64,000 nt of DNA from Collimonas fungivorans Ter331. GTDB lineage: Bacteria > Pseudomonadota > Gammaproteobacteria > Burkholderiales > Burkholderiaceae_D. The stretch spans positions 3,058,542 to 3,122,541 of the forward strand of contig NC_015856.1 of NCBI RefSeq assembly GCF_000221045.1. The letters run 5' to 3'. Positions within the stretch are counted from its first letter, which is position 1, and each line of letters opens with the position of its first letter. Below the pieces are notes generated by a model. That model made no database searches and had not been told where the DNA came from. It was given only the letters and a program-made list of their open reading frames with translations. Below, one piece after another: positions 1 to 64,000 of this stretch. The translations under genes were made by a program, and so were the position numbers.

Positions 1-68
1 GCTTGACTTCACCATCCAATATAATAGAAAATAATTCCATTATTATAGAAACCGAGGAATCGTCTCCC

Positions 69-638
69 ATGGACATCAACGCCCGCATTGCCGCCCGCGT
101 CAGCTTCTTGCGCCAGGAACGCGGCCTGTCGCTGGATGCGCTGGCTACCCGGTGCAGCGTCAGCCGTTCCATGATTTCCCTGATCGAGAGAGGGCAAAGC
201 AACGCCACTGCGGTGGTCCTGGAAAAACTGGCGACCGGGCTCGGCGTGATGCTGCCCGCCCTGTTCGAAGATCCGCAGCCGCAAACCGCCCCCCTCATCC
301 GCCATGCCGACCAGCCGCAATGGCGCGATCCGCAATCGGGCTACGTGCGCCGCAATATCTCGCCGCCGGACCCGCAATCGCCGCTGCGGATCGTGGAAGT
401 GCTGTTTCCGGCCGGCGCCCGGGTCACTTACGAAACCGCCGCGCGCGAAGCCCTGGTCTACCAGCAGGTATGGATCCTGGAAGGCAAGATGGATATCGCC
501 GTCGGCGCCGCGCAATATTCGCTCGCAGCCGGCGACTGCCTGGCGTTCCAGCTGGACAGCCCGGTCGCCTACCACAACCCCCATCGCAAACCTGCGCTTT
601 ACGCCGTCGCCAGCAGCACGGACAACGCGCGCCAATAA
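69..638 (+). CDS. XRE-family regulator with C-terminal cupin domain
   Basis: Predicted DNA-binding transcription regulator of 189 residues. Residues about 7-61 form an XRE-type helix-turn-helix (SRSMISLIERGQSNATAVVL is the recognition segment), and residues about 110-180 look like a small cupin sensor domain. This HTH-plus-cupin layout is typical of regulators of small-molecule metabolism. I chose the ATG at 69 because GAGGAA lies about 10 bases upstream; an in-frame TTG at 3 would add 22 low-complexity residues rich in Ile, Asn and Glu that do not look like protein of this family. It is followed after 9 bases by a GNAT acetyltransferase, so the two are probably one operon and the regulator may control it. 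Ligand is unknown. Confidence 0.85.
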   Translation: MDINARIAARVSFLRQERGLSLDALATRCSVSRSMISLIERGQSNATAVVLEKLATGLGVMLPALFEDPQPQTAPLIRHADQPQWRDPQSGYVRRNISPPDPQSPLRIVEVLFPAGARVTYETAAREALVYQQVWILEGKMDIAVGAAQYSLAAGDCLAFQLDSPVAYHNPHRKPALYAVASSTDNARQ

Positions 639-647
639 GGAACCGCC

Positions 648-1190
648 ATGCAAGACAACATACAAATCCGTCGCCTGGACGCGCTTGATCCGGCCGCAAT
701 TAACGCCCTGAGCGAGATCCTGATCGATTGCGTCGACGGCGGCGCCTCGGTCAGCTTCATGCATCCCCTGACGCGCAGCCGTGCGGACAATTTCTGGAAT
801 GGCGTCGCTCCCGGCGTAGCCGCCGGCGAACGTTTGCTGCTGGTGGCCCAGGACCAGGACGGTACGATTCTCGGCACGGTGCAGGTGGTGCTGAGCCAGC
901 CGGAAAACCAGCCGCATCGCGCCGACGTGGCGAAACTGCTGGTTCATCGCAAGGCGCGGCGCGCCGGTTTGGGAGCAGCGCTGGTGACGGCGGCGGAACA
1001 CGCCGCTGCGCTCGCCGGGAAACGCTTGCTGGTGCTCGATACGGTCACCGGCAGCCCAGCGGAGCAGCTATACAAACGGCTGGGATGGCAGGTGTCCGGC
1101 GTGATTCCCGACTATGCGCTATGGCCGGATGGCCGCTTGTGCGCCACGACCGTCTTCTACAAGCACATAGGAAACGGCACGGCAGCCTGA
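648..1190 (+). CDS. GNAT-family N-acetyltransferase
   Basis: 180-residue acetyl-CoA-dependent acetyltransferase. The acetyl-CoA loop is visible as RRAGLGAAL (around residues 104-112, the R/Q-x-x-G-x-G/A motif A), preceded by the V-A-K-L-L-V beta strand that normally leads into it. The C-terminal part (SPAEQLYKRLGWQVSG) is the usual motif B with the Tyr that helps release CoA. The start has AAGGA seven bases upstream. It follows the XRE-cupin gene with a 9-base gap and probably shares its promoter. Substrate cannot be told from sequence; small-amine or antibiotic acetylation are both possible. Confidence 0.88.
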   Translation: MQDNIQIRRLDALDPAAINALSEILIDCVDGGASVSFMHPLTRSRADNFWNGVAPGVAAGERLLLVAQDQDGTILGTVQVVLSQPENQPHRADVAKLLVHRKARRAGLGAALVTAAEHAAALAGKRLLVLDTVTGSPAEQLYKRLGWQVSGVIPDYALWPDGRLCATTVFYKHIGNGTAA

Positions 1191-1195
1191 GCCGG

Positions 1196-2383
1196 CTACT
1201 TCGTGTAAGCGGGGAGCTCTGTTTGCGGCGGTGCGGCGCCGGCGCCAAAGTTGCTGGGGAAACGCGCATCGCGCAGCTTCATGAAAGGCGTTTCGACCAA
1301 TCGATACAGCAAGTATCCGCCCACGATGCTGATCAAGGCGATCAGAACAACTTCGACCGCCGGGTCAATGCCGGCGCGTTTCAGGATCGGGTGAGCGATC
1401 ATCGCGAGCGGCTTGTGCATCAGGTAGATGGCGTAAGACCATGCGGCCAGCTGGGCTGCGCCCGGTATCCGCCAGCGGTACAGGTAGCTGCACGGACTGA
1501 GCGCGGCGACCACCAGCAGCGCGAAGGCGACGGCAATCAGCGAATAGCCGAATCCGCTCATGAAGAAGCCGTAGCCATAGCCCTCGATATAGTAATAATT
1601 GACGGCCAGGTAGAAAAGCAGCGCCACCGCCAGGGCGCCGAAAAACAAGAACAAGTGGCCGCGGCGCAGGATCTTTTGCCAGAGATCGCGGTGAAAATTC
1701 TTCAGGATGGCGACAGCAATACCCGGCAGGAACTCATCAAAGCGGCAAAAGCTCGAGTAGTAGACATTCGGGTAATAGCCACCGACCGCACCGCCGGCCT
1801 CCCGTCCATACTGCAGCCACAGTAGGCTGCGCAGCGCGATCCCGGCCAGCATCAGCAGGCCGAGGGCGACCCAGGCCAGCCGGATCGACTTGCCATACCT
1901 GGCGGCGAGGATGACGGCGGCCGGCAACAACAGATAAAACTGTTCCTCTATGCACAGCGACCAGGCATGGGAAAAAGCGGTTCCCGGCTGCAGCCACAGA
2001 TTCTGCGTGAAAGTGAGGAAGCGCCACAACGGCGGCGGCGCATTTCCTCCCATTACCACGGGAAACAGAAAATAGAGCGCCAGCACAAAGTAGAAATTGG
2101 GCAGCGTCCGCAGGAATCTCCTGGCGTAGAAATACCTGAGCGAAAGCTGCTGCCCGCGAGCGACGCCGGCAAAGATCTGGTTGCTGATAAGGTATCCGCT
2201 CAGCACAAAAAACAGGTCGACTCCGGTCCAACCCACCTTGCTGGCCCAGCCGAATGTGGCTGAGCCGCTGACAAACGCCATGTAGTGGTACATGAATACC
2301 AGCGTGATCGCCGCGGCGCGCAGCGTGTCCAGGCCGTGGTTGCGATGCGATTGATTTACAGGATGGCGGATGGCGGGCAGCAT
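1196..2383 (-). CDS. membrane acyltransferase, acyltransferase-3 (OafA/YrhL) family
   Basis: Multi-spanning inner-membrane O-acyltransferase of about 395 residues, the type that acetylates or acylates lipopolysaccharide, exopolysaccharide or peptidoglycan sugars. The N-terminal GLDTLRAAAITLVFMYHY contains the conserved R and the H of the first helix; DLFFVLSGYLIS and WSLCIEEQFYLLLP follow in the order and spacing normal for the family. About ten hydrophobic helices are visible. An in-frame GTG at 2476 would extend the protein by 31 polar residues; I prefer the ATG at 2383 because the family usually starts close to the GLD segment, although neither has a clear Shine-Dalgarno. The gene converges on the GNAT gene, leaving 5 bases between stops. 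Confidence 0.85.
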   Translation of the reverse strand: MLPAIRHPVNQSHRNHGLDTLRAAAITLVFMYHYMAFVSGSATFGWASKVGWTGVDLFFVLSGYLISNQIFAGVARGQQLSLRYFYARRFLRTLPNFYFVLALYFLFPVVMGGNAPPPLWRFLTFTQNLWLQPGTAFSHAWSLCIEEQFYLLLPAAVILAARYGKSIRLAWVALGLLMLAGIALRSLLWLQYGREAGGAVGGYYPNVYYSSFCRFDEFLPGIAVAILKNFHRDLWQKILRRGHLFLFFGALAVALLFYLAVNYYYIEGYGYGFFMSGFGYSLIAVAFALLVVAALSPCSYLYRWRIPGAAQLAAWSYAIYLMHKPLAMIAHPILKRAGIDPAVEVVLIALISIVGGYLLYRLVETPFMKLRDARFPSNFGAGAAPPQTELPAYTK

Positions 2384-2477
2384 GGTGAGTAAATGGCGGG
2401 ATTGATCGGGAGCCGGCTGCAGGCCGCCGGCATTTTTCCGGACATGGCGCGTATCGGCCCTTGCTGCGCATATCACA

Positions 2478-2504
2478 TAAAAAAAGCCCGCCGAAGCGAG
2501 CTTT
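2478..2504 (-). terminator. Rho-independent terminator (minus strand)
   Basis: On the minus strand the sequence reads AAAGCTCGC-TTCG-GCGGGCTTT followed by T residues: a 9-bp stem with one G-T wobble and a UUCG loop. It would end transcripts coming from the SPFH gene at 2782 before they reach the acyltransferase. Confidence 0.7.
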
Positions 2505-2781
2505 GCAATGACCGATACTTGAGGAGATTCGCGTATTCCCGTGCTATCTGCAAAGTGACTACGCCGCGAATGAATCTACTCAAGTATCTGCCATCAAACA
2601 TTTTCTGGACACGCACGATAGCCTGTGCGTGAAATCCAGTATGCAACACGAATTATCCGGATGCAAGTTTTTTCTGATGCTTTTCTGCAGAAGCAAAACC
2701 GGCATCGGCCAGCCGCGATCGGAGGCAGCCGATGCAGGCTCTTGCCGGCCGGCGCGACATCTGCGCGACGGGCCTCCCGCC
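2505..2781. other. intergenic region with no supported gene
   Basis: Between the terminator at 2478-2504 and the stop of the SPFH gene I see no reading frame with family features or a Shine-Dalgarno. It is the 3' flank of the SPFH gene and, past the terminator, the upstream region of the acyltransferase. Confidence 0.5.
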
Positions 2782-3663
2782 TCACTTGTTGGTCACGAAC
2801 GGAATCGGCGCGGAACCGTACATCGTGGCCGGGACATCGCCCTTCCATTGTTTGGCGCGGACCATGTCAACCTCGATGCGACGCAGCTCCAGGACATCCT
2901 TGTTCTGCGCCAGCGCAGCGTTCTGGATTTTCAGGGACTCAGCCTGGGCCGTTGCGATCTTCAGTTGCGAATAAGCCTCGCCGTCGGCACGCGCCTGCAT
3001 GGCATGCGCCTCGGCTTCAGCGATGGCGACTTTCTGCTTTTGCTCCGACTCCACCGTTTTGAGCTTGTTTTCGGCGCCCAGCCGCAACTGCTCTTGCGTT
3101 ACTTTTTCGTTGATCGCCGCCATGTAGGAAGGAGAAAAGGAAAAAGTCCGCATATCGATGCCGATCACCTGCGCACCGTACACTTTCAGTTTCTCGCGCA
3201 GCGCGGCGCTGATGTCTCCGCTCACTTGCGAGCGGCGCGCGATCAAGTCGGGAGCGCTGTATTTTGCGGTGACCGCCTTGAACACTTCCTGGGTTGCGGT
3301 CTGGACATAGGAGGACAAATCGCCGTCGTGGCTGTATTTCTCGTAGACCTCGGCGACGCTGTTGGTGGAAATCGAATAACGGACAGTCATGCTGACTTTG
3401 ACCGGCTGGGTATCCGAGGTGCTGCCCTCGGCATCTTCAACGTCTGCCCGTTCGGCGCGGATGCTGAAGATGGTCAGCTTCTTCCATGGCGGCAGGATGA
3501 CCAGCCCTTCGTTCTCGATGCCGACGATCTTCCCGAACGAAGTTACCACGCCGCGGTTACCGGTAGGCACCGATCCGAATGGCCAGATCCACATCAAAAC
3601 GACAATGGCGACAACTGCAATCAAAACCAGTTTCACCGGCTTCTTGTTCTGAAACTCAGGCAT
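2782..3663 (-). CDS. SPFH/band 7 (prohibitin-like) membrane protein
   Basis: 293-residue protein anchored by one N-terminal hydrophobic segment (VKLVLIAVVAIVVLMWIWPF, about residues 10-29) followed by an SPFH/band-7 domain (VPTGNRGVVTSFGK onward) and a long Ala/Glu/Gln-rich coiled coil (about 185-255). Such proteins form oligomeric scaffolds in the inner membrane, like HflC, stomatin and prohibitin, and often modulate membrane proteases. The start at 3663 is favoured by AGGGGA about six bases upstream; an ATG at 3696 would add 11 residues. It has no paired HflK, so I do not call it HflC. It diverges from the S41 protease at 3867, an intriguing but possibly coincidental pairing. Confidence 0.85.
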   Translation of the reverse strand: MPEFQNKKPVKLVLIAVVAIVVLMWIWPFGSVPTGNRGVVTSFGKIVGIENEGLVILPPWKKLTIFSIRAERADVEDAEGSTSDTQPVKVSMTVRYSISTNSVAEVYEKYSHDGDLSSYVQTATQEVFKAVTAKYSAPDLIARRSQVSGDISAALREKLKVYGAQVIGIDMRTFSFSPSYMAAINEKVTQEQLRLGAENKLKTVESEQKQKVAIAEAEAHAMQARADGEAYSQLKIATAQAESLKIQNAALAQNKDVLELRRIEVDMVRAKQWKGDVPATMYGSAPIPFVTNK

Positions 3664-3866
3664 GCATTTCCCCTTATTGTAAAAACCGACAACCATGGCT
3701 AATCAAACGCCGCTTATATGTAATTCTTCCCAAGGCTGGCGATCTAGGCCCTCACCTAGCTCGCTGCCGTTCCGGTCACTTGGTCAGGCAATCATATTGC
3801 ACCCCGATTGTAGTGTTAACATGACATTATTTCCAATCTTCAATTTTTCTATCGGATGACAGAAAA

Positions 3867-5411
3867 ATGCACAACCCAGCCACGACTGCAAGCGAACCAG
3901 CTCCTGTTGCCCCCTCGTCCCCACATCGATCCGCATTTGCGCTGCTGCCTATGCTGTTCTGCGCCGCCTTTTTTTGCGCGCCGGTTCACGCAGCCGAAGC
4001 CTCGCCCTGCCCGCCCGACTGGGAAGCGCAGATCTGCGAGCTCAAGTCGGTAGTAGACGTGCTCAAGAAAGAACACCTGACGGAGATCGATGTCCCGGCC
4101 TTCCTCGACGAAACCATCCGCCTCGGCGTCAAGACCCTGCCCTACGCCCGCTTCCTCAATGCGCAGGAACAGCAAGAGCAGGTAAAAAAAGACCAGCGCA
4201 CGCGCAACGGCACGCCCGGCATCGGCATCATTTTCGAAACCTTGCCGGATGGCTTGCATATTATCGATGTGGTGCCCGACGCGCCCGCCGCGCAAGCCGG
4301 GGTGCGCACCGGCGACCTGGTGGTGGCGATGGACGGCAACAGCATGGTAGGCATCGACAATACCGAAATCGCCAAGTACGCCAACGGCGAAGCCGGTGCG
4401 CCGCTCAAGCTGACGCTGCTGCGCGGCGCATCCCAGCAACGGTTGGAGTTCTCACCGCTGCGCGCAATCATCAAGCCAAGGCCGGCCAGCGCCAGGCGGC
4501 TCGACGGCAATGTGCTGTATACCCGGCTGGCCAGTTTTCCTGAGCCCACCATCGGCGATTACATAGACGTGGTGCAAGCGGAACGTAAAAAGGGACCGCC
4601 GGCCGCGGCAGTGATCCTCGATCTGCGCATCAACGGCGGCGGCGCGCTTAATGCGGCGATCGGCATTACGGCGCTGTTCACCGGCCGCGACAAGACGGCA
4701 ATGGTGACGCTGCAGCGCGACGACAAGATCCAGCACCGCATCAGCACCAACTGGCCGGATTATGACCTGCCGGTGATGCAGGGCCAGGATCCGCTGGCGC
4801 CACTGCAAGGTGACGACTGGTGGCGTAGCGTGCCGCTCATTGTGCTGGTCGACGGCCAAAGCGCCTCAGCTGCCGAAGCCACCGCCGCCGCCCTGAAAGA
4901 CCTCGGCCGCGCCAGGCTGCTGGGCACTCCGACCTATGGCAAGGGCATGGCGCAAACCGGCGTCGGCACGCGCGACGGTACTTACGTCGTCTGGAGCAAT
5001 GCGCGCAACTTGCGGCCGAACGGTTGTCCGATGGAAGGCTATGGCGTAGTGCCTGACTGGATCGTGCCGCCGCGCAAAGACGCTGACATGGATGGCGTCC
5101 TGCTCGGTTATCGCGAAGTCGATATCCCGCGCGCCGCCTACGCCAACAAGCCGGCGCCCGATCCCTTCGCCGACGTGCGCAAGGAACGCCAGCGCCTGCG
5201 TGACCGGCGTGCGCTTGCCAAGCTGGACCCGGCCAACAGCGCGGCGCTGCCGCAAAAGGAATTCGGGACCGCCAAGGATTGGCAGCTGGAACAGGCGCTC
5301 AACGCGCTGGCCGGCAAGCCGGTGCAGGTGGTGAGGGTGAACCCGAGGTTCATGCCGGCGCAGCCGGCGTGCATGAAATTTGATATGCAGGAAACCAGGC
5401 AGAAAACTTAA
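3867..5411 (+). CDS. S41-family C-terminal processing peptidase with PDZ domain
   Basis: 514-residue exported serine protease. A hydrophobic segment near residues 22-42 ending ...APVHA-AEA is a signal peptide with an AxA-type site, preceded by an unusually long Pro/Ala/Ser-rich n-region. A PDZ domain spans about 115-200 (GIGIIFETLPDGLHIIDVVPDAPAAQAGV, the peptide-binding loop). The catalytic core follows; by alignment with Prc/CtpA I place the Ser/Lys dyad at Ser334 (QSASAAEA) and Lys359 (GTPTYGKGMAQ), 25 residues apart as in Prc. It would act in the periplasm on C termini of unstructured or tagged proteins. Cys-containing loops (SPCPPDWEAQICELK and GCPMEGYG) may carry disulfides. Confidence 0.88.
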   Translation: MHNPATTASEPAPVAPSSPHRSAFALLPMLFCAAFFCAPVHAAEASPCPPDWEAQICELKSVVDVLKKEHLTEIDVPAFLDETIRLGVKTLPYARFLNAQEQQEQVKKDQRTRNGTPGIGIIFETLPDGLHIIDVVPDAPAAQAGVRTGDLVVAMDGNSMVGIDNTEIAKYANGEAGAPLKLTLLRGASQQRLEFSPLRAIIKPRPASARRLDGNVLYTRLASFPEPTIGDYIDVVQAERKKGPPAAAVILDLRINGGGALNAAIGITALFTGRDKTAMVTLQRDDKIQHRISTNWPDYDLPVMQGQDPLAPLQGDDWWRSVPLIVLVDGQSASAAEATAAALKDLGRARLLGTPTYGKGMAQTGVGTRDGTYVVWSNARNLRPNGCPMEGYGVVPDWIVPPRKDADMDGVLLGYREVDIPRAAYANKPAPDPFADVRKERQRLRDRRALAKLDPANSAALPQKEFGTAKDWQLEQALNALAGKPVQVVRVNPRFMPAQPACMKFDMQETRQKT

Positions 5412-5415
5412 CAGA

Positions 5416-6471
5416 CTATTTCTGACGGTTTTTGCCAAAACGACGGTCTATGTATTGCGGGATGTTCACCGGGGTGACCACAACCACGGACGACGAATCG
5501 CCGATGGCCGACACAGGCAGCAGTTTGTGGAAATGCATGATCTGGTGGCAGGCGTTCCTCATGTCCTGTCGCAGGTCATGATGCAATACCGCGCTGATCT
5601 GCCCGTCTCGCAGCAGGCGCATGTTGTCCCGGTCGAGGTCATGCGCGATGAAGCACTTTGGCGCTTTCCCCATGGCATGCAGGGCACGGAGTATCGCGAC
5701 ATTCCCACCGCCCATTGAATACACCGCCGCGACTTCTCTTTTTCTACCGACAGCCCTTCGCACCCGTTCCTCAGTCTCGACATCGAGCCCGTGCCCGCCA
5801 CTGGCGTCTACCAGCATCAATTTCGGATAGCGTCTGCGCAGTTCGTCGCGAAAGCCGGCTTCACGTTCCTCCTCGCCCCTGAAGTGGCCATCGCTCATCG
5901 TTACCAGGACATTCCCCTGCGGCCGGGCAAGCCACTGGCCGATGAGAAAAGCGGCGGTTGCGCCCGCCATCCGGTTGTTAAGGCCCGCATAGGCGATCCG
6001 CGCCGACCCAGGCATATCGGTAAAAATGGTCACAACCGGAATGCCTCGTTGCTGCAGCCCGGCAATTGCCTCCGATATCTCGGGAATATCGCGCGCCTTG
6101 AGAAATACGCCATGGCTGCCCCGGCGGCCCACCGCCTCGAGTGCGTCCACGACCTGGGCGGTGGTCATGGTGTCCTGCATCATGAAGCGCGGCCGAAACA
6201 CGGCCGGACGGAGCATCGGAAGTTCAGATTCCAGCGCCTCGCGTATCTCTTCGGAAAATCTGCTCGGAGCCTCCACCAGGACGTCGACGACGAGCTTTCG
6301 GCCGCTGGTCGCTAGCTGAAACTGTTGCCTTTCAAGCTCTTTAATTGCGTGCTGAACCCGCTGGCGGGTGCCTTCACGCACGTGTGCCCGGCCATTCAGC
6401 ACCCGGTCGACCGTGGCCAGGCCGACGCCGGCCTGCAGGGCGATTTCCTTCATGAGAAAGCGATGCGGCAT
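5416..6471 (-). CDS. LacI-family transcriptional regulator
   Basis: 351 residues. The N-terminal LacI helix-turn-helix is clear (MKEIALQAGVGLATVDRVLNGRAHV, with the AT/VDRVLNGR hinge-proximal helix), followed by a periplasmic-binding-protein-like sugar domain from about residue 60. Family members of this subtype (starting HRFLMKEIA) control sugar or sugar-derivative pathways. The start codon has no obvious Shine-Dalgarno; the Met at 6453 is an alternative. It is transcribed divergently from the dioxygenase at 6570 across 98 bases, so it probably represses both itself and that gene. Confidence 0.88.
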   Translation of the reverse strand: MPHRFLMKEIALQAGVGLATVDRVLNGRAHVREGTRQRVQHAIKELERQQFQLATSGRKLVVDVLVEAPSRFSEEIREALESELPMLRPAVFRPRFMMQDTMTTAQVVDALEAVGRRGSHGVFLKARDIPEISEAIAGLQQRGIPVVTIFTDMPGSARIAYAGLNNRMAGATAAFLIGQWLARPQGNVLVTMSDGHFRGEEEREAGFRDELRRRYPKLMLVDASGGHGLDVETEERVRRAVGRKREVAAVYSMGGGNVAILRALHAMGKAPKCFIAHDLDRDNMRLLRDGQISAVLHHDLRQDMRNACHQIMHFHKLLPVSAIGDSSSVVVVTPVNIPQYIDRRFGKNRQK

Positions 6472-6489
6472 TGGAGGCGCTGCTCCTGG

Positions 6490-6511
6490 TTGAGGTGTTT
6501 TTGAGGTGTTT
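6490..6511. promoter_or_regulatory. tandem 11-bp direct repeat in the LacI/dioxygenase divergent promoter
   Basis: Two perfect head-to-tail copies of TTGAGGTGTTT (6490-6500 and 6501-6511) lie in the 98-base gap between the divergent LacI-type regulator and the dioxygenase. Position suggests a regulator-binding or promoter element. LacI proteins normally bind palindromes, so this may be another factor's site. Confidence 0.4.
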
Positions 6512-6569
6512 ATGGTAACGCAAGCGGCTGCAGGAGGGATATCATGAAAGGACTACGCGAGGAGACGCC

Positions 6570-7763
6570 ATGGATCAAGCCCACTTACACTCAAACGAAA
6601 AGCGGCGCAGACAGTATCGGGAACAGGATTGTTCACTTCACGACTTCCTCGCAGTCCTGCAGGACCGCAGCGATGACGTTCAACTCGAATACGCCCGCGA
6701 AATATGTGAACAGGTGCCGATTTACGACTGCGCCGAATTGGGCCGCGTGCTCGACGATGCGGTGGCCCGCGCCGATCTGCAGGCTGAGTGGGCGGAGGTT
6801 CTACATCGCGGTCCGGGCGTGCTGGTGCTGAAGCGCGCCTTTCCCGATCCGACCCCGATTGACGATGCGACGGCGGTCTTCGAAGCGATCATCCGCGATG
6901 AACGGGAAGCAGGCGGAGCAGCCGCCGATCATTTCGCAAAAGCGGGGGCCAACGACAGGATCTGGAATGCACAGCAAAAGCTCTGCTTGCGCGCACCGTC
7001 CGTGTTCGCCCGTTACTACGCCAACCCAATGCTGGTGGCCGCGGCCCAAGCATGGCTGGGGCCCTGCTTTCAGATGACGTCGCAGGTGAACGTGGTTCGG
7101 CCCGGCGGCGATGCACAACAGGCGCATCGGGACTATCACCTGGGATTCCAGGTAGCAGCCGAGGCCGAACGCTATCCGCCGCACGTCCATGCGATGTCGC
7201 CTTTCCTGACGCTGCAAGGCGCCGTCGCCCACAGCGACATGCCCGTGGCAAGCGGTCCCACCAAGCTGCTGCCGTTTTCGCAGCGATATGCCGAGGGTTA
7301 TCTTGCATGGCGGCGCCAGGACTTTCGGGATCATTTTGAGGCCAACTACGTCCAGTTGCCCATCGAGAAAGGCGACGTGATCTTCTTCAGCCCCGCGCTC
7401 TTTCATGCCGCAGGGGCAAACCGGACGGCAGGTGTTCAGCGCATGGCCAACCTGCTGCAGATTTCCTCGGCTTACGGCCGCGCAATGGAGTCGTTGAATC
7501 GGGCAAGGATGTGCGAGGTCCTGTATCCGGTACTGCTGGATAAGCTCGCGGCGTCAAAGATCAGCGAAGCCGAAGCCGATGCGGTGATTGCCTCGTGCGC
7601 CGAGGTCTACCCGTTTCCCGCCAACCTTGACAATGTCCCGCCTGCAGGCGGCCTTGCGCCGGAAAGCCAGCAAATGTTGTTCGCCCGGACGCTCAGGGAG
7701 TCGTGGAAGGCCGACATTTTCACCTCGGCGATTCGGCGGCAAGCCGCACTACAGGAAGCCTGA
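6570..7763 (+). CDS. phytanoyl-CoA dioxygenase (PhyH)-family Fe(II)/2-oxoglutarate oxygenase
   Basis: 397-residue non-haem iron oxygenase. The facial triad is visible: His186 and Asp188 in AHRDYHLGF, and the distal His279 in FFSPALFHAAG, followed by Arg/Thr residues that bind 2-oxoglutarate (NRTAGVQRMANLLQ). The start has GAGGAG about six bases upstream. It is divergent from a LacI-type regulator, which suggests a role in catabolism of a specific, perhaps sugar-linked, substrate; the family hydroxylates very varied small molecules so the substrate is not predictable. Confidence 0.87.
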   Translation: MDQAHLHSNEKRRRQYREQDCSLHDFLAVLQDRSDDVQLEYAREICEQVPIYDCAELGRVLDDAVARADLQAEWAEVLHRGPGVLVLKRAFPDPTPIDDATAVFEAIIRDEREAGGAAADHFAKAGANDRIWNAQQKLCLRAPSVFARYYANPMLVAAAQAWLGPCFQMTSQVNVVRPGGDAQQAHRDYHLGFQVAAEAERYPPHVHAMSPFLTLQGAVAHSDMPVASGPTKLLPFSQRYAEGYLAWRRQDFRDHFEANYVQLPIEKGDVIFFSPALFHAAGANRTAGVQRMANLLQISSAYGRAMESLNRARMCEVLYPVLLDKLAASKISEAEADAVIASCAEVYPFPANLDNVPPAGGLAPESQQMLFARTLRESWKADIFTSAIRRQAALQEA

Positions 7764-7866
7764 TCCGGACTCCCCAACCCGGAAGCATTCGTCCCGAATC
7801 AAACGCAAATCAGTCTGAAAGCGAACTCGACGTTACAAGAAGCATCAGGAAAGCGCCATACAAAGC

Positions 7867-7893
7867 AAAAAGGGCTTCCTCACGGAAACCCTT
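7867..7893 (-). terminator. Rho-independent terminator, probably the original tRNA-Lys terminator
   Basis: Minus strand reads AAGGG-TT-TCC-GTGA-GGA-AG-CCCTT followed by TTTT. It sits 25 bases beyond the left attachment repeat, the position expected for the terminator of the tRNA-Lys gene before the island inserted. Confidence 0.6.
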
Positions 7894-7917
7894 ATGCCTA
7901 CAGCAGCTGCTGATGTT

Positions 7918-7968
7918 CTGTTGGTGGGGCGTGTGTGATTCGAACACACGACCTACGGATTAAGAGTC
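7918..7968. repeat. left attachment repeat (tRNA-Lys 3' fragment)
   Basis: 51-bp copy identical to 13201-13251. It contains only the anticodon-loop-to-CCA part of tRNA-Lys, so it is not a functional tRNA. After position 7968 the sequence departs from the tRNA. Confidence 0.9.
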
Positions 7969-8213
7969 AAACCAAGCTAGCCACAGGTTACCAGCGATCA
8001 CTCTATCTCACAAGAGATTCTGTGGCTCCCGATCACTTGAGATCAGCCCTCATCACCAGATTATTCCGGCAGATTTGGAGGCATCTACTTTCGAGGTTGC
8101 ACGAAAAAATTCACACTACCGTTGCATTGCCACGTCCAAAAGAATGAACGCTTTTTGTGTAGCTACAGAATCTTTTTAACAGAGCGTGACTGCGTATTGA
8201 GCAGATGAAGATA

Positions 8214-9008
8214 TCAAGCTAAATCACTATCTACAATGTTAACGGTACTCATGCCTTCTTGTGCCTGCTTGTACTTTACAGGATAGGGCATGTTTTGAAT
8301 AATGTATCGCTTTACCCGCTCCTCCATTCGGCATCCAAAAATGATCGCTTCAACAAATTCCGGCTGATAATAAACTTCCTTCCTAAGTTTTCCTGCCGGA
8401 ATTCTGCTATTCTCATCATTCGCTAGATAACGGTACTCATCCTCATAAGACCACTCTTTTAGTTTTACTCTCAAAGCGGCCACTACCTTCTTGCCGAGTT
8501 CGTTTTCATCCACAGTACTGAGCTGAAGGCGAAACAGGTCTATCATCTCAAGCTTGGCAATGTTATCGGAGTAGGTTACCGGAAGAGCTTGAATGTACTG
8601 AGATCTAAATTCAATGCAGAATCCTCTATGCGAATCTGCGTAATGTGCCCACATCAAGTTGCTGGTAGCTTTCGCAGATAGTGAATATACGGCGTAGCTG
8701 TCGATAAGCTCGTTGAACATTTGTTCAAGATCATTGAGATGTCCGTGACCTGCCTGTGTAAATTTACCACTCTTGGTCAGCCCGTCAAATATGTGCTTTT
8801 GAGCCTTGTGTATGTGGTTTCGCAAAGCCTTAAACTGTTGTGGCGTCGGCTTAGCCAAGTCTATTTTTGAGTCAAATAGGTCGTTGAAATTCTTTCGACC
8901 AGAGAAATTTCCATAGCTCTTAAATAGAGCTTGAATTGCGTGATCATCCGCAATCTCGTCAAATTTCTTCGAGATTGAACGGTATTTGTAAAAGAATTCT
9001 GGATACAT
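8214..9008 (-). CDS. DUF2971 domain protein (putative island defence gene)
   Basis: 264-residue cytoplasmic protein. The DUF2971 signatures are visible: NLMWAHYADSHRGFCIEF in the middle and KEWSYEDEYRYL later, followed by IIFGCRMEE. The biochemical role of the family is not established to my knowledge; it is frequent in variable and defence-rich islands. I chose the ATG at 9008 because AAGGA lies just upstream; upstream in-frame codons to 9098 read into the IS21 end and are not original. The gene is AT-rich. An IS21-type end begins 29 bases upstream of the ATG, so its native promoter has probably been lost or replaced. Confidence 0.8.
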   Translation of the reverse strand: MYPEFFYKYRSISKKFDEIADDHAIQALFKSYGNFSGRKNFNDLFDSKIDLAKPTPQQFKALRNHIHKAQKHIFDGLTKSGKFTQAGHGHLNDLEQMFNELIDSYAVYSLSAKATSNLMWAHYADSHRGFCIEFRSQYIQALPVTYSDNIAKLEMIDLFRLQLSTVDENELGKKVVAALRVKLKEWSYEDEYRYLANDENSRIPAGKLRKEVYYQPEFVEAIIFGCRMEERVKRYIIQNMPYPVKYKQAQEGMSTVNIVDSDLA

Positions 9009-9036
9009 GTTTTCCTTAGCACGGTCCTGTATCGGA

Positions 9037-9505
9037 TGTTGATTTGCGTCTAAAACTGACCCACTTAGCTGGATAATTTGCATCGAAAATTGACCCACGT
9101 ATAGAACACAATCCTACTCAATATAGTGAGTGGGAGATTGGAGTGATCGACGTGGCATTATTAGGCATTATTCGACGCTGGCACCTTCGTGACCAGGTCT
9201 CCCTGAGGGAGATCGCCAGGCGCTTGGGAATCTCCAGAAACACCGTCAGACGTTATCTGCGCTCTGAGGTCATAGAGCCGGCTTATAGGGATCGACGCAC
9301 TCCCAGTGCTCTTGATCAGTACGCCTTCAAACTTTCATCCTGGCTTAAAACCGAAGCGGCCAAATCTCGAAAGCAGCGCCGCAGCTTGAAACAGATCCAT
9401 GCTGATCTATGTGCGCTAGGTTTTGAGGGATCGTACGACCGGGTTGCTGCCTTTGCGCGGCAGTGGCGAGTGGATCAACAGGATAGGGTCAATTTCGCAA
9501 GCAAA
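9037..9505 (+). mobile_element. IS21-family remnant (left end plus 5' part of istA)
   Basis: Starts near 9037 with an end of IS21 type, with repeated TGACCCA motifs (about 9057-9063 and 9084-9090) before the transposase gene. Similarity to an IstA stops near 9505 and no istB or right end follows, so the element is a fragment and cannot move by itself. Confidence 0.7.
9143..9505 (+). pseudogene. istA: truncated IS21-family transposase IstA (N-terminal 121 residues)
   Basis: GTG start with GGGAGA upstream. The N terminus is typical IstA: a helix-turn-helix (VSLREIARRLGISRNTVRRYLRS) followed by the linker to SYDRVAAFARQWRVDQQDRVNFASKGT, which in intact IstA leads to the DDE catalytic core. Here the similarity breaks off after SKGT, and the frame runs another 16 unrelated residues to a stop at 9556. 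The DDE domain and partner IstB are missing. Confidence 0.75.
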
Positions 9506-9842
9506 GGCACAGGCTTGGGTCCAGTCTGGGCACCAATCTGCCTGGCAGCTCTGTGAGTCAGTCGATGTTCTTGGACATTCTAATGCCTTATCCGAGCGAA
9601 CACTATCCTTCGAGGAGTTCAGCGGCACAGCCGTGGCCCTTGGTTGGATGCCTTCCCGAGAGAAGACCGTGACGGATGATGTGGCGCCTCTCAATGTATG
9701 GCTATATTGCTTGAGTAGCAATGCCAGGTAAAGTCTAGGCAAATACACAAGAGCCAAGTCGATGGTTTACACAATTCTGGGATAAGACATTAGCTAACTA
9801 GTGCAACAGCTCACTGAGATCGTAATAATGGAAGCACAGAAT
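9506..9842. other. 337-bp spacer of unknown origin between IS21 remnant and cold-shock gene
   Basis: Open frames cross this stretch on both strands (9423-9731 plus, 9416-9757 minus) but none has a Shine-Dalgarno, family motifs or a natural start. It is probably decayed sequence brought in or broken by the IS21 event. Confidence 0.4.
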
Positions 9843-10046
9843 CTAACTGACGATAACAACGTTTCTAGCCCGATGAGCTTTTTCTGGATCAATATCAAAG
9901 GTCACGCTCGTACCGGCTGCCACGGCCCCTCCTTCGTACTTTGATTGGATGTCACTCCAATGAAAGAAAACATCCTTCCCTTTAGGGCGGGTAATAAATC
10001 CAAAGCCTTTTAGAATATCGAAATTTTTTACACGTCCCTCATTCAT
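9843..10046 (-). CDS. cold-shock-domain protein, retron-associated
   Basis: 67-residue CspA-like single-strand nucleic-acid-binding protein. RNP1 is visible as KGFGFI (residues 13-18) and RNP2 as DVFFHWSDI; the remainder fits a five-stranded OB fold. Its ATG lies inside the 3' end of the reverse transcriptase gene (8-base overlap, ATGAATGA), indicating translational coupling. The sequence departs from housekeeping CspA (HWSDI instead of HFSAI; added YEGGAV). From memory, cold-shock proteins are the accessory gene of one published retron type (type V in the Mestre scheme); that assignment needs a database check. Likely role: binding msDNA or the RT-RNA complex, or acting as effector. Confidence 0.88.
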   Translation of the reverse strand: MNEGRVKNFDILKGFGFITRPKGKDVFFHWSDIQSKYEGGAVAAGTSVTFDIDPEKAHRARNVVIVS

Positions 10047-11217
10047 GGAAACTCGCTAATAAACATGTTGGTTTCAGCGGCTTCAAATCTTTCTCTAGGC
10101 TAATCGCCAAGGTTCGATTTGTGCGACTCAATATACTAATTTTGTGTTTGAACTTGTAGTATTTACGAGTGTAGCCTTCTTCGGAAAATTTACTTGGGTG
10201 TAGTTTTGAATACCCGATAAATTTCCTGCAGAGCCACCCTATTTTCTTTGCTTTTTTATTGTCATATGTTGGCAAAATTTGACGCAAATGTTGACGATGA
10301 ATTTCTGCCTTTTTTGTATTTAATCGACTATAGAGAGCGACCAATCCAGAAGCTTTATTAAACGATTTATGATACTCATGATCTGTCGTACTAACCTCCG
10401 CCTTGCTCTTAAGCTCGTACACCATCTGCCCGATTAATTTTACTTTTTCTTTTGGCAGTTTTATCATTTTATCTTCGACTACCAGCCCAGTTACAACAGT
10501 TTTCTTCCCAATCACTGTAGTGTTTGTAACCCCATATTTTCGCTGACTAATCTTCAGTTTTTTTTCACCCAACATCTTACTAATTTGCTCATATATAAAG
10601 CGTCTTTCTTCGTTTTTTATTATTGTTTTTGAACTTACCGTTATATCGTCAACGAGTCGTGAATAGGTAAAACCCATTGCATTCAAAGTTTTTACTATCT
10701 TATGTTCGCAGTCATAAAAAATTAGATTTGCCACATACGAACTAGTCGGTGCTCCTTGCGGAAGCCCATCCTGAAGAGTCATCAGCGAAACGAGCATTTC
10801 AGCAACTTCGTTTGGCAAATTAAATAAGAACTTAAGAACTTTTTTTACAAATTGAGGGCGTACGGATGGAAAGAAAGATTCGACATCAAAAGCCATAACC
10901 TCTCGTGCTTGGCTATGATATTGCGCGTTCCGAACGAAATCGCGAGGATTTATTTCATCCCTGATAGATCCAAATAGATAACTCGGAAACGAACACTTAG
11001 AAAAAATTCGCCGGACAATGCGGCGTTGAACAATTTTTAGTTCTTTTACAGGGTCAGAAATCGTTCTGAATCCATCTGTCTTTTTTGGAATTTTCGATAT
11101 GGAGTAAAAATCATCTGGTTTAGATGCTACAAGCGTGAGGAAATTCTCTGTAACATCAAGCATTTTTGCTAATGCAGCAACGCTTCCAATAGAAGAATTA
11201 GAATATGCAATTTTCAT
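10039..11217 (-). CDS. retron-type reverse transcriptase
   Basis: 392-residue RT, full length for a retron enzyme. In order: N-terminal LAKMLDVTENFL helix; PKKTDGFRTISDP (RT1 region); retron-specific NAxxH as NAQYH at 97-101; catalytic motif A FDVESFFPSV (Asp111); LPQGAPTSSYVANL (152-165); motif C SRLVDDITVSS with Asp190 and Asp191; and the retron VTG signature at 242-244, thought to help bind the cognate RNA. The first position of the YxDD box is Leu, an unusual change. It would make multicopy single-stranded DNA from the RNA encoded upstream. The ATG at 11217 lacks a clear Shine-Dalgarno. AT-rich codon use sets it apart from the chromosome. Confidence 0.93.
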   Translation of the reverse strand: MKIAYSNSSIGSVAALAKMLDVTENFLTLVASKPDDFYSISKIPKKTDGFRTISDPVKELKIVQRRIVRRIFSKCSFPSYLFGSIRDEINPRDFVRNAQYHSQAREVMAFDVESFFPSVRPQFVKKVLKFLFNLPNEVAEMLVSLMTLQDGLPQGAPTSSYVANLIFYDCEHKIVKTLNAMGFTYSRLVDDITVSSKTIIKNEERRFIYEQISKMLGEKKLKISQRKYGVTNTTVIGKKTVVTGLVVEDKMIKLPKEKVKLIGQMVYELKSKAEVSTTDHEYHKSFNKASGLVALYSRLNTKKAEIHRQHLRQILPTYDNKKAKKIGWLCRKFIGYSKLHPSKFSEEGYTRKYYKFKHKISILSRTNRTLAISLEKDLKPLKPTCLLASFHE

Positions 11218-11236
11218 ATGTAAAGGTGACGAAGTG

Positions 11237-11440
11237 TTACTTAGTAAAGTGCGTAATTAGGTAGTGCAAAACTTCCGCAATTAACGCCCTCGTTACGTAA
11301 CCAAAAAATAGTTTGAAGAGGCTTTCGCCTGCCATTTTTTTTAGCCCCAACCAGGCCTGTCTCGCAAATTGTTTCGCTTCCGACGAAACATTGCGGTTAA
11401 TACTTGTATGTGCGAGTTTAATGATGATTAACAGATTCAT
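11237..11440 (-). CDS. possible small protein upstream of the RT (uncertain)
   Basis: 67 codons with an ATG at 11440 and AAGGA eight bases upstream. The product has a hydrophobic start (MNLLIIIKLA) and an amphipathic, Phe/Leu-rich C-terminal half (ESLFKLFFGYVTRALIAEVLHYLI). I do not recognise it. It overlaps the candidate retron RNA (11341-11544), so either it is a fortuitous frame inside a structured RNA or the RNA and a small ORF share sequence. The good Shine-Dalgarno is the main argument for it; the competing RNA explains most of the same bases. Confidence 0.3.
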   Translation of the reverse strand: MNLLIIIKLAHTSINRNVSSEAKQFARQAWLGLKKMAGESLFKLFFGYVTRALIAEVLHYLITHFTK

Positions 11441-11544
11441 AGGAATATTCCTTATAAGGGGTTATGACTACCTAAAAAAGATAGCCCGACTAGCCTTAAT
11501 GAATCTATTTTGACCATTGGTGAGGTGTAACCTGGTTGGGTTAA
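11341..11544 (-). ncRNA. candidate retron msr-msd RNA
   Basis: Upstream of the RT, a perfect 10-bp inverted repeat (CCTGGTTGGG at 11531-11540, complement at 11346-11355; plus a further TTA/TAA pairing) encloses 175 nt, the geometry expected of retron a1/a2. Read 5' to 3' on the minus strand the enclosed RNA has: an 8-bp stem 11499-11506 with 11433-11440 (AGATTCAT/ATGAATCT) that contains a 7-bp hairpin with a U-rich loop; a small TTAAT/ATTAA hairpin; then a strong hairpin 11363-11395 (CGCAA-TGTTTCG with CGAAACA-AT-TTGCG), optionally closed by CTCGCA/TGCGAG, next to a2. The 3' hairpin is my candidate msd. a2 ends about 130 nt before the RT start. Boundaries and the branching G are not determined. 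Confidence 0.6.
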
Positions 11545-12020
11545 CTCCGCCACTTTTATCGTCTTACTGCTGTTGCTATAAGTTCACCGGCATTTTGGTC
11601 CACGCGGCGCGCGCCTTTAGCGCGGCCTGCGGGCCAACGTCCCGGTAGAGATATCAAGTGATATCGTCGAAAGCCAAATGGATTCCGACTTGGACACCCA
11701 GTCAATCTCAACACATAAAGTATGCTTGTTAAAGAGCGAAAACACGACAGCAAGGCATATCGCCCTGTTTCTTGATGGTATCGTACAAAAAAAACATTGT
11801 CAAACTGTACTAGATTTTCTCGAATGCTCACCTAACAAGGAAGACCGCCCGATCTAAAAGTAATGAGAAAGAGCGGTACAGTACGCTTCGCTATCCTTGG
11901 CGCGACCATCCTGCTCCAGTCTTTTCCCGCCGAAATTGGCCGCACTGCAACGGGCAGCCCACCCGCCCCTGAGCGGCCATATATTTATCGACGGTATCTT
12001 GCGATATCCGGCCTCGCATA
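11545..12020. other. region between retron RNA and integrase, no supported gene
   Basis: A minus-strand open frame at 11556-11831 lacks a Shine-Dalgarno and looks like chance. The stretch probably holds the retron promoter. On the minus strand 11724-11737 reads GCTCTTTAACAAGC, close to the boxA antitermination sequence of rRNA operons. Confidence 0.4.
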
Positions 12021-13093
12021 TCACCCCAATCTCTCCAAAAGACTTTCCGGTTTGAGGTGAGTGTACCTCTTGAGCATCTGCATGCTTTTATGCCCGGTGA
12101 TACTGGCCACCTCCATTGGATGAAATCCCTTTTCGAATAGCCGCGAGGCAGCTTCGTGACGTAGATCGTGCCAGCGCAGGTCTTCGATTTTCACTTTGGC
12201 CAGCGCGCGTTTCCAGATGCAAATGATTGCGTTCGCCGTAGTGGCCAGCACAAGTCCGGCGCTTGGTTGCACAATTTCGCCTTTGTCATTCCGAGGGCAG
12301 ATAGACTGCAGCACCTCGATAGCACGCCTAGATAAGGGCAATGCCGCCGGCACCCCTTTATTCGAAATTTCCACGGTGCTGGCCGGGAACCGTATCATCC
12401 GCGCGGAAAGATTCACCCACTCCCACCTAACTTTAAACAGCATTCCTTGCCGCAGGCTTGTTTCTATTGCCAGATCAAAAGCGCACGCGGCATACGGGTT
12501 TTCACTTGCTTTTAATCGACCAAGAATGAGATCGTACTCCCCTGTTTCCAGGCGGCGATTGCGCGCACGACTGCCAGCCGGTTTACGAATATTTTTCAGT
12601 GGATTGGCAAGATTTTCCATTCCCCATTCTTTACGCGCAATCTCATATAGATGACTGATAAGCTGGAGTTCCAGGCGAATTGTATTTTCTGCTCGACCTG
12701 CTTCGCGCCTTTTATCTCTGTAAACTGCGAAATCTGCACCTTTCAGATTTGCTAGGGTGCGGTAGCAAAGTCATTTTGCAACCATCGGTTGATGCGACAG
12801 GTTTCTTGATATGGATGTCGCTTGGCTGGGACGATATCTCGGTTGTAGCGCTCCAACGCCTCGCGCAGAGTGGTACGTTCCGCTTCAGCCCTGTCAACGT
12901 ATAGGCCTGAATCCATTTCCGACTCTACGCGGCGCGCCCACTGCTGGGCCTGCTTTTGCGTATCGAATGTGCGATACGTAGGTTTATATCCTTTGCGACG
13001 AACTTCCGCCCGCCAATATGCACCGCGTTCCTTGATGTATGCCATTCCAGACTTCCCAATTGTTGATAAAGCGCTTGGTCTGGATTTTTTCAT
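12021..13093 (-). pseudogene. tyrosine-type integrase, split by a frameshift
   Basis: The N-terminal part (13093 to 12752, or from the ATG at 13045 with GGGAAG upstream) is the Arm-type AYIKERGAYWRAEVRRKGYKPTYRTF segment plus core-binding domain. It hits a stop right after NDFATAP. One frame over, protein continues without a gap as LANLKGADFAVYRDKRREAGRAENT and on into the catalytic domain starting around 12620: Arg box in TSLRQGMLFKVRW, HDLRHEAASRLF, and GHKSMQMLKRYTHL with the nucleophilic Tyr. A single missing base in the C run near 12755-12757 (minus strand) restores one continuous gene. It abuts the intact tRNA-Lys, so it is the island integrase. Confidence 0.88.
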
Positions 13094-13149
13094 TCCGGCA
13101 GATTTCCGGCAAAGGCCAGTTTTTGAATCCTGCCGGGAATAAATAGACG

Positions 13150-13182
13150 AAAAAAAAGCACTGCGATTACTCGCAAGTGCTT
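13150..13182 (-). terminator. Rho-independent terminator inside the island, downstream of tRNA-Lys
   Basis: Minus strand: AAGCAC-T-TGCGA-GTAA-TCGCA-GTGCTT followed by eight T residues. It lies 22 bases past the tRNA 3' end, so the island supplies a replacement terminator for the tRNA it interrupted. Confidence 0.75.
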
Positions 13183-13200
13183 GATTTCCATACCTGAATA

Positions 13201-13251
13201 CTGTTGGTGGGGCGTGTGTGATTCGAACACACGACCTACGGATTAAGAGTC
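13201..13251. repeat. right attachment repeat (3' part of intact tRNA-Lys)
   Basis: 51 bases identical to 7918-7968; spans the anticodon loop to CCA of the tRNA plus four bases beyond it. Marks the integrase-proximal end of the island. Confidence 0.9.
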
Positions 13252-13280
13252 CGCTGCTCTACCAGCTGAGCTAACGCCCC
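13205..13280 (-). tRNA. tRNA-Lys (anticodon CTT)
   Basis: 76 nt folding as a complete cloverleaf: acceptor GGGGCGT pairing with ACGCCCC, D-arm GCTCAGCTGGTAGAGC, anticodon stem GCGGA/TCCGT around loop CTCTTAA (anticodon CTT), T-arm with TTCGAAT, and an encoded CCA end. Its 3' half is the attachment site of the island to its left. Confidence 0.97.
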
Positions 13281-13394
13281 AACAGGGGACGAATTATAGC
13301 GGCTGTTTATTATTTTTGCTAGTTCTTCGTAGGAATTTCTATCGAATTAAATATTCGCCGTTGTTTCCGCCTCTTCCAAGCGCCGGCAGCGCCG

Positions 13395-13868
13395 TCATGC
13401 CGTGACCAGTCCCACCCAGTGCAAGGTTGATTCGTCCACCGCGACCTGGGTGCGCCCGGCCGGACGGGCCGCCTTGGCAGCCGCTATCGCAGACCTGTAG
13501 AGCGTCTTCTGGGCTTTTCTCAGCAAGCGCTGTTCAATGCGCCGGGTATACAAATCGCTGTATTCGACAATTTTCCCCAGCGTCTGCGCCAACTCCTTGT
13601 CGTCGGCCTGGCTTTGCGCCAGCTGGCGCCAGAAATCGCATTCGGTCCAGCGCCGGAAACGCATGTAGACCGTGCTTGAACTGCCGAACCGCTCGGGCAG
13701 GCAGCGCCACGAACCTTTGTTGAGCACTATCCACAGCACGGCCTCGATGAACAGACGGTTGTTTTTTGCATTGGCGCCGGGATCGCTCTGTTTCCCGGTC
13801 AGGAGCGGCTCAAGCTTTTGCCATTGCCCGTCCCGAAGTTTGATTTGCTGCTTATGCACCAGGCTCAT
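13395..13868 (-). CDS. IS5-like transposase N-terminal (DUF4096) domain protein with unrelated tail
   Basis: 157 residues. Residues about 10-95 match the N-terminal domain of IS5/IS427-group transposases (WQKLEPLLTGKQSDPGANAKNNRLFIEAVLWIVLNKGSWRCLPERFGSSSTVYMRFRRW, signature residues only). Instead of a DDE core the protein ends in a charged helical tail (KELAQTLGKIVEYSDLYTRRIEQ) and RTQVAVDESTLHWVGLV. A strong Shine-Dalgarno (GGAGGAGG) precedes the ATG, which argues for expression rather than decay. It lies just upstream of tRNA-Lys. It may be a domesticated DNA-binding remnant or a degenerate insertion sequence; I see no terminal repeats. Confidence 0.65.
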   Translation of the reverse strand: MSLVHKQQIKLRDGQWQKLEPLLTGKQSDPGANAKNNRLFIEAVLWIVLNKGSWRCLPERFGSSSTVYMRFRRWTECDFWRQLAQSQADDKELAQTLGKIVEYSDLYTRRIEQRLLRKAQKTLYRSAIAAAKAARPAGRTQVAVDESTLHWVGLVTA

Positions 13869-14045
13869 GGCCGCCTCCTCCAGAAAGAATGTGGTTGCGC
13901 TACCCGCCTCGGCCGCTCATGGCGGCGAGCCGAGGCACCAGCTTGACATTCTAGCGATGGGGTACGTTAAGGAATATAAGAGATGTCTGAAATTGAAAGG
14001 CCAGGCCTGCGTCAAAGGCCATACATCAAAGACCTACTGATCGTC

Positions 14046-14669
14046 TTAAAGCGGATCAGGCCAGGCGCGCATCGCTTGCGCACCGATCGCCAGCAGCTTC
14101 TCGCGCCCGGCGTTGTCGCGCGCCTGGGTCGACATGCCGTGGATGACTGTCACGAAAAAACTCGCCATCGCGGCGGTATCGGTGTCGGCAGCCAATTCGC
14201 CCTCGCGCACGCCGCGGTCCAGCCGGTCCTTGATGCCGGCCTCCATCTGCCCGCGGTAATCCGCCAGTACTTCCTGCACATGCGAAGAGGCGGCGGTGCA
14301 ATTGGTGGCTGAAGTCACCACCATGCAACCGGGCGGCTGGTTGGGATCGGTTTGCGAGATGGCGATTACTTCGAGGTAGCTGCGGATGCTTTCCTTAGCC
14401 GTCAGCGGCTCGGCCACGATCGACTCGAAAAAACATGGCTTCTTTGCAAGATAATATTCCACTGCTTCCAGAAACAGGCGTTCCTTGTCGCCGAAGGCCG
14501 TATACAGGCTGGGCGGCGTGATTCCCATGGCGCAGGTGAGGTCGTTGAGCGACGTCGCCTCATATCCGTAACGCCAAAAAACCAGCATCGCGCGTTCCAG
14601 CGCAAGTTCCCTATCGAACGATAAAGGACGGCCGGCCTTCTTGCGCGGCTTGTCTTGTGTCATTTCCAT
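14046..14669 (-). CDS. TetR/AcrR-family repressor of the RND efflux operon
   Basis: 207 residues with an N-terminal TetR helix-turn-helix (ALERAMLVFWRYGYEATSLNDLTCAMGITPPSLYTAFGDKERLFLEAV, key parts) and a C-terminal ligand domain containing PPGCMVVTSA. It is divergent from the RND adaptor gene, the standard layout for an efflux repressor. Its own start overlaps one of two near-identical sequence repeats (see 14669-14746), so it is probably autoregulated. Confidence 0.9.
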   Translation of the reverse strand: MEMTQDKPRKKAGRPLSFDRELALERAMLVFWRYGYEATSLNDLTCAMGITPPSLYTAFGDKERLFLEAVEYYLAKKPCFFESIVAEPLTAKESIRSYLEVIAISQTDPNQPPGCMVVTSATNCTAASSHVQEVLADYRGQMEAGIKDRLDRGVREGELAADTDTAAMASFFVTVIHGMSTQARDNAGREKLLAIGAQAMRAWPDPL

Positions 14670-14746
14670 AGTGATCGATATTAAACTACTTGACAGCGTA
14701 AAACAACCCCGTTAGAGTCGTACTCCAATTCGTAGTGATCGCTATT
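14669..14746. promoter_or_regulatory. efflux-operon promoter flanked by two probable TetR operators
   Basis: A sigma-70 promoter reads TTGACA (14690-14695), 17-base spacer, TAGAGT (14713-14718) on the plus strand. Two copies of TAGTGATCGnTATT flank it at 14669-14682 and 14733-14746 (13 of 14 identical). The first overlaps the TetR start codon, the second lies in the early transcribed region, so repressor binding would block both directions. Confidence 0.7.
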
Positions 14747-15088
14747 GAATAGAAATTCTGCAGATGCCGGATGTGGCTAAATGGAAACATCAGTGTCTCA
14801 CAGAATTAAATTTGATGTTTTCCGAGCGCGTTTTTTTGCTTTCAGGTAAGGGAAAAACCGGCACATTTGGAGGATCAGACAAGAAGCGTCCAGTAAGCGG
14901 CTATCGGCTGACAGCCAGTCAGCCATACATTGCTAATCATGATTTGAAGCAATCCAAGCCAGTCAAGAACGCCGATGTCGATCTCCAGGCCAAGCTGCAA
15001 TCCCTTTCATAGGCCCAGCGCTCCCGCGATTGTTTCCGATTACGCAGTTATCCATTTCCGTTTCCACACATATATCCAGGGGTCTCAC
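14747..15088 (+). other. long 5' leader of the RND operon
   Basis: About 340 bases between the promoter and the adaptor ATG. An 82-codon frame (14764-15012) starts with ATG but lacks a Shine-Dalgarno and family features; it could be a leader peptide but I would not annotate it as a gene. Confidence 0.4.
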
Positions 15089-16300
15089 ATGCAAACTTCG
15101 ACACCATTATTTTCTCGCAAAGCGATTGCGATTGCGGTTGGCATCCTCATCCTCGCCGCCGCCGGCACTTTCACCCTGACCAGCCGCCAGGCCAAGGCGG
15201 TCGCCGCGCCGCCTCCTGCCGCATCGGTCTCGGTGGCCGCCGCCCTGGAGAAATCGGTTACCGAATGGGATGATTTTTCGGGACGGGTGGAAGCTATCGA
15301 ACGGGTTGAAATCCGCCCGCGCGTCTCCGGCACCATCGACGCCGTGCATTTCCAGGAAGGCCAGCTGGTCAAGAAAGGCGACCTGCTGTTCACTATCGAT
15401 CCCCGCCCTTATCAAGCTGAACTGGCGCGCGCAGTGGCGACCCAGGCCGGCGCCCAGGCCGGACTGGCGCTGGCCAAAACCGAGCTGGCCCGCACCAGCC
15501 GCCTGATCGAAGAACATGCAGTGGCCCAGCGTGAGCTGGACCAGCGCAACAATGCCCTGCTGGAAGCCGACGCCAGCCTCAAGGCGGCGGACGCAGCGGT
15601 GCAGACCGCGCGCCTGAACCTGCAATACACCTCGATTGCAGCGCCGGTCAGCGGCCGTGTCTCGCGCGCTGAAATCACGGTCGGCAACCTGGTCGGCGCC
15701 GGCGTCGCTTCGCCGGCCTTGACCACCGTGGTGTCGGTATCGCCGGTGTACATCAATTTTGAAGTGGACGAGCAAACCTATATCCGCTACGCCGCCAACG
15801 GCGCGGTCGGTAATTCCGGCGTCAAGAACCTGCCGGTGTCGATAGGCCTGGCCAGTGAAGAAGGTTATCCGCACCAAGGCCAGATCAAGGCTTTCGACAA
15901 CCGTCTCGATACTGCCTCCGGCACGATGCGGGTACGCGCGGTATTCGACAATTCGAACGGCACCCTGACTCCCGGCATGTACGCCCGCGTGCGCACCGGC
16001 GGCGCAGCGGCAGAGACCGCCGTGCTGATTGACGACAAGGCGGTCGGCACCGACCAGGACAAGAAATACGTCATGGTGCTGGGCGCCGACAACAAGGTTA
16101 CCTATCGCACGGTCAAGCTGGGTCCGATCGTCGATGGCTTGCGGATCGTGCGCTCCGGCCTCAAGAAAGATGAGCGGATCGTCGTCAACGGCCTGCAGCG
16201 GATCCGGCCGAACGACCTGGTCACGCCAGTGACGGTGGCCATGGACGGTGAACAGCTCGCGCCAGCGAAGAATGCACTGGCCGTGGCTGCAGCTAAATAA
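15089..16300 (+). CDS. RND efflux periplasmic adaptor (membrane fusion protein)
   Basis: 403 residues. An N-terminal signal/anchor (AIAIAVGILILAAAGTFTLTS) is followed by the MFP fold: lipoyl half-motifs (EIRPRVSGTIDAVHFQEGQLVKKGDLLFTID and IAAPVSGRVSRAEITVGNLV in outline), a long alpha-hairpin rich in Ala/Glu/Leu between them, and beta-barrel and membrane-proximal domains. It bridges the inner-membrane pump and the outer-membrane channel. Start at 15089 has AGGGG upstream. There is no lipobox Cys, unlike AcrA, so it is anchored by its N-terminal helix or free. First gene of a three-gene operon under the divergent TetR repressor. Confidence 0.93.
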   Translation: MQTSTPLFSRKAIAIAVGILILAAAGTFTLTSRQAKAVAAPPPAASVSVAAALEKSVTEWDDFSGRVEAIERVEIRPRVSGTIDAVHFQEGQLVKKGDLLFTIDPRPYQAELARAVATQAGAQAGLALAKTELARTSRLIEEHAVAQRELDQRNNALLEADASLKAADAAVQTARLNLQYTSIAAPVSGRVSRAEITVGNLVGAGVASPALTTVVSVSPVYINFEVDEQTYIRYAANGAVGNSGVKNLPVSIGLASEEGYPHQGQIKAFDNRLDTASGTMRVRAVFDNSNGTLTPGMYARVRTGGAAAETAVLIDDKAVGTDQDKKYVMVLGADNKVTYRTVKLGPIVDGLRIVRSGLKKDERIVVNGLQRIRPNDLVTPVTVAMDGEQLAPAKNALAVAAAK

Positions 16301-16357
16301 CAAGGACGCCGACGACTCACCTCGCAACGACGCCAAAACACAGCAGAGCCCAACACC

Positions 16358-19300
16358 ATGAATATTTCTAAATTCTTTATCGACCGCCCGATCTTTGCGG
16401 GCGTGTTATCTGCAATCATCCTGATCGGCGGCCTGATTTCCATGCTCAGCCTGCCGATCTCCGAGTACCCGGAAGTGATTCCGCCATCCGTCATCGTCAA
16501 GGCGCAGTATCCGGGCGCCAATCCGCAAACCATCGCGGAAACCGTCGCCACGCCGATCGAAGAACAAATCAACGGCGTCGAGGGCATGCTCTACATGTCT
16601 TCGCAAGCGACTTCCGACGGCCTGATGACGCTGACCATCACCTTCAAGCTCGGCACCTCGCCCGACCTCGCGCAGCAACTGGTGCAGAACCGCGTCAACC
16701 AGGCGTTGCCGCGCTTGCCGGACGTGGTACAGCGGCTGGGCGTGACCACCGTCAAAAGCTCGCCCAACCTGACCATGGTGGTGCACTTGCTGTCGCCTAA
16801 CGACCGCTATGACATGGCCTACCTGCGCAACTACGCGGTGCTGAACGTCAAGGACCGGCTGGCGCGCCTGCCCGGCATCGGTTCGGTCCAGCTGTTCGGT
16901 TCCGGCGATTATTCGATGCGGGTCTGGCTCGATCCGCGCAAGGTGGCTGAACGCGGCCTGGCTGCCACCGATGTGGTGAACGCCATCCGCGAACAGAACG
17001 TCAATGTCGCCGCCGGCGTGATCGGCGCTTCGCCTGCCGTTCCCGGCGTCAATTATCAGATCTCGGTGAACGCCCGCGGCCGCCTGGCCAATGAGGAAGA
17101 GTTCGGCAACATCGTGATCCGCACCTCGTCCGACGGCGTGGTGACCTACCTGAAAGACGTGGCGCGCATCGAACTGGGCGCCAGCGAATACGCCTTGCGC
17201 TCGCTGCTGGACAACAAGCAGGCGGTGGCGATTCCAATCTTCCAGGCGCCCGGCTCCAACGCGCTGGAAATCTCCGACAACGTGCGCGCCACCATGGCCG
17301 AGCTGAAGAAAGACATGCCGGAAGGCGTCGACTACAAGATCGTCTACGATCCGACCCAGTTCGTCCGCTCTTCGATCGAAGCCGTGGTGCATACCTTGCT
17401 GGAAGCGATCCTGCTGGTGGTGATCGTGGTGATCATCTTCCTGCAAACCTGGCGCGCCTCGATCATCCCTTTGCTGGCGGTGCCGGTCTCGGTCATCGGT
17501 ACTTTTGCCGTGATGATGGGCCTGGGCTTTTCGATCAATGCGCTGAGCCTGTTCGGGCTGGTGCTGGCGATCGGGATCGTGGTCGATGACGCCATCGTGG
17601 TGGTGGAAAACGTCGAGCGCAATATCGAAAACGGCTTGTCCGCCAAGGAAGCCACCTATAAAGCAATGCGCGAAGTATCGGGACCGATCGTGGCGATCGC
17701 CCTGACCCTGTGTGCGGTGTTCGTGCCTTTGGCTTTCGTCAGCGGCCTGACCGGCGAATTCTTCAAGCAGTTCGCCCTGACCATTGCTATCTCTACCGTG
17801 ATCTCGGCCTTCAACTCGCTGACTCTGTCGCCGGCCTTGGCCGCCCTGCTGCTAAAAGGCCATGGCGCCAAGAAGGACGGCTTCCAGCGTGCCATCGACC
17901 GTGTCTTCGGCGGCTTCTTCTCGGTGTTCAACAAGGTATTCCATCGCGGCTCGACCGCGTACGGCGAAGGCGTGACCGGCATCCTGAAACGCAAGACAGC
18001 CGCGCTCGGCGTGTATGCCGTACTGATCGGCCTGACCATGCTGTTGTTCCACACCGTGCCGAACGGCTTCATCCCGGCGCAAGACAAGCAGTACCTGGTC
18101 GGTTTTGCCCAGCTGCCTGACGCTGCTTCGCTCGACCGTACCGAGGACGTGATGCGCAAGATGTCCGAAATCGCACTGAAGCAGCCTGGCGTGGAATCGG
18201 CCGTGGCCTTCCCTGGCCTGTCGATCAACGGTTTCGTCAACAGCCCGAACTCCGGCATCGTATTCACCACGCTGAAGCCGTTCGACGAACGCCGCAGCGC
18301 CGACCAAAGCGGCATAGCGATTGCGCAGCAGCTTAACCAGAAATTCTCGGCCATCCAGGGCGCCTTCATTGCCGTGTTCCCGCCGCCGCCGGTACAGGGG
18401 CTGGGCACCATCGGCGGCTTCAAGCTGCAGATCGAGGACCGTGGCGCGCTGGGCAACCAGGCCTTGAACGATGCCTTGCAAGCGTTCATGGCAAAAGCGC
18501 ACCAGGCGCCGGAACTGGCGGGCATGTTCTCCAGCTTCCAGATCAACGTGCCGCAACTGTACGCCGATGTCGACCGTGTCCGCGCGCAGCAGCTGGGGGT
18601 GTCTATCCCTTCAGTGTTCGACACCTTGCAGATCTACCTGGGTTCCTTGTACGTGAACGACTTCAACAAGTTCGGCCGCACCTTCCAGGTCCGGGTCCAG
18701 GCTGATGCGCCGTTCCGCGCCCATGCCGAAGATATCGGCTTGCTGAAAGCGCGCAACGACAAGGGCGAAATGGTGCCGCTGTCTTCGCTGCTGAAGATGA
18801 CGCAAAGCTACGGCCCCGATCAGGCAGTGCGCTACAACGCCTTCCCCTCGGCCGACGTCAACGGCGGTCCGGCGCCAGGCTACAGCACCGGCCAGGCCCA
18901 GGCCGTGGTGGAACGCATCGCGGCCGAGACCCTGCCGCGCGGCATCAGCTACGAATGGACCGAAATCACTTATCAGGACAAGATCGCCGGCAATACGCTG
19001 TTCATCATCTTGCCGCTGTCGATCCTGCTGGTGTTCTTCGTGCTCGCAGCGCAATACGAGAGCCTGACCTTGCCGCTGGCGGTATTGCTGATCGTGCCGA
19101 TGGGGATCCTGTCGGCGATTGCCGGCGTCTGGCTGACCCGTGGCGACAACAATATCTTCACCCAGATCAGCTTGATCGTACTGGTTGGGCTGGCGTGCAA
19201 GAACGCCATCCTGATCGTCGAGTTCGCCCACGAGCTGGAGCTGCAAGGCCGCTCCATCTACGCTGCGGCGATCGAAGCTGCCCGCCTGCGTTTGCGGCCT

Positions 19301-19585
19301 ATCCTGATGACCTCGATCGCCTTCATCGCCGGCGTCGTGCCGCTGATCCTGTCGAGCGGCGCCGGCGCCGAAATGCGCCATGCAATGGGCGTGGCGGTGT
19401 TCTCGGGAATGATTGGGGTGACGGCTTTCGGCCTGTTCCTGACGCCGATCTTTTATGTACTGTTGCGCACGCTGGCATCGCGCTGGACCAGCGGCAAGCA
19501 TGAAACCGAAGCCTATACCGGCCCGGCGCCACATGGCAATGCCGTTCCAGTAATTGCCAGCACCGCGCAAATTGAAGGAATCTGA
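16358..19585 (+). CDS. RND multidrug efflux permease (HAE1, AcrB/MexB type)
   Basis: 1075 residues, the normal size. Starts MNISKFFIDRPIFAGVLSAIIL; the two large periplasmic loops and twelve membrane helices are evident. TM4 carries the proton-relay segment GIVVDDAIVVVENVER with the Asp-Asp pair conserved in the family, and the C half has the AILIVEFAHELELQG helix and LRPILMTSIAFIAGVVPL. It works as a trimer expelling drugs or solvents using the proton gradient. No strong Shine-Dalgarno, so expression may depend on the upstream adaptor gene 57 bases away. Spectrum of substrates cannot be predicted. Confidence 0.95.
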   Translation: MNISKFFIDRPIFAGVLSAIILIGGLISMLSLPISEYPEVIPPSVIVKAQYPGANPQTIAETVATPIEEQINGVEGMLYMSSQATSDGLMTLTITFKLGTSPDLAQQLVQNRVNQALPRLPDVVQRLGVTTVKSSPNLTMVVHLLSPNDRYDMAYLRNYAVLNVKDRLARLPGIGSVQLFGSGDYSMRVWLDPRKVAERGLAATDVVNAIREQNVNVAAGVIGASPAVPGVNYQISVNARGRLANEEEFGNIVIRTSSDGVVTYLKDVARIELGASEYALRSLLDNKQAVAIPIFQAPGSNALEISDNVRATMAELKKDMPEGVDYKIVYDPTQFVRSSIEAVVHTLLEAILLVVIVVIIFLQTWRASIIPLLAVPVSVIGTFAVMMGLGFSINALSLFGLVLAIGIVVDDAIVVVENVERNIENGLSAKEATYKAMREVSGPIVAIALTLCAVFVPLAFVSGLTGEFFKQFALTIAISTVISAFNSLTLSPALAALLLKGHGAKKDGFQRAIDRVFGGFFSVFNKVFHRGSTAYGEGVTGILKRKTAALGVYAVLIGLTMLLFHTVPNGFIPAQDKQYLVGFAQLPDAASLDRTEDVMRKMSEIALKQPGVESAVAFPGLSINGFVNSPNSGIVFTTLKPFDERRSADQSGIAIAQQLNQKFSAIQGAFIAVFPPPPVQGLGTIGGFKLQIEDRGALGNQALNDALQAFMAKAHQAPELAGMFSSFQINVPQLYADVDRVRAQQLGVSIPSVFDTLQIYLGSLYVNDFNKFGRTFQVRVQADAPFRAHAEDIGLLKARNDKGEMVPLSSLLKMTQSYGPDQAVRYNAFPSADVNGGPAPGYSTGQAQAVVERIAAETLPRGISYEWTEITYQDKIAGNTLFIILPLSILLVFFVLAAQYESLTLPLAVLLIVPMGILSAIAGVWLTRGDNNIFTQISLIVLVGLACKNAILIVEFAHELELQGRSIYAAAIEAARLRLRPILMTSIAFIAGVVPLILSSGAGAEMRHAMGVAVFSGMIGVTAFGLFLTPIFYVLLRTLASRWTSGKHETEAYTGPAPHGNAVPVIASTAQIEGI

Positions 19586-19587
19586 AC

Positions 19588-21027
19588 ATGAAAAGCTTTA
19601 ACCTGAAACTGACTGCAATGATGGCGGCGCTGGTGCTGGCCGGCTGCTCCACCACCAAACCGCCGGAACAGGTCGCGGTCGACACGCCAGCCCAGTATCG
19701 CGAAGCGGCCGCGCTGGACGGCAGCTGGAAAGTAGCCCAGCCGGCCGACGCCGCCGACCGCGGCGCCTGGTGGTCGGTGTTCGGCGACGCCCAGCTCAGC
19801 AAGCTGGTCACCGATGCCACTCAGTCCAGCCCGACCCTGGTCATGGCCTTGGCGCGCGTCAAGGAAGCGCGCGCCACCGCCGGTCTGGCCGATGCCGACC
19901 GCGCCTTCCAGCTTGGCGCCGCCTTCGGCCCTACCCGCCAGGGCACGGCCAGCGCCACCTCCACCCAATGGCAGGCGCAGCTAGGCGCCTCCTATGAGGT
20001 CGACCTGTTCGGCCGTCTGTCGGACAGCAGCCGCGCCGCCCGCCTCGATGCCGAAGGCCAGGAAGCGGCGTATCGCTCGGTGCTGCTGGCGCTGCAGGCT
20101 GACGTCGCCCAGCAGTATTTCGCGATCCGTTCGCTCGATTCGGAACTCGACGTGCTGCAGCAGACCATCAAGCTGCGCCAGGAAAACCTGCGCCTGGTGC
20201 AGCATCGCTACGATGCCGGCGACACCAGCGAGCTGGATGTGGCGCAAGCCCAGACCGAGCTGTCGGTGACCCAGGCCGAACAGGAAGGCGTCAGCCGCAG
20301 CCGCGCCCAGCGCGACCACGCGCTGGCGATCCTGCTGGGCAAGGCGCCGGCGCAGTTCACCCTGGCCAGCGCGCCGCTGCAGCCGGTGACGGTCAGCGTG
20401 CCGCCCGGCCTGCCATCCGATCTGCTGGAACGGCGCCCGGACATCGCCCAGGCGCAGCGCCAGCTGGCCGCCGCCAGCGCCCGCATCGGCGTCGCCAAGG
20501 CCGGCTTTTTCCCGAGCCTGGTGCTGACCGCTTCCGGCGGCTTCGCCTCGGACGCGCTGCACAACCTGTTCCAGTGGTCCAGCCGTAGCTGGATGCTGGG
20601 ACCGCTGGTAGGCAGCGTGCTGAATCTGCCTCTGCTCGATGGCGGCCGCAACAAGGCCAACCTGGCCAAGGCCGACGCCAACTATGAATCGGTGGTGGCG
20701 AACTACCGCCAGCAGGTGCTGGTCGGCTTTCAGGACGTGGAAGACAACCTGAGTGCGATGCGTACGCTGGATAACCAGATCCGTTTCCAGGAAGACGCCG
20801 TGAAATCGGCACAACTGGCCGCGCGCCTGGCCGATTCGCGCTACAAGAACGGTTCGACCAGCTATTTCGAAGTGATCGATGCGCAACGTTCGAGTCTTTC
20901 CGCGCAACGCGCGAAGAGCCAGAGCGTCGGCCAGCGGGCGGTGGCCTCGGTCGGCCTGATCCGGGCGCTGGGCGGCGGCTGGGATCAGCCTGCGGCAAAC
21001 GCTGCCCCTCTGGCGCTGGCCAGGTAA
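19588..21027 (+). CDS. RND efflux outer-membrane factor, NodT/OprM-type lipoprotein
   Basis: 479 residues. Type II signal peptide with lipobox LAGC (MMAALVLAGCS, lipidated Cys near residue 19). Two repeated OEP domains with long helices form the trimeric TolC-like tunnel (e.g. RQENLRLVQHRYDAGDTSELDVAQAQTEL and ARLADSRYKNGSTSYFEVIDAQRSSLS in outline). Only two bases separate it from the pump stop, with AAGGA upstream, so it is translated from the same message. Completes the tripartite pump and is followed by a strong terminator. Confidence 0.94.
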   Translation: MKSFNLKLTAMMAALVLAGCSTTKPPEQVAVDTPAQYREAAALDGSWKVAQPADAADRGAWWSVFGDAQLSKLVTDATQSSPTLVMALARVKEARATAGLADADRAFQLGAAFGPTRQGTASATSTQWQAQLGASYEVDLFGRLSDSSRAARLDAEGQEAAYRSVLLALQADVAQQYFAIRSLDSELDVLQQTIKLRQENLRLVQHRYDAGDTSELDVAQAQTELSVTQAEQEGVSRSRAQRDHALAILLGKAPAQFTLASAPLQPVTVSVPPGLPSDLLERRPDIAQAQRQLAAASARIGVAKAGFFPSLVLTASGGFASDALHNLFQWSSRSWMLGPLVGSVLNLPLLDGGRNKANLAKADANYESVVANYRQQVLVGFQDVEDNLSAMRTLDNQIRFQEDAVKSAQLAARLADSRYKNGSTSYFEVIDAQRSSLSAQRAKSQSVGQRAVASVGLIRALGGGWDQPAANAAPLALAR

Positions 21028-21050
21028 CAAGCAGTAGAGTTTCTCTCCAG

Positions 21051-21098
21051 CCTGCATCAGGCGAAGTCGAAGCCGACTCGCCGATGCAGGTTTTTTTT
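21051..21098 (+). terminator. strong Rho-independent terminator of the efflux operon
   Basis: CCTGCATC (21051-21058) pairs with GATGCAGG (21083-21090); inner stems GGCGA/TCGCC and GTCG/CGAC continue the helix to an AAGC loop; eight T follow (21091-21098). Confidence 0.9.
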
Positions 21099-21103
21099 CG
21101 TTC

Positions 21104-22324
21104 TTAATCCCGGATATCGCGCAAAGGCGAGGTTTTCAGCAAGCCGAAAGTCAGCAGGCTGCCGCCCACCGCGATGGCAATCAATCCGCTGCGCACGCCC
21201 AGGTGCTCAGCAATCCAGCCGGCCGACAAGGCGCCCAGCGGCGCCGCCGCCACGGTCATGAAACGCATGGTTGACACCATGCGGCCGTGATAGGCATCCG
21301 GCGTCAGTTTCAGCCGCAGCGCCAGGTAAGGCATGAAATACAGCATGGCGCTGCAATCGAAGATGAACACCACTACGCCGTAAGCCAGCGCGCTCAGCAG
21401 CGGCGAGCCGAACAGGCTGGCCGGGATCACCGCCAGCAGCAGCCACGCCGCGCCGGTGCCGCCGAGGCCGATCAGGATCGTGCGGCCGCTGCCGAAGCGC
21501 CGCGACAAGGGCTTGAGCAGCATCGAGCTGACCAGCACCCCCAGCCCGCCCAGTGTTTGCGCCGCGCCCAGCACGCCCGGCGACATGCCCAGCTGGTGGG
21601 TGGCGAACAGTATCTGCAAGGCCAGGTAACCGTTGAACAACAGCTGCCACAAGGCGGTGCCCCAGGCCAGCGGCCACAGTACTTCGTGACTCCACACCAT
21701 CTTGATGCCATCCATCATCTCGCGGAACGGATGGCGGTCGGACGGCGCAGGATAAGAGTCGCGCTTGCGCAGATAACGCAGGTTCCACGACGACGCCATG
21801 AAAGCGAGAGCATCGACCAGCACCGCTACCGGCGCCGTCAGCAGTTGCACCAGCATGCCGGCGATGCCGGGGCCGACCAGGCGCGCCATCGAATCGGTCG
21901 CGGCGAACTTGCTCTGCGCATCCAGCAAATGCTCGCGCCCCACCAGCTGCGCCAGAAATACCTGAGAAGCGCTGCCGCCGATCACGAAGCCGATTCCCAT
22001 CAGGAAGCCGACCGCGTACAGCACATGCATGTTCAGCAAACCCAGCCAGTAACTTATCGGAATCACCGCCAGCACGACGCCGAACAGGAATTCGGACCAT
22101 AGCAATACCGGATACTTGCTGCGCCGGTCCAGCCAGACCCCGACCGGCAGCGAGAACAAGGCGAACGGCAGCGTCTGCAAGGCGATCAAGATGCCCATCT
22201 GGGCCGGCGTGGCTTGCAGCAGCAGCACCGCGGTCAGCGGAATCGCCAGGCTGCTGATCTGTTCGCCGAAGCTGGCCAGGACCGTGGACAGCCAGAAGCG
22301 GCGGAAGTCGTGGTGGCGCAGCAT
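21104..22324 (-). CDS. MFS transporter, EntS/macrolide-efflux (MFS_3) type
   Basis: About 406 residues and 12 predicted membrane helices. The N terminus MLRHHDFRRFWLSTVLASFGEQIS and the loop GVWLDRRSKYPVLLWSE (motif A-like, between helices 2 and 3) are characteristic of the EntS-like exporter subgroup. I start it at the ATG at 22324; an in-frame codon at 22492 would add 56 residues without family similarity. No clear Shine-Dalgarno supports either. Divergent from the NemR-like gene; its promoter region is shared but I see only one NemR-type operator there, nearer to nemR. Confidence 0.83.
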   Translation of the reverse strand: MLRHHDFRRFWLSTVLASFGEQISSLAIPLTAVLLLQATPAQMGILIALQTLPFALFSLPVGVWLDRRSKYPVLLWSEFLFGVVLAVIPISYWLGLLNMHVLYAVGFLMGIGFVIGGSASQVFLAQLVGREHLLDAQSKFAATDSMARLVGPGIAGMLVQLLTAPVAVLVDALAFMASSWNLRYLRKRDSYPAPSDRHPFREMMDGIKMVWSHEVLWPLAWGTALWQLLFNGYLALQILFATHQLGMSPGVLGAAQTLGGLGVLVSSMLLKPLSRRFGSGRTILIGLGGTGAAWLLLAVIPASLFGSPLLSALAYGVVVFIFDCSAMLYFMPYLALRLKLTPDAYHGRMVSTMRFMTVAAAPLGALSAGWIAEHLGVRSGLIAIAVGGSLLTFGLLKTSPLRDIRD

Positions 22325-22621
22325 CGGATCGGCCGACAGCTTGCGGATGAAAAATTGACGGAATGCGTTAAAAATGATGCAACTCTCTGAAAGCGGCAAC
22401 ACTGGATAAGTAAGCGCGGCACGAGCAGTTCCGGATAGGAACATTGACCAAATGATAGCAGTAATGCGGCCGGCTTTTACCTGCTGCTGCAAATTAAATA
22501 TGTTGATATTTCATAGACGAAACCGACTGTAGCGAGGCTTCGTTTCGCAGCTTTTCGAGGAAATTTCCGGATGCGGGAAAAATGTCAATAAATCATGGTT
22601 TTTCGGCGCCAAGCAATTTAA

Positions 22622-22639
22622 GACGACTGGTCATATAAT
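22622..22639 (+). promoter_or_regulatory. NemR-type operator overlapping the -10 of nemR
   Basis: GACGACTGGTCA (22622-22633) is immediately followed by TATAAT (22634-22639). The same 12-mer with one change recurs upstream of nemA at 23294-23305. The -10 lies only seven bases before the nemR ATG, so the message would be leaderless or nearly so. Confidence 0.65.
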
Positions 22640-22645
22640 AGCGGG

Positions 22646-23242
22646 ATGAATAAAGCCACCGCCCTTCACGATACCCGCGCAACCCTGCTCGCCACCGGCC
22701 TCCGGCTGTTCGCCGAGCAAGGCTACAACGGCACCGGCATCAAGGAAATCGTCGACGCCACCGGCGTGCCCAAGGGCTCGTTCTATAACTATTTCAAGAG
22801 CAAGGAAGACTTCGGCGCCGAGGTCATCTCATTCTACGCCGACGGCTTCGCCGACAAATGGTCTGGCTATTTTGCGGAGGGACCGGAACAGCCGCTGGCC
22901 GCGCTGCGCTACACCTACGAACGCATCATCGGCTACCACGAACAGTGCGAAGTAAAAGCCGGCTGCCTGCTGGGCAATTTTGCCGCCGAAATGTCGGAGT
23001 CCAGCGAGCTCTGCCGCCTCACCTTGCAGGAAGTTGTGGCGGGCTGGCGCAAGCGCTTCGCCAGTTATCTGCGCAAGGCCCAGGCCGATGGTTCGGTACG
23101 CACCGACCTGAGTGCGGAACAACTCACCGATTTTTTCTGGAACGCCTGGGAAGGCGCTCTGCTGCGCATGAAAATCGAGCGCTCGACAGCGCCGGTGCGC
23201 GCCTGCGTCAACCTGATGTTCGATCATTTTTTCCTGCCATAA
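22646..23242 (+). CDS. nemR: TetR/AcrR-family regulator, NemR/AcuR-like
   Basis: 198 residues with an N-terminal helix-turn-helix (TLLATGLRLFAEQGYNGTGIKEIVDATGVPKGSFYNYFKSKE in outline) and a sensor domain. In the NemR family Cys residues sense electrophiles; this protein has Cys in HEQCEVKAGCLLGNFAAEM and SELCRL, placed like the redox-active region. The next gene encodes an Old Yellow Enzyme alkene reductase, the usual partner. A shared operator sequence in front of both genes supports autoregulation and control of nemA. The symbol rests on context and family, not on a search. Confidence 0.82.
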   Translation: MNKATALHDTRATLLATGLRLFAEQGYNGTGIKEIVDATGVPKGSFYNYFKSKEDFGAEVISFYADGFADKWSGYFAEGPEQPLAALRYTYERIIGYHEQCEVKAGCLLGNFAAEMSESSELCRLTLQEVVAGWRKRFASYLRKAQADGSVRTDLSAEQLTDFFWNAWEGALLRMKIERSTAPVRACVNLMFDHFFLP

Positions 23243-23293
23243 CCTGACAGGAACCACAGAAGGAATGGAATCCGTTTTTTATAACAAATCCGA

Positions 23294-23305
23294 GACGACC
23301 GGTCA
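23294..23305 (+). promoter_or_regulatory. second NemR-type operator, upstream of nemA
   Basis: GACGACCGGTCA, matching the operator at 22622-22633 in 11 of 12 positions. It lies 88 bases before the nemA start, inside its probable promoter. Confidence 0.6.
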
Positions 23306-23392
23306 CTTATCAACCTGTATTGCAGTTTGTTTTTTCAGCAACAAGTCAAACCACCAATCGCCTGACAGCGATTTATTCACGAAGGAATGTAC

Positions 23393-24508
23393 ATGAGCCG
23401 CACCCCAGAAATCCGTACCGAAGACAGCCTGTTCCAGCCAGCCCGCATCGGCGACATCGAAGTAGCCAACCGCATCGTGATGGCGCCGCTGACCCGCAAC
23501 CGCGCCGGCGAAGGCAATGTGCCGAACGAGCTGAACCTCAAGTATTACGCCCAGCGCGCCGGCGCCGGCCTGATCGTTACCGAAGCGACCCAGGTGTCGG
23601 CCCAGGCCCAGGGTTACGCCAACACGCCTGGCCTGCATACGCCGGAACAGGTCGCCGCCTGGAAAAAGATCACCGACGCCGTGCATGAAAAAGGCGGCCG
23701 CATCGTGGTCCAGATCTGGCACACCGGCCGCATGTCGCATACCTCCTTCCAGCCGGACGGCAAGGCGCCCCTGGCGCCTTCGGCAATCCGCGCCGACGCC
23801 AAGACTTATGTGCCGGGCGAAGGCTTCATTGACACTTCGGTGCCACGCGAAATCACGCAGGCAGAAATCGCAGTAGTCGTAGACGACTTCCGCCAGACTG
23901 CAAGACGGGCCCTGGAAGCCGGCTTCGACGGCATCGAAATCCACGGCGCCCACGGCTATTTGCTCGACAGCTTCCTGCGTGACGGCTCCAACCACCGCAC
24001 CGACAACTACGGCGGCAGTATCGAAAACCGCGCCCGCCTGCTGCTGGAAGTGGTTGCCGCCACCTCCGCCGAAATCGGCGGCGGCCGCGTCGGCGTCAGG
24101 TTGTCTCCTGTATCGCCAGTCAACGATTCCAGCGAAAGCGCACCGCAGCCGCTGTTCAACTATGTCGTAGAGCAGTTGAACAAATTCAGCCTGGCCTACC
24201 TGCACGTAGTAGAAGGCCACACCGGCGGCCCGCGCGACAATGCCCCGTTCGATTACGAAGCGCTGCACCAGCGCTTCGACGGCGCGTGGCTGGTCAACAA
24301 CGGCTACGACCGCATGATGGCGCGCCAGGCAATCGCCAGCGGCCACGGTGACCTGGTCGCCTTCGGCCGCGCCTTCATCACTAACCCGGACCTGGTGCAT
24401 CGCCTGCAGCACAACCTGCCCTTGAACGTGCCGTTTGAAGATGCGCCGCTGTATGGCGGCGTGGGCGAGCACGGCTATACCGACTACCCGGCCCTGACCG
24501 AAGCGTAA
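23393..24508 (+). CDS. nemA: alkene reductase, Old Yellow Enzyme family (NemA-like)
   Basis: 371-residue FMN-dependent ene-reductase that reduces activated C=C bonds (N-ethylmaleimide, quinones, nitro compounds) with NAD(P)H. Family features: NRIVMAPLTRNRA near the N terminus, VQIWHTGRMSH, IEIHGAHGYLLDSFLRDGSN (substrate-binding His pair and catalytic region), RTDNYGGSIENRARL, and the phosphate-binding FGRAFITNPDL. I use the second of two close ATGs (23393) because AAGGA is seven bases upstream. Transcribed downstream of nemR; together they form an electrophile-detoxification unit. Confidence 0.92.
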   Translation: MSRTPEIRTEDSLFQPARIGDIEVANRIVMAPLTRNRAGEGNVPNELNLKYYAQRAGAGLIVTEATQVSAQAQGYANTPGLHTPEQVAAWKKITDAVHEKGGRIVVQIWHTGRMSHTSFQPDGKAPLAPSAIRADAKTYVPGEGFIDTSVPREITQAEIAVVVDDFRQTARRALEAGFDGIEIHGAHGYLLDSFLRDGSNHRTDNYGGSIENRARLLLEVVAATSAEIGGGRVGVRLSPVSPVNDSSESAPQPLFNYVVEQLNKFSLAYLHVVEGHTGGPRDNAPFDYEALHQRFDGAWLVNNGYDRMMARQAIASGHGDLVAFGRAFITNPDLVHRLQHNLPLNVPFEDAPLYGGVGEHGYTDYPALTEA

Positions 24509-24529
24509 ACAAATGGCCGATGCAGCTTA

Positions 24530-24562
24530 GGCAAGGGAAAGTCCAGTGCTACTTCCCTTGCC
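24530..24562. terminator. bidirectional terminator hairpin between nemA and the porin gene
   Basis: GGCAAGGGAA (24530-24539) pairs perfectly with TTCCCTTGCC (24553-24562) around a 13-base loop, directly between two convergent stop codons. Confidence 0.7.
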
Positions 24563-25801
<1,239 letters not shown>

Positions 25802-26029
25802 TCATGCCTCCTGGTTCATGTTTATCAGGCGACGATGCTGCCCGGCCCATGCTGCGCATTGATTCGGAGATGCGTGCCCAAGGTTACAATGGACGCAAGA
25901 ATGCAACTATAAGTAAAAGCCGTAATATGGCGAAAATCTGCGCCGCTATCGAACCGCACGGCGAGATGTAAATCAATCCCCTCTGCCAGACAAGCAGATT
26001 GCAACAGCAAACGATCTTGGAGAATACAC

Positions 26030-27217
26030 ATGCCCTCATCACACGCCAGCTTCCATTGGGACGACCCACTATTGCTGGAGCAGCAGCTCAGCGGCGAGGA
26101 ACGCCTGGTGCGCGACAGCGCCGCCTCCTACGCGCGCGACAAGCTGGCGCCGCGGGTGCTGATGTCGTTCCGCAATGAACAGACCGACGCCGGGATTTTC
26201 CGCGAAATGGGCGCACTCGGCCTGCTCGGCGCGACCATTCCCGAACAGTACGGCGGCGCCGGACTGAGCTACGTCAGCTACGGCCTGATCGCGCGCGAAA
26301 TCGAGCGCATCGATTCCGGCTACCGCTCCATGATGAGCGTGCAAAGCTCGCTGGTGATGCTGCCGATTTTCGAATTCGGCAGCGAAGCCACGCGGCAAAA
26401 GTACTTGCCGCGGCTGGCCAGCGGCGAACTGATCGGCTGCTTCGGCCTGACCGAACCGGACCATGGCTCCGATCCCGGCAGCATGGTGACGCGCGCGCGC
26501 AAGGTCGACGGCGGCTACCGGCTCTCGGGCAGCAAGATGTGGATCACCAACAGCCCGATCGCCGACGTGTTCGTGGTCTGGGCCAAGGACGACGAAGGTG
26601 CGATCCGCGGCTTCGTCCTTGAAAAAGGCTGGAAGGGATTATCGACGCCAGTCATCCACGGCAAGGTCGGCTTGCGCACTTCAATTACCGGCGAAATCGT
26701 GATGGACCAGGTGTTCTGTCCGGAAGAAAACGCCTTCCCCGAAGTGCGCGGCTTGAAAGGTCCGTTCACCTGCCTCAACTCGGCGCGCTACGGCATCGCC
26801 TGGGGCGCGCTCGGCGCCGCCGAATTCTGCTGGCATGCGGCGCGCCAGTACACCATGGACCGCAAACAGTTCGGCCGGCCGCTGGCGGCCAACCAGCTGG
26901 TGCAGGTGAAGCTGGTGAACATGCAGACCGAGATCACCATGGCGCTGCAGGGTTGCCTGCGGCTGGGCCGCATGAAAGACGACGGCAGCGCCTCGCTGGA
27001 AATCACCTCCATCATGAAACGCAACTCCTGCGGCAAGGCGCTCGACATTGCCCGCGTTGCGCGCGACATGTTGGGCGGCAACGGCATTTCCGACGAGTTC
27101 GGCGTAATCCGCCACCTGGTCAACCTGGAAGTGGTGAATACTTACGAAGGCACGCATGACGTGCACGCACTGATCCTGGGACGGGCGCAGACCGGCATCC
27201 CGGCGTTTTCCAACTAG
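26030..27217 (+). CDS. gcdH: glutaryl-CoA dehydrogenase
   Basis: 395-residue FAD-dependent acyl-CoA dehydrogenase that oxidatively decarboxylates glutaryl-CoA to crotonyl-CoA in lysine, tryptophan and aromatic catabolism. The family blocks [33 protein letters not shown] and the end [24 protein letters not shown] (catalytic Glu in YEGTHD) are those of GcdH rather than other ACADs. GGAGA precedes the ATG. Its stop overlaps that of the convergent mntH by four bases. The usual partner CoA-transferase is not in the window, though a LysR gene lies 2.3 kb away. Confidence 0.92.
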
Positions 27218-28536
27218 CCGACACCGAACACCTGCAGCACCAGCCAGATATTCGCCGCCGAAATCAGCGCAAACAGCAGCCAGGACAGCGCCGCCGTCAG
27301 CCACGAATTGGCGAACACGCCCATCACGTCGCGCCGGCTGGTGAGGCGGATCAGCGGATACATGGCGAACGGCAGCTGCAGGCTCAGCACCACCTGGCTG
27401 AGCACCAGCAGGCGCCCCACCGAATGCTCGCCCCAGGTCAGCACGCCGATCAGCGCCGGCACCAGGGCCAGGCCGCGCGTCAGCAGGCGCCGCTGCCAGC
27501 ATGGGATCCTGAGATTGAGAAAACCTTCCATGATGACCTGGCCGGCGATGGTCCCGGTGAAAGTCGAACTCTGTCCCGATGCCAGCAGCGCCAGGCCGAA
27601 CAGGATGCCGGCGGCGGCGCTGCCGGTAATCGGATCGAGCAGGTGATACGCCTGGTCGATATCGATTACCGACGTATTCCCGGTGGCATGAAACGCGCTC
27701 GCCGCCAGCACCAGGATAGCGCCGTTGATCAGCAGCGCCAGCAGCAGCGAGACGATGGTGTCGAGCCGCGACAGCTGTATCGCCTGGCGCCGGCTGCGGT
27801 CGTTCTTTTCCACTACCCGCGTCTGCACTATCGATGAATGCAGGTAGAGGTTGTGCGGCATCACGGTGGCGCCGAGGATGCCGATCGCCAGGTACAGCGG
27901 TTCCCGGCTCGACAGCGCGCTCAAGGACGGCAGCATGCCGGCCGCCACCGCATGCCAGTCCGGCTTCAGGAACACCAGCTCGACGAACAGGCAGGCCGCG
28001 ATGGTGAGCACCAGGCCGAGGATGATGGCTTCGATCTGGCGGAAGCCCTTGCCTTTCAAACCCAGCACCAGCACCGTATCGAACGCGGTCAGGAGCACGC
28101 CGGCCGGCAGCGAGACGCCGAGCAGCAGCTTGAACGCCAGCGCGCACCCCAGTACCTCCGCCAGGTCGCAGGCGATGATGGAAATCTCCGCGAAAAACCA
28201 CATGCCCTTGCTGACGCGCGGACTGTAGTTCTCGCGCGAATGCACCGCCAGGTCCTTGTTGGTAGCGATGCCCAGGCGCATGCTGAGGCATTGCAGGACG
28301 ATTGCGGCCAGGCTGGACGCCAGCACCACGAACAGCAGCTGGTAACCGAACTGCGAGCCGGCCTGGATCGAGGTGGCCCAATTGCCGGGGTCCATGTAGC
28401 CGACCGAGACCAGCAAACCGGGGCCGACGAACCTGAGGATTTTTTTCCAGAACGGGCCGCTGCTCGGCACTGCGATGGTGCCGGCAACTTCGGAAGGGCA
28501 AAACGGTGCGGTGGCGGTGGTCGGCAAACGATACAT
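27214..28536 (-). CDS. mntH: Nramp-family Mn2+/Fe2+:H+ symporter
   Basis: 440 residues and about 11 membrane helices. The metal-binding motifs are intact: [12 protein letters not shown] in TM1 and [12 protein letters not shown] in TM6. Start at 28536 has AGGA eight bases upstream; reading further upstream in frame gives unrelated sequence. It imports Mn2+ in the inner membrane. I see no MntR or Fur box I would trust in the 120 bases upstream. Confidence 0.93.
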
Positions 28537-28659
28537 GTAGGCTTCCTGATAGAGTTGCCCCAATTCTATATTGTCACGGACATTGCGTATGCTCGTTGCA
28601 ACCCCTATGATTTGAGCGTACTTTCCAATATGGCAGCAGTTCATCCGGAGGCTAGGAAA

Positions 28660-29085
28660 ATGAAAACCATACTGACGCTGGTCACCGTTGCACTGCTGGC
28701 CGCCGCCACGCCCTCCTTCGCCGCGGATCCGCAAGCCGAACTCATCCAGCAAGCCGAAACCGCAGCCAAAACCTGGATGACGCTGACCGACGCCGGCAAA
28801 TTCGGTGAAAGCTGGGAACGCGCAGGCACATTCTTCAAGACCGGCATCGCAAAAAACACATGGGAAACCGGGATCCGCTCGTTACGGGCGCCGCTCGGTC
28901 CGGTAAAAATGCGTGAGCTGAAAAGCACGGAATATGCAACCACCCTGCCTGGCGCGCCCGATGGCGAATATGTGGTGATCCAGTATGAGACGCAGTTCGA
29001 AAACAAAAAATCGGCGACGGAAACCATCACGCCCATGCGTGAAAAAGACGGCAGCTGGAAAGTCTCGGGTTATTTCATTCGCTGA
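28660..29085 (+). CDS. exported DUF4019 protein
   Basis: 141 residues with a clear Sec signal (MKTILTLVTVALLAAATPSFA-AD). The mature part (AAKTWMTLTDAGKFGESWERAGTFFK ... VVIQYETQFENKKSATETITPMREKDGSWKVSGYFIR in outline) is the DUF4019 fold, a small periplasmic domain related to the cystatin/NTF2-like shape. Function unknown. The ATG at 28660 is preceded by TAGGAAA. Divergent from mntH across 123 bases. Confidence 0.83.
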   Translation: MKTILTLVTVALLAAATPSFAADPQAELIQQAETAAKTWMTLTDAGKFGESWERAGTFFKTGIAKNTWETGIRSLRAPLGPVKMRELKSTEYATTLPGAPDGEYVVIQYETQFENKKSATETITPMREKDGSWKVSGYFIR

Positions 29086-29495
29086 CAGCAGCAAAAGGGA
29101 CGTGGCGTGGAGGATGGGATGCGGCGGGAAGGAAGCAGGAATGCTGATCGGCAGAGTTGCGGCTTTGGCGGTTTAGCTTGACCCCAGGATCCGAAAGCCA
29201 CCTTGTGAGGGCCTCGAAATCTCTTAAAACAGGGCGCCTTGTGGGCAAATCTGGAGCATAACCAGAAAACGTCTTGCACAAGCGGCAGAACAGACCCGCC
29301 GCTGCACTCATTGAAACATCGTTCAATGTAAAATCGGTGTGGCTAATTATTGGCTATTGCTGGCTATGCCGATATCAATATGTCCAGTGCAGACAGTGTC
29401 ACAAGAATGGAATATCATGTCCACTCACAAATTTGTATGCGCCATAGCAGTTTGTTATAGAGCGTTACAACCACTCCCTGCATTGGCATAAAATC
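29086..29495. other. 410-bp intergenic region upstream of the LysR gene
   Basis: No convincing gene. The last 200 bases are AT-richer (TAATTATTGGCTATTGCTGGC around 29343-29363) and probably contain the LysR promoter. Confidence 0.45.
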
Positions 29496-30398
29496 ATGAT
29501 CCGTTTCAGACAAATCGAGGCTTTCCGTTCACTGATGATTTCCGGCACCAGCGTATCAGCGGCCCGCCGCATGCACGTGACCCAGCCGGCGATCAGCCGC
29601 CTGATCGCCGATCTAGAGGCCGACCTCGGTTTCCGCCTGTTCAACCGCGCTAAGGGCCGCCTCGAGCCGACCAATGCCGGCGTGCGTTTTTACAAGGCGG
29701 TGGAAGAAAATTTCCTGGGACTGGAGCGGCTGATGCAGGTGGCGGGCAATATCCGCCATGAAGCGCCCGAAGGCTTGACCGTCGCCTGCCTGCCGGTGCT
29801 GTCCACCACCTTGCTGCCGGAAGTGCTGCAGCGTTTCTTCAAGCAGCATCCCGATGTCTCGGTCAAGATCGACAGCTGCACCGTGCCCGAAATCCTGGTC
29901 AGCCTGCAAGACCTCAAGGTCGACATGGCGCTGAGCCTGGCGTTCCCGCCGTTCGCCGGCATTGAAGTCGAACCGATCATGGAAGCCACCGTGCTGTGCG
30001 CGATGCTGGCGACCCACCCGTTGGCGCAGAAGGAAATCATCGTGCCCGAAGACCTCGACGGCGAGAACGTGATAGGCTGGATGCCCAACAGCGCGCAATC
30101 CTACGACCGCGAACTGTCGACCCTGAACTCGGCCGCGATCCGCCCCAACTACACCATCCAGACGCACACCTCGCACACACGCTACGCCATGGTCGCCAAC
30201 GGTTTCGGCGTCGCCATCGTGGAGCCGTTCGCGGCCAAGATCTGGCGCCCGCACGGCGTCGTCACGCGGCCGTTCAAGGCTGACATCAACTACAAATACG
30301 TGCTGGCCTACCCGAGCGGCGGCATCCGTTCCGAACTCGCCCACGACCTGCGCGAAGCCGCGCTCCATGTTGCGAAAAACTATAACTTCGGCCTGTAA
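29496..30398 (+). CDS. LysR-family transcriptional regulator
   Basis: 300 residues. N-terminal winged HTH (FRQIEAFRSLMISGTSVSAARRMHVTQPAISRLIADLEADLGFRLFNR in outline) followed by a substrate-binding domain (GLTVACLPVLSTTLLPEVLQRFF). The HTH with IEAFRSLM resembles the amino-acid/opine-type group (OccR/NocR-like), so an amino-acid-derived effector is possible. The weak ribosome site and 11-base gap to the next gene suggest co-transcription with the DUF985 cupin. Confidence 0.9.
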   Translation: MIRFRQIEAFRSLMISGTSVSAARRMHVTQPAISRLIADLEADLGFRLFNRAKGRLEPTNAGVRFYKAVEENFLGLERLMQVAGNIRHEAPEGLTVACLPVLSTTLLPEVLQRFFKQHPDVSVKIDSCTVPEILVSLQDLKVDMALSLAFPPFAGIEVEPIMEATVLCAMLATHPLAQKEIIVPEDLDGENVIGWMPNSAQSYDRELSTLNSAAIRPNYTIQTHTSHTRYAMVANGFGVAIVEPFAAKIWRPHGVVTRPFKADINYKYVLAYPSGGIRSELAHDLREAALHVAKNYNFGL

Positions 30399-30409
30399 GA
30401 GGAAGCAGA

Positions 30410-31042
30410 ATGTATTCGCCTGAAAGACTGATTGAAAATTTGAGCGGCTACCTTGGCGAATTGGCAGAGCTCATTTCAGCGGCCGCGCAAGCAGACCCTG
30501 CTGAAAAAAGTAGATTGTTTATAGAAAAATCAAATATAGAAACATACGTCGGAAAACTGGAAGCACTGCCTGGCAACCATCGCCTCGATGCAAAACATAT
30601 CGAGGCCGGGCTTGCGCTGGAACCCCACCCGGAAGGCGGCTTCTATCGCGAATTCATCCGCACCGATGCCTGCACCGTGATTTTTTACCTGCTGCCCGAG
30701 CGGGCCATCTCCAGCTGGCATAGCCTGAAGGACACGCAAGAGAGATTCAGGCTGATCTCGGGAGAGTCTTTATTGATCCCGAAAATAGATGCCGGCGGAT
30801 TGTGGAAATCCGAAGAAGCGGTGACTTATCAAAACGACGTCGTCATAGAAAAAAACCAGGATTTCGGCGACTGGTTCGGCGCCTATCCGAGCGGAGAGTA
30901 CGGGCTCGTCACTTGCGAATGCAGAGGACCGTTCGAATTTGCGAAATTCAAAATCATCGACCGGGAAAGCTTGGCTGCATTTCACGACCAGAATCCTGGA
31001 CACACAAAAATCATCGACAGGCTTTCGCCGAAACTCGGTTAA
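30410..31042 (+). CDS. DUF985-family cupin protein
   Basis: 210 residues. From residue about 60 the DUF985 cupin is clear: LDAKHIEAGLALEPHPEGGFYREFIRT, the HPEGGFYR segment being diagnostic, then IFYLLPERAISSWHSL and FGAYPSGEYGLVTC. The first 55 residues are an added helical region (LIENLSGYLGELAELISAA). Its codon use is less GC-rich at the start. GAGGAAG precedes the ATG. Eleven bases after the LysR stop, so likely same message. Family function is unclear; related cupins bind sugar-like ligands. Confidence 0.82.
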   Translation: MYSPERLIENLSGYLGELAELISAAAQADPAEKSRLFIEKSNIETYVGKLEALPGNHRLDAKHIEAGLALEPHPEGGFYREFIRTDACTVIFYLLPERAISSWHSLKDTQERFRLISGESLLIPKIDAGGLWKSEEAVTYQNDVVIEKNQDFGDWFGAYPSGEYGLVTCECRGPFEFAKFKIIDRESLAAFHDQNPGHTKIIDRLSPKLG

Positions 31043-31071
31043 GCCCTCTCTCGCCAGTTCCGAATCAAATC

Positions 31072-32586
31072 CTAATCAGCAGGTAAAACGATCGTGGCCA
31101 CCAGGCCGCCTTCGGTGTGATTGCGCAGGTGCAGCTCGCCGCCATGCGCCTGCACGATATTGCGCGCAATGCCCAGCCCAAGTCCCATGCCGCCGGCATT
31201 CTGGTCGCGTCCGTGCTCCAGCCGGGTGTACGGCTCGAACAGGCTGTGCAAGGCTTCTTCCGGCACGCCGGGGCCATGGTCGCGGATCTGGATCTGGATA
31301 TTGCTGCCGGATTCATTGATCAGGCCGGCGACCGAGATTTCCACCTTCTGGCCATAGTGCAGCGCATTGTCGAACAGGTTGCCGATGGCGCGCTTGAGCG
31401 CCAGCGGCTTGGCCATCACCGTCAGGCCCGTTTCGGCAAACGCCACTTCGTGCCCTGCCATGCGGGCGTCGCGGATCATGCGCAAGATCAGCGTATCGAG
31501 TTTTACCTCGGTGCGGTTTTCATGGATATCGCTATCCTTGACCGACTGCAAGGCGCCCTTCACCATCATGTCGAGCTCGTCCAGGTCTTCGTGGAATTCA
31601 CTGCGCAGATGCTCGTCGTCCAGCAGTTCGGTGCGCAGCTTGAGGCGCGTGATCGGCGTACGCAAATCGTGCGAGATCGAGACGAACAGGCGCTCGCGGT
31701 CATCCAGGTAACGCTTGATGCGTTCGCGCATGGCGCGGAACGCGCGTGCGGTCTTGATGAATTCACGGCTGCCGGTTTCCGGCAATTCGGGCGCGGCCTC
31801 GCCTTTGCCGAAAGCTTCGGCGGCGTCCGACAGCGCCGCCAGCGGCCGCGTGGTCCAGCGCACCACCAGGATCGACAGCAGCAGCACGGTGGCCAGCGAC
31901 AGGCCTTGCAGCAGCAGGCGCTCGGGCGACAGCGGATTATCGCTGTCGAGGAAATAAGGGTTGGGCATAAGCGCCGCCAGGTAGAGCCAGTTGCCAGGCT
32001 CGAGCTCGGTCTGGATCACCAGCACCGGCGCCGGGTTGGGCTTGATCAGCAGCGTATGCTGGACCCAGCTGTCCGGCAGGTCCGCCACCTGCAACCCTTG
32101 CGGCGACACCATCAGGTCGTCAGGCCAGGCAAACGCCAGGCGGAAACCGGGCAGGAACGGCAGGTCGGTTTTCAGGGTGGCGCCGATATCGGCCAGCGCC
32201 ATGTCGGCCAGCGTATTGTCGGCAATCTTGTGGATGGTCACCGGACCGTCGTTGGTGTTCACAAAAAACCGGGTGCCGCCCATTTCACGCAGTTGCTGGA
32301 TCAGGATAGGCCGGTAATTGGCCGGCAAGCTCATGAAGAAACGGACTGCGCTGGCAGCGCTGTGCGCCAGATGCTGCGCCGCTGTTTTGGTTTCGACCTC
32401 GGCCTTGCTGCGCAATTGCGCCGACCAGATCAGGCCGCCGGCCACCTGGGTCACCAGCACGCCGAACACCATCACTACCGACAGCCGGCCCAGCAGCGTG
32501 TGCGGCAGCAGCCAGGACAGCAGCCGGCTATACCAGGCCGACCAGCTACGCGCGGGCACGGCTTCAGACTTGCGCAGCGGCCACAT
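31072..32586 (-). CDS. sensor histidine kinase (HAMP-HisKA-HATPase), sugar-responsive candidate
   Basis: 504 residues. TM1 about 31-53, a periplasmic sensor of about 170 residues, TM2 about 226-243, HAMP, HisKA with phospho-acceptor His306 (SISHDLRTPITRL), N box IGNLFDNALHY, G1 IRDHGPGVPEE and GGMGLGLGIARN. It overlaps the end of the response-regulator gene by 23 bases and has no Shine-Dalgarno of its own, so it is translationally coupled. Next upstream is a solitary sugar-binding protein gene. The order binding protein, regulator, kinase recalls glucose-sensing systems (GtrS/GltR), and I infer that it senses a sugar, perhaps through that protein. Confidence 0.92.
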   Translation of the reverse strand: MWPLRKSEAVPARSWSAWYSRLLSWLLPHTLLGRLSVVMVFGVLVTQVAGGLIWSAQLRSKAEVETKTAAQHLAHSAASAVRFFMSLPANYRPILIQQLREMGGTRFFVNTNDGPVTIHKIADNTLADMALADIGATLKTDLPFLPGFRLAFAWPDDLMVSPQGLQVADLPDSWVQHTLLIKPNPAPVLVIQTELEPGNWLYLAALMPNPYFLDSDNPLSPERLLLQGLSLATVLLLSILVVRWTTRPLAALSDAAEAFGKGEAAPELPETGSREFIKTARAFRAMRERIKRYLDDRERLFVSISHDLRTPITRLKLRTELLDDEHLRSEFHEDLDELDMMVKGALQSVKDSDIHENRTEVKLDTLILRMIRDARMAGHEVAFAETGLTVMAKPLALKRAIGNLFDNALHYGQKVEISVAGLINESGSNIQIQIRDHGPGVPEEALHSLFEPYTRLEHGRDQNAGGMGLGLGIARNIVQAHGGELHLRNHTEGGLVATIVLPAD

Positions 32587-33274
32587 CGGCAGAAAATACG
32601 TAACCGGCGCCGCGCACCGTCTTGATCAGGTGCGGGTCCTTGCCGCCGTCGTTCAGGCGCAGGCGCAATTTGCTGATCTGCACATCCAGCGAACGGTCCA
32701 GCGGACCGACATCGCGGCCGCGGGTTTCCTCGCACAGGACGCCGCGGTCGAGCACGTCGCCCGGGTGTTCGACAAAATATTTCAGCAGCTGGTAATCGAG
32801 GCCGGTGAGCGCCACCGGCTGGCCGTCCGGATCGCTCAAGGTGCGCTCCACCGTGTCCAGCGTGAAGCCGACAAAGCGGTAATAGCGCGGCGCCACCGCG
32901 CTGTCGATGCCGGTGCGGCGATGGATGGCCTTGATGCGCGCCAGCAGCTCGCGCGGGCTGTAGGGCTTGGCGATATAGTCGTCGGCGCCCAGCTCGAGGC
33001 CGACCACGCGGTCGGTTTCGTCGGAACTGGCGGTGAGCATGATGATCGGCACGTTGGATTTGCGCCGGACCGTCTTGCACAAGGCGAAGCCGTCGGTATC
33101 CGGCAGCATCACGTCCAGGATCACCAGCGACAGTTCCTCGGCGTAGCGCTGGAACTCGGCCAGGAACGCCTCGCCGTTATGCGCCAGGCGCACTTCGTAC
33201 TGGTTCTTTTCCAGGTAGGCTTTCAGCAGCGTCCTGGTTTTCTGGTCGTCGTCGACGATCAATATCTTGCGCAT
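32564..33274 (-). CDS. OmpR-family response regulator
   Basis: 236 residues: receiver domain with acidic pocket VDDD, phospho-acceptor Asp54 (VILDVMLP), Thr/Ser MLTASSD and Lys in DDYIAKPYSP; then a winged-helix DNA-binding domain (LTGLDYQLLKYFVEHPGDVLDRGVL ... DVQISKLRLRLNDGG). Its ATG is not preceded by a Shine-Dalgarno; the sequence immediately upstream is one arm of a 27-bp inverted repeat (see 33277-33560). Likely targets are the GTAA-phased sites at 35035-35058 and beyond, in front of the sugar ABC operon. Confidence 0.93.
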   Translation of the reverse strand: MRKILIVDDDQKTRTLLKAYLEKNQYEVRLAHNGEAFLAEFQRYAEELSLVILDVMLPDTDGFALCKTVRRKSNVPIIMLTASSDETDRVVGLELGADDYIAKPYSPRELLARIKAIHRRTGIDSAVAPRYYRFVGFTLDTVERTLSDPDGQPVALTGLDYQLLKYFVEHPGDVLDRGVLCEETRGRDVGPLDRSLDVQISKLRLRLNDGGKDPHLIKTVRGAGYVFSADVAAAQV

Positions 33275-33276
33275 CG

Positions 33277-33560
33277 GGGGCCTATTAGCGTGTAATTTGG
33301 GAGTGCGAACGAGTCGTAGGCGTTGCAGGCCTAGGCGCAGCGACGCGACGTAGCGGCGCTACGGCAAGGATGCGGATGGCCGCCCCCTGCGACAGCGGCA
33401 TGCGACGCCTACGACCCGTTCCCTCCGGGTTCAAACCAAAACGTGCGCTGGACAGCATTGCACGGCGTAGCAAGGGGAACCACCCCTTGCTACGCCGCGC
33501 GCCTTGCCAGCACACGTTTTGGTTCGAACGCATCTCCCAAATTACACGCTAATAGGCCCC
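33277..33560. repeat. 284-bp element with 27-bp perfect terminal inverted repeats and nested hairpins
   Basis: Arms 33277-33303 and 33534-33560 are perfect 27-bp inverted repeats. Inside lie three further perfect inverted pairs: 33313-33323 with 33405-33415 (11 bp), 33434-33445 with 33513-33524 (12 bp), and 33463-33477 with 33483-33497 (15 bp, AACCA loop). The element fills the whole interval between the binding-protein stop (33562) and the response-regulator start (33274). No coding frame of substance and no target duplication is visible. It resembles a MITE or a large intergenic RNA-forming repeat. Confidence 0.85.
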
Positions 33561-33561
33561 G

Positions 33562-34932
33562 CTATTCCTGCTTTCCTGTCTTCGACAAGGAGCGGGCAAT
33601 GCTGGCCAGCTTGCGCTGGATATCGCTCTCGCCCATCTTGTCATCCACAAAATAACGATGCACTTCAGCCACGATGGCGTCTTTCGCGGTTTCGTCGGCG
33701 GCCATGCGGTGCACCAGGCTCGGCGCCTGGAACGCGCTGCCCTTGCTGAACGCGCTCCATGAGGCGCGCGCGCAGCTATCCATTTTCGACAAATCCGGCG
33801 CGCGCCATACCGAGATCGCGCCCTTGACCTGATTGTAAGCGCTTTGAACCGGCTGCGACATGATCAGCTGGGCCAGCTTTTCCTGCGCCGGCTGGTGCGA
33901 ATAGTCGCCGGCGAACATGGCCAGGGTATCGACACTATATAGATGGTAGTCTGCCGTGCCCGGCACCGCCGCACAAGAAAAATCCTGGTCGGTGTTCAAG
34001 CCCCAGGCCAGCAGCTCACCCTTGGCCCAATCGCCCATGACGAACATGGCGGCCTCGCCGTCAGCCAGCTGGCGCGTCATGTCCGGCCACGGCCGTTCCC
34101 TGAGCGGCTGCGGCATCCACTCCTTGAGCGCCCGCAAGCGCTTCAAGGCATGCGTCATGCGGGCGTCGCCAAAGGCGGCAGGATTCAGGTCGACAAACAG
34201 GGAGCGGTAATAAGCCGGCCCGCTTTCGGCCAGCACCAGGGTTTCAAACAAGGTCGCGACCTGCCAGGCTTCGCTGCTTTGCGCCAGCGGCGTAACGCCG
34301 GCCTGCCTGAGTTTTTCCGCGGCCCGTTCGAACTCCGGCCAAGTCTTGGGCGCAGCCAGGCCGAGCCGGTCGAAAACCTTCTTGTTGTAGAACAGATTGT
34401 TGATGCGGTGGATGCCAAGCGGCGCCGCCACCACATGGCCGCGGTTGCGCACCAGCGACCATACGGTCGGAAACAGCAGTTTTTGCCAGTTGCCAGGCGC
34501 GGCGACATCGTCCAATTCCAGCAGCAGGCCAAGATCGGCCCACTCGCCGAACACGATGCCGTTGAGCTGGGTTGCCTCGGGCGCTTTGCCGGCCAGCACC
34601 ATGCTCTTGAGCACCTTGCTGGCGCCAAGGCCGGCGCCGCCGGGAATCGCCATGTCGCGCCACTGGATGTTATCTTCGGCAAGCCTGGTTGCCAGCACGT
34701 CTACCGACTTGCGTTCGCTGGCCGAAGTCCACCAGTGCACCACCTGCAGCGACGTTGCCGGCTGGCCGGCGGCGGAAACCGGCGGCGCTGCATTGGCCAT
34801 GCCGGCCCTCAGAGTAATCAGGCAACCAAGCAGGCAGCCCGACGCCAGTAGTACGATCCGTCTGCGCGATCCTGCAGTCCAGGATTTCGCGCCTCCCCTG
34901 TCTCTTTTGTCGATCACTCGCTTGTCAATCAT
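33562..34932 (-). CDS. solitary ABC-type sugar-binding protein
   Basis: 456-residue periplasmic solute-binding protein (SBP family 1). Signal region RRRIVLLASGCLLGCLITLRAGMANA; mature LQVVHWWTSASERKSVDVLATRL, then FGEWADLGLLLELDDV, FYNKKVFDRLGLAAPKTWPEFE and MFVMGDWAKGELLAWG, all typical of glucose/mannose-type binders (GtsA-like). It is not followed by its own permeases; downstream on the same strand is the two-component pair, and the ABC operon diverges on the other side. I infer a role as sugar co-sensor or spare binding protein. Start at ATG 34932 (AAGGCG upstream) rather than GTG at 34962. Confidence 0.87.
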   Translation of the reverse strand: MIDKRVIDKRDRGGAKSWTAGSRRRIVLLASGCLLGCLITLRAGMANAAPPVSAAGQPATSLQVVHWWTSASERKSVDVLATRLAEDNIQWRDMAIPGGAGLGASKVLKSMVLAGKAPEATQLNGIVFGEWADLGLLLELDDVAAPGNWQKLLFPTVWSLVRNRGHVVAAPLGIHRINNLFYNKKVFDRLGLAAPKTWPEFERAAEKLRQAGVTPLAQSSEAWQVATLFETLVLAESGPAYYRSLFVDLNPAAFGDARMTHALKRLRALKEWMPQPLRERPWPDMTRQLADGEAAMFVMGDWAKGELLAWGLNTDQDFSCAAVPGTADYHLYSVDTLAMFAGDYSHQPAQEKLAQLIMSQPVQSAYNQVKGAISVWRAPDLSKMDSCARASWSAFSKGSAFQAPSLVHRMAADETAKDAIVAEVHRYFVDDKMGESDIQRKLASIARSLSKTGKQE

Positions 34933-35377
34933 TGAGCGCCTTGTTGATTTTTTTATAAACACTTGTTACGTCTCCCACATCGCGTGTGACTATAGCGCAA
35001 GTCCGGTATACGACGTTAACAGTCTTCTCGTTTTGTAAAGAAGCGTAAGTTTTCGTAATTTTATCTATACTCATCAAAGCAGAATATCACCGCCAATCGC
35101 CGCAACTGCCCTATGAGGGAACGGTAAGTTACCCGCGCCACTGTAAAGATATGTAATCGCCGCAAACCGCTGGATTTGATTTTGTTCAATAAAATCAAAA
35201 ACTTATGTAATTTGTATAGATAGTTTCCAACTAAGATGGCGACACATTTTTTATGGTGCTAATGTCTGTGCGCGGCGGTTTGACAGGCTTCAGGCTCTAA
35301 AGACAGCCGCGCTAATAAAACTCAAGCTATAAAAATCCAAGCGAAATCCAAGCGGCAAAACCCAAGAGGAGACTTTG
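34933..35377. other. divergent control region between solitary binding protein and sugar ABC operon
   Basis: 445 AT-rich bases with no gene. It contains phased GTAA repeats, a 9-bp inverted repeat TTTGATTTT/AAAATCAAA near 35174-35198, and a possible -10 TATAGA at 35215-35220 for the ABC operon. Confidence 0.6.
35035..35210. promoter_or_regulatory. phased GTAA direct repeats, candidate OmpR-family regulator sites
   Basis: GTAA occurs at 35035, 35045 and 35055, exactly 10 bases apart, in GTAAAGAAGCGTAAG and the following bases. A second pair is at 35143 and 35153 (GTAAAGATATGTAA), with single copies at 35124 and 35207. OmpR-family regulators bind direct repeats with about one helical turn spacing, and the neighbouring gene pair encodes one. 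The last GTAA lies just before a -10-like TATAGA. Confidence 0.6.
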
Positions 35378-36637
35378 ATGCAAACCATCAACCGAATTCG
35401 TACCATCCGCAACGCCGTGCTGATCGCCCTGGCGACGGTCGGCACGGCGCAAGCCGGCACCCTGACTATCGAGAGCTGGCGCGTCGACGACAAGACCCTG
35501 TGGGAAACCGTGCTGATCCCGGCTTTCCAGAAAAAGAATCCAGGCATCGAAGTCAAGTTTGCGCCTACCGCTCCTACCGAGTACGACTCCAGCCTGACCG
35601 CGCGCCTGGCCGGCGGCACTGCCGGCGACCTGATCGCCTGCCGTCCTTTCGACGTTTCGCTGTCTTTGTACAAGAAGGGCAACCTGGAAAAACTGGACGG
35701 CAAACCAGGCATGGAACACTTCCCTGCCTCCGCCAAGACCGCATGGCAGACCGATGACGGCAAGGACACTTTCTGCATGCCGGTAGCGTCGGTAATGCAT
35801 GGTTTCCTGTACAACCAGAAAATCTTCAAGGAACTGAACCTGCAGCCGCCAAAAACCGAGGCAGAATTCTTCAAGGTGCTAGACACCATCAAGAGCAACG
35901 GCAAGTACACGCCGCTGGCGCTGGGCACCGCGGACCAGTGGGAATCCAGCCAGGTGATCTTCACCGGCGTCGGACCGAACTACTGGAAGGGTGAAGAAGG
36001 CCGCAAGGCGCTGATCGCCGGCAAGGAAAAATTCACCGACCCTAATTTCGTCAATGCGTTTGAATACGAAGCGAAGCTGGGCAAATACCTGTCCAAGGGC
36101 GCCAGCTCGCAAACCTACGGCGACAGCCAGAACCTGTTCGCACTCGGCAAGGCAGCAATCTATCCGACCGGCTCCTGGGATATCGCTTACTTCAACACCA
36201 ACGCCAAGTTCGAAATGGGCGCCTTCCCGCCGCCGGTGCCTAAAGCCGGCGACAAATGCTATATCTCGGATCACAACGACATCGGCATGGGCGTCAACAA
36301 GAAATCCAAGAACAAGGAAGATGCCTACAAGTTCCTGACCTGGCTCGGATCGCAGGAATTTGCCGACATCTACACCAACAAGGTCACCGGCTTCTTCTCG
36401 CTGTCGGACCACCTGATCTCAGTCAAGGATCCGGTCGCCAAGCAGATGATCGACTGGCGCAAATCCTGCTCGTCGACCATCCGCCTCAATGCGCAGATCC
36501 TCAACCGCGGCGAGCCGAGCATGGAAAACCAGCTGTGGAACGTGAATGCCCAGGTGCTTAATGGCAAACTGGCGCCGAAGGAAGCTGCGGCCCAGATCCA
36601 GACCGGCTTCGCCAAGTGGTACAAACCGCAACAATAA
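35378..36637 (+). CDS. sugar ABC transporter, substrate-binding protein (amino-sugar operon)
   Basis: 419 residues, SBP family 1. Signal peptide IRNAVLIALATVGTAQAG; mature GTLTIESWRVDDKTLWETVLIPAFQKKNPGIEVKF, with GDLIACRPFDVSLSLYKKGNLEKL, FLYNQKIFKELNLQPPKTEAEF and YPTGSWDIAYF as in oligosaccharide binders. GAGGAG six bases before the ATG is a strong ribosome site. First gene of an operon ending in GlcNAc-6-phosphate enzymes, so the ligand is probably GlcNAc, chitobiose or a related amino sugar. A G+C-rich hairpin follows its stop, which would leave this gene more abundant than the permeases. Confidence 0.9.
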   Translation: MQTINRIRTIRNAVLIALATVGTAQAGTLTIESWRVDDKTLWETVLIPAFQKKNPGIEVKFAPTAPTEYDSSLTARLAGGTAGDLIACRPFDVSLSLYKKGNLEKLDGKPGMEHFPASAKTAWQTDDGKDTFCMPVASVMHGFLYNQKIFKELNLQPPKTEAEFFKVLDTIKSNGKYTPLALGTADQWESSQVIFTGVGPNYWKGEEGRKALIAGKEKFTDPNFVNAFEYEAKLGKYLSKGASSQTYGDSQNLFALGKAAIYPTGSWDIAYFNTNAKFEMGAFPPPVPKAGDKCYISDHNDIGMGVNKKSKNKEDAYKFLTWLGSQEFADIYTNKVTGFFSLSDHLISVKDPVAKQMIDWRKSCSSTIRLNAQILNRGEPSMENQLWNVNAQVLNGKLAPKEAAAQIQTGFAKWYKPQQ

Positions 36638-36653
36638 GCACTGCTGTTCGCCG

Positions 36654-36688
36654 GCCGGGGAAGAGTTTAAGATTGACTCTGCCCCGGC
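36654..36688 (+). promoter_or_regulatory. stem-loop after the binding-protein gene
   Basis: GCCGGGG (36654-36660) pairs with CCCCGGC (36682-36688), continued by AGAGT/ACTCT around a 9-base loop. No T-tract follows, so it is more likely an mRNA-stabilising or partial attenuation hairpin than a full terminator. About 200 bases of leader separate it from the first permease. Confidence 0.6.
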
Positions 36689-36890
36689 GCGCAAACCACA
36701 CAGCAGCCAAGGCTTGCCGCCGGGTAAGCCCGTGATCCACGGCACGGAAGTCAAAACATAAGCCGCATAAGCCCTGATCACGCCCGTATTCCATGGTCCG
36801 CAAACCAGGCATGGATGGAACACGATCTCCCCCGTGTTTCCTCCGCGCCTGCGGCGACCTACGCATTTTTTGCTATCACCGAAAACCCGA

Positions 36891-37814
36891 ATGAATCTTC
36901 AAAACAAGAAATTCCCTTGGCACATCGTGGTATTCCTGGCGCCAGCGGTCATCATCTATTCCATGTTCAGCGCACTGCCTTTACTGGATACCCTGCGCCT
37001 GGGCTTTTATACCAGCAACGACGCCGGCGTCCACAGCTTCGTCGGCCTCGCCAATTACCACACCATCCTGTTCGATTCCGACTGGTCCAAAGCGTTCTGG
37101 AACGCCATGCTGAACAACGTGAAATTCTTCGCGATCCACATGCTGCTGCAAAATCCGATCGGCCTGCTGCTGGCCACCCTGTTCAGCCTCAAGGGCCTGC
37201 GCGGCGCGCGCACTTACCGCACCCTGATTTTCCTGCCGACCCTGCTGTCGGTGGTGATCATCGGCTTCATCTGGCAGCTGATCCTGTCGCCGCTGTGGGG
37301 CGTCGGCGAAGGCTTGATGACGCATGTCGGCCTAGGCGACTATTTTGCGCCGTGGCTGGGACAGGAAAGCACCGCCTTGTTGACGCTCGGCCTGGTCTCG
37401 GTCTGGCAATACGTCGGCATCCCGATGATGCTGATCTACGCCGCCCTGCTCGCCGTGCCGGAAGAAGTGCTGGAAGCGGCCTATGCCGAAGGCGCCAGCT
37501 CGTTCCGCATCTTCTGGCAGATCAAGCTGCCGCTGATCCTGCCGACGCTGGGACTGGTGACCATCCTCACCTTCGTCGCCAACTTCAATGCCTTCGACCT
37601 GATCTATTCGGTCAAGGGCGCGCTGGCCGGTCCTAACTACACCACCGACATCCTGGGCACCTTCTTCTATCGCACCTTCTTCGGCTACCAGGCGCAGATC
37701 GGCAGCCCGACCATGGGTGCGGCGGTAGCCACCCTGATGTTCCTGGTGATCCTGCTCGGCGTCGCCAGCTATTTCTACTTCGTGCAGCGCAAGCTGACAC
37801 GCTACGAACTGTAA
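36891..37814 (+). CDS. sugar ABC transporter permease 1 (MalF type)
   Basis: 307 residues with six membrane helices. N-terminal FPWHIVVFLAPAVIIYSMFSALPLLDTLRLGFY is typical of MalF/UgpA-type permeases; the EAA coupling loop reads PEEVLEAAYAEGASSFRIFWQIKLPLILP. I use the ATG at 36891. Forms a heterodimer with the next gene product in the inner membrane. Confidence 0.92.
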   Translation: MNLQNKKFPWHIVVFLAPAVIIYSMFSALPLLDTLRLGFYTSNDAGVHSFVGLANYHTILFDSDWSKAFWNAMLNNVKFFAIHMLLQNPIGLLLATLFSLKGLRGARTYRTLIFLPTLLSVVIIGFIWQLILSPLWGVGEGLMTHVGLGDYFAPWLGQESTALLTLGLVSVWQYVGIPMMLIYAALLAVPEEVLEAAYAEGASSFRIFWQIKLPLILPTLGLVTILTFVANFNAFDLIYSVKGALAGPNYTTDILGTFFYRTFFGYQAQIGSPTMGAAVATLMFLVILLGVASYFYFVQRKLTRYEL

Positions 37815-37826
37815 CGAGGACAGCAT

Positions 37827-38714
37827 ATGACATCGATTTCCTCGCTCTCTTCAGCCACCACCTCAGCGCCGGTGGTGCGCCAAAGCCGCTTCGCCAATCT
37901 GGGCCGCATCTGGGTCCATGTGGTGCTGTGCGCCTACGCCGTGATCGCGCTGTTTCCGATTGCGCTGATCATGATCAATTCGATCAAGTCGCGCGACGCC
38001 ATCTTCGACAACCCGCTGGCGTTCCCGACGCCGGAGACGTTTTCCCTGATCGGCTTTGAAAAGGTGCTGCACAACACCAACTTCATGCTTTATTTCGGCA
38101 ACAGCCTGGTGGTCACGCTCGGCTCGCTGGTCCTCATCGTGCTGTTCGGCGCCATGGCCGGCTGGGCGCTGTCGGAATACAAGTTCCGCGGCAACCGCCT
38201 GATGGCGCTGTACCTGGCGTTGGGCATCATGATCCCGATTCGGCTCGGCACCGTCTCCATCCTGCAGCTGGTGGTCAGCCTCGACCTGATCAACACTCGC
38301 ACCGCGCTGATCCTGGTGTATACCGCGCAGGGCCTGCCGCTGGCGGTGATGATCCTGTCCGAATTCATCCGCCAGATTCCCAAGGAACTGAAAGATGCAG
38401 CACGCTGCGACGGCGTCGGCGAGTTCAAGATCTTCTTCCAGATCATCCTGCCGCTGATCCGCCCGGCGATCGCCACGGTTGCAGTGTTCACCATGATCCC
38501 GGCCTGGAACGACCTGTGGTTCCCGCTGATCCTGGCGCCCTCGGATGAAACCAAGACCGTCACCCTCGGCGTGCAGCAGTTCATCGGCCAGTACGTGACC
38601 GACTGGAATTCGGTATTGGCGGCGTTGTCGCTGGCCGTGATCCCGATCCTGGTCATGTACGTCATCTTCTCCCGGCAATTGATCCGCGGCCTGACTTCCG
38701 GCGCCGTCAAGTAA
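37827..38714 (+). CDS. sugar ABC transporter permease 2 (MalG type)
   Basis: 295 residues, six helices, EAA loop PKELKDAARCDGVGEFKIFFQIILPLIRP. GAGGA upstream, 12 bases after permease 1. The N-terminal 25 residues are Ser/Thr-rich and cytoplasmic. MalG/UgpE-type partner of the preceding permease. Confidence 0.92.
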   Translation: MTSISSLSSATTSAPVVRQSRFANLGRIWVHVVLCAYAVIALFPIALIMINSIKSRDAIFDNPLAFPTPETFSLIGFEKVLHNTNFMLYFGNSLVVTLGSLVLIVLFGAMAGWALSEYKFRGNRLMALYLALGIMIPIRLGTVSILQLVVSLDLINTRTALILVYTAQGLPLAVMILSEFIRQIPKELKDAARCDGVGEFKIFFQIILPLIRPAIATVAVFTMIPAWNDLWFPLILAPSDETKTVTLGVQQFIGQYVTDWNSVLAALSLAVIPILVMYVIFSRQLIRGLTSGAVK

Positions 38715-38734
38715 TACAGAAAACGAGACATTCC

Positions 38735-39856
38735 ATGGCAAACGTAAGCGTTAAACAAATCACCAAATCGTACGACGGCAAGCAGAACGTGCTGGCCGAC
38801 CTCAACCTGGAAATCAAGGACGGCGAATTCGTGGTGCTGGTCGGCCCTTCCGGCTGCGGCAAATCCACCCTGCTGCGCATGCTGTGCGGGCTGGAATCGA
38901 TCACCAGCGGCGAGCTGTCCATCGGCGACCAGGTAGTCAACCACCTGCCGCCGGCCGAACGCGGCATCGCCATGGTGTTCCAGAGCTACGCCTTGTATCC
39001 GCACATGAGCGTGTACAAGAACATGGCGTTCGGCCTGAAGATCGCCGGCGCCGACAAGGCCGCCATCGACCAGCGCATCCGCCACGCCGCCGGCATCCTC
39101 AAGATCGACCACCTGCTGGACCGCCTGCCGCGCGAACTGTCCGGCGGCCAGCGCCAGCGCGTGGCGATCGGCCGCGCCATCGTGCGCAAGCCGAAACTGT
39201 TCCTGTTCGACGAACCGCTGTCCAACCTGGATGCGGCGCTGCGGGTCCAGACCCGGCTCGAAATCGCCAAGCTGCACAAGCAGCTGGAAGCCACCATCGT
39301 CTATGTCACCCACGACCAGGTCGAAGCCATGACCCTGGGCGACAAGATCGTGGTGATGAACGATGGTTATATCCAGCAGGCAGGTTCGCCGCTGGAGCTG
39401 TACCAGCGTCCGCAAAACCTGTTTGTCGCGACTTTCATCGGCTCGCCGAAGATGAACCTGTTCAACGGCACGATCGCGGCGGTCGAAGCCGACCACCTGA
39501 GGATCAAGCTCAGCAGCGGCCAGGAAATCCGCGCCGACATCGCCGCCGGCACCGCCAAGGCCGGCGATGCCGTCACGGTTGGACTGCGCCCAGAACATAT
39601 CCTGGAAAACGCGCATAGTGGTGAAGTATTCAGCGGCAAGGTCAGCATCGTTGAACATCTGGGCGAAGCCAACTTCATCTATGTGACGCTGCAGGACGGT
39701 CAGGATCTGCTGGTGCGCGGCGACGGCAACAATCCGGTGCATATCGGCGATACCGTCACGCTGTCGGCGCCGAGCAGCGCTTTCCACGTGTTCGATGCCC
39801 AAGGCCTGGCGTTGGCAAGGTTAAAACCTGGAAACATGATTTCATCCAAGCAATAA
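38735..39856 (+). CDS. sugar ABC transporter ATPase (MalK/UgpC/MsiK type)
   Basis: 373 residues. Walker A GPSGCGKST, Q loop VFQSYALYPHMSV, signature LSGGQRQRV, Walker B LFLFDEPLSNLDAALR and switch His in YVTHDQVEAM. C-terminal TOBE/OB regulatory domain (FIGSPKMNLFNGTI ... VGLRPEHI). It powers import and, in this family, may serve several sugar transporters. 20 bases after permease 2. Confidence 0.94.
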   Translation: MANVSVKQITKSYDGKQNVLADLNLEIKDGEFVVLVGPSGCGKSTLLRMLCGLESITSGELSIGDQVVNHLPPAERGIAMVFQSYALYPHMSVYKNMAFGLKIAGADKAAIDQRIRHAAGILKIDHLLDRLPRELSGGQRQRVAIGRAIVRKPKLFLFDEPLSNLDAALRVQTRLEIAKLHKQLEATIVYVTHDQVEAMTLGDKIVVMNDGYIQQAGSPLELYQRPQNLFVATFIGSPKMNLFNGTIAAVEADHLRIKLSSGQEIRADIAAGTAKAGDAVTVGLRPEHILENAHSGEVFSGKVSIVEHLGEANFIYVTLQDGQDLLVRGDGNNPVHIGDTVTLSAPSSAFHVFDAQGLALARLKPGNMISSKQ

Positions 39857-39866
39857 TAGATACAAT

Positions 39867-40832
39867 ATGCGCCTTCAAAAAGGCGTGGGGGTTGAGTTGA
39901 AAACAGCGTACGAATATCTGATCGGCGTCGACGGCGGCGGCACCAAGACCTATATCCGGGTCGAGCGCCCCGATGGCAGCCATGTCGCCGACGGCAGCAG
40001 CGGGCCGTCGGCGCTGATGCATGGCACCAGCAAGGCCTGGTGCGCCATTGTCACCGCGCTCGACAACGCATTCCAGAGCGCCGGCATCAGCCGCCCGCCG
40101 TACCAGGCGATCGCCGCCGGCTGCGGTTTGTCGGGCATCAACAATCCGCAATGGGCGGCGCAATTCAGCGCCCAGAACCCCGGTTTCGGCGCCCTCGCCA
40201 CCGGCACCGATGCTTTCACCACCTTGCTCGGCGCGCACCTGGGGCAAGCCGGCGTCGTGGTCGCCATCGGCACCGGCAGCGTCGGTGAAGTCTTGCTGGC
40301 GGACGGCAGCCGCCGTGAAGTCGGCGGCTGGGGCTTCCAGACCGGCGACGAAGCCAGCGGCGGCTGGATCGGCCTGCGCGCCGCCAACCATGTCGAACGG
40401 GCGCTGGATGGCCGGGTTATCCCGGGTTCGCTGGCGCGCGCCATCGTGCGCTTCTGCGGCGGCGACGACGACGCCGGTACCGATTTCAGCAGCAGCCAGA
40501 ACCGCGAGCGCGTGATTGCCTGGGTCAACAGCGCCAACCAAAGCATTTTTGCGCAGCTGGCGCCGCTGGTGGTGGCCCATGCAGCACAGGACGAGGCAGC
40601 GCTCACCATCTTGCACAAGGCGGGCCAGGAAATCGCCCAGATCGCCAACGCGCTCGATCCGTCCCAGCAATTGCCGATCGCCCTGTGCGGCGGCCTGGCC
40701 GCGCCGCTGCAAGCCTATTTGCCGGAACCGTTGAAATCGCGCGCGATCACGCCGCGCGCCGACGCCGCAAGCGGCGCACTGCTGCTGCTGCGCCAGCAGC
40801 TGGCAACAGAGTCAGTGGGAGAAACGATATGA
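39867..40832 (+). CDS. BadF/BadG/BcrA-type sugar kinase, probable N-acetylglucosamine kinase
   Basis: 321 residues of the ASKHA fold. Phosphate-1 loop GVDGGGTKTYIRV, GCGLSGINNP, a second phosphate segment VVVAIGTGSVGEVLL, and the sugar-binding GGWGFQTGDEASGGWIGLRA, all as in GspK-type GlcN/GlcNAc kinases. Position between the transporter and nagA fits phosphorylation of imported GlcNAc to GlcNAc-6-phosphate. The ATG at 39867 has no good ribosome site; a TTG at 39897 is an alternative start. Its stop overlaps nagA by four bases (ATGA). Confidence 0.87.
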   Translation: MRLQKGVGVELKTAYEYLIGVDGGGTKTYIRVERPDGSHVADGSSGPSALMHGTSKAWCAIVTALDNAFQSAGISRPPYQAIAAGCGLSGINNPQWAAQFSAQNPGFGALATGTDAFTTLLGAHLGQAGVVVAIGTGSVGEVLLADGSRREVGGWGFQTGDEASGGWIGLRAANHVERALDGRVIPGSLARAIVRFCGGDDDAGTDFSSSQNRERVIAWVNSANQSIFAQLAPLVVAHAAQDEAALTILHKAGQEIAQIANALDPSQQLPIALCGGLAAPLQAYLPEPLKSRAITPRADAASGALLLLRQQLATESVGETI

Positions 40833-41950
40833 ACGACAACACAATACAACTGCAGGGCAACATCCTGACCAGCGACGGCTGGATCGCCGGCAGCATCGGC
40901 TTCAGCGACATGATCGCCGAGATCAAGGGTGAGGCGCAAGAACAGACGCCGGCCAGCGGCGACTACATTTTGCCCGGTTTCATCGACCTCCACGTCCACG
41001 GCGGCGGCGGCAAGGACATCATGGAAGCCGGCGACGCCGTGCACGTGGTGTCGCGCCTGCACGCCCGGCATGGCACCACCAGCATGCTGGCCACCACCAT
41101 GACCGCGCCGGCGGAAGAACTGGAAGCGGCGCTTGGCGCAATCGGCCGCGCCTGCCGCGGCCGCCGTCCAGGCAGCGCCAGGGTGCTGGGCGCACATCTG
41201 GAAGGGCCTTACATCAATCCCGGAAAACTCGGCGCGCAGCCGGATTTCGCGATTGCCGCGAGCCTGGAACAGATCGACTGGCTGCGCAGCTTCGCGCCGT
41301 TGAAACTGATCACCATCGCGCCCGAAATCAACGGCCACATGCAGCTGGTGAAAACCCTGTCCCAGCTCGGCATGCGGGTGCAGATCGGCCATACCCTGGG
41401 CACTTATGAAGATGGCGTTGCGGCCCTGAAAAACGGCGCGGCCGGGTTTACCCACCTGTTCAACGCCATGAGCTCCTTCCATCACCGCCAGCCGGGCATG
41501 GCCGGCGCCGCCCTGGCCCATGCCGAATACGCGGAACTGATCCCGGACCTGCTGCACGTCCATCCAGGCGCCATCAAGACCGCGCTGCGGGCGATTCCGC
41601 GCCTGTACTGCGTCACCGATTCCACCGCCGCGTCCGGCATGCCGGACGGCGAATACATGCTGGGCCGCCAGGTAGTCCACAAATGCCTGGGCGGCGTGCG
41701 CCTGGGCGACGGCACCCTGGCCGGCAGCACCCTGACCATGGACCAGGCCCTGCGCAACCTGGTCTCGCTCGGCCTCGACCTGGCCGAGGCGTCGCTGCGC
41801 GTCTCCACCTACCCTGCCGACTATCTCGGCATGCAGGAACGCGGCCGCCTCAAGGAAGGCTGTTTCGCCGACATCCTGGTGCTGGACCGCCGGCTCAAAC
41901 TCAAAGCCGTTTATGTAGAAGGAGAAAAAATTGACCTCGTTGATGCTTAA
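40829..41950 (+). CDS. nagA: N-acetylglucosamine-6-phosphate deacetylase
   Basis: 373-residue amidohydrolase that converts GlcNAc-6-P to GlcN-6-P and acetate. Metal motifs: FIDLHVHGGGGKD (HxH), LGAHLEGPYINP (Glu ligand), MRVQIGHTLGTYED (His), THLFNAMSSFHHRQPG (His) and CVTDSTAASGMPDGEY (catalytic Asp). Starts at the ATG overlapping the kinase stop; overlaps the next gene by 20 bases. Tight overlaps show one translational unit. Confidence 0.95.
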   Translation: MNDNTIQLQGNILTSDGWIAGSIGFSDMIAEIKGEAQEQTPASGDYILPGFIDLHVHGGGGKDIMEAGDAVHVVSRLHARHGTTSMLATTMTAPAEELEAALGAIGRACRGRRPGSARVLGAHLEGPYINPGKLGAQPDFAIAASLEQIDWLRSFAPLKLITIAPEINGHMQLVKTLSQLGMRVQIGHTLGTYEDGVAALKNGAAGFTHLFNAMSSFHHRQPGMAGAALAHAEYAELIPDLLHVHPGAIKTALRAIPRLYCVTDSTAASGMPDGEYMLGRQVVHKCLGGVRLGDGTLAGSTLTMDQALRNLVSLGLDLAEASLRVSTYPADYLGMQERGRLKEGCFADILVLDRRLKLKAVYVEGEKIDLVDA

Positions 41951-42953
41951 GGAAGCCCGCTCGGCGGCAGAACATGTCGCCTTGCAGCTCAGCCAGGACC
42001 GCGACCGCTATGCAGAGCTGGGGCAACGCCTGCGGGCCGCGCCGCCCTCGACCATCCTGACGGTGGCGCGCGGCAGCTCCGACCATGCCGCCAACTACTG
42101 CGCCTACCTGATCATGGCGCGCCTGGGCCGCATCGTCGCCTCGCTGCCGCTGTCGCTGGTGACCCTGAACAAAGCGCCGCTGATCGCGCGCGACGCGCTC
42201 GCCATCGCCATTTCACAGTCCGGCCAGAGCCCTGACGTGATCGAACCTATCCGCTATTTCCGCGACAGCGGCGCCACTACCGTAGCGCTGGTGAACGACG
42301 TCGCATCGCCATTGGCAAGCAGCGCCGAATGGACCCTGCCCCTGCACGCCGGCGCCGAACTCAGCGTGGCCGCCACCAAAAGCTTTATCGCCAGCCTGGT
42401 GGCTGCCGCCAGGCTCGCCGCGCACTGGCAGGACGATGCCACCTTCCTGGCCGCCATCGACGCCCTGCCGCAAGCGCTGACCGCGGCCACCCAGCTGGAC
42501 TGGACGCCGGCCATCGACGTACTGGCGCCTTCCTCGCGCATCATGGTGGTCGGGCGCGGCATCAGCTTGCCGCTGGCGCTGGAATCGGCCTTGAAGTTCA
42601 AGGAAACCTCGGCGATCCAGGCGGAAGCCTTCAGCGGCGCCGAAATCAAGCATGGCCCGATGGCCTTGATTGACGAAGGTTATCCTTTGCTGATCTTCGC
42701 CACGCGCGGGCCGACCCAGGCCGGCCTGCTCAAGCTGGCCGAGGAAATGCGCGGCCGCGGCGCCAAGGTATTGCTGGCGGCGCCGGACGACGTAGCTGCA
42801 CGCGACCTGACCTTGCCAATAGCAGCAACGCCGGATCTCGACCCGATCGTGGCGATCCAGGCGTTCTACGTAATGGCGGCGCAGCTGGCAGTGGCGCGCG
42901 GCATGGATCCGGACCAGCCGCGGCATCTGAGCAAAGTCACCAAGACCGAATAA
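41931..42953 (+). CDS. nagB-II: SIS-domain glucosamine-6-phosphate deaminase (NagB-II type)
   Basis: 340 residues with two SIS domains, like the isomerase half of GlmS but without the glutaminase domain. Motifs: ILTVARGSSDHAANYCAYL, AIAISQSGQSPDVIEPIRY, AATKSFIASLVAA in the first half and MVVGRGISLPLALESALKFKETSAIQAEAFSGAEIKHGPMALI in outline in the second. Next to nagA this is the NagB-II (GlmS-like) deaminase giving fructose-6-P and ammonia. The start is TTG at 41931, supported by AAGGAG seven bases upstream; an ATG at 41943 is the alternative. No classical NagB is seen here. Confidence 0.9.
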   Translation: MTSLMLKEARSAAEHVALQLSQDRDRYAELGQRLRAAPPSTILTVARGSSDHAANYCAYLIMARLGRIVASLPLSLVTLNKAPLIARDALAIAISQSGQSPDVIEPIRYFRDSGATTVALVNDVASPLASSAEWTLPLHAGAELSVAATKSFIASLVAAARLAAHWQDDATFLAAIDALPQALTAATQLDWTPAIDVLAPSSRIMVVGRGISLPLALESALKFKETSAIQAEAFSGAEIKHGPMALIDEGYPLLIFATRGPTQAGLLKLAEEMRGRGAKVLLAAPDDVAARDLTLPIAATPDLDPIVAIQAFYVMAAQLAVARGMDPDQPRHLSKVTKTE

Positions 42954-42962
42954 GCGGAGCCC

Positions 42963-43952
42963 ATGCAACAACCCATCCGCTGGGGCATTCTCGGCACCGG
43001 AAAAATCGCCCGGGCTTTTGCCGCCGGCCTGCGCGACGTTCCGGACGCCGTCCTGCCGGCGGTGGCGTCGCGCAGCAGCGGCAGCGCCGATGCCTTCGGC
43101 CGTGAATTCGATATACCGCACCGCCACGCCTCATACCAGGCGCTGGCAGACGATCCGCAAGTCGATGTGATCTACATCGCCACGCCGCACTCCATGCACG
43201 CCGAAAATGCCATCATGTGCCTGGCAGCCGGCAAGCATGTGCTGTGCGAAAAACCGTTCACCATGAATCGGCGCGAAGCGGAACAGGTGATCGCGCTAGC
43301 GCGCCGCAACAAGCGTTTCCTGCTGGAGGCGATGTGGTCGCGTTTCCTGCCTGGCATGGCCGAAGCCAGGCGCATCGTCGCCAGCGGCGAAATCGGCAAG
43401 GTGCGCCAGGTGCAGTCGGATTTCAGCTTTGTCGGCGCTTTCGGTCCCGAACACCGCTTGTACAATCCCGAACTCGGCGGCGGCGCGCTGCTCGACATCG
43501 GCATTTATCCTTTATCGATCTCAACTTTTTTCCTCGGCCCGGTCGACGCCGTGCAATCGATTGCCGAAATCGGCACCACCGGCGTCGACGAGCAAACCGC
43601 GTTTTCCATGCGCCATCGCGGCGGCGGACTGTCTTCCTGCGTCTGCAGCACCCGCGTCGCCGGTCCGGTCGAGATGACCATCTCCGGCGAGCTGGGCTAC
43701 CTGCGCCTGCATACGAATTTCCACCTGGGTGCCAGCCTGACGATCACACTGGCGAACGGCAGCACGCGCAGCCAGCAATGCCCGTTCATCGGCAACGGTT
43801 ATGCACACGAAGCGATCGAGGTAATGCGCTGCCTGCGCGCCGGCCTGCTTGAAAGCCCGTTCATGACGCATGACGAGACGCTGGCGCAGATGGCCGTTCT
43901 CGATACGATACGCGCGCAAATCGGCGTGAACTACCCTGCCGACCGCGCCTGA
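42963..43952 (+). CDS. Gfo/Idh/MocA-family oxidoreductase
   Basis: 329 residues. N-terminal Rossmann fold WGILGTGKIARAFAAGL, conserved VIYIATPHSMHAENAIMCLAAGKHVLCEKPFTMN (EKP with catalytic Lys), and C-terminal ARRNKRFLLEAMWSRFLPGM, GGGALLDIGIYPLS. NAD(P)-dependent sugar or inositol dehydrogenase group. Nine bases after nagB-II, so part of the operon; it may oxidise a sugar derivative imported by the same transporter, but it is not needed for the standard GlcNAc route. Confidence 0.9.
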   Translation: MQQPIRWGILGTGKIARAFAAGLRDVPDAVLPAVASRSSGSADAFGREFDIPHRHASYQALADDPQVDVIYIATPHSMHAENAIMCLAAGKHVLCEKPFTMNRREAEQVIALARRNKRFLLEAMWSRFLPGMAEARRIVASGEIGKVRQVQSDFSFVGAFGPEHRLYNPELGGGALLDIGIYPLSISTFFLGPVDAVQSIAEIGTTGVDEQTAFSMRHRGGGLSSCVCSTRVAGPVEMTISGELGYLRLHTNFHLGASLTITLANGSTRSQQCPFIGNGYAHEAIEVMRCLRAGLLESPFMTHDETLAQMAVLDTIRAQIGVNYPADRA

Positions 43953-44007
43953 AGATTCGAACCCGGATAGAATATGCAGCTACAACAGCAGCGTTATCGG
44001 GATCATC

Positions 44008-44577
44008 ATGCAGAATATTCAGGCAGTAGAACTAGCCAAGGCCTATCGCCTGCTCAATCACGGCCCGACCACGATCGTCACCAGCGCCCATGGCGGCGTC
44101 AGCAACGTGATGGCGGCAGCCTGGGCGATGCCGCTCGATTTCGATCCGCCCAAGGTCTTGCTGGTGATCGACAGCAGCACCCTGACCCGCGAACTGGTGG
44201 AAGCCTCGGGCGAATTCGCCCTGAATATCCCGACCCGGGCGCTGGCCGAAACCACGCTCGCAGTGGGATCGAGCTCGGGACGCGACGGCGACAAATTCGC
44301 CGCGCTCGATATCGCCACATTTCCCTCGGAGAAAATTGCCGCGCCGCTGATGTCGGGCTGCCTGGCCTGGCTGGAATGCAAGGTGATTCCGGAATTGCAC
44401 AACCAGCAGCGCTACGACCTGTTCGTCGCCGAGGTGGTGGCTGCCTGGGCCGATGCTGCAGCGTTTTCGGCGGGCCGCTGGCATTTCCCGGCCGACGACC
44501 AGCGCTCGCTGCACTACCTGTCCGGCGGCGCCTTTTTTGCCACCGGCGAGGCATTCAATGTCGAGCTGAAGCCGTAA
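44008..44577 (+). CDS. flavin reductase-like domain protein
   Basis: 189 residues of the FMN-binding split-barrel (flavin reductase/DIM6-NTAB) family: AYRLLNHGPTTIVTSAHGGVSNVMAAAWAMPLDFDPPKVLLVIDSSTLT in outline, then GEFALNIPT and CLAWLECKVIPE. Probably reduces flavin for a monooxygenase or binds FMN itself. No oxygenase partner adjoins it. Ends 33 bases before the convergent SDR gene. Confidence 0.85.
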   Translation: MQNIQAVELAKAYRLLNHGPTTIVTSAHGGVSNVMAAAWAMPLDFDPPKVLLVIDSSTLTRELVEASGEFALNIPTRALAETTLAVGSSSGRDGDKFAALDIATFPSEKIAAPLMSGCLAWLECKVIPELHNQQRYDLFVAEVVAAWADAAAFSAGRWHFPADDQRSLHYLSGGAFFATGEAFNVELKP

Positions 44578-44610
44578 CAAAGATTCAGTTTCCCGCCAAC
44601 CCGGACAAAA

Positions 44611-45369
44611 TCAGCCGCGCCCGATGAACGGCATGTTGGTCGCCATCACCGTCATGAACTGAACGTTCGCATCCAGCGGCAAACTCGCCATGTACAGCAC
44701 TGCATTGGCGACGTTTTCCACCGACATGGTCGGCTCCACCGCAACCTGGCCGCTGGCTTGCAGGATGCCTTTCTCCATCTTTTCGGTCATGTCGGTAGCG
44801 GCGTTGCCGATATCGATCTGGCCGCAGGCGATATTGTATTTGCGGCCGTCCAGCGAAGTCGACTTGGTGAGGCCGGTGATGGCATGCTTGGTCGCCGTAT
44901 AGGCGACCGAGTTCGGCCGCGGCACATGGGCCGAGATCGAACCGTTGTTGATGATGCGGCCGCCGCCCGGCGTTTGCGTCTTCATGATGCGGAACGCCTC
45001 TTGCGTGCACAGGAAAGCGCCGCTCAGGTTGACATCGACCGATGCCTTCCATTGCGCAAAATCGACATCTTCCAGCGACGCCGATTTGGTAAAGATGCCG
45101 GCATTGTTGAACAACAGGTCAAGCCGGCCGAACCGCTCCCTGGTTTTTTCGAACAAGGCCCTGACCGATGCCGGATCGCTGACGTCGGCAGATACCGGCA
45201 AGGCGTGTACACCCGATGCCCCGGCGGCGGCAACCGTTTCCTCCAGCGCGGCTACACGCCGGCCCGCCAGCACCACGCTGTAATCGTTGCGCAGCAAGGC
45301 CAGAGCGATATGCTTGCCGATGCCGGAACCTGCGCCTGTGACCAGCGCGACTTTTTTCGTTGTTGCCAT
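44611..45369 (-). CDS. short-chain dehydrogenase/reductase
   Basis: 252-residue NAD(P)-dependent oxidoreductase. Cofactor motif [19 protein letters not shown], catalytic Ser in [10 protein letters not shown] and the YxxxK as [13 protein letters not shown]. The C terminus ([26 protein letters not shown]) is typical of SDRs that modify glucose/ribitol-type or beta-keto substrates. Substrate unknown. Single gene, convergent with the flavin reductase. Confidence 0.9.
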
Positions 45370-45570
45370 TGCCTGTGCTCCTTGCCTGTTGTTTCCTGCA
45401 TTTTAACGGTGTTTCGGCATCTAGCCGGGACAGCGGTGCTTCCAAACTTGTAATATTCAAATGCAACTTTGATCGTTCACTGCGTGATCTTGTTTTGTTA
45501 ATCTGCCCTGCATGGCAGCCGCTTTTTGCGGCCGGCCGCACTTAAACATCAACCAGGGACTACAACAACA

Positions 45571-46386
45571 ATGAAATCATTCGCCATCTTACTCACCGGC
45601 CTGACGCTGCTGTCGGGCCTGGCCCATGCCGACAAGCTGGACGACATCAAGAAAGCCGGCGTGCTGCGTGTCGCTACCTTCGACGGCAATCCGCCGTTCG
45701 GTTTTGTCGACCAGAAAACCAACAAGCTCATCGGCCTCGATGTCGACTACGCCAACGAAGTCGCCAAAAAGCTCGGCGTCAAGGTCGAACTGGTGCCGAC
45801 CAACCCGGCCAACCGCATCCCTTTACTGACGTCCGGCAAGGTCGACGTCGTGTTCGCCAACTTCACCATCAACGCCGAGCGCGCCCAGGTGATCGATTTC
45901 AGCATTCCTTACTTTGCATCGGGCCAGCAATTCCTAGCGAAAAAAGGCGTGCTGAAGAGCGCCACGCAGATTCCCGAGCTGCGCATAGGCACCGACAAGG
46001 GCACCACCATGGAAACCACCTTGCGCGAGAAATACCCGGCCGCCAAGGTTGTCCTGTACGACGACACCCCGTTTGCATTGGCCGCCCTGCGCAACGGCAA
46101 CGTCCAGGCGATTACCCAGGACGGTTCGAAGCTGATCGCGCTGCTGGCGAACATCCCGGACAAGGAAAAATATGAAATCCCGGCGTTCGCCATTTCCGAG
46201 GAATACGAAGGCGTCGGCGTACCCAAGGGCGAAACGCGCCTGGTCAATACGCTCAACGATACCCTGCGCGAATTCGAGAAAAACGGCACCGCCCTCAAGA
46301 TCTACGACAAGTGGTTCGGCCCCAACAGCAAATCGCCGCTGCCGCGCCTGTTCAGGATCGGCGACACCAAGTTGAGCCAGAACTGA
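45571..46386 (+). CDS. polar amino-acid ABC transporter, substrate-binding protein
   Basis: 271 residues, SBP family 3. Signal MKSFAILLTGLTLLSGLAHA; mature DKLDDIKKAGVLRVATFDGNPPFGFVDQKTNKLIGLDVDYANEVAKKLGVKVELV in outline, with GKVDVVFANFTINAERAQVIDFSIPYF and RIGTDKGTTMETTL. Glutamate/aspartate- or arginine-type specificity is possible. Followed by a terminator before the permeases. Confidence 0.9.
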   Translation: MKSFAILLTGLTLLSGLAHADKLDDIKKAGVLRVATFDGNPPFGFVDQKTNKLIGLDVDYANEVAKKLGVKVELVPTNPANRIPLLTSGKVDVVFANFTINAERAQVIDFSIPYFASGQQFLAKKGVLKSATQIPELRIGTDKGTTMETTLREKYPAAKVVLYDDTPFALAALRNGNVQAITQDGSKLIALLANIPDKEKYEIPAFAISEEYEGVGVPKGETRLVNTLNDTLREFEKNGTALKIYDKWFGPNSKSPLPRLFRIGDTKLSQN

Positions 46387-46418
46387 TCGATCATCAATTC
46401 TCCGTGGTATCTGTCTTG

Positions 46419-46452
46419 CACCGGCAATCACCATGGTTGCCGGTGTTTTTTT
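46419..46452 (+). terminator. Rho-independent terminator/attenuator inside the amino-acid ABC operon
   Basis: CACCGGCAA (46419-46427) pairs perfectly with TTGCCGGTG (46437-46445), followed by TTTTTTT (46446-46452). It lies between the binding protein and the permeases, so it would let the binding protein be made in excess. Confidence 0.88.
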
Positions 46453-46475
46453 GTTTAGCGGCTGCAAAGTAAAAA

Positions 46476-47228
46476 ATGACTGAGTTTCAAACGATCCTGG
46501 GGCAAATGCTTGCCCCCAAATACCTCGGCTGGCTGGTCGACGGCCTGTGGATGACGCTGCTGCTGTCCGCCGTGGTCGCCGTTTTTTCCACCTTGCTGGG
46601 CATTGTCATCGCCGCCGCACGCTCCAGCCGGCAGCCCTGGCTAGTCCTGCCGGCTCGCGGCTTCCTTTCTGTCTTTCGCAATACGCCGCTGCTGGTGCAG
46701 CTGTTTTTCTGGTATTTCGGCGTTTCCAGCCTGCTGCCGGAAGCTTCGGTGGAATGGCTCAATACGGTGCACAGCGTGGCGCTGGGACCTTACCTGAAAT
46801 TGACATGGCCATCGTTCGAGCTGCTCTGTGCAATCTTCGGCCTGAGCCTGTATTCCGCAGCTTACGTCAGCGAAGAAATCCGCGCCGGCATGCGCGGCGT
46901 TGCCGAAGCACAGCGGCTGGCCGCTGCCGCCCTCGGCCTGAACCGCTGGCAGGGATTGCGCTACGTGATCCTGCCGCAAGCAGTGCGCATTGCGCTGCCG
47001 CCCTTGCTCGGCCAGTACATGAATATCGTCAAGAATACCTCATTGACCATGGCCATCGGCCTGGCGGAACTGTCTTACACCTCGCGCCAGGTGGAGGCGC
47101 AAACCTTCAAGACTTTCCAGGCTTTCGGCGTGGCGACCTTGTTCTACATCGCCGCCATCGCGCTGATTGAAAGCTTGGGCCAGCTGATCCAGCGCCGACA
47201 GCGGCTTGCCGGCGGGACGCAGCGATGA
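46476..47228 (+). CDS. amino-acid ABC transporter permease 1 (HisM/GltJ type)
   Basis: 250 residues. FRNTPLLVQLFFWYFGV and the EAA-type loop EEIRAGMRGVAEAQRLAAAALGLNRWQGLRYVILPQAVRIALPP (in outline) are diagnostic of polar amino-acid permeases. Overlaps the next permease gene by four bases. No ATP-binding subunit gene is near. Confidence 0.9.
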   Translation: MTEFQTILGQMLAPKYLGWLVDGLWMTLLLSAVVAVFSTLLGIVIAAARSSRQPWLVLPARGFLSVFRNTPLLVQLFFWYFGVSSLLPEASVEWLNTVHSVALGPYLKLTWPSFELLCAIFGLSLYSAAYVSEEIRAGMRGVAEAQRLAAAALGLNRWQGLRYVILPQAVRIALPPLLGQYMNIVKNTSLTMAIGLAELSYTSRQVEAQTFKTFQAFGVATLFYIAAIALIESLGQLIQRRQRLAGGTQR

Positions 47229-47938
47229 GCATGCAACTCAGCGTATTGACGGACAACCTGCCGTACCTGCTGTGGGGCGCATATCCCGACGGTCCGCTGG
47301 GCGGAGCGGCCCTGACCGTGCTGCTCAGCGTCGGTTCGGCGCTGGTTTCGGCATTGCTGGGGCTGGTGCTGGGCATCGCCCTGTCGCTGGCGCGCGGCTG
47401 GCCGCAGCTGCTGCTGACCATGGTGCTCGGCTTCTTCCGCGCGATCCCGGTGCTGATGCTGATCTTCTGGACCTACTTCCTGCTACCCATCGTTTTCCAT
47501 ATCGACGTGCCGGGCGTGCTGTCCGTGATGTGCGCCCTGGCGCTGATCGGCGGCGCCTACCTGGCGCACTCGGTGCATGCCGGCATCAGCGGCATCAAGG
47601 CCGGCCAATGGGACGCCGGCCTGTCGCTCGGCATGCCGCGCGTGACGGTGCTGCGCCACATCGTGCTGCCGCAGGCGCTGCAGATGATGCTGCCCTCCTT
47701 CGTCAACCAATGGGTGACCTTGATCAAGGACAGTTCGCTGGCCTACATCGTCGGCGTCGGCGAATTGTCGTTCGTGGCGGCGCAAGTCAACAGCCGGGTG
47801 ATGATTTATCCGGCCGAGATATTCATGTTCATCGGCTTGATCTATTTCGTGCTGTGCTCGGGGCTGGGCTTGTTTGCGAACCGGGTAGCGGCGCATTTCG
47901 GTTCCGCCCAAAACTGGCAGTTGGATCAGGCGCACTGA
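47225..47938 (+). CDS. amino-acid ABC transporter permease 2 (HisQ/GltK type)
   Basis: 237 residues. FFRAIPVLMLIFWTYFLLP and loop VHAGISGIKAGQWDAGLSLGMPRVTVLRHIVLPQALQMMLPS in outline. ATG overlaps the upstream TGA. The operon ends here without an ATPase gene; 136 bases later the SOS cassette begins. Confidence 0.9.
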   Translation: MSMQLSVLTDNLPYLLWGAYPDGPLGGAALTVLLSVGSALVSALLGLVLGIALSLARGWPQLLLTMVLGFFRAIPVLMLIFWTYFLLPIVFHIDVPGVLSVMCALALIGGAYLAHSVHAGISGIKAGQWDAGLSLGMPRVTVLRHIVLPQALQMMLPSFVNQWVTLIKDSSLAYIVGVGELSFVAAQVNSRVMIYPAEIFMFIGLIYFVLCSGLGLFANRVAAHFGSAQNWQLDQAH

Positions 47939-47988
47939 TCCGCTTGCCAACTTATCGACTGATTTGGCAAGCCAGATCGATAGTCGTA

Positions 47989-48036
47989 TTGACTAAAGCA
48001 GGATTGAATTTATACTGTATATATGTACAGTATAAT
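47989..48036 (+). promoter_or_regulatory. LexA (SOS) box and promoter of the imuA-imuB-dnaE2 cassette
   Basis: CTGTATATATGTACAG at 48015-48030 fits the classical LexA box CTGT-N8-ACAG. It overlaps a -10 TATACT (48011-48016) paired with -35 TTGACT (47989-47994) at a 16-base spacing, so LexA would block RNA polymerase directly. Confidence 0.92.
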
Positions 48037-48074
48037 ATAAACCTCAGTCTTGTCTTAAAGCTTGCCATCTCACC

Positions 48075-48857
48075 ATGTTCATATCCGCCGGTACATCCAG
48101 CATTTCCGCCGCCGCCCAATCGGTCGTGGCGACCTTGCCGCATGCCTTGTGGCGCGCAGACCAGATGGGTTCTTACCAGGGCGTGGTCACCGCTTCCGGC
48201 CATCCCTCCCTGGACCGCGAGTTGCCGAACGGCGGCTGGCCGCATTCGGCGCTGATAGAGTTGCTGCTGCAACAAGCCGGCAGCGGCGAAATACGCCTGC
48301 TGCAGCCGGCGCTGGCGCGCATCGCCAGCCAGCGCCGGATCGTCTTGCTGCAGCCGCCGCACCTGCCGCAGATCGCAGCCTGGGATGGCGCCGGCCTGGC
48401 CAGCGAACAACTGCTGTGGATCAAGGCAGCGCGCAGCGCCGATGCGCTGTGGTCGGCGGAACAGGTATTGCGCAACGGCAGCTGCGGCGCACTGCTGCTG
48501 TGGCAACCGCATATCCGCGGCGAAGCTTTGCGCCGCTTGCACCTGGCGGCCCAGGCCAGCGACACCATGCTGTGGCTGCTGCGGCCGCTGAGCGCGGCCC
48601 ACGAATCCTCGCCCTCGCCTTTGCGGCTGGCATTGCGGCCGGCCCGCAACGGCGTCGAAATCCAGCTGCTCAAGCGCAAGGGGCCGCAACACGAACAAGC
48701 GTTTTACCTGCCGCTGACGGCAGCCGTGGCCGCAACCGATACGGCCACGGTCCAGGCCGTTCCGCCCCATTCTTTTGCCGCACCCGACCATGACACTCTG
48801 GATAGGCATACACCTGCCGCTGCTGGCGCTGGAAACATTGCGCCCGCGCTGGTCTGA
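48075..48857 (+). CDS. imuA: translesion-synthesis accessory protein ImuA
   Basis: 260 residues. RecA/SulA-like protein of the ImuA group: HALWRADQMGSYQGVVTASGHPSLDRELPNGGWPHSALIELL in outline is the N-terminal hallmark, followed by IRLLQPALARIASQRRIVLLQPPHLP. Partner of ImuB and DnaE2 in damage-induced mutagenesis. First gene after the LexA box. Its 3' end overlaps imuB by 68 bases, an unusually long overlap that couples translation. Confidence 0.9.
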   Translation: MFISAGTSSISAAAQSVVATLPHALWRADQMGSYQGVVTASGHPSLDRELPNGGWPHSALIELLLQQAGSGEIRLLQPALARIASQRRIVLLQPPHLPQIAAWDGAGLASEQLLWIKAARSADALWSAEQVLRNGSCGALLLWQPHIRGEALRRLHLAAQASDTMLWLLRPLSAAHESSPSPLRLALRPARNGVEIQLLKRKGPQHEQAFYLPLTAAVAATDTATVQAVPPHSFAAPDHDTLDRHTPAAAGAGNIAPALV

Positions 48858-50283
48858 ACCCTGCATGCTGGCAGTGCTGGAACATGACCAGGTGCTGACC
48901 ATGACCGCCAGCGCCGAGGCCAGCGGCGTGCGGCCTGGCATGCGCCGCGGCGGTGTGCTGGCGCTGGCGCCGCAGGCGCAGCTGTGCGAGCGCGATGCGG
49001 CGCGCGAGCAAGGCGCGCGCGACGATATCGCGCTGACCCTGCTGCAATACACGCCGGAAGTGGCGCATGCCGAGGAAGATTCGCTGCTGCTCGACGTCAG
49101 CGCCAGCCTGAGCGCTTTCGGCGGCCGCCTGGCGCTGTGCCGCCGCATCCGCGACAGCATCCAGGCGCTGGGCTTCACGCCGCACCTCAGCATGGCGCCG
49201 ACCGCCCAGGGCGCATGGCTGCTGGCGCGCTATCGCTGCCAGGCCAACGTGCCGGGCCTGGCCCGGCAACGCCGCAGCTTGCGGCTGGCCAGCCTGCAGC
49301 GACGGCTGGATAAACTGCCGTTCGCGATCCTGCCGGCGGCGCGCCCCTACCAGGATTGGCTGGCCGGCATCGGCTGCCAGACCCTGGCCGACTTGCGCAA
49401 GCTGCCGCGCGCCGGCTTGCAGCGGCGCAGCGACAAGCACATCCTGGAAACCCTGGACCGCGCCTACGGCACGGCGCCGGAGGTATTCGAATGGGTGCAG
49501 CCGCCGCAGGCATTCAGCGCCTGGCTGGAACTGCCGGACCGCATCGAGCATGCCGAGGCGGTACTGTTTGCGGCGCGCCGCCTGATCCTGCAAATGATAG
49601 GCTGGCTGGTGGCGCAACAGCTGGCAGTATCGCGCTTCCTGCTGTCGCTGGAACACGAGCGCGGGCGCCAGGCAATCGCCCCCACGCCGCTGGAAATCGC
49701 ACTGGGCGAACCGGCCTGGCATGAAGAACACCTGCTGCGCCTGCTGAAAGAAAGGCTGGGCCGGCTGCAGCTCGATGCGCCCGTGATCGCCTTGCGTCTG
49801 CAGGCAACCCAGGTGGCGCCGATGCTGCCGCCGACCGCTTCGCTGTTTCCCGAACCAGGCGGCACGCCCGGCGCCTACGCTCGACTGCTGGAGCTGCTGA
49901 GCGCGCGGCTCGGCAGCGAAAACGTCTTGCAGCCGGCGGCCCTGGCCGACCACCGGCCGGAAGTCGCCAACGCCTGGCAAGCCGCCGCCGACAGCCAACG
50001 CCGCCCAGCGCCAGGCGATGCATTGCATCGCCTCCAGCCGCAACGGCCATTCTGGCTCCTGCAGCAACCGTTGGCCTTGATGTTCCGCAAGCACCGACCG
50101 TTTTACGGTTCGCCCTTGCGCCTGCTGTCAGGACCAGAGCGCATCGAATGCGGCTGGTGGGATGGCCCGCCGACTGTACGCGATTACTTCGTGGCGGAAG
50201 GCGCAGAAGCCGCTTGTTACTGGATATATCGCGAGCGCGATGGCGATGACATTCGCTGGTTCCTGCACGGCTTGTTTGCCTGA
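48790..50283 (+). CDS. imuB: Y-family polymerase-like protein ImuB
   Basis: 497 residues. Y-family fold: LWIGIHLPLLALETLRPRW, VLTMTASAEASGVRPGMRRGGVLALAPQAQL, and DSLLLDVSASLSAFGG. The catalytic acidic residues of true Y-family polymerases are not preserved, in line with ImuB being a non-catalytic hub that joins the beta clamp and DnaE2. Start at ATG 48790 inside imuA. Six bases before dnaE2. Confidence 0.92.
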   Translation: MTLWIGIHLPLLALETLRPRWSEPCMLAVLEHDQVLTMTASAEASGVRPGMRRGGVLALAPQAQLCERDAAREQGARDDIALTLLQYTPEVAHAEEDSLLLDVSASLSAFGGRLALCRRIRDSIQALGFTPHLSMAPTAQGAWLLARYRCQANVPGLARQRRSLRLASLQRRLDKLPFAILPAARPYQDWLAGIGCQTLADLRKLPRAGLQRRSDKHILETLDRAYGTAPEVFEWVQPPQAFSAWLELPDRIEHAEAVLFAARRLILQMIGWLVAQQLAVSRFLLSLEHERGRQAIAPTPLEIALGEPAWHEEHLLRLLKERLGRLQLDAPVIALRLQATQVAPMLPPTASLFPEPGGTPGAYARLLELLSARLGSENVLQPAALADHRPEVANAWQAAADSQRRPAPGDALHRLQPQRPFWLLQQPLALMFRKHRPFYGSPLRLLSGPERIECGWWDGPPTVRDYFVAEGAEAACYWIYRERDGDDIRWFLHGLFA

Positions 50284-50289
50284 TTGTGT

Positions 50290-53200
50290 ATGGACAAGAA
50301 TCCTTCGCTGGCATCGCCGTCGATCGTGCTGCCGGAATACGCCGAACTGCAGTGCGTCTCGAATTTCAGCTTCCTGCGCGGCGCATCGCACCCCGAGGAA
50401 CTGGTGGAACGCGCTGTCCAGCTCGGCTACGCGGCGCTGGCGATTACCGACGAATGCTCGCTGGCCGGCGTGGTGCGCGCCCATGTCGAGGCCAAACAAC
50501 ATAAACTGCCGTTGCTGATCGGCAGCCAGTTCCAGTTGCATGAGGCCGACGGCAGCCCGGCGTTTTCCCTGATCGCGCTGGCGCAGAACCGCGAGGGTTA
50601 CGGCAACCTGTCGGAACTGATCACGCTGGCGCGCAGCCGCGCCGACAAAGGCCACTATCTGCTCAGGCCGCAAGACCTCGACGCTCCCGACGGCGCCAAC
50701 GCCCACCTGCGCCAGCTGCCCGATTGCCTGCTGATCCTGCTGCCCGTGCATGGCGTCGACACCGAGACCCTGGCACGCCAGGCGACATGGCTGAACAACA
50801 CCTTTCCCGGCCGCGCCTGGATCGGCATGACCATGCTGCACCAGGTCGGCGACGAGCGGCAACGCGCCGTGATTGAACAGGTCGCGCAGCAGCTCGGCTT
50901 GCCGGTGGTGGCTACCGGCGATGTCTGCATGCACCGCCGCTCGCGCAAGCCGCTGCAAGATACGCTGACCGCGATCCGGCTCGGCAAGCCTGTCGCCGCC
51001 TGCGGTTACGCATTGGCGCCGAATGCCGAACAGCATCTGCGCGCCCGGCTGCGGCTGGCCAACCTGTATCCGGCGGCGGCCTTGGCCGAAACAGTCAGGA
51101 TCGCCGGCAAGTGCAGCTTCTCGCTGGATGAACTGAAATATGAATATCCGGATGAAATCGTGCCGCCCGGGCATACCCCGGCCAGCTACCTGCGCCAGCA
51201 AACCTATGTCGGCGCACGCAACCGCTTCTCCGACGAAATCCCGGCCATGGTACAGCGGCAGCTGGAAGACGAACTGGACCTGATCCAGGAACTGGAATAC
51301 GAAGCTTATTTCCTGACCGTCTACGACATCGTCCAGTTTGCCCGCAGCCAGGGCATCTTGTGTCAGGGCCGCGGCTCGGCCGCCAACTCGGCGGTCTGTT
51401 ATTGCCTAGGCATCACCGAGGTCGATCCAGCCCAGAGCACCTTGCTGTTCGGCCGCTTCATCAGTCGCGAGCGTAATGAACCGCCCGACATCGACGTCGA
51501 TTTCGAACACCAGCGGCGCGAGGAAGTGATCCAGTACATCTACGAAAAATACGGCCGGCGGCGGGCCGCGCTGACCGCGGTGGTCATCAGCTACCGGCCG
51601 CGCAGCGTGTTGCGCGATGTCGGCAAGGCGCTCGGCGTCGATCCCGGCCTGGTCGACCAGGTCGCCAAATCGCAGCGCTGGTGGGACGACAAGCAGCAGC
51701 TGCAGCAGAATTTCAGCGAGCTCGGCATGGCTGCCGATACCGCGATTGCAGAACAATGGGCCGATCTGTCGCATACCTTGATGGGATTTCCGCGCCACCT
51801 GTCGCAGCATCCGGGCGGTTTCGTGATTTCGCGCGGCAAGCTGTCGCGCCTGGTGCCCATCGAAAACGCGGCGATGAAAGACCGTAGCGTGGTGCAATGG
51901 GACAAGGATGACCTGGATGCCTTGCGCATACTCAAGGTCGATGTGCTGGCGCTGGGCATGCTGTCGATGCTGCAGCGGGCGCTGGCGATGGTGGCGCTGC
52001 AGCGCGGCGAAGCGTTCGAGATGAAAGACATCCCGCGCGAAGACCCTGCGACTTACGACATGATCTGCAAGGCTGACACCATAGGCGTGTTCCAGATCGA
52101 AAGCCGGGCTCAGATGAGCATGCTGCCGCGCCTGAAGCCGCGGAAATTCTACGATCTGGTGATCCAGGTTGCGATCGTCCGGCCAGGGCCAATCCAGGGC
52201 GGCATGGTCCATCCTTTTCTGCAAAACAGGAAAAAGGATCCCGACGACATCGTCTATCCAAGCGACAAATTGAAAGAAGCGCTAGAAAGAACCCTCGGCA
52301 TCCCGATTTTCCAGGAACAAGTAATGCAGATCGCCGTAATCGCCGCAGGTTTTACCGAGGGTGAAGCCGATAGCCTGCGCCGCTCGATGGCAGCCTGGAA
52401 ACGTAAAGGCGGCCTCGAAAAATTCGAACGCAAGCTGATCGACGGCATGACAGACAGGGGCTACGAAAAGAGTTTCGCCGAAGCCATCTATAGCCAGATC
52501 CAAGGTTTCGGCGAATACGGCTTTCCGGAAAGCCACGCCGCCAGTTTCGCCCTGCTCGCCTACGCCAGCTCCTGGCTCAAATGCCATGAACCGGAAGCGT
52601 TCCTGGCGGCGCTGCTGAACAGCCAGCCGATGGGATTCTATTCGCCGTCGCAGCTGGTGCAGGATGCACGCCGGCATGGCGTGGAAGTGCTGCCTGTCGA
52701 TATCAACGTCAGCAACTGGGAAGCCGCCCTGGAACCTACCTCGGCCGCCAGGCCCGCAGTCAGGCTGGGTTTCAACCTGGTGCGCGGACTGAACTCCGGG
52801 AATGTCGACGAGATTGAAGCGGCGCGCGCGGTGCGCCCGTTCGCCGATCTCAAGGACATGGCTTTGCGCAGCGGCCTGAAGCGCGACCAGCTGCAAGCGC
52901 TGGCCGCCGCCAATTCGCTCGCGCCGTTGGTCGGCAACCGCCGCCAGGCGTTGTGGCAGGCGCTGGTCAGCGCGCCGGACAAAGGCTTGCTCAAGCAGGC
53001 CCAGGTGGAGGAACAGGAGCTGCCGCTGGCCGAGCCGGCGGAAGCGGAGAACCTGCTCAACGATTACGATGCGCTGGGCCTGACCCTGGGCCGCCATCCG
53101 CTGGCGCTGCTGCGCCCGCAGTTAAACGCCCAGCGTTTCCGGTCGGCCGAAGTGCTGAATACTTTCCGCAGCGGCCGGCTGGCGCGGGCCTGCGGCATCG

Positions 53201-53457
53201 TCACGGTGCGCCAGCGCCCCGGCACTGCCAAGGGCGTGGTGTTCGTTACGCTGGAAGATGAAACCGGCACCGTCAACGTCATCGTCTGGCCTGACCTGGC
53301 GGACAGCCAGCGCAAGGAATTGCAGGGATCGAAGCTGATGGGCGTCAACGGCACCTGGCAGTCCCAGGAAGGCGTCAGGCACCTGGTGGCTCAGCACCTG
53401 ATCGACATGTCGCCCATGCTGGGCAAGCTGTACACCACCAGCCGCGACTTTCACTGA
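50290..53457 (+). CDS. dnaE2: error-prone DNA polymerase III alpha subunit DnaE2
   Basis: 1055 residues. N-terminal PHP domain (ELQCVSNFSFLRGASHPEELVERA, AITDECSLAGVVRAH), polymerase palm with catalytic Asp residues in NEPPDIDVDFEHQRREEVIQY, GFGEYGFPESHAASFALLAYASSWLKCH near the tail, and a C-terminal OB fold (LARACGIVTVRQRPGTAKG ... LEDETGTVNVIVWPDL). Shorter than replicative DnaE, as expected for DnaE2. Carries out mutagenic lesion bypass under SOS control with ImuA and ImuB. Confidence 0.96.
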   Translation: MDKNPSLASPSIVLPEYAELQCVSNFSFLRGASHPEELVERAVQLGYAALAITDECSLAGVVRAHVEAKQHKLPLLIGSQFQLHEADGSPAFSLIALAQNREGYGNLSELITLARSRADKGHYLLRPQDLDAPDGANAHLRQLPDCLLILLPVHGVDTETLARQATWLNNTFPGRAWIGMTMLHQVGDERQRAVIEQVAQQLGLPVVATGDVCMHRRSRKPLQDTLTAIRLGKPVAACGYALAPNAEQHLRARLRLANLYPAAALAETVRIAGKCSFSLDELKYEYPDEIVPPGHTPASYLRQQTYVGARNRFSDEIPAMVQRQLEDELDLIQELEYEAYFLTVYDIVQFARSQGILCQGRGSAANSAVCYCLGITEVDPAQSTLLFGRFISRERNEPPDIDVDFEHQRREEVIQYIYEKYGRRRAALTAVVISYRPRSVLRDVGKALGVDPGLVDQVAKSQRWWDDKQQLQQNFSELGMAADTAIAEQWADLSHTLMGFPRHLSQHPGGFVISRGKLSRLVPIENAAMKDRSVVQWDKDDLDALRILKVDVLALGMLSMLQRALAMVALQRGEAFEMKDIPREDPATYDMICKADTIGVFQIESRAQMSMLPRLKPRKFYDLVIQVAIVRPGPIQGGMVHPFLQNRKKDPDDIVYPSDKLKEALERTLGIPIFQEQVMQIAVIAAGFTEGEADSLRRSMAAWKRKGGLEKFERKLIDGMTDRGYEKSFAEAIYSQIQGFGEYGFPESHAASFALLAYASSWLKCHEPEAFLAALLNSQPMGFYSPSQLVQDARRHGVEVLPVDINVSNWEAALEPTSAARPAVRLGFNLVRGLNSGNVDEIEAARAVRPFADLKDMALRSGLKRDQLQALAAANSLAPLVGNRRQALWQALVSAPDKGLLKQAQVEEQELPLAEPAEAENLLNDYDALGLTLGRHPLALLRPQLNAQRFRSAEVLNTFRSGRLARACGIVTVRQRPGTAKGVVFVTLEDETGTVNVIVWPDLADSQRKELQGSKLMGVNGTWQSQEGVRHLVAQHLIDMSPMLGKLYTTSRDFH

Positions 53458-53460
53458 GAT

Positions 53461-54873
53461 TTAATCGGATTTTGGATGCGGCATGTGCAGGTGGTCGGGA
53501 TGCCGGTCGAGCAGCTGGTCGATGCCGGCGCCCGGATCTTCCGTGCCGTCTTCCTGGATCGCCACCTGGCGCTCGCGCGCGCTTTCATCATCCAGATCGC
53601 GCCTGCGCTGCCAGTTCACCGCCGCCAGCCCGCCCACGCCCAGCACCGCCAGGCAAGCCGCGGGCACCAGCATCGGCGTGACATTGCTGTGCGTGAGCTT
53701 GCCCACGTACGGCATCAGGTTCTGTCCCAAAAATCCGCCCAGGTTGCCGATCGAATTGATCGCCGCGATGCTGGCCGCGGCCCGTGCGCCCTGGAAGAAT
53801 TTCGGCGGCAAGGACCAGAAACAGGGATACAGCAAGGTGATGCAGGCCCCGCCTATCACCAGGGCGCCGAAACGCAGGGTGTTCGAATCGAGCAGCGCAC
53901 TGGAAGTGAAGCACAGCAAACCCAGCAGGCCAATGACGGCGATTGCCTTGAACACCACCCGGTCATGGCGCAGCTTGCCCGGCAGCCACAGCAACAGCAG
54001 CACCGCCAGCCCCCACGGCATCATGTTCAGCAAGCCGTTGATGGTGGAGCTGACGCCGAAGCCTTTCACCAAAGTCGGCAGCCAGTAGGTAACGCCATAC
54101 AGGGAAGTCGACATCAGCATATAGGTGGCGGCAAACAGCAGCACGCGCAGGTCCCACAAGGCCGCCAGCGGATTGCCGCGGGTGACGTTGGCTGGCGTAT
54201 CGCGTTGCATCATGTCGTTCAGCTTGGCTTTCTGCTCGGCCGACAGGAATTTGGCTTCGTCTATCGAACCTGGCAGGTACACCATCACCACCAGCGTCAG
54301 CAGCACCGCCGGCGCGCCGGTTGCGATGAATACCCACTGCCAGCCGGCCAGGCCCAGCGTGCCGTTCAGATTCAACAGCAAACCGCCGACCAAGGCTCCC
54401 AGCATGTTCGCCAAGGCGCTGCCCAGCGTAAAGATGCCCAGCACACGGGTGCGGTAAATCTGCGGAAACCACAGCGTCAGGTAATAAATCACGCCCGGAT
54501 AAAACCCTGCTTCCGCCACGCCCAGCATGAAGCGCAGCACATAAAACATCGGCAGCGAACTGGTGAAGCCAAGCAGTATGGTCACCGCGCCCCAGGTAAA
54601 CATGATGCGCGCCAGCCAGACCCGTGCGCCGTATTTGTGCAAGGCCAGGGTGCTGGGGATCTCAAACAGCAGGTAGCCGATGAAAAACAGGGAAGCGCCC
54701 AGGCCGTAAGCCGCTTCGCTCATGCTTAATGCATGCACCATCTCCAGCTTGGCGAAACCGACGTTCTGGCGGTCGATGAAGGACACCAGGAACATCACGA
54801 TCAGTAATGGCATCAGGCGCCATGCCACTTTTTTCATCAACTGGTCTTCAGACAGCTCGGTTTGTAACTGCAC
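53461..54873 (-). CDS. MFS transporter, anion:cation symporter (ACS) family
   Basis: 470 residues, 12 membrane helices. N terminus KKVAWRLMPLLIVMFLVSFIDRQNVGFAKLEM is the ACS-family hallmark (phthalate, tartrate, glucarate-type permeases), with GVAEAGFYPGVIYYLTLWFP later. Start codon is GTG at 54873 with GGAG eight bases upstream. The last 40 residues are a hydrophilic tail. Substrate is probably an organic anion. Converges on dnaE2 with three bases between stops. Confidence 0.9.
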   Translation of the reverse strand: MQLQTELSEDQLMKKVAWRLMPLLIVMFLVSFIDRQNVGFAKLEMVHALSMSEAAYGLGASLFFIGYLLFEIPSTLALHKYGARVWLARIMFTWGAVTILLGFTSSLPMFYVLRFMLGVAEAGFYPGVIYYLTLWFPQIYRTRVLGIFTLGSALANMLGALVGGLLLNLNGTLGLAGWQWVFIATGAPAVLLTLVVMVYLPGSIDEAKFLSAEQKAKLNDMMQRDTPANVTRGNPLAALWDLRVLLFAATYMLMSTSLYGVTYWLPTLVKGFGVSSTINGLLNMMPWGLAVLLLLWLPGKLRHDRVVFKAIAVIGLLGLLCFTSSALLDSNTLRFGALVIGGACITLLYPCFWSLPPKFFQGARAAASIAAINSIGNLGGFLGQNLMPYVGKLTHSNVTPMLVPAACLAVLGVGGLAAVNWQRRRDLDDESARERQVAIQEDGTEDPGAGIDQLLDRHPDHLHMPHPKSD

Positions 54874-54943
54874 GTTTAGTCTCCGTATATTGTTGGATTT
54901 TGCAAATCATGAAAGCATCGGCAGCGCATCAGCAGGAGAAGAA

Positions 54944-55573
54944 TCAGCTATCCCAATGGCGGCGCCATACCGGCGCCACTTTGGGATGTGTTTCCACCCT
55001 CTCGATCAGCTCGAAGAAAGCAGGCCGCACCTGCGCCAAATGAGGCCGTGCTCCCGACCATTTGGAAACCACGGCGGCCAACAGGTCCAGCGCGCCGAGC
55101 GAGGCGCCGCTCAGGAATGGCGAGGCAGGATAAGTATCGGCAAAAATCTCCCAATAGCTGTGCAGGCGCGCGCGCGTGCCCTCTCGGATCTGCTCTTTGA
55201 CGGCATCGTCCGCATTGATGCACCAGCGTTCGGGAAAATCGATCACACCGATCGCGGCGTAGCAGTTGGCAGCGATATATACCAGGCCCCCGATCGCCTG
55301 CGCGCGCTGCGCCGCGTCGGCAGGCAGCAGCCCGGCCGCGGGATGGGCCAGGCCGAGATGGAGCAGGATGGCGGCGCTCTCGGTCAGGATGCCGCCCTCC
55401 GGCAACTGCAGGGTGGGAATCTGCCCGAGCGGATTCAGCTGCCGCAGCTCATCGAGCGCCGGACTGGGTTCCCAGGAAGCGGCGTCGATCTGGCGGTAAG
55501 GCAGCCCGGCCAGTTCCAGCGCCAGCTCGACCGCGGCGGAGCCGGAACCCTTGAAGCCATACAATGTGTACAT
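54944..55573 (-). CDS. glutathione S-transferase family protein
   Basis: 209 residues. Thioredoxin-like N domain MYTLYGFKGSGSAAVELALELAGLPYRQIDAASW with PLGQIPTLQLPEGGILTESAAILLHLG (cis-Pro and Glu-Ser glutathione contacts), then an all-helical C domain. I start it at the ATG at 55573, which matches the family; an ATG at 55591 adds six residues. Function not assigned. Confidence 0.88.
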   Translation of the reverse strand: MYTLYGFKGSGSAAVELALELAGLPYRQIDAASWEPSPALDELRQLNPLGQIPTLQLPEGGILTESAAILLHLGLAHPAAGLLPADAAQRAQAIGGLVYIAANCYAAIGVIDFPERWCINADDAVKEQIREGTRARLHSYWEIFADTYPASPFLSGASLGALDLLAAVVSKWSGARPHLAQVRPAFFELIERVETHPKVAPVWRRHWDS

Positions 55574-55638
55574 ACGCCCTGTCCAATCCATCTTTTGGAA
55601 GATAAATTCTAACAGGGAGTGGCCTTACATAGGGTCCC

Positions 55639-56331
55639 TCAGGCCGGATCGTCCAAACCCATGGCGTGCCGCACGCGCCCGCACAGCTCTTCAGGCGAAC
55701 GGGAAATGATTTCTTCGGGCACCAGGAATTTCTTGATCAGCCGCTTGTAGCTCTCGAAACCGTAGGAAACCATGAAAGGATGCATGCCGGAGCCGATCGC
55801 GGCCAGGTAATCCTTGTGCTCGTCGCCGCAGATGTAGGCGCGCGCCGGGTTGATGTCCAGGCGCTCGCGGATGGCGCGGAATTCCTGCATCTTTTCCAGG
55901 TGCAGCGGGATGTGGGCGAAAAAATCGAGCGCATCGAGATCGATGTCATGGCGCCGGAACAACAGCCGCAGCGTCTGCTCCGGTTCGTTGGTCATGTTGC
56001 GCGTGACCAGGCCGACCGCGATGTCCGGCGTGGCGATCAGGCTGCGCACCAGGTCCGCGATGCCGGGATACAGCTTGGCCTCTTCCCGGTAGACTTCAGT
56101 CAGGGTGGCGATCAGTTGCTTGCGGCTCTGCTTGCCTATCTGCTTTTTCAGGTTGGAGGGGAATTCTTTCAGTCCGCCCAGGTATTTGAACAGGCGGCGG
56201 CGTTTCTGGAACCTTTCTTCGTCGCCGATCACCATGCCGTGGCGGGAAAAGGTCTTGTCGATGGCGCTGTAGGCATCGATGGTGGTGCCGTCCGCATCGA
56301 GGATAATTAATCGTTTGTTATTGTTGTACAT
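55639..56331 (-). CDS. HAD-superfamily hydrolase
   Basis: 230 residues. Motif I LIILDADGTTIDAYSAID (nucleophile Asp and acid/base Asp), motif II GLVTRNMTN (Thr), conserved Lys around IPLHLEKMQEF, and motif IV YICGDEHKDYLAAIGSG. Small phosphatase-like enzyme of subfamily I. Substrate unknown. Ends 66 bases before the GST start; the two may be co-transcribed. Confidence 0.88.
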   Translation of the reverse strand: MYNNNKRLIILDADGTTIDAYSAIDKTFSRHGMVIGDEERFQKRRRLFKYLGGLKEFPSNLKKQIGKQSRKQLIATLTEVYREEAKLYPGIADLVRSLIATPDIAVGLVTRNMTNEPEQTLRLLFRRHDIDLDALDFFAHIPLHLEKMQEFRAIRERLDINPARAYICGDEHKDYLAAIGSGMHPFMVSYGFESYKRLIKKFLVPEEIISRSPEELCGRVRHAMGLDDPA

Positions 56332-56385
56332 GGTTTATCCGTCAAGGAAAGCGATCGCAGCCGATGCAGCATCTTGTGCGCGCCA

Positions 56386-56504
56386 GTAGGGTGGGCACAT
56401 CGTGCCCACGCGTGAATTCACATCACGTATATGCCTGTTTCCGTGCTGCTTGGGACGGCTCTCCGGTTATCGCGGTCACGCGTGGGCACAGGTGCCCACC
56501 CTAC
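56386..56504. repeat. 119-bp palindromic intergenic repeat (MITE/REP-like)
   Basis: Ends start GTAGGGTGGGCAC (56386) and finish GTGCCCACCCTAC (56504); the outer arms 56386-56414 and 56477-56504 are near-perfect inverted copies, and each arm is itself a GTGGGCAC/GTGCCCAC hairpin. This GTAGGGTGGGCAC-type sequence is, to my knowledge, a common dispersed repeat in bacteria. It has no coding potential. Confidence 0.75.
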
Positions 56505-56588
56505 AAGCACAATGGATCAACAACTTATAGCAGTCTTATGACAGGACGATGACTTTGACAGGCGGCGCGTCGCCTGGATTGTTGCTTG

Positions 56589-57938
56589 TCAACTAAAGAC
56601 AACGATAAATTCCGCCCCCGGCCCCTGATCGCGCATGACCACCAGGCGCCAGCCGTGAACCAGCGAAATTTCCTTGCAAATCGACAGCCCCAGCCCCGCG
56701 CCTTCGTCGCGCCGGTTTGCGCCGCGCCAGAAACGCTTGAACAGCAGCGGCAGGTTGTCGGCGGCGATGCCGTCGCCGTGATCGCGAATCGCGATGTGGC
56801 CCGCGCTCACCGTGACGATTGCGCTGGTTCCGGCCGGAGAATGGTGGATGGCGTTCTCCAGCAGGTTCTTGACCAGTACAAACAGCGCGCCGCTGTCGGC
56901 CATCAGCGCAACTTTCTGGATCGGCGAGTTCAGTACAACCGAAACATTCAACCGATCCGCAAGCCGCCCCAGGTGCTCGACTGCGCTGACCACGACCTCT
57001 CCGGCATCGATTTGTTCAAACATGAAATTCTTGCGGTCGCTTACTTCGGCCAGGTGCAGCAGCTGGTGCACTTGGCGCGCCATGCGGTCGACGTCCTTCA
57101 GCAGCAGCTGGCGGTCAGCCGTGCCGTCGAGCTCGATTTGCCCGCGGATCAGGGCCAACGGCGTCTTCAGTTCATGCGCAACCGTGGCAAGGAATTCCTG
57201 CTGCAGCCGATAGTCCAGCTCCAGGCGGTCCAGCGCCGTATTGAATGCGTCTATCAGCGGCACCAGTTCTTTCGGCACGTCCACCGTCGACAAGCGGGAA
57301 TCCAGGCTGTTGAATTCAATCCTGCTGGCCGCATCCGACGCCACGCGCAACGGCCGCAGCGCGCGGTTGAATGTGCCCCACACGACGAAGGTAAATACCA
57401 GGATGGCGATAATCACCGCGACGCCCGCAGCCATCATGAAACTGGCGCTGTCGCTGCCCATGATGGCCTGGTGCATGCGTTCGCTGCGCGCAACCTGGAT
57501 ATAGTAGGTTTTATCGTTGAGGGAAATGGCTTGTGTAAATACATACAACGTCAATCCCGAGCGCCGCAGGACCAGGCTGGTGTCGGCCGCGGTTTTAGGA
57601 TCGAAACGTGCGCCCTTGGCAAACAAAGGAATGTTTGCGCCATCGGAGGCGATCAGCACGGCGCCCTTGTCGTCCAGGATGCGGTAGATGGAGTCCTCTT
57701 TCAATGCTTCGTAAAGCAGCTTCATTTTCGAATTCAGCTCTACCCCGGACAGCTTGCCCGAGGCGTCAAAGCGCATCCGCTCCTGGATCTTGTCGACATG
57801 CCGGAGCATCTCCCGCTTCAGCAATAACTCCGGCCCCCATTGGAATACCGCAGCCAGGCCCGCGGACACCACCAGGGCAATCACCACCAGCGTGGCCGCG
57901 GCGGAGACAATCAGTTTTTTCGACAAGCTATACTGCAT
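56589..57938 (-). CDS. sensor histidine kinase, second two-component system
   Basis: 449 residues. TM1 about 9-30, periplasmic loop of about 135 residues, TM2 about 167-187, HAMP, HisKA with His255 (LATVAHELKTPLALI), N box LVKNLLENAIHHS, G1 IRDHGDGIAADNLP, F box FKRFWRG and G2 GAGLGLSICKEI. Start at ATG 57938 (AGGAAG upstream), 11 bases inside the regulator gene, so translationally coupled. In an operon behind a MipA/OmpV gene and its cognate regulator; could sense envelope or antimicrobial stress. Confidence 0.92.
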   Translation of the reverse strand: MQYSLSKKLIVSAAATLVVIALVVSAGLAAVFQWGPELLLKREMLRHVDKIQERMRFDASGKLSGVELNSKMKLLYEALKEDSIYRILDDKGAVLIASDGANIPLFAKGARFDPKTAADTSLVLRRSGLTLYVFTQAISLNDKTYYIQVARSERMHQAIMGSDSASFMMAAGVAVIIAILVFTFVVWGTFNRALRPLRVASDAASRIEFNSLDSRLSTVDVPKELVPLIDAFNTALDRLELDYRLQQEFLATVAHELKTPLALIRGQIELDGTADRQLLLKDVDRMARQVHQLLHLAEVSDRKNFMFEQIDAGEVVVSAVEHLGRLADRLNVSVVLNSPIQKVALMADSGALFVLVKNLLENAIHHSPAGTSAIVTVSAGHIAIRDHGDGIAADNLPLLFKRFWRGANRRDEGAGLGLSICKEISLVHGWRLVVMRDQGPGAEFIVVFS

Positions 57939-58614
57939 CAGGCACTTCCTGCAATGCAAAACCGTAAGCGCGGACGTTGGCGATCTCGATCGCGGAATCG
58001 ATCGCCAGCAGTTTTCGCCGCAACCGGTGCAAAGCGACATCCAGCGCGTTCGGGGTGACCGCATCGCCCACGCCCCAGGCTGCCATTTCCAAAGCGGTGC
58101 GGCGCACCGGCTGCCCGCCCGCGCGCACCAGGCTCAGCATCAGCTGCAGCTCCGACGGCGCCAGCGACACCGAATCGTCGCCGTTGCGCATGCAGCTCGA
58201 TTCCGGCAATACCTGCAAACCCAGGTAAACCGAAACCGGGTTTTGCAATTGCGGCGGACGCCGCATCAAGGCGCGCACTCTGGCCACCAGCTCTTCCATC
58301 GAAAACGGCTTGGGCAGGTAGTCATCGGCGCCAGCCTCGAGGCCGGCCACGCGGTCATGCAAGGCGTCGAGCGCGGTCAGCATCAGGCATGGCGCCAGCA
58401 CGCCCTTGGCGCGCAACTTGCGCACCAGGTCGAGCCCGTCGCCGTCCGGCAAGCCGCGGTCGATCACCAGCGCCGCATAGGGAATGCGGGCAAAGCCGTC
58501 GGCCGCATGGTCGATGCGGCCATAGACATCAACCTCGATGCCGACTGCCGCCATGGCCTGGCGAATCAGCTGCGCCATTCGCTCGTGATCTTCCAGCAGG
58601 CCGATTCGGTTCAT
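57928..58614 (-). CDS. OmpR-family response regulator, second two-component system
   Basis: 228 residues. Receiver with Asp52 (LVIDRGLPDGDG), Thr in MLTALDALHDR and Lys102 (DDYLPKPFSMEELVARVRALMRRP); C-terminal winged helix (LAPSELQLMLSLVRAGGQPVRRTALEMAAWG ... DVALHRLRRKL). Starts 9 bases after the MipA-like gene stop and overlaps the kinase by 11 bases. Confidence 0.92.
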   Translation of the reverse strand: MNRIGLLEDHERMAQLIRQAMAAVGIEVDVYGRIDHAADGFARIPYAALVIDRGLPDGDGLDLVRKLRAKGVLAPCLMLTALDALHDRVAGLEAGADDYLPKPFSMEELVARVRALMRRPPQLQNPVSVYLGLQVLPESSCMRNGDDSVSLAPSELQLMLSLVRAGGQPVRRTALEMAAWGVGDAVTPNALDVALHRLRRKLLAIDSAIEIANVRAYGFALQEVPDAV

Positions 58615-58622
58615 GGTCGTAT

Positions 58623-59414
58623 CTAGAATTTATACAGGTAGCCTACCCGCACGGTCGCCGCCGACGACTTGTCGACCAGCGGGCTGTCCTTGATGCCGGT
58701 GCCGCGCTGCAGGTCGCCGACGTCGAGTATGATCATTTGATTACGCGTTAGCGGATAGTCGGCGCGCACGCCGAACTCGATGTTGGTCGTCGATTTGCCA
58801 GTATAAGCCGCGCGGTCGGCAGTGACTTCGTTTGCTTTGACGCCGTAGTAATAATTGACATACTTGCTGTCCATCCAGGTCGTGCTCAGGTGCGGCGTCA
58901 ACTGGAATCCTGCCATCGCAAAAGAATGTTCGACGCCTAGTTTCACCGTATTGCCCTTGGTGCTGCCTGCGGTCAGCCATTCCAGCGACAACTTCGCATG
59001 GGGATTGTCCCAGGTGCCTGCCACCCCGCCCCATGCACTGCCCTTGCGTTCGTCCATGCCGTGCAATGCGTCCGAATCGCTGCTCTTGTAGCCGTCGTTC
59101 AATGCATATTTGGCACGCAATGTGAAACTGAACTGGTCGACCGTCCCCAGTTTGAAGTCCAGCGTATTGCCGAAGAAGTGGATCCAGCGATTTTCATACA
59201 ATACCAGCGGCAGGACAGAAACATGGTTGCTGACGCCGCGGTAAGGCCGGCTTTCAGAACCGAGGCCGATGCCCAGCCCCCATTGGGAAGCGTCGGCAGA
59301 ATGCGGTTCCTCGGCCAGGACCGGATCGGCATGGCTCAGACTCGCGGCGGCGCTAAGGGCAGTGCCGATTATCGCTGCGAGGGCTAGCCGGCTGGAAAGC
59401 TTGAAATAGTGCAT
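58623..59414 (-). CDS. MipA/OmpV-family outer-membrane protein
   Basis: 263 residues with signal peptide (RLALAAIIGTALSAAASLSHA). Beta-barrel signature GLGIGLGSESRPYRGVSNHVSVLPLVLYENRWIHFFGNTLDFKLG in outline and C-terminal ATVRVGYLYKF ending in Phe for outer-membrane insertion. Family members scaffold murein enzymes or affect antimicrobial susceptibility. GGAG before the ATG. First gene of an operon with a two-component pair that probably controls it. Confidence 0.9.
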   Translation of the reverse strand: MHYFKLSSRLALAAIIGTALSAAASLSHADPVLAEEPHSADASQWGLGIGLGSESRPYRGVSNHVSVLPLVLYENRWIHFFGNTLDFKLGTVDQFSFTLRAKYALNDGYKSSDSDALHGMDERKGSAWGGVAGTWDNPHAKLSLEWLTAGSTKGNTVKLGVEHSFAMAGFQLTPHLSTTWMDSKYVNYYYGVKANEVTADRAAYTGKSTTNIEFGVRADYPLTRNQMIILDVGDLQRGTGIKDSPLVDKSSAATVRVGYLYKF

Positions 59415-59497
59415 GTTGACTCCACAAAGTGATTGAACGAACTGCTACTGACAAGCATGTTCGGCCACAAGCTCTTACCACTTACTTACTGGAGTCT

Positions 59498-60412
59498 TTA
59501 AACCCGGGAATATTTGGCGGCGCGTTCCTTGCGCAGCAGGCGCACGCTGTGCAGCGCGGTCAGCAGCACCGCGCACCAGATGGGAATGTAGGTCGCCAGT
59601 TGTCCCGGCGCCATGGATTCGCCGAGGAAGACGATGGCGACGCCGACCAGCAATACCGGCTCGACGTAACCGAGGATGCCGAACAAGGCCATCGGCAGCA
59701 GCCGGCTGGCGCCCTGGTAGGCGCCGAGCGCAACCGTGCTCAGCATACCCAGCCCCGGCAGCAGGAACAGCCACATGTCAGGCCGGTGCGCGACCACCGA
59801 CCAGGAATCACGCGCATACAGCATGACGACAGCAACCGGCAGCAGCAGCGCCATCTCCAGCGCGAACGCCACCACCGGATCGGCGTTGATCTTGCGGCGC
59901 AGGATAAAATAAGGCGGGTAACCGAGCGCCACCACCAGGGTCGGCCAGGCAAAGCTGCGCGTGAGCCACAGTTCGTGCAGCACGCCGATCACGGCGCAGG
60001 CCACCGCCAGCCATTGGAACAGATCCAGCCGTTCGTGATAGTAGAAACGGCCGACCAGCACCATCGTCAAGGGCAGCAGGAAATAACCCAGCGAGACTTC
60101 CAGCGCGCGGCCATGCAAGGGCGCCCACAAGAAAATCCAGAGTTGCACCCCAAGCAGTGCCACTACCACCAACAGTGCAACGCAGGTCAAGGGTTCACGC
60201 GCCAGGCGGCACAGCAAGGCACGCGCCTGCGGCAGGCGCTGACGCAAGACCAGCAGCGCCAGCGCGGCGGGCAAGGTCCACACCACGCGCCAGGCGAAAA
60301 TGTCGAGGCCGTCGAGCGGCGCCAGCAACCTGGTATAACCGGACATTAAGGCGAACAGCATCGAAGCGCCGATCGACAAGCTGATGCCGCGCCCTATTTC
60401 ATGTTGATTCAT
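59498..60412 (-). CDS. rarD: RarD-type EamA/DMT permease
   Basis: 304 residues, ten membrane helices. Starts IGRGISLSIGASMLFALMSGYTRLLAPLDGLDIFAWRVVWTLP and continues IFLWAPLHGRALEVSLGYFLLPLTMVLVGRFYYHERL, the arrangement of RarD proteins (chloramphenicol-sensitivity type). Drug/metabolite exporter of unknown substrate. Followed upstream by a small acidic gene. Confidence 0.9.
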   Translation of the reverse strand: MNQHEIGRGISLSIGASMLFALMSGYTRLLAPLDGLDIFAWRVVWTLPAALALLVLRQRLPQARALLCRLAREPLTCVALLVVVALLGVQLWIFLWAPLHGRALEVSLGYFLLPLTMVLVGRFYYHERLDLFQWLAVACAVIGVLHELWLTRSFAWPTLVVALGYPPYFILRRKINADPVVAFALEMALLLPVAVVMLYARDSWSVVAHRPDMWLFLLPGLGMLSTVALGAYQGASRLLPMALFGILGYVEPVLLVGVAIVFLGESMAPGQLATYIPIWCAVLLTALHSVRLLRKERAAKYSRV

Positions 60413-60437
60413 GGTGCTGGCCGCACCTCGGAAAACA

Positions 60438-60638
60438 TCACGCCAATGCTTCCTTGGCGGCTTGTTCCGGCGTCAGGCCGTCATAAAACTGGTCGGTAAA
60501 CCATTCCACCTGTTCTTCGATATGTTCTTGCGCCTGTTCCAGGGTCGCGCCGCCGGCCACCAGGAAACCTTCGACTTCAATGCACCAGTTGATCAGCGCC
60601 AGTGTTTCCGGGTCCAGCTCTTCATTCTTCTTTGCCAT
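60438..60638 (-). CDS. small acidic protein of unknown function
   Basis: 66 residues, MAKKNEELDPETLALINWCIEVEGFLVAGG and a Glu-rich helical tail (QAQEHIEEQVEWFTDQFYDGLTPEQAAKEAL). I do not recognise a family. AGGAAA precedes two adjacent ATGs (60641 and 60638); the second has better spacing. No signal peptide or membrane segment. It lies 25 bases upstream of rarD on the same strand and may be co-transcribed. Composition and ribosome site support a real gene. Confidence 0.65.
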   Translation of the reverse strand: MAKKNEELDPETLALINWCIEVEGFLVAGGATLEQAQEHIEEQVEWFTDQFYDGLTPEQAAKEALA

Positions 60639-60772
60639 CATTTTTTCCTGTATTAACGTCATTTCATGGCAGTCTAGCAATACACCCGAGACATGCGCCC
60701 GGGCCGCCAGCCTGCGCCGCCGGTATTCTACCTGCCTCCGCACCAATCGGGACAAGAGTGCCGAACGAGCGC

Positions 60773-61252
60773 TCATGATGCGGCATGGCTCCACGTGCCC
60801 TGGATCCGGATCTCGCTCTTCACCGAGCGCGCCAGGAAACACTCTTCGTGCGCCTTGTGGTGCAGCTGCCGGAGCGCGTCGTCGTCGGGGATCCTGGCGC
60901 CGGAAAAGGCCACGGCCGGCGCCAGCTCGACCAGCGCTATCCAGCTTTTGCCATCCTCTCCCCGCTGCATGTGACCGGTGGCGTGGTCAACATAATGGTC
61001 GACCAGGTAACCGGCGCCGCGCGCGATATCGAGGAACCACAGCATGTGGCAACTGGACAAGGAAGCTACAAATGCTTCTTCCGGATCGACATTGGCGGGG
61101 TTCGATAACGGCACCCGGACCACGTGCGGCGAACTGGACGCCGGCACTATTGCGCCGCCGTCGAATTGCCACTGGTGGGCGCGGCTGTAACGGTTATCGG
61201 CGAATACGGCATCCGCGCGTTCCCACTCGATAGTGGCGACATGAATCGACAT
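60773..61252 (-). CDS. OsmC/Ohr-family protein
   Basis: 159 residues. The two redox Cys regions are present: ASLSSCHMLWFLDIARGAGYLVDHY and HHKAHEECFLARSVKSEI. OsmC-like thiol peroxidases reduce organic hydroperoxides. AAGGA seven bases before the ATG. Monocistronic by spacing. Confidence 0.9.
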   Translation of the reverse strand: MSIHVATIEWERADAVFADNRYSRAHQWQFDGGAIVPASSSPHVVRVPLSNPANVDPEEAFVASLSSCHMLWFLDIARGAGYLVDHYVDHATGHMQRGEDGKSWIALVELAPAVAFSGARIPDDDALRQLHHKAHEECFLARSVKSEIRIQGTWSHAAS

Positions 61253-61338
61253 GGCATTTCCTTTAGGCTGGTACGGAAAGATTTCTGCGCGGACGTGATA
61301 GTAGCAAAATTATCGGCCTTGGCCTGGACCGGCCGGCC

Positions 61339-62355
61339 TCAATCGTCGTCGCGCTTCCTGAACGCCAGCCAGCCGGCAACCGCGGTGAAGGTGGCGACGA
61401 TGCCGGCGATGATCCAGAAGCCTTGCGGGTCCTGTCCCAGCGGGATGCCGCCCACGTTCATGCCCAGCAGGCCGGCGATGATATTGATCGGCAATGCCAG
61501 CACCGTGACGATGGTCAGCACGAACAGGCTGCGGTTATTGCCCTCGTTGACACGCGCGGCGATTTCTTCCTGCAGCAGCTTGATGCGTTCCTGCAGCGTG
61601 GCGATCTCGTGCAGCACCATCGAAAACTCTTCCGTGGCATGCCGCAATTCCTGCGAATCGATCTCGGCCACCCAGTTCGGCGGCCGCTGCAGCAAGCGGA
61701 ACAAGGCCGCCGGTTCCGGCGCCAGCAGGCGCTGCAGGCGCACCAGCACGCGCCTCAGTTCGCCCAGGTTGGCGCGTTTCTGGTTCTGCTTGCCGGCCAG
61801 CAGGTTATCTTCTATGCCGTCGACCCGCTGGATGGCGTCGCGCACGATCTTCGACAGCACGTCGGCCTGGTCGCGCAGCAAATGGGTCAGCAGTTCGACT
61901 GAAGAACGGATCGGCTCGCCGCTCTTGACCGCGTTGCGCAAGCGGTCGACCGCCTTCAGCGGCTTGAGCCGTGCGCTGATCACGACCTGCCGGTCGACGT
62001 TCAGGAAAAGCGTGGAAATATCCGCCGGATCGAATGAAAAATCGTGCAGCACGTCGTTAACCACCGCGATCAGCATATTGTCGACCAGTTCGATACGGGT
62101 CGAGCGCTGTCCTTCGTGCAATGTCTCGTAGAATTCATCGCCGAGCTCGGCGTGTTTCTTCAGCCACTTCTCGCTGGCGGTGTTGGCCAGGTTGAAGTGC
62201 AGCCAGATGAACTGGCCCGGATGCTGGCCGCGCGCAGCCAGCCACTCCTCCGCCTGCTTCGATTCAATGGCCTGCCCTTGCGTGTCCTTGTCGAATAAAT
62301 ATCCGCATACCAGGCCGGTCTGATCCGAGCCGTAAGGCAGTGTCACCGTCTGCAT
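61339..62355 (-). CDS. zntB: CorA/ZntB-family zinc transporter
   Basis: 338 residues: large N-terminal cytoplasmic domain, long coiled helix (FSMVLHEIATLQERIKLLQEEIAARVNEGNNRSLFVLTIVTVLALPINIIAGLLGMNVGG in outline) and two C-terminal membrane helices. The GMN signature is intact (LLGMNVGGIPL). It forms a pentamer; the ZntB branch is proposed to move Zn2+. Start at ATG 62355 with GGGGGA upstream; upstream ATGs at 62367 or 62415 are less likely. Confidence 0.88.
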   Translation of the reverse strand: MQTVTLPYGSDQTGLVCGYLFDKDTQGQAIESKQAEEWLAARGQHPGQFIWLHFNLANTASEKWLKKHAELGDEFYETLHEGQRSTRIELVDNMLIAVVNDVLHDFSFDPADISTLFLNVDRQVVISARLKPLKAVDRLRNAVKSGEPIRSSVELLTHLLRDQADVLSKIVRDAIQRVDGIEDNLLAGKQNQKRANLGELRRVLVRLQRLLAPEPAALFRLLQRPPNWVAEIDSQELRHATEEFSMVLHEIATLQERIKLLQEEIAARVNEGNNRSLFVLTIVTVLALPINIIAGLLGMNVGGIPLGQDPQGFWIIAGIVATFTAVAGWLAFRKRDDD

Positions 62356-62416
62356 CGCTTCCCCCATCAACCCAAACGCACAGTTTAGCGCAGGCTGCCG
62401 GTGGCTCGCAGGCATT

Positions 62417-63076
62417 CTAATAAATTCCGGGAATCAGCCGCGATGTACGGGAGCGGTAAGCTTCATAAGCGGCGCCAAACTGGCTGTGCAGCAGCGCCTC
62501 TTCGGCGCGCATGCGGGCCAGCAGCGGCGGGATCATGAGCAGCGTGAGCAGCACGCCGAGGCCGGAACGGAATACCAGGGACCAGCCCAGCGAATTTACC
62601 AGCAAGCCCAGGTAACTGGGATGGCGGATGACGCCATAGATGCCGTCGGTGACCAGCTCATGCCCCGGCTGGATCGCCACCAGGCCGCTGAAACGGCGAC
62701 CGAGAATGAAGACCGGCCCCAGCCTCAGCGCGCCGCCGGCGATGAACAGGACCACGCCAGCCCAGCGCAGCGCGTCGCCGCCGAAGGTCCAGAAGCCGAT
62801 GCGGTCGGAATAGGCCGGCAAGTAGGCTTGCAGCAGCCCGATCAGTCCGACGGTAGGGATGATCCAGCGGTTGCCGCGGTCCTCGCGCTCGCCGGAACTC
62901 AGGTTGGCGCCGGTGAAAAGCGCCGCGCCGGCCATGACGATCAATGCGGCGGCAGTGACGGACAGCGCCGGCCGCGAGAAAAAGGCGGAAAATCCGCCCT
63001 CGCCTAGAATCGCGAGCCAAAGGTAGGCCAGGCTCGCCGCTATGGTGAAGATCGCCAGTCTGGGTGTGAGCTGCAT
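62417..63076 (-). CDS. isoprenylcysteine carboxyl-methyltransferase-like membrane protein
   Basis: 219 residues with five to six membrane helices. C-terminal signature LVTDGIYGVIRHPSYLGLLVNSLGWSL and EEALLHSQFGAAYEAYRSRTSRLIPGIY is that of the ICMT/PEMT (phospholipid methyltransferase-like) family, including the R-H-P SAM-binding motif. Bacterial substrate is unknown, likely a lipid or small membrane-soluble molecule. GGGAGG precedes the ATG. Confidence 0.87.
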   Translation of the reverse strand: MQLTPRLAIFTIAASLAYLWLAILGEGGFSAFFSRPALSVTAAALIVMAGAALFTGANLSSGEREDRGNRWIIPTVGLIGLLQAYLPAYSDRIGFWTFGGDALRWAGVVLFIAGGALRLGPVFILGRRFSGLVAIQPGHELVTDGIYGVIRHPSYLGLLVNSLGWSLVFRSGLGVLLTLLMIPPLLARMRAEEALLHSQFGAAYEAYRSRTSRLIPGIY

Positions 63077-63141
63077 GAGCGCCTCCCTGATTTGAACCTT
63101 CTTTATTATAGCCAGCCGCAGCCTTGTCCGAGGGCGTCAGC

Positions 63142-64000
63142 CTAGTTGTAGATCGGCAGCGCCAGGAACAGCTTGATGACGATCGCATTGGCGATATCGA
63201 TGAAAAATGCGCTCACCATCGGCACCACCAGGAACGCCAGGTGCGATGGCCCGAAACGGTCGGTCACCGCCTGCATGTTGGCGATCGCGGTCGGCGTCGC
63301 ACCCAGGCCGAAACCGCAATGGCCGGCCGCCAGCACCGCCGCGTCATAGTTCTTGCCCATCAAGCGGAATGTCACGAAAATCGCATAGGCAGCCATCGCT
63401 ACTGCCTGCACCGTCAGGATCAGCAGCACCGGCAGCGCCAGCGAAGCCAGGTCCCACAAGCGCAGGCTCATCAGCGCCATCGCTAGGAACAGGGACAAGC
63501 TGACGTTGCCCAAGACCTGGATGGCGCGCTCGAAAATCTTGTAGCCGACCAGCAGCGATAAACCGTTGCTCAATATGACGCCGACAAACAGCACGCAGAC
63601 AAACGTCGGCAATTCAAACGCGCTGCCATTGAGCTGGTTGGCAATCATGGTGCCGGCGGAAAGGCTGACCGCGATCAGGGCCAGCGCCTCGATGAATGCC
63701 TGCGGCGTGATCAGCTGCACCGCTTTCGGCTGTTCGAAACTCAGCGGCACGCTGTCATCGCTGGTTTTGCCGGTCTCGGCAGACGGCAACTTGACGCGCT
63801 TGACCAGGAACTTGGCCACCGGACCGCCGATCAGGCCGCCCAGGATCAGGCCGAATGTTGCGCAGGCTATGGCAATCTCGGTGGCCGCCGCCAGGCCGTG
63901 GCGCTCGGAAAATACGCGGCCCCAGGCGGCGCCGGTGCCGTGGCCGCCCGACAAAGAAATCGAAGCGCCCAGCAAGCCGATCAAGGGATCGAGGCCCATG
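63142..64000 (-). CDS. gltS: sodium/glutamate symporter GltS, 5' end beyond the window
   Basis: The C-terminal 285 residues of a GltS-type Na+:glutamate symporter are present; the family is about 400 residues, so roughly the first third lies past position 64000. The reentrant-loop signature SLSGGHGTGAAWGRVF and the second-half counterpart AAGHCGFGLGATPTAIANM are intact. Membrane helices alternate as expected. The Met near 63999 is internal. Confidence 0.92.
   Translation of the reverse strand, partial: MGLDPLIGLLGASISLSGGHGTGAAWGRVFSERHGLAAATEIAIACATFGLILGGLIGGPVAKFLVKRVKLPSAETGKTSDDSVPLSFEQPKAVQLITPQAFIEALALIAVSLSAGTMIANQLNGSAFELPTFVCVLFVGVILSNGLSLLVGYKIFERAIQVLGNVSLSLFLAMALMSLRLWDLASLALPVLLILTVQAVAMAAYAIFVTFRLMGKNYDAAVLAAGHCGFGLGATPTAIANMQAVTDRFGPSHLAFLVVPMVSAFFIDIANAIVIKLFLALPIYN

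Follow-up and report, generated by a model that had tools for sequence, protein, structure and literature searches.

The locus described here lies in a window of 64,000 nucleotides, the whole stretch of Collimonas fungivorans Ter331 DNA that was analysed. Two of its genes are recognised directly by profile searches: a retron reverse transcriptase (RT) of 392 aa (10039..11217, minus strand; PADLOC RT_V 1.1e-90, Pfam RVT_1 1.5e-19) and a cold-shock-domain (CSD) protein of 67 aa (9843..10046, minus strand; PADLOC CSD_V 2.1e-21, Pfam CSD 4.2e-13), whose open reading frames share 8 bases (10039-10046). A preliminary description of this DNA had pointed out an RT with NAxxH and VTG motifs overlapped by 8 bases by a CspA-like gene, and both observations hold. 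Specifically, the motifs are NAQYH at residues 97-101 and VTG at residues 242-244, and positions N97, H101, T243 and G244 are invariant in an alignment of 8 type V RTs, together with D111, D190 and D191, which we take to be the usual catalytic aspartates of RT.

The same description had proposed a retron, more precisely of type V with a CSD partner, and both PADLOC profiles and an RT tree bear this out. RT_V and CSD_V are the best PADLOC profiles for the two proteins, the second-best for the RT being RT_IV (6.3e-72). In the tree (81 rows, a quick one with the root placed by hand on a long branch), the window RT groups with RTs of CSD-containing retrons and pairs with that of locus L027 (49% identity, SH-aLRT 100); the 48 type V rows cluster, and the single row labelled 'other' among them is L092. 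In the PDB, the RT resembles other retron RTs most closely, e.g. Ec86 and Ec67, and no matched entry bears the name type V or Se72. Against the NCBIfam model NF038233 (retron St85 family RT) the RT obtained 160.2 bits, below the curated 235. The CSD protein scored 61.9 bits (E 4.1e-17) against NF038236 (retron Se72 family effector, equivalog), and because this is under the curated cut-off of 82 it is not filed as that equivalog. It retains the KGFGFI and VFFHW stretches, which are ordinary features of nucleic-acid-binding cold-shock proteins. Judging from its sequence, the locus is almost certainly a type V retron; within the type it is a plain, diverged member.

The retron is carried by a tRNA-integrated island, as previously proposed. 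A perfect 51-nt repeat bounds 5,283 bp, with its left copy at 7918..7968 and its right copy at 13201..13251, inside a tRNA-Lys (CTT) gene (13205..13280, minus strand; tRNA search) which represents the integration site. Sequence resembling the left flank of the left repeat directly adjoins a complete tRNA-Lys in 4 of the 5 related genomes examined. The tyrosine integrase gene (12021..13093, minus strand; Pfam Phage_integrase 4e-22 on 12021-12620) is interrupted, its two portions lying in different reading frames (12021-12770 and 12752-13093), so that the island may have lost the ability to mobilise itself. The island also contains a DUF2971 gene (8214-9098, minus strand) matching the PADLOC defence candidate PDC-S31 (3.8e-40), and a truncated HTH protein (9143-9556, plus strand; Pfam HTH matches) resembling the beginning of an IS21-type transposase. 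By eye, we noted a transposase-like ORF just past the tRNA (13395-13868, minus strand), ORFs resembling an efflux pump operon with membrane fusion, RND and outer-membrane proteins (14975-21027, plus strand), and a TetR-like ORF adjoining these (14046-14669).

The first hint of a further gene came from nine type V leaders, each of which proved to contain an ORF of comparable size in a corresponding position. In the window this ORF encodes a protein of 67 aa, a candidate effector, and occupies positions 11237..11440 on the minus strand, with its ATG at 11440 and AAGGAA upstream. The preliminary description had presented an apparently complete retron of three parts, in order on one strand: structured RNA, RT and CSD gene. 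All three are present, but the 67-codon ORF 11237-11440, lying inside what had been taken as RNA, was missed.

In order to evaluate this ORF, loci were gathered from four sources: whole genomes (21 loci, 3 of which come from the window's own genome and do not belong to the type V kind of retron), plasmid and phage records (5 loci), genome contigs (the best 80 of 103, found with a profile built from the 8-RT alignment) and viral contigs (21 loci). On the genome contigs, a scan with the RT as a single protein returned no relatives, whereas the 8-RT alignment succeeded as a query. The RT profile scores of the gathered loci split into two groups, at least 412 and at most 311, and type V was set at scores above 400, a limit chosen after this gap was visible. 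L117 (score 282, truncated) was counted as type V because a CSD gene comes after its RT. From the resulting 57 type V loci we subtracted five duplicates (L029, L046, L052, L110 and the window, identical to L001) and L117, the upstream part of which is missing, leaving 51 non-redundant loci. As controls we used 66 other RT loci, 64 of them with 400 bases upstream. A CSD gene 3' of the RT was found in 49 of the 51 type V loci. In L107 the contig stops 3 bases past the RT. In L051 (Cupriavidus necator) the small ORF and the RT are present, and the 1.5 kb that follow the RT revealed no CSD.

We scored ATG-initiated ORFs that have 55 codons or more and end 12-75 bases short of the RT start. Such an ORF occurs in 51/51 type V loci, against 1.75 expected from base-shuffled leaders, and in 6/64 control loci, against 2.7 expected from shuffles. 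In the loci examined, 13-60 bases separate its stop from the RT start. Two of the six control loci, L092 and L099, look like type V, the remaining ones being L068, L095, L096 and L121; with L092 and L099 reassigned, the counts become 53/53 for type V and 4/62 for the controls. L092 (Accumulibacter) is a type V locus in which RT and CSD genes are each broken over frames and the small ORF is open. L068, a non-type V RT locus of Pectobacterium fontis (score 296), has a 66-aa ORF from 243 to 42 bases before the RT; judging from its corresponding place, a sister type may have a gene of this sort as well.

The small gene is largely absent from annotations. In a search for standalone copies, a Se72-type small gene used as a query matched 29 plasmid records, counted irrespective of an accompanying RT; 28 of them have no annotated feature there and one has a hypothetical protein, as far as the incomplete gene table goes. 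With the small gene of the window as a query, no plasmid record matched, and its own genome returned only the gene itself. The Se72-type cassette is found in 31 of 5,426 complete E. coli genomes, with 80% or more of the query covered in 19. The annotation of one RefSeq E. coli chromosome, PEC240, lists the RT and CSD genes and omits the small ORF between them and the leader. The literature searched contained no paper treating the small ORF as a conserved protein, beyond an ORF remark in a review; the primary Se72, retron classification and retron census papers lay outside the scope of the search and may describe it. Type V retrons themselves being known, the small gene seems to have gone unrecognised as protein-coding.

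The omission of the ORF by annotation pipelines would fit the view that it is an untranslated by-product of the RNA, in line with the 'alternative msr' suggested for Se72. A frame open in 51/51 loci speaks against this explanation, as does selection at the protein level. Across 10 chosen pairs we counted 190 amino-acid changes, compared to 236 with random placement of the substitutions in the same codons (P<1/2000). Taken singly, 5 of the 10 pairs show constraint at P 0.03 or less and 5 show no significant constraint. Purifying selection was evident also when the strongest pair was dropped (163 vs 194.7 changes, P<1/4000) and in the 7 pairs of at least 63% identity (106 vs 132.4 changes, P<1/4000). 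The small proteins, moreover, recognise each other: in 43 of 52 loci, profiles built from relatives less than 45% identical ranked the small ORF first in competition with all 26-101 ORFs of its locus, the misses including L007, L024, L060, L061 and L072. On these grounds an RNA by-product is very improbable. The ORF of the window ranked 1 of 41, at a profile E of 12, and its own kinship rests on its place and on one BLASTP match to its L027 counterpart (E 7e-6 in a single comparison, about 31-34% identity).

A further shared property is the distribution of hydrophobic residues. When each small protein is scanned in stretches of 19 residues, the hydrophobic maximum is centred within the C-terminal half in 50 of 51 cases; the mean Kyte-Doolittle value of the maximal stretch is 1.58, compared to 1.13 in shuffled proteins and to 1.08 and 0.66 in the other two frames. 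This stretch reaches 1.2 in 45 of the 51 proteins (6 fall below), a level that 44% of composition-keeping shuffles reach too. For the C-terminal 36 residues we obtained a helical moment of 0.43, compared to 0.35 in shuffles. AlphaFold2, run with 40 sequences, predicted a helix over residues 16-66 with modest confidence (mean pLDDT 69.8, pTM 0.30), the confidence being best toward the C-terminus (blocks 79-89). Searches of 48 members against Pfam, PHROGs, PADLOC and NCBIfam (E up to 0.05) gave scattered one-member matches only, the best at 0.0021, and a PDB search with the small protein gave a best E of 0.29. On the whole, the small ORF very probably encodes a real protein.

The preliminary description had also proposed a structured RNA upstream of the RT, and this finds clear support. 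The segment 11218-11560 (minus strand) folds at -106 kcal/mol, with a z of -7.2 and 0 of 100 dinucleotide shuffles as good; for 11218-11775 (minus strand) the fold z is -6.3. No Rfam family matched the leader at either of two thresholds. The interval given there, 9843..11544, placed the genes correctly and ends too early for the RNA, which probably reaches about 220 bases beyond it on the 5' side. At its head, promoter-like hexamers TTGACA-17-TACCAT (11775..11803, minus strand; 10/12 matches) lie just 5' of a boxA-like antitermination site, CGCTCTTTAACAA (11726..11738, minus strand), where Nus binding is predicted. Promoter-like sites number 2 in the region, compared to 5.3 in shuffles, and are weak evidence by themselves; it is together with the boxA-like site (11738-11726) that the hexamers (11803-11775) make an RNA start near 11768 probable.

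The boxA consensus has been given as GYTCTTTAANA (PMC5725501), and the site in the window matches it exactly at 11727-11737. Exact matches occur in 17/51 type V leaders, against 0.12 expected, and in 2/63 controls, one of which is L099. With at most one mismatch, the boxA-like site TGCTCTTTAA is found in 29/51 leaders, compared to 1.75 in shuffles and to 4/64 controls, and is absent from the remaining 22/51 type V leaders. The 12-mer GCTCTTTAACAA, taken from the boxA site of the window, occurs once in the 5.19-Mb genome, in the retron leader, while the three 16S leaders of the genome have GTTCTTTAACAA instead, some 210 bases ahead of the 16S start motif. No paper combining retron, boxA and antitermination was found in the literature searched.

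Downstream of boxA, a 5' hairpin (11642..11668, minus strand) consists of CGA, a 6-bp stem GATATC/GATATC and then CTACCGG. The motif following the hairpin, TCnn[GT]ACC[CG]G, is found 330-600 bases before the RT in 43/51 type V loci and in 1/62 controls. The inner arms of the hairpin covary: with the hairpin anchored on the nearest CGA, of 16 distinct inner-arm combinations, 14 base-pair at each of the 3 tested positions, compared to 12.5% when loci are mixed; an earlier anchoring had given 4/24, against 9% in deranged pairs. An alignment of 25 hairpin sequences was excluded from the pair counts, since stems of unequal length were misaligned in it.

A long-range stem encloses the small ORF. In the window its left, a1-like arm is at 11544..11553 and its right, a2-like arm at 11226..11235, between the small ORF and the RT (both minus strand). 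Such a stem, formed between about -340 and about -30 and with a strict score of at least 9, is present in 33/51 type V loci, against 3.8 in shuffles and 14.9% when the arms come from different loci, the fixed interval having missed arms visible by eye in the Se72-like loci L022, L024 and L025. In the controls the strict score gave 5/64, against 4.95. The stem of the window scores 8.6 (P 0.07 against its own shuffles). A permissive version of the score was dropped, as it gave no separation (41.3 vs 38.8 for type V; 41.4 vs 39.8 for controls). Further structures of the window leader, all on the minus strand, are an inner perfect stem of 10 bp (inverted repeat I2), with its left arm at 11531..11540 and its right arm at 11346..11355, inside the small ORF, and a hairpin with a U-rich loop found by folding (11466..11486).

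In addition, direct repeats are present in most of the type V relatives examined. Exact copies with a length of 8 bases or more lie on either side of the left arm of the long-range stem in 28/51 loci, compared to 6.2 expected, and 26 of these 28 have a spacing of 59-72 bases; the repeat sequences vary between loci and are alike within a locus. The window has a candidate pair, CAGTAAGAC (11561..11569, minus strand) and CATTAAGGC (11493..11501, minus strand), which is imperfect (7/9 identical) and not significant in the window alone, with a spacing of 68 and a place comparable to those of the relatives' repeats. The Se72-family plasmid L024 carries a 9-base direct repeat with a spacing of 62. 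Counted with their interval, the repeats of this plasmid thus measure about 71-73 bases, a length near the number 72 in the name Se72.

With the ORF embedded in such an RNA, the chief rival to an effector role is that the small ORF serves as a regulatory leader peptide, whose translation sets the RNA fold or is coupled to that of the RT, the CSD protein being the effector. The stop codon close to the RT start and the enclosing long-range stem agree with this proposal, and NCBIfam and RefSeq do name the CSD protein 'retron Se72 family effector protein'. The constraint, however, acts on amino acids, and the hydrophobic C-terminal half is common to remote relatives, for which a bare leader peptide has no need. 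Furthermore, RNA folding does not particularly conceal the start of the small ORF (mean percentile 0.47), where structure does not exceed that of the remaining RNA, so that a simple translation-switch model is without support. We consider the leader peptide rather unlikely.

A second alternative is that the small protein is a helper or an antitoxin, either as a subunit of the RT-RNA complex or as a partner restraining a toxic CSD protein. The small ORF always adjoins the RT and is kept in L051, where no CSD was found, as would suit a subunit of this kind. On the other side, fast evolution combined with a hydrophobic C-terminal half is better suited to a membrane-active effector, and the CSD protein, keeping its ordinary nucleic-acid-binding KGFGFI and VFFHW stretches, need not be a toxin. 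Such a role is thus unlikely.

The comparisons establish the four parts of the type V locus, the order in which they follow each other and how well they are conserved, as well as several RNA elements: the boxA-like site, the 5' hairpin with its covarying arms, the long-range stem around the small ORF and, in most relatives, direct repeats. We propose a four-part unit of long leader RNA, small protein, RT and CSD protein, which would be expressed as one minus-strand transcript spanning about 11768 to 9843. Nus factors would bind at boxA and thereby let transcription proceed through the structured leader, and the RT would copy a leader segment, probably about the part between the direct repeats. 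The RT, the msDNA and the CSD protein, as a binder of single-stranded nucleic acid, could form a guard complex. The small protein would be the toxic effector, acting through its hydrophobic C-terminal helix, probably at the membrane: a phage disturbing the DNA-processing machinery of the host would cause the guard to fail, and the small protein would then stop growth. As for the trigger, inhibition of RecBCD has been reported for Se72 (PMC10732053, PMC12409349). The preliminary description knew of no demonstrated mechanism for the CSD type, in agreement with a 2023 paper in which the mechanisms of growth arrest by Se72 are given as unknown (PMC10732053).

As to the strength of this proposal, that the small protein is the effector and is restrained by RT, msDNA and CSD protein appears quite possible from the sequence comparisons, and the whole four-part explanation, release of the effector included, is offered as a tentative one. 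More doubtful, though still possible, is its sharpest form, according to which the real weapon of type V is a small hydrophobic protein encoded between the arms of the retron RNA, a single transcript being both the template of the guard DNA and the message of the toxin, with RT, msDNA and CSD protein imposing silence until they are disturbed by a phage.

For Se72, where the CSD protein is currently listed as the effector, the small protein provides a concrete candidate for the missing one. Cassettes cloned with their native leader already contain the small gene, and retron defence profiles made of RT and CSD describe type V incompletely. A boxA at the head of the retron RNA would also tie retron expression to the rRNA antitermination machinery. 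What is new here is an added component and an RNA layout, a variant of the published plan, the locus itself being plain.

Among known systems, the closest type compared is retron Se72 (Retron-Sen1), a type V retron found in Salmonella and E. coli on small plasmids. One Se72-family plasmid, L024, shares with the window the leader elements and the order of small ORF, RT and CSD, and its CSD is annotated 'retron Se72 family effector protein'. The Se72 RT is 31-32% identical to the window RT over 97% of the latter, and plasmid-borne type V RTs reach only 31-34%. Unlike Se72, the window has a CSD protein under the Se72-effector cut-off, an imperfect direct repeat and a location on a chromosomal island rather than on a plasmid. 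Se72 is reported to lack the branching guanosine and the 2'-5' link (PMC6868368). The closest relative found is the type V retron of Xenophilus sp. AP218F (L027), which shares with the window an RT of 49% identity, an alignable small protein, boxA and the 5' hairpin. It differs in belonging to another genus and in its small protein, only about 31-34% identical to that of the window.

Small hydrophobic toxins encoded in structured RNA are known from type I toxin-antitoxin systems. The type V locus resembles these in that a highly structured RNA encodes a small protein containing a hydrophobic stretch, and differs from them in that the RNA also belongs to an RT and is accompanied by a CSD gene. 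Ec48 is a type IV retron with an annotated two-TM transmembrane effector and no CSD. Its type profile, RT_IV, is the second-best for the window RT, from whose own profile it differs. Ec48 and Se72 are both reported to be triggered by inhibition of RecBCD (PMC10732053, PMC12409349).
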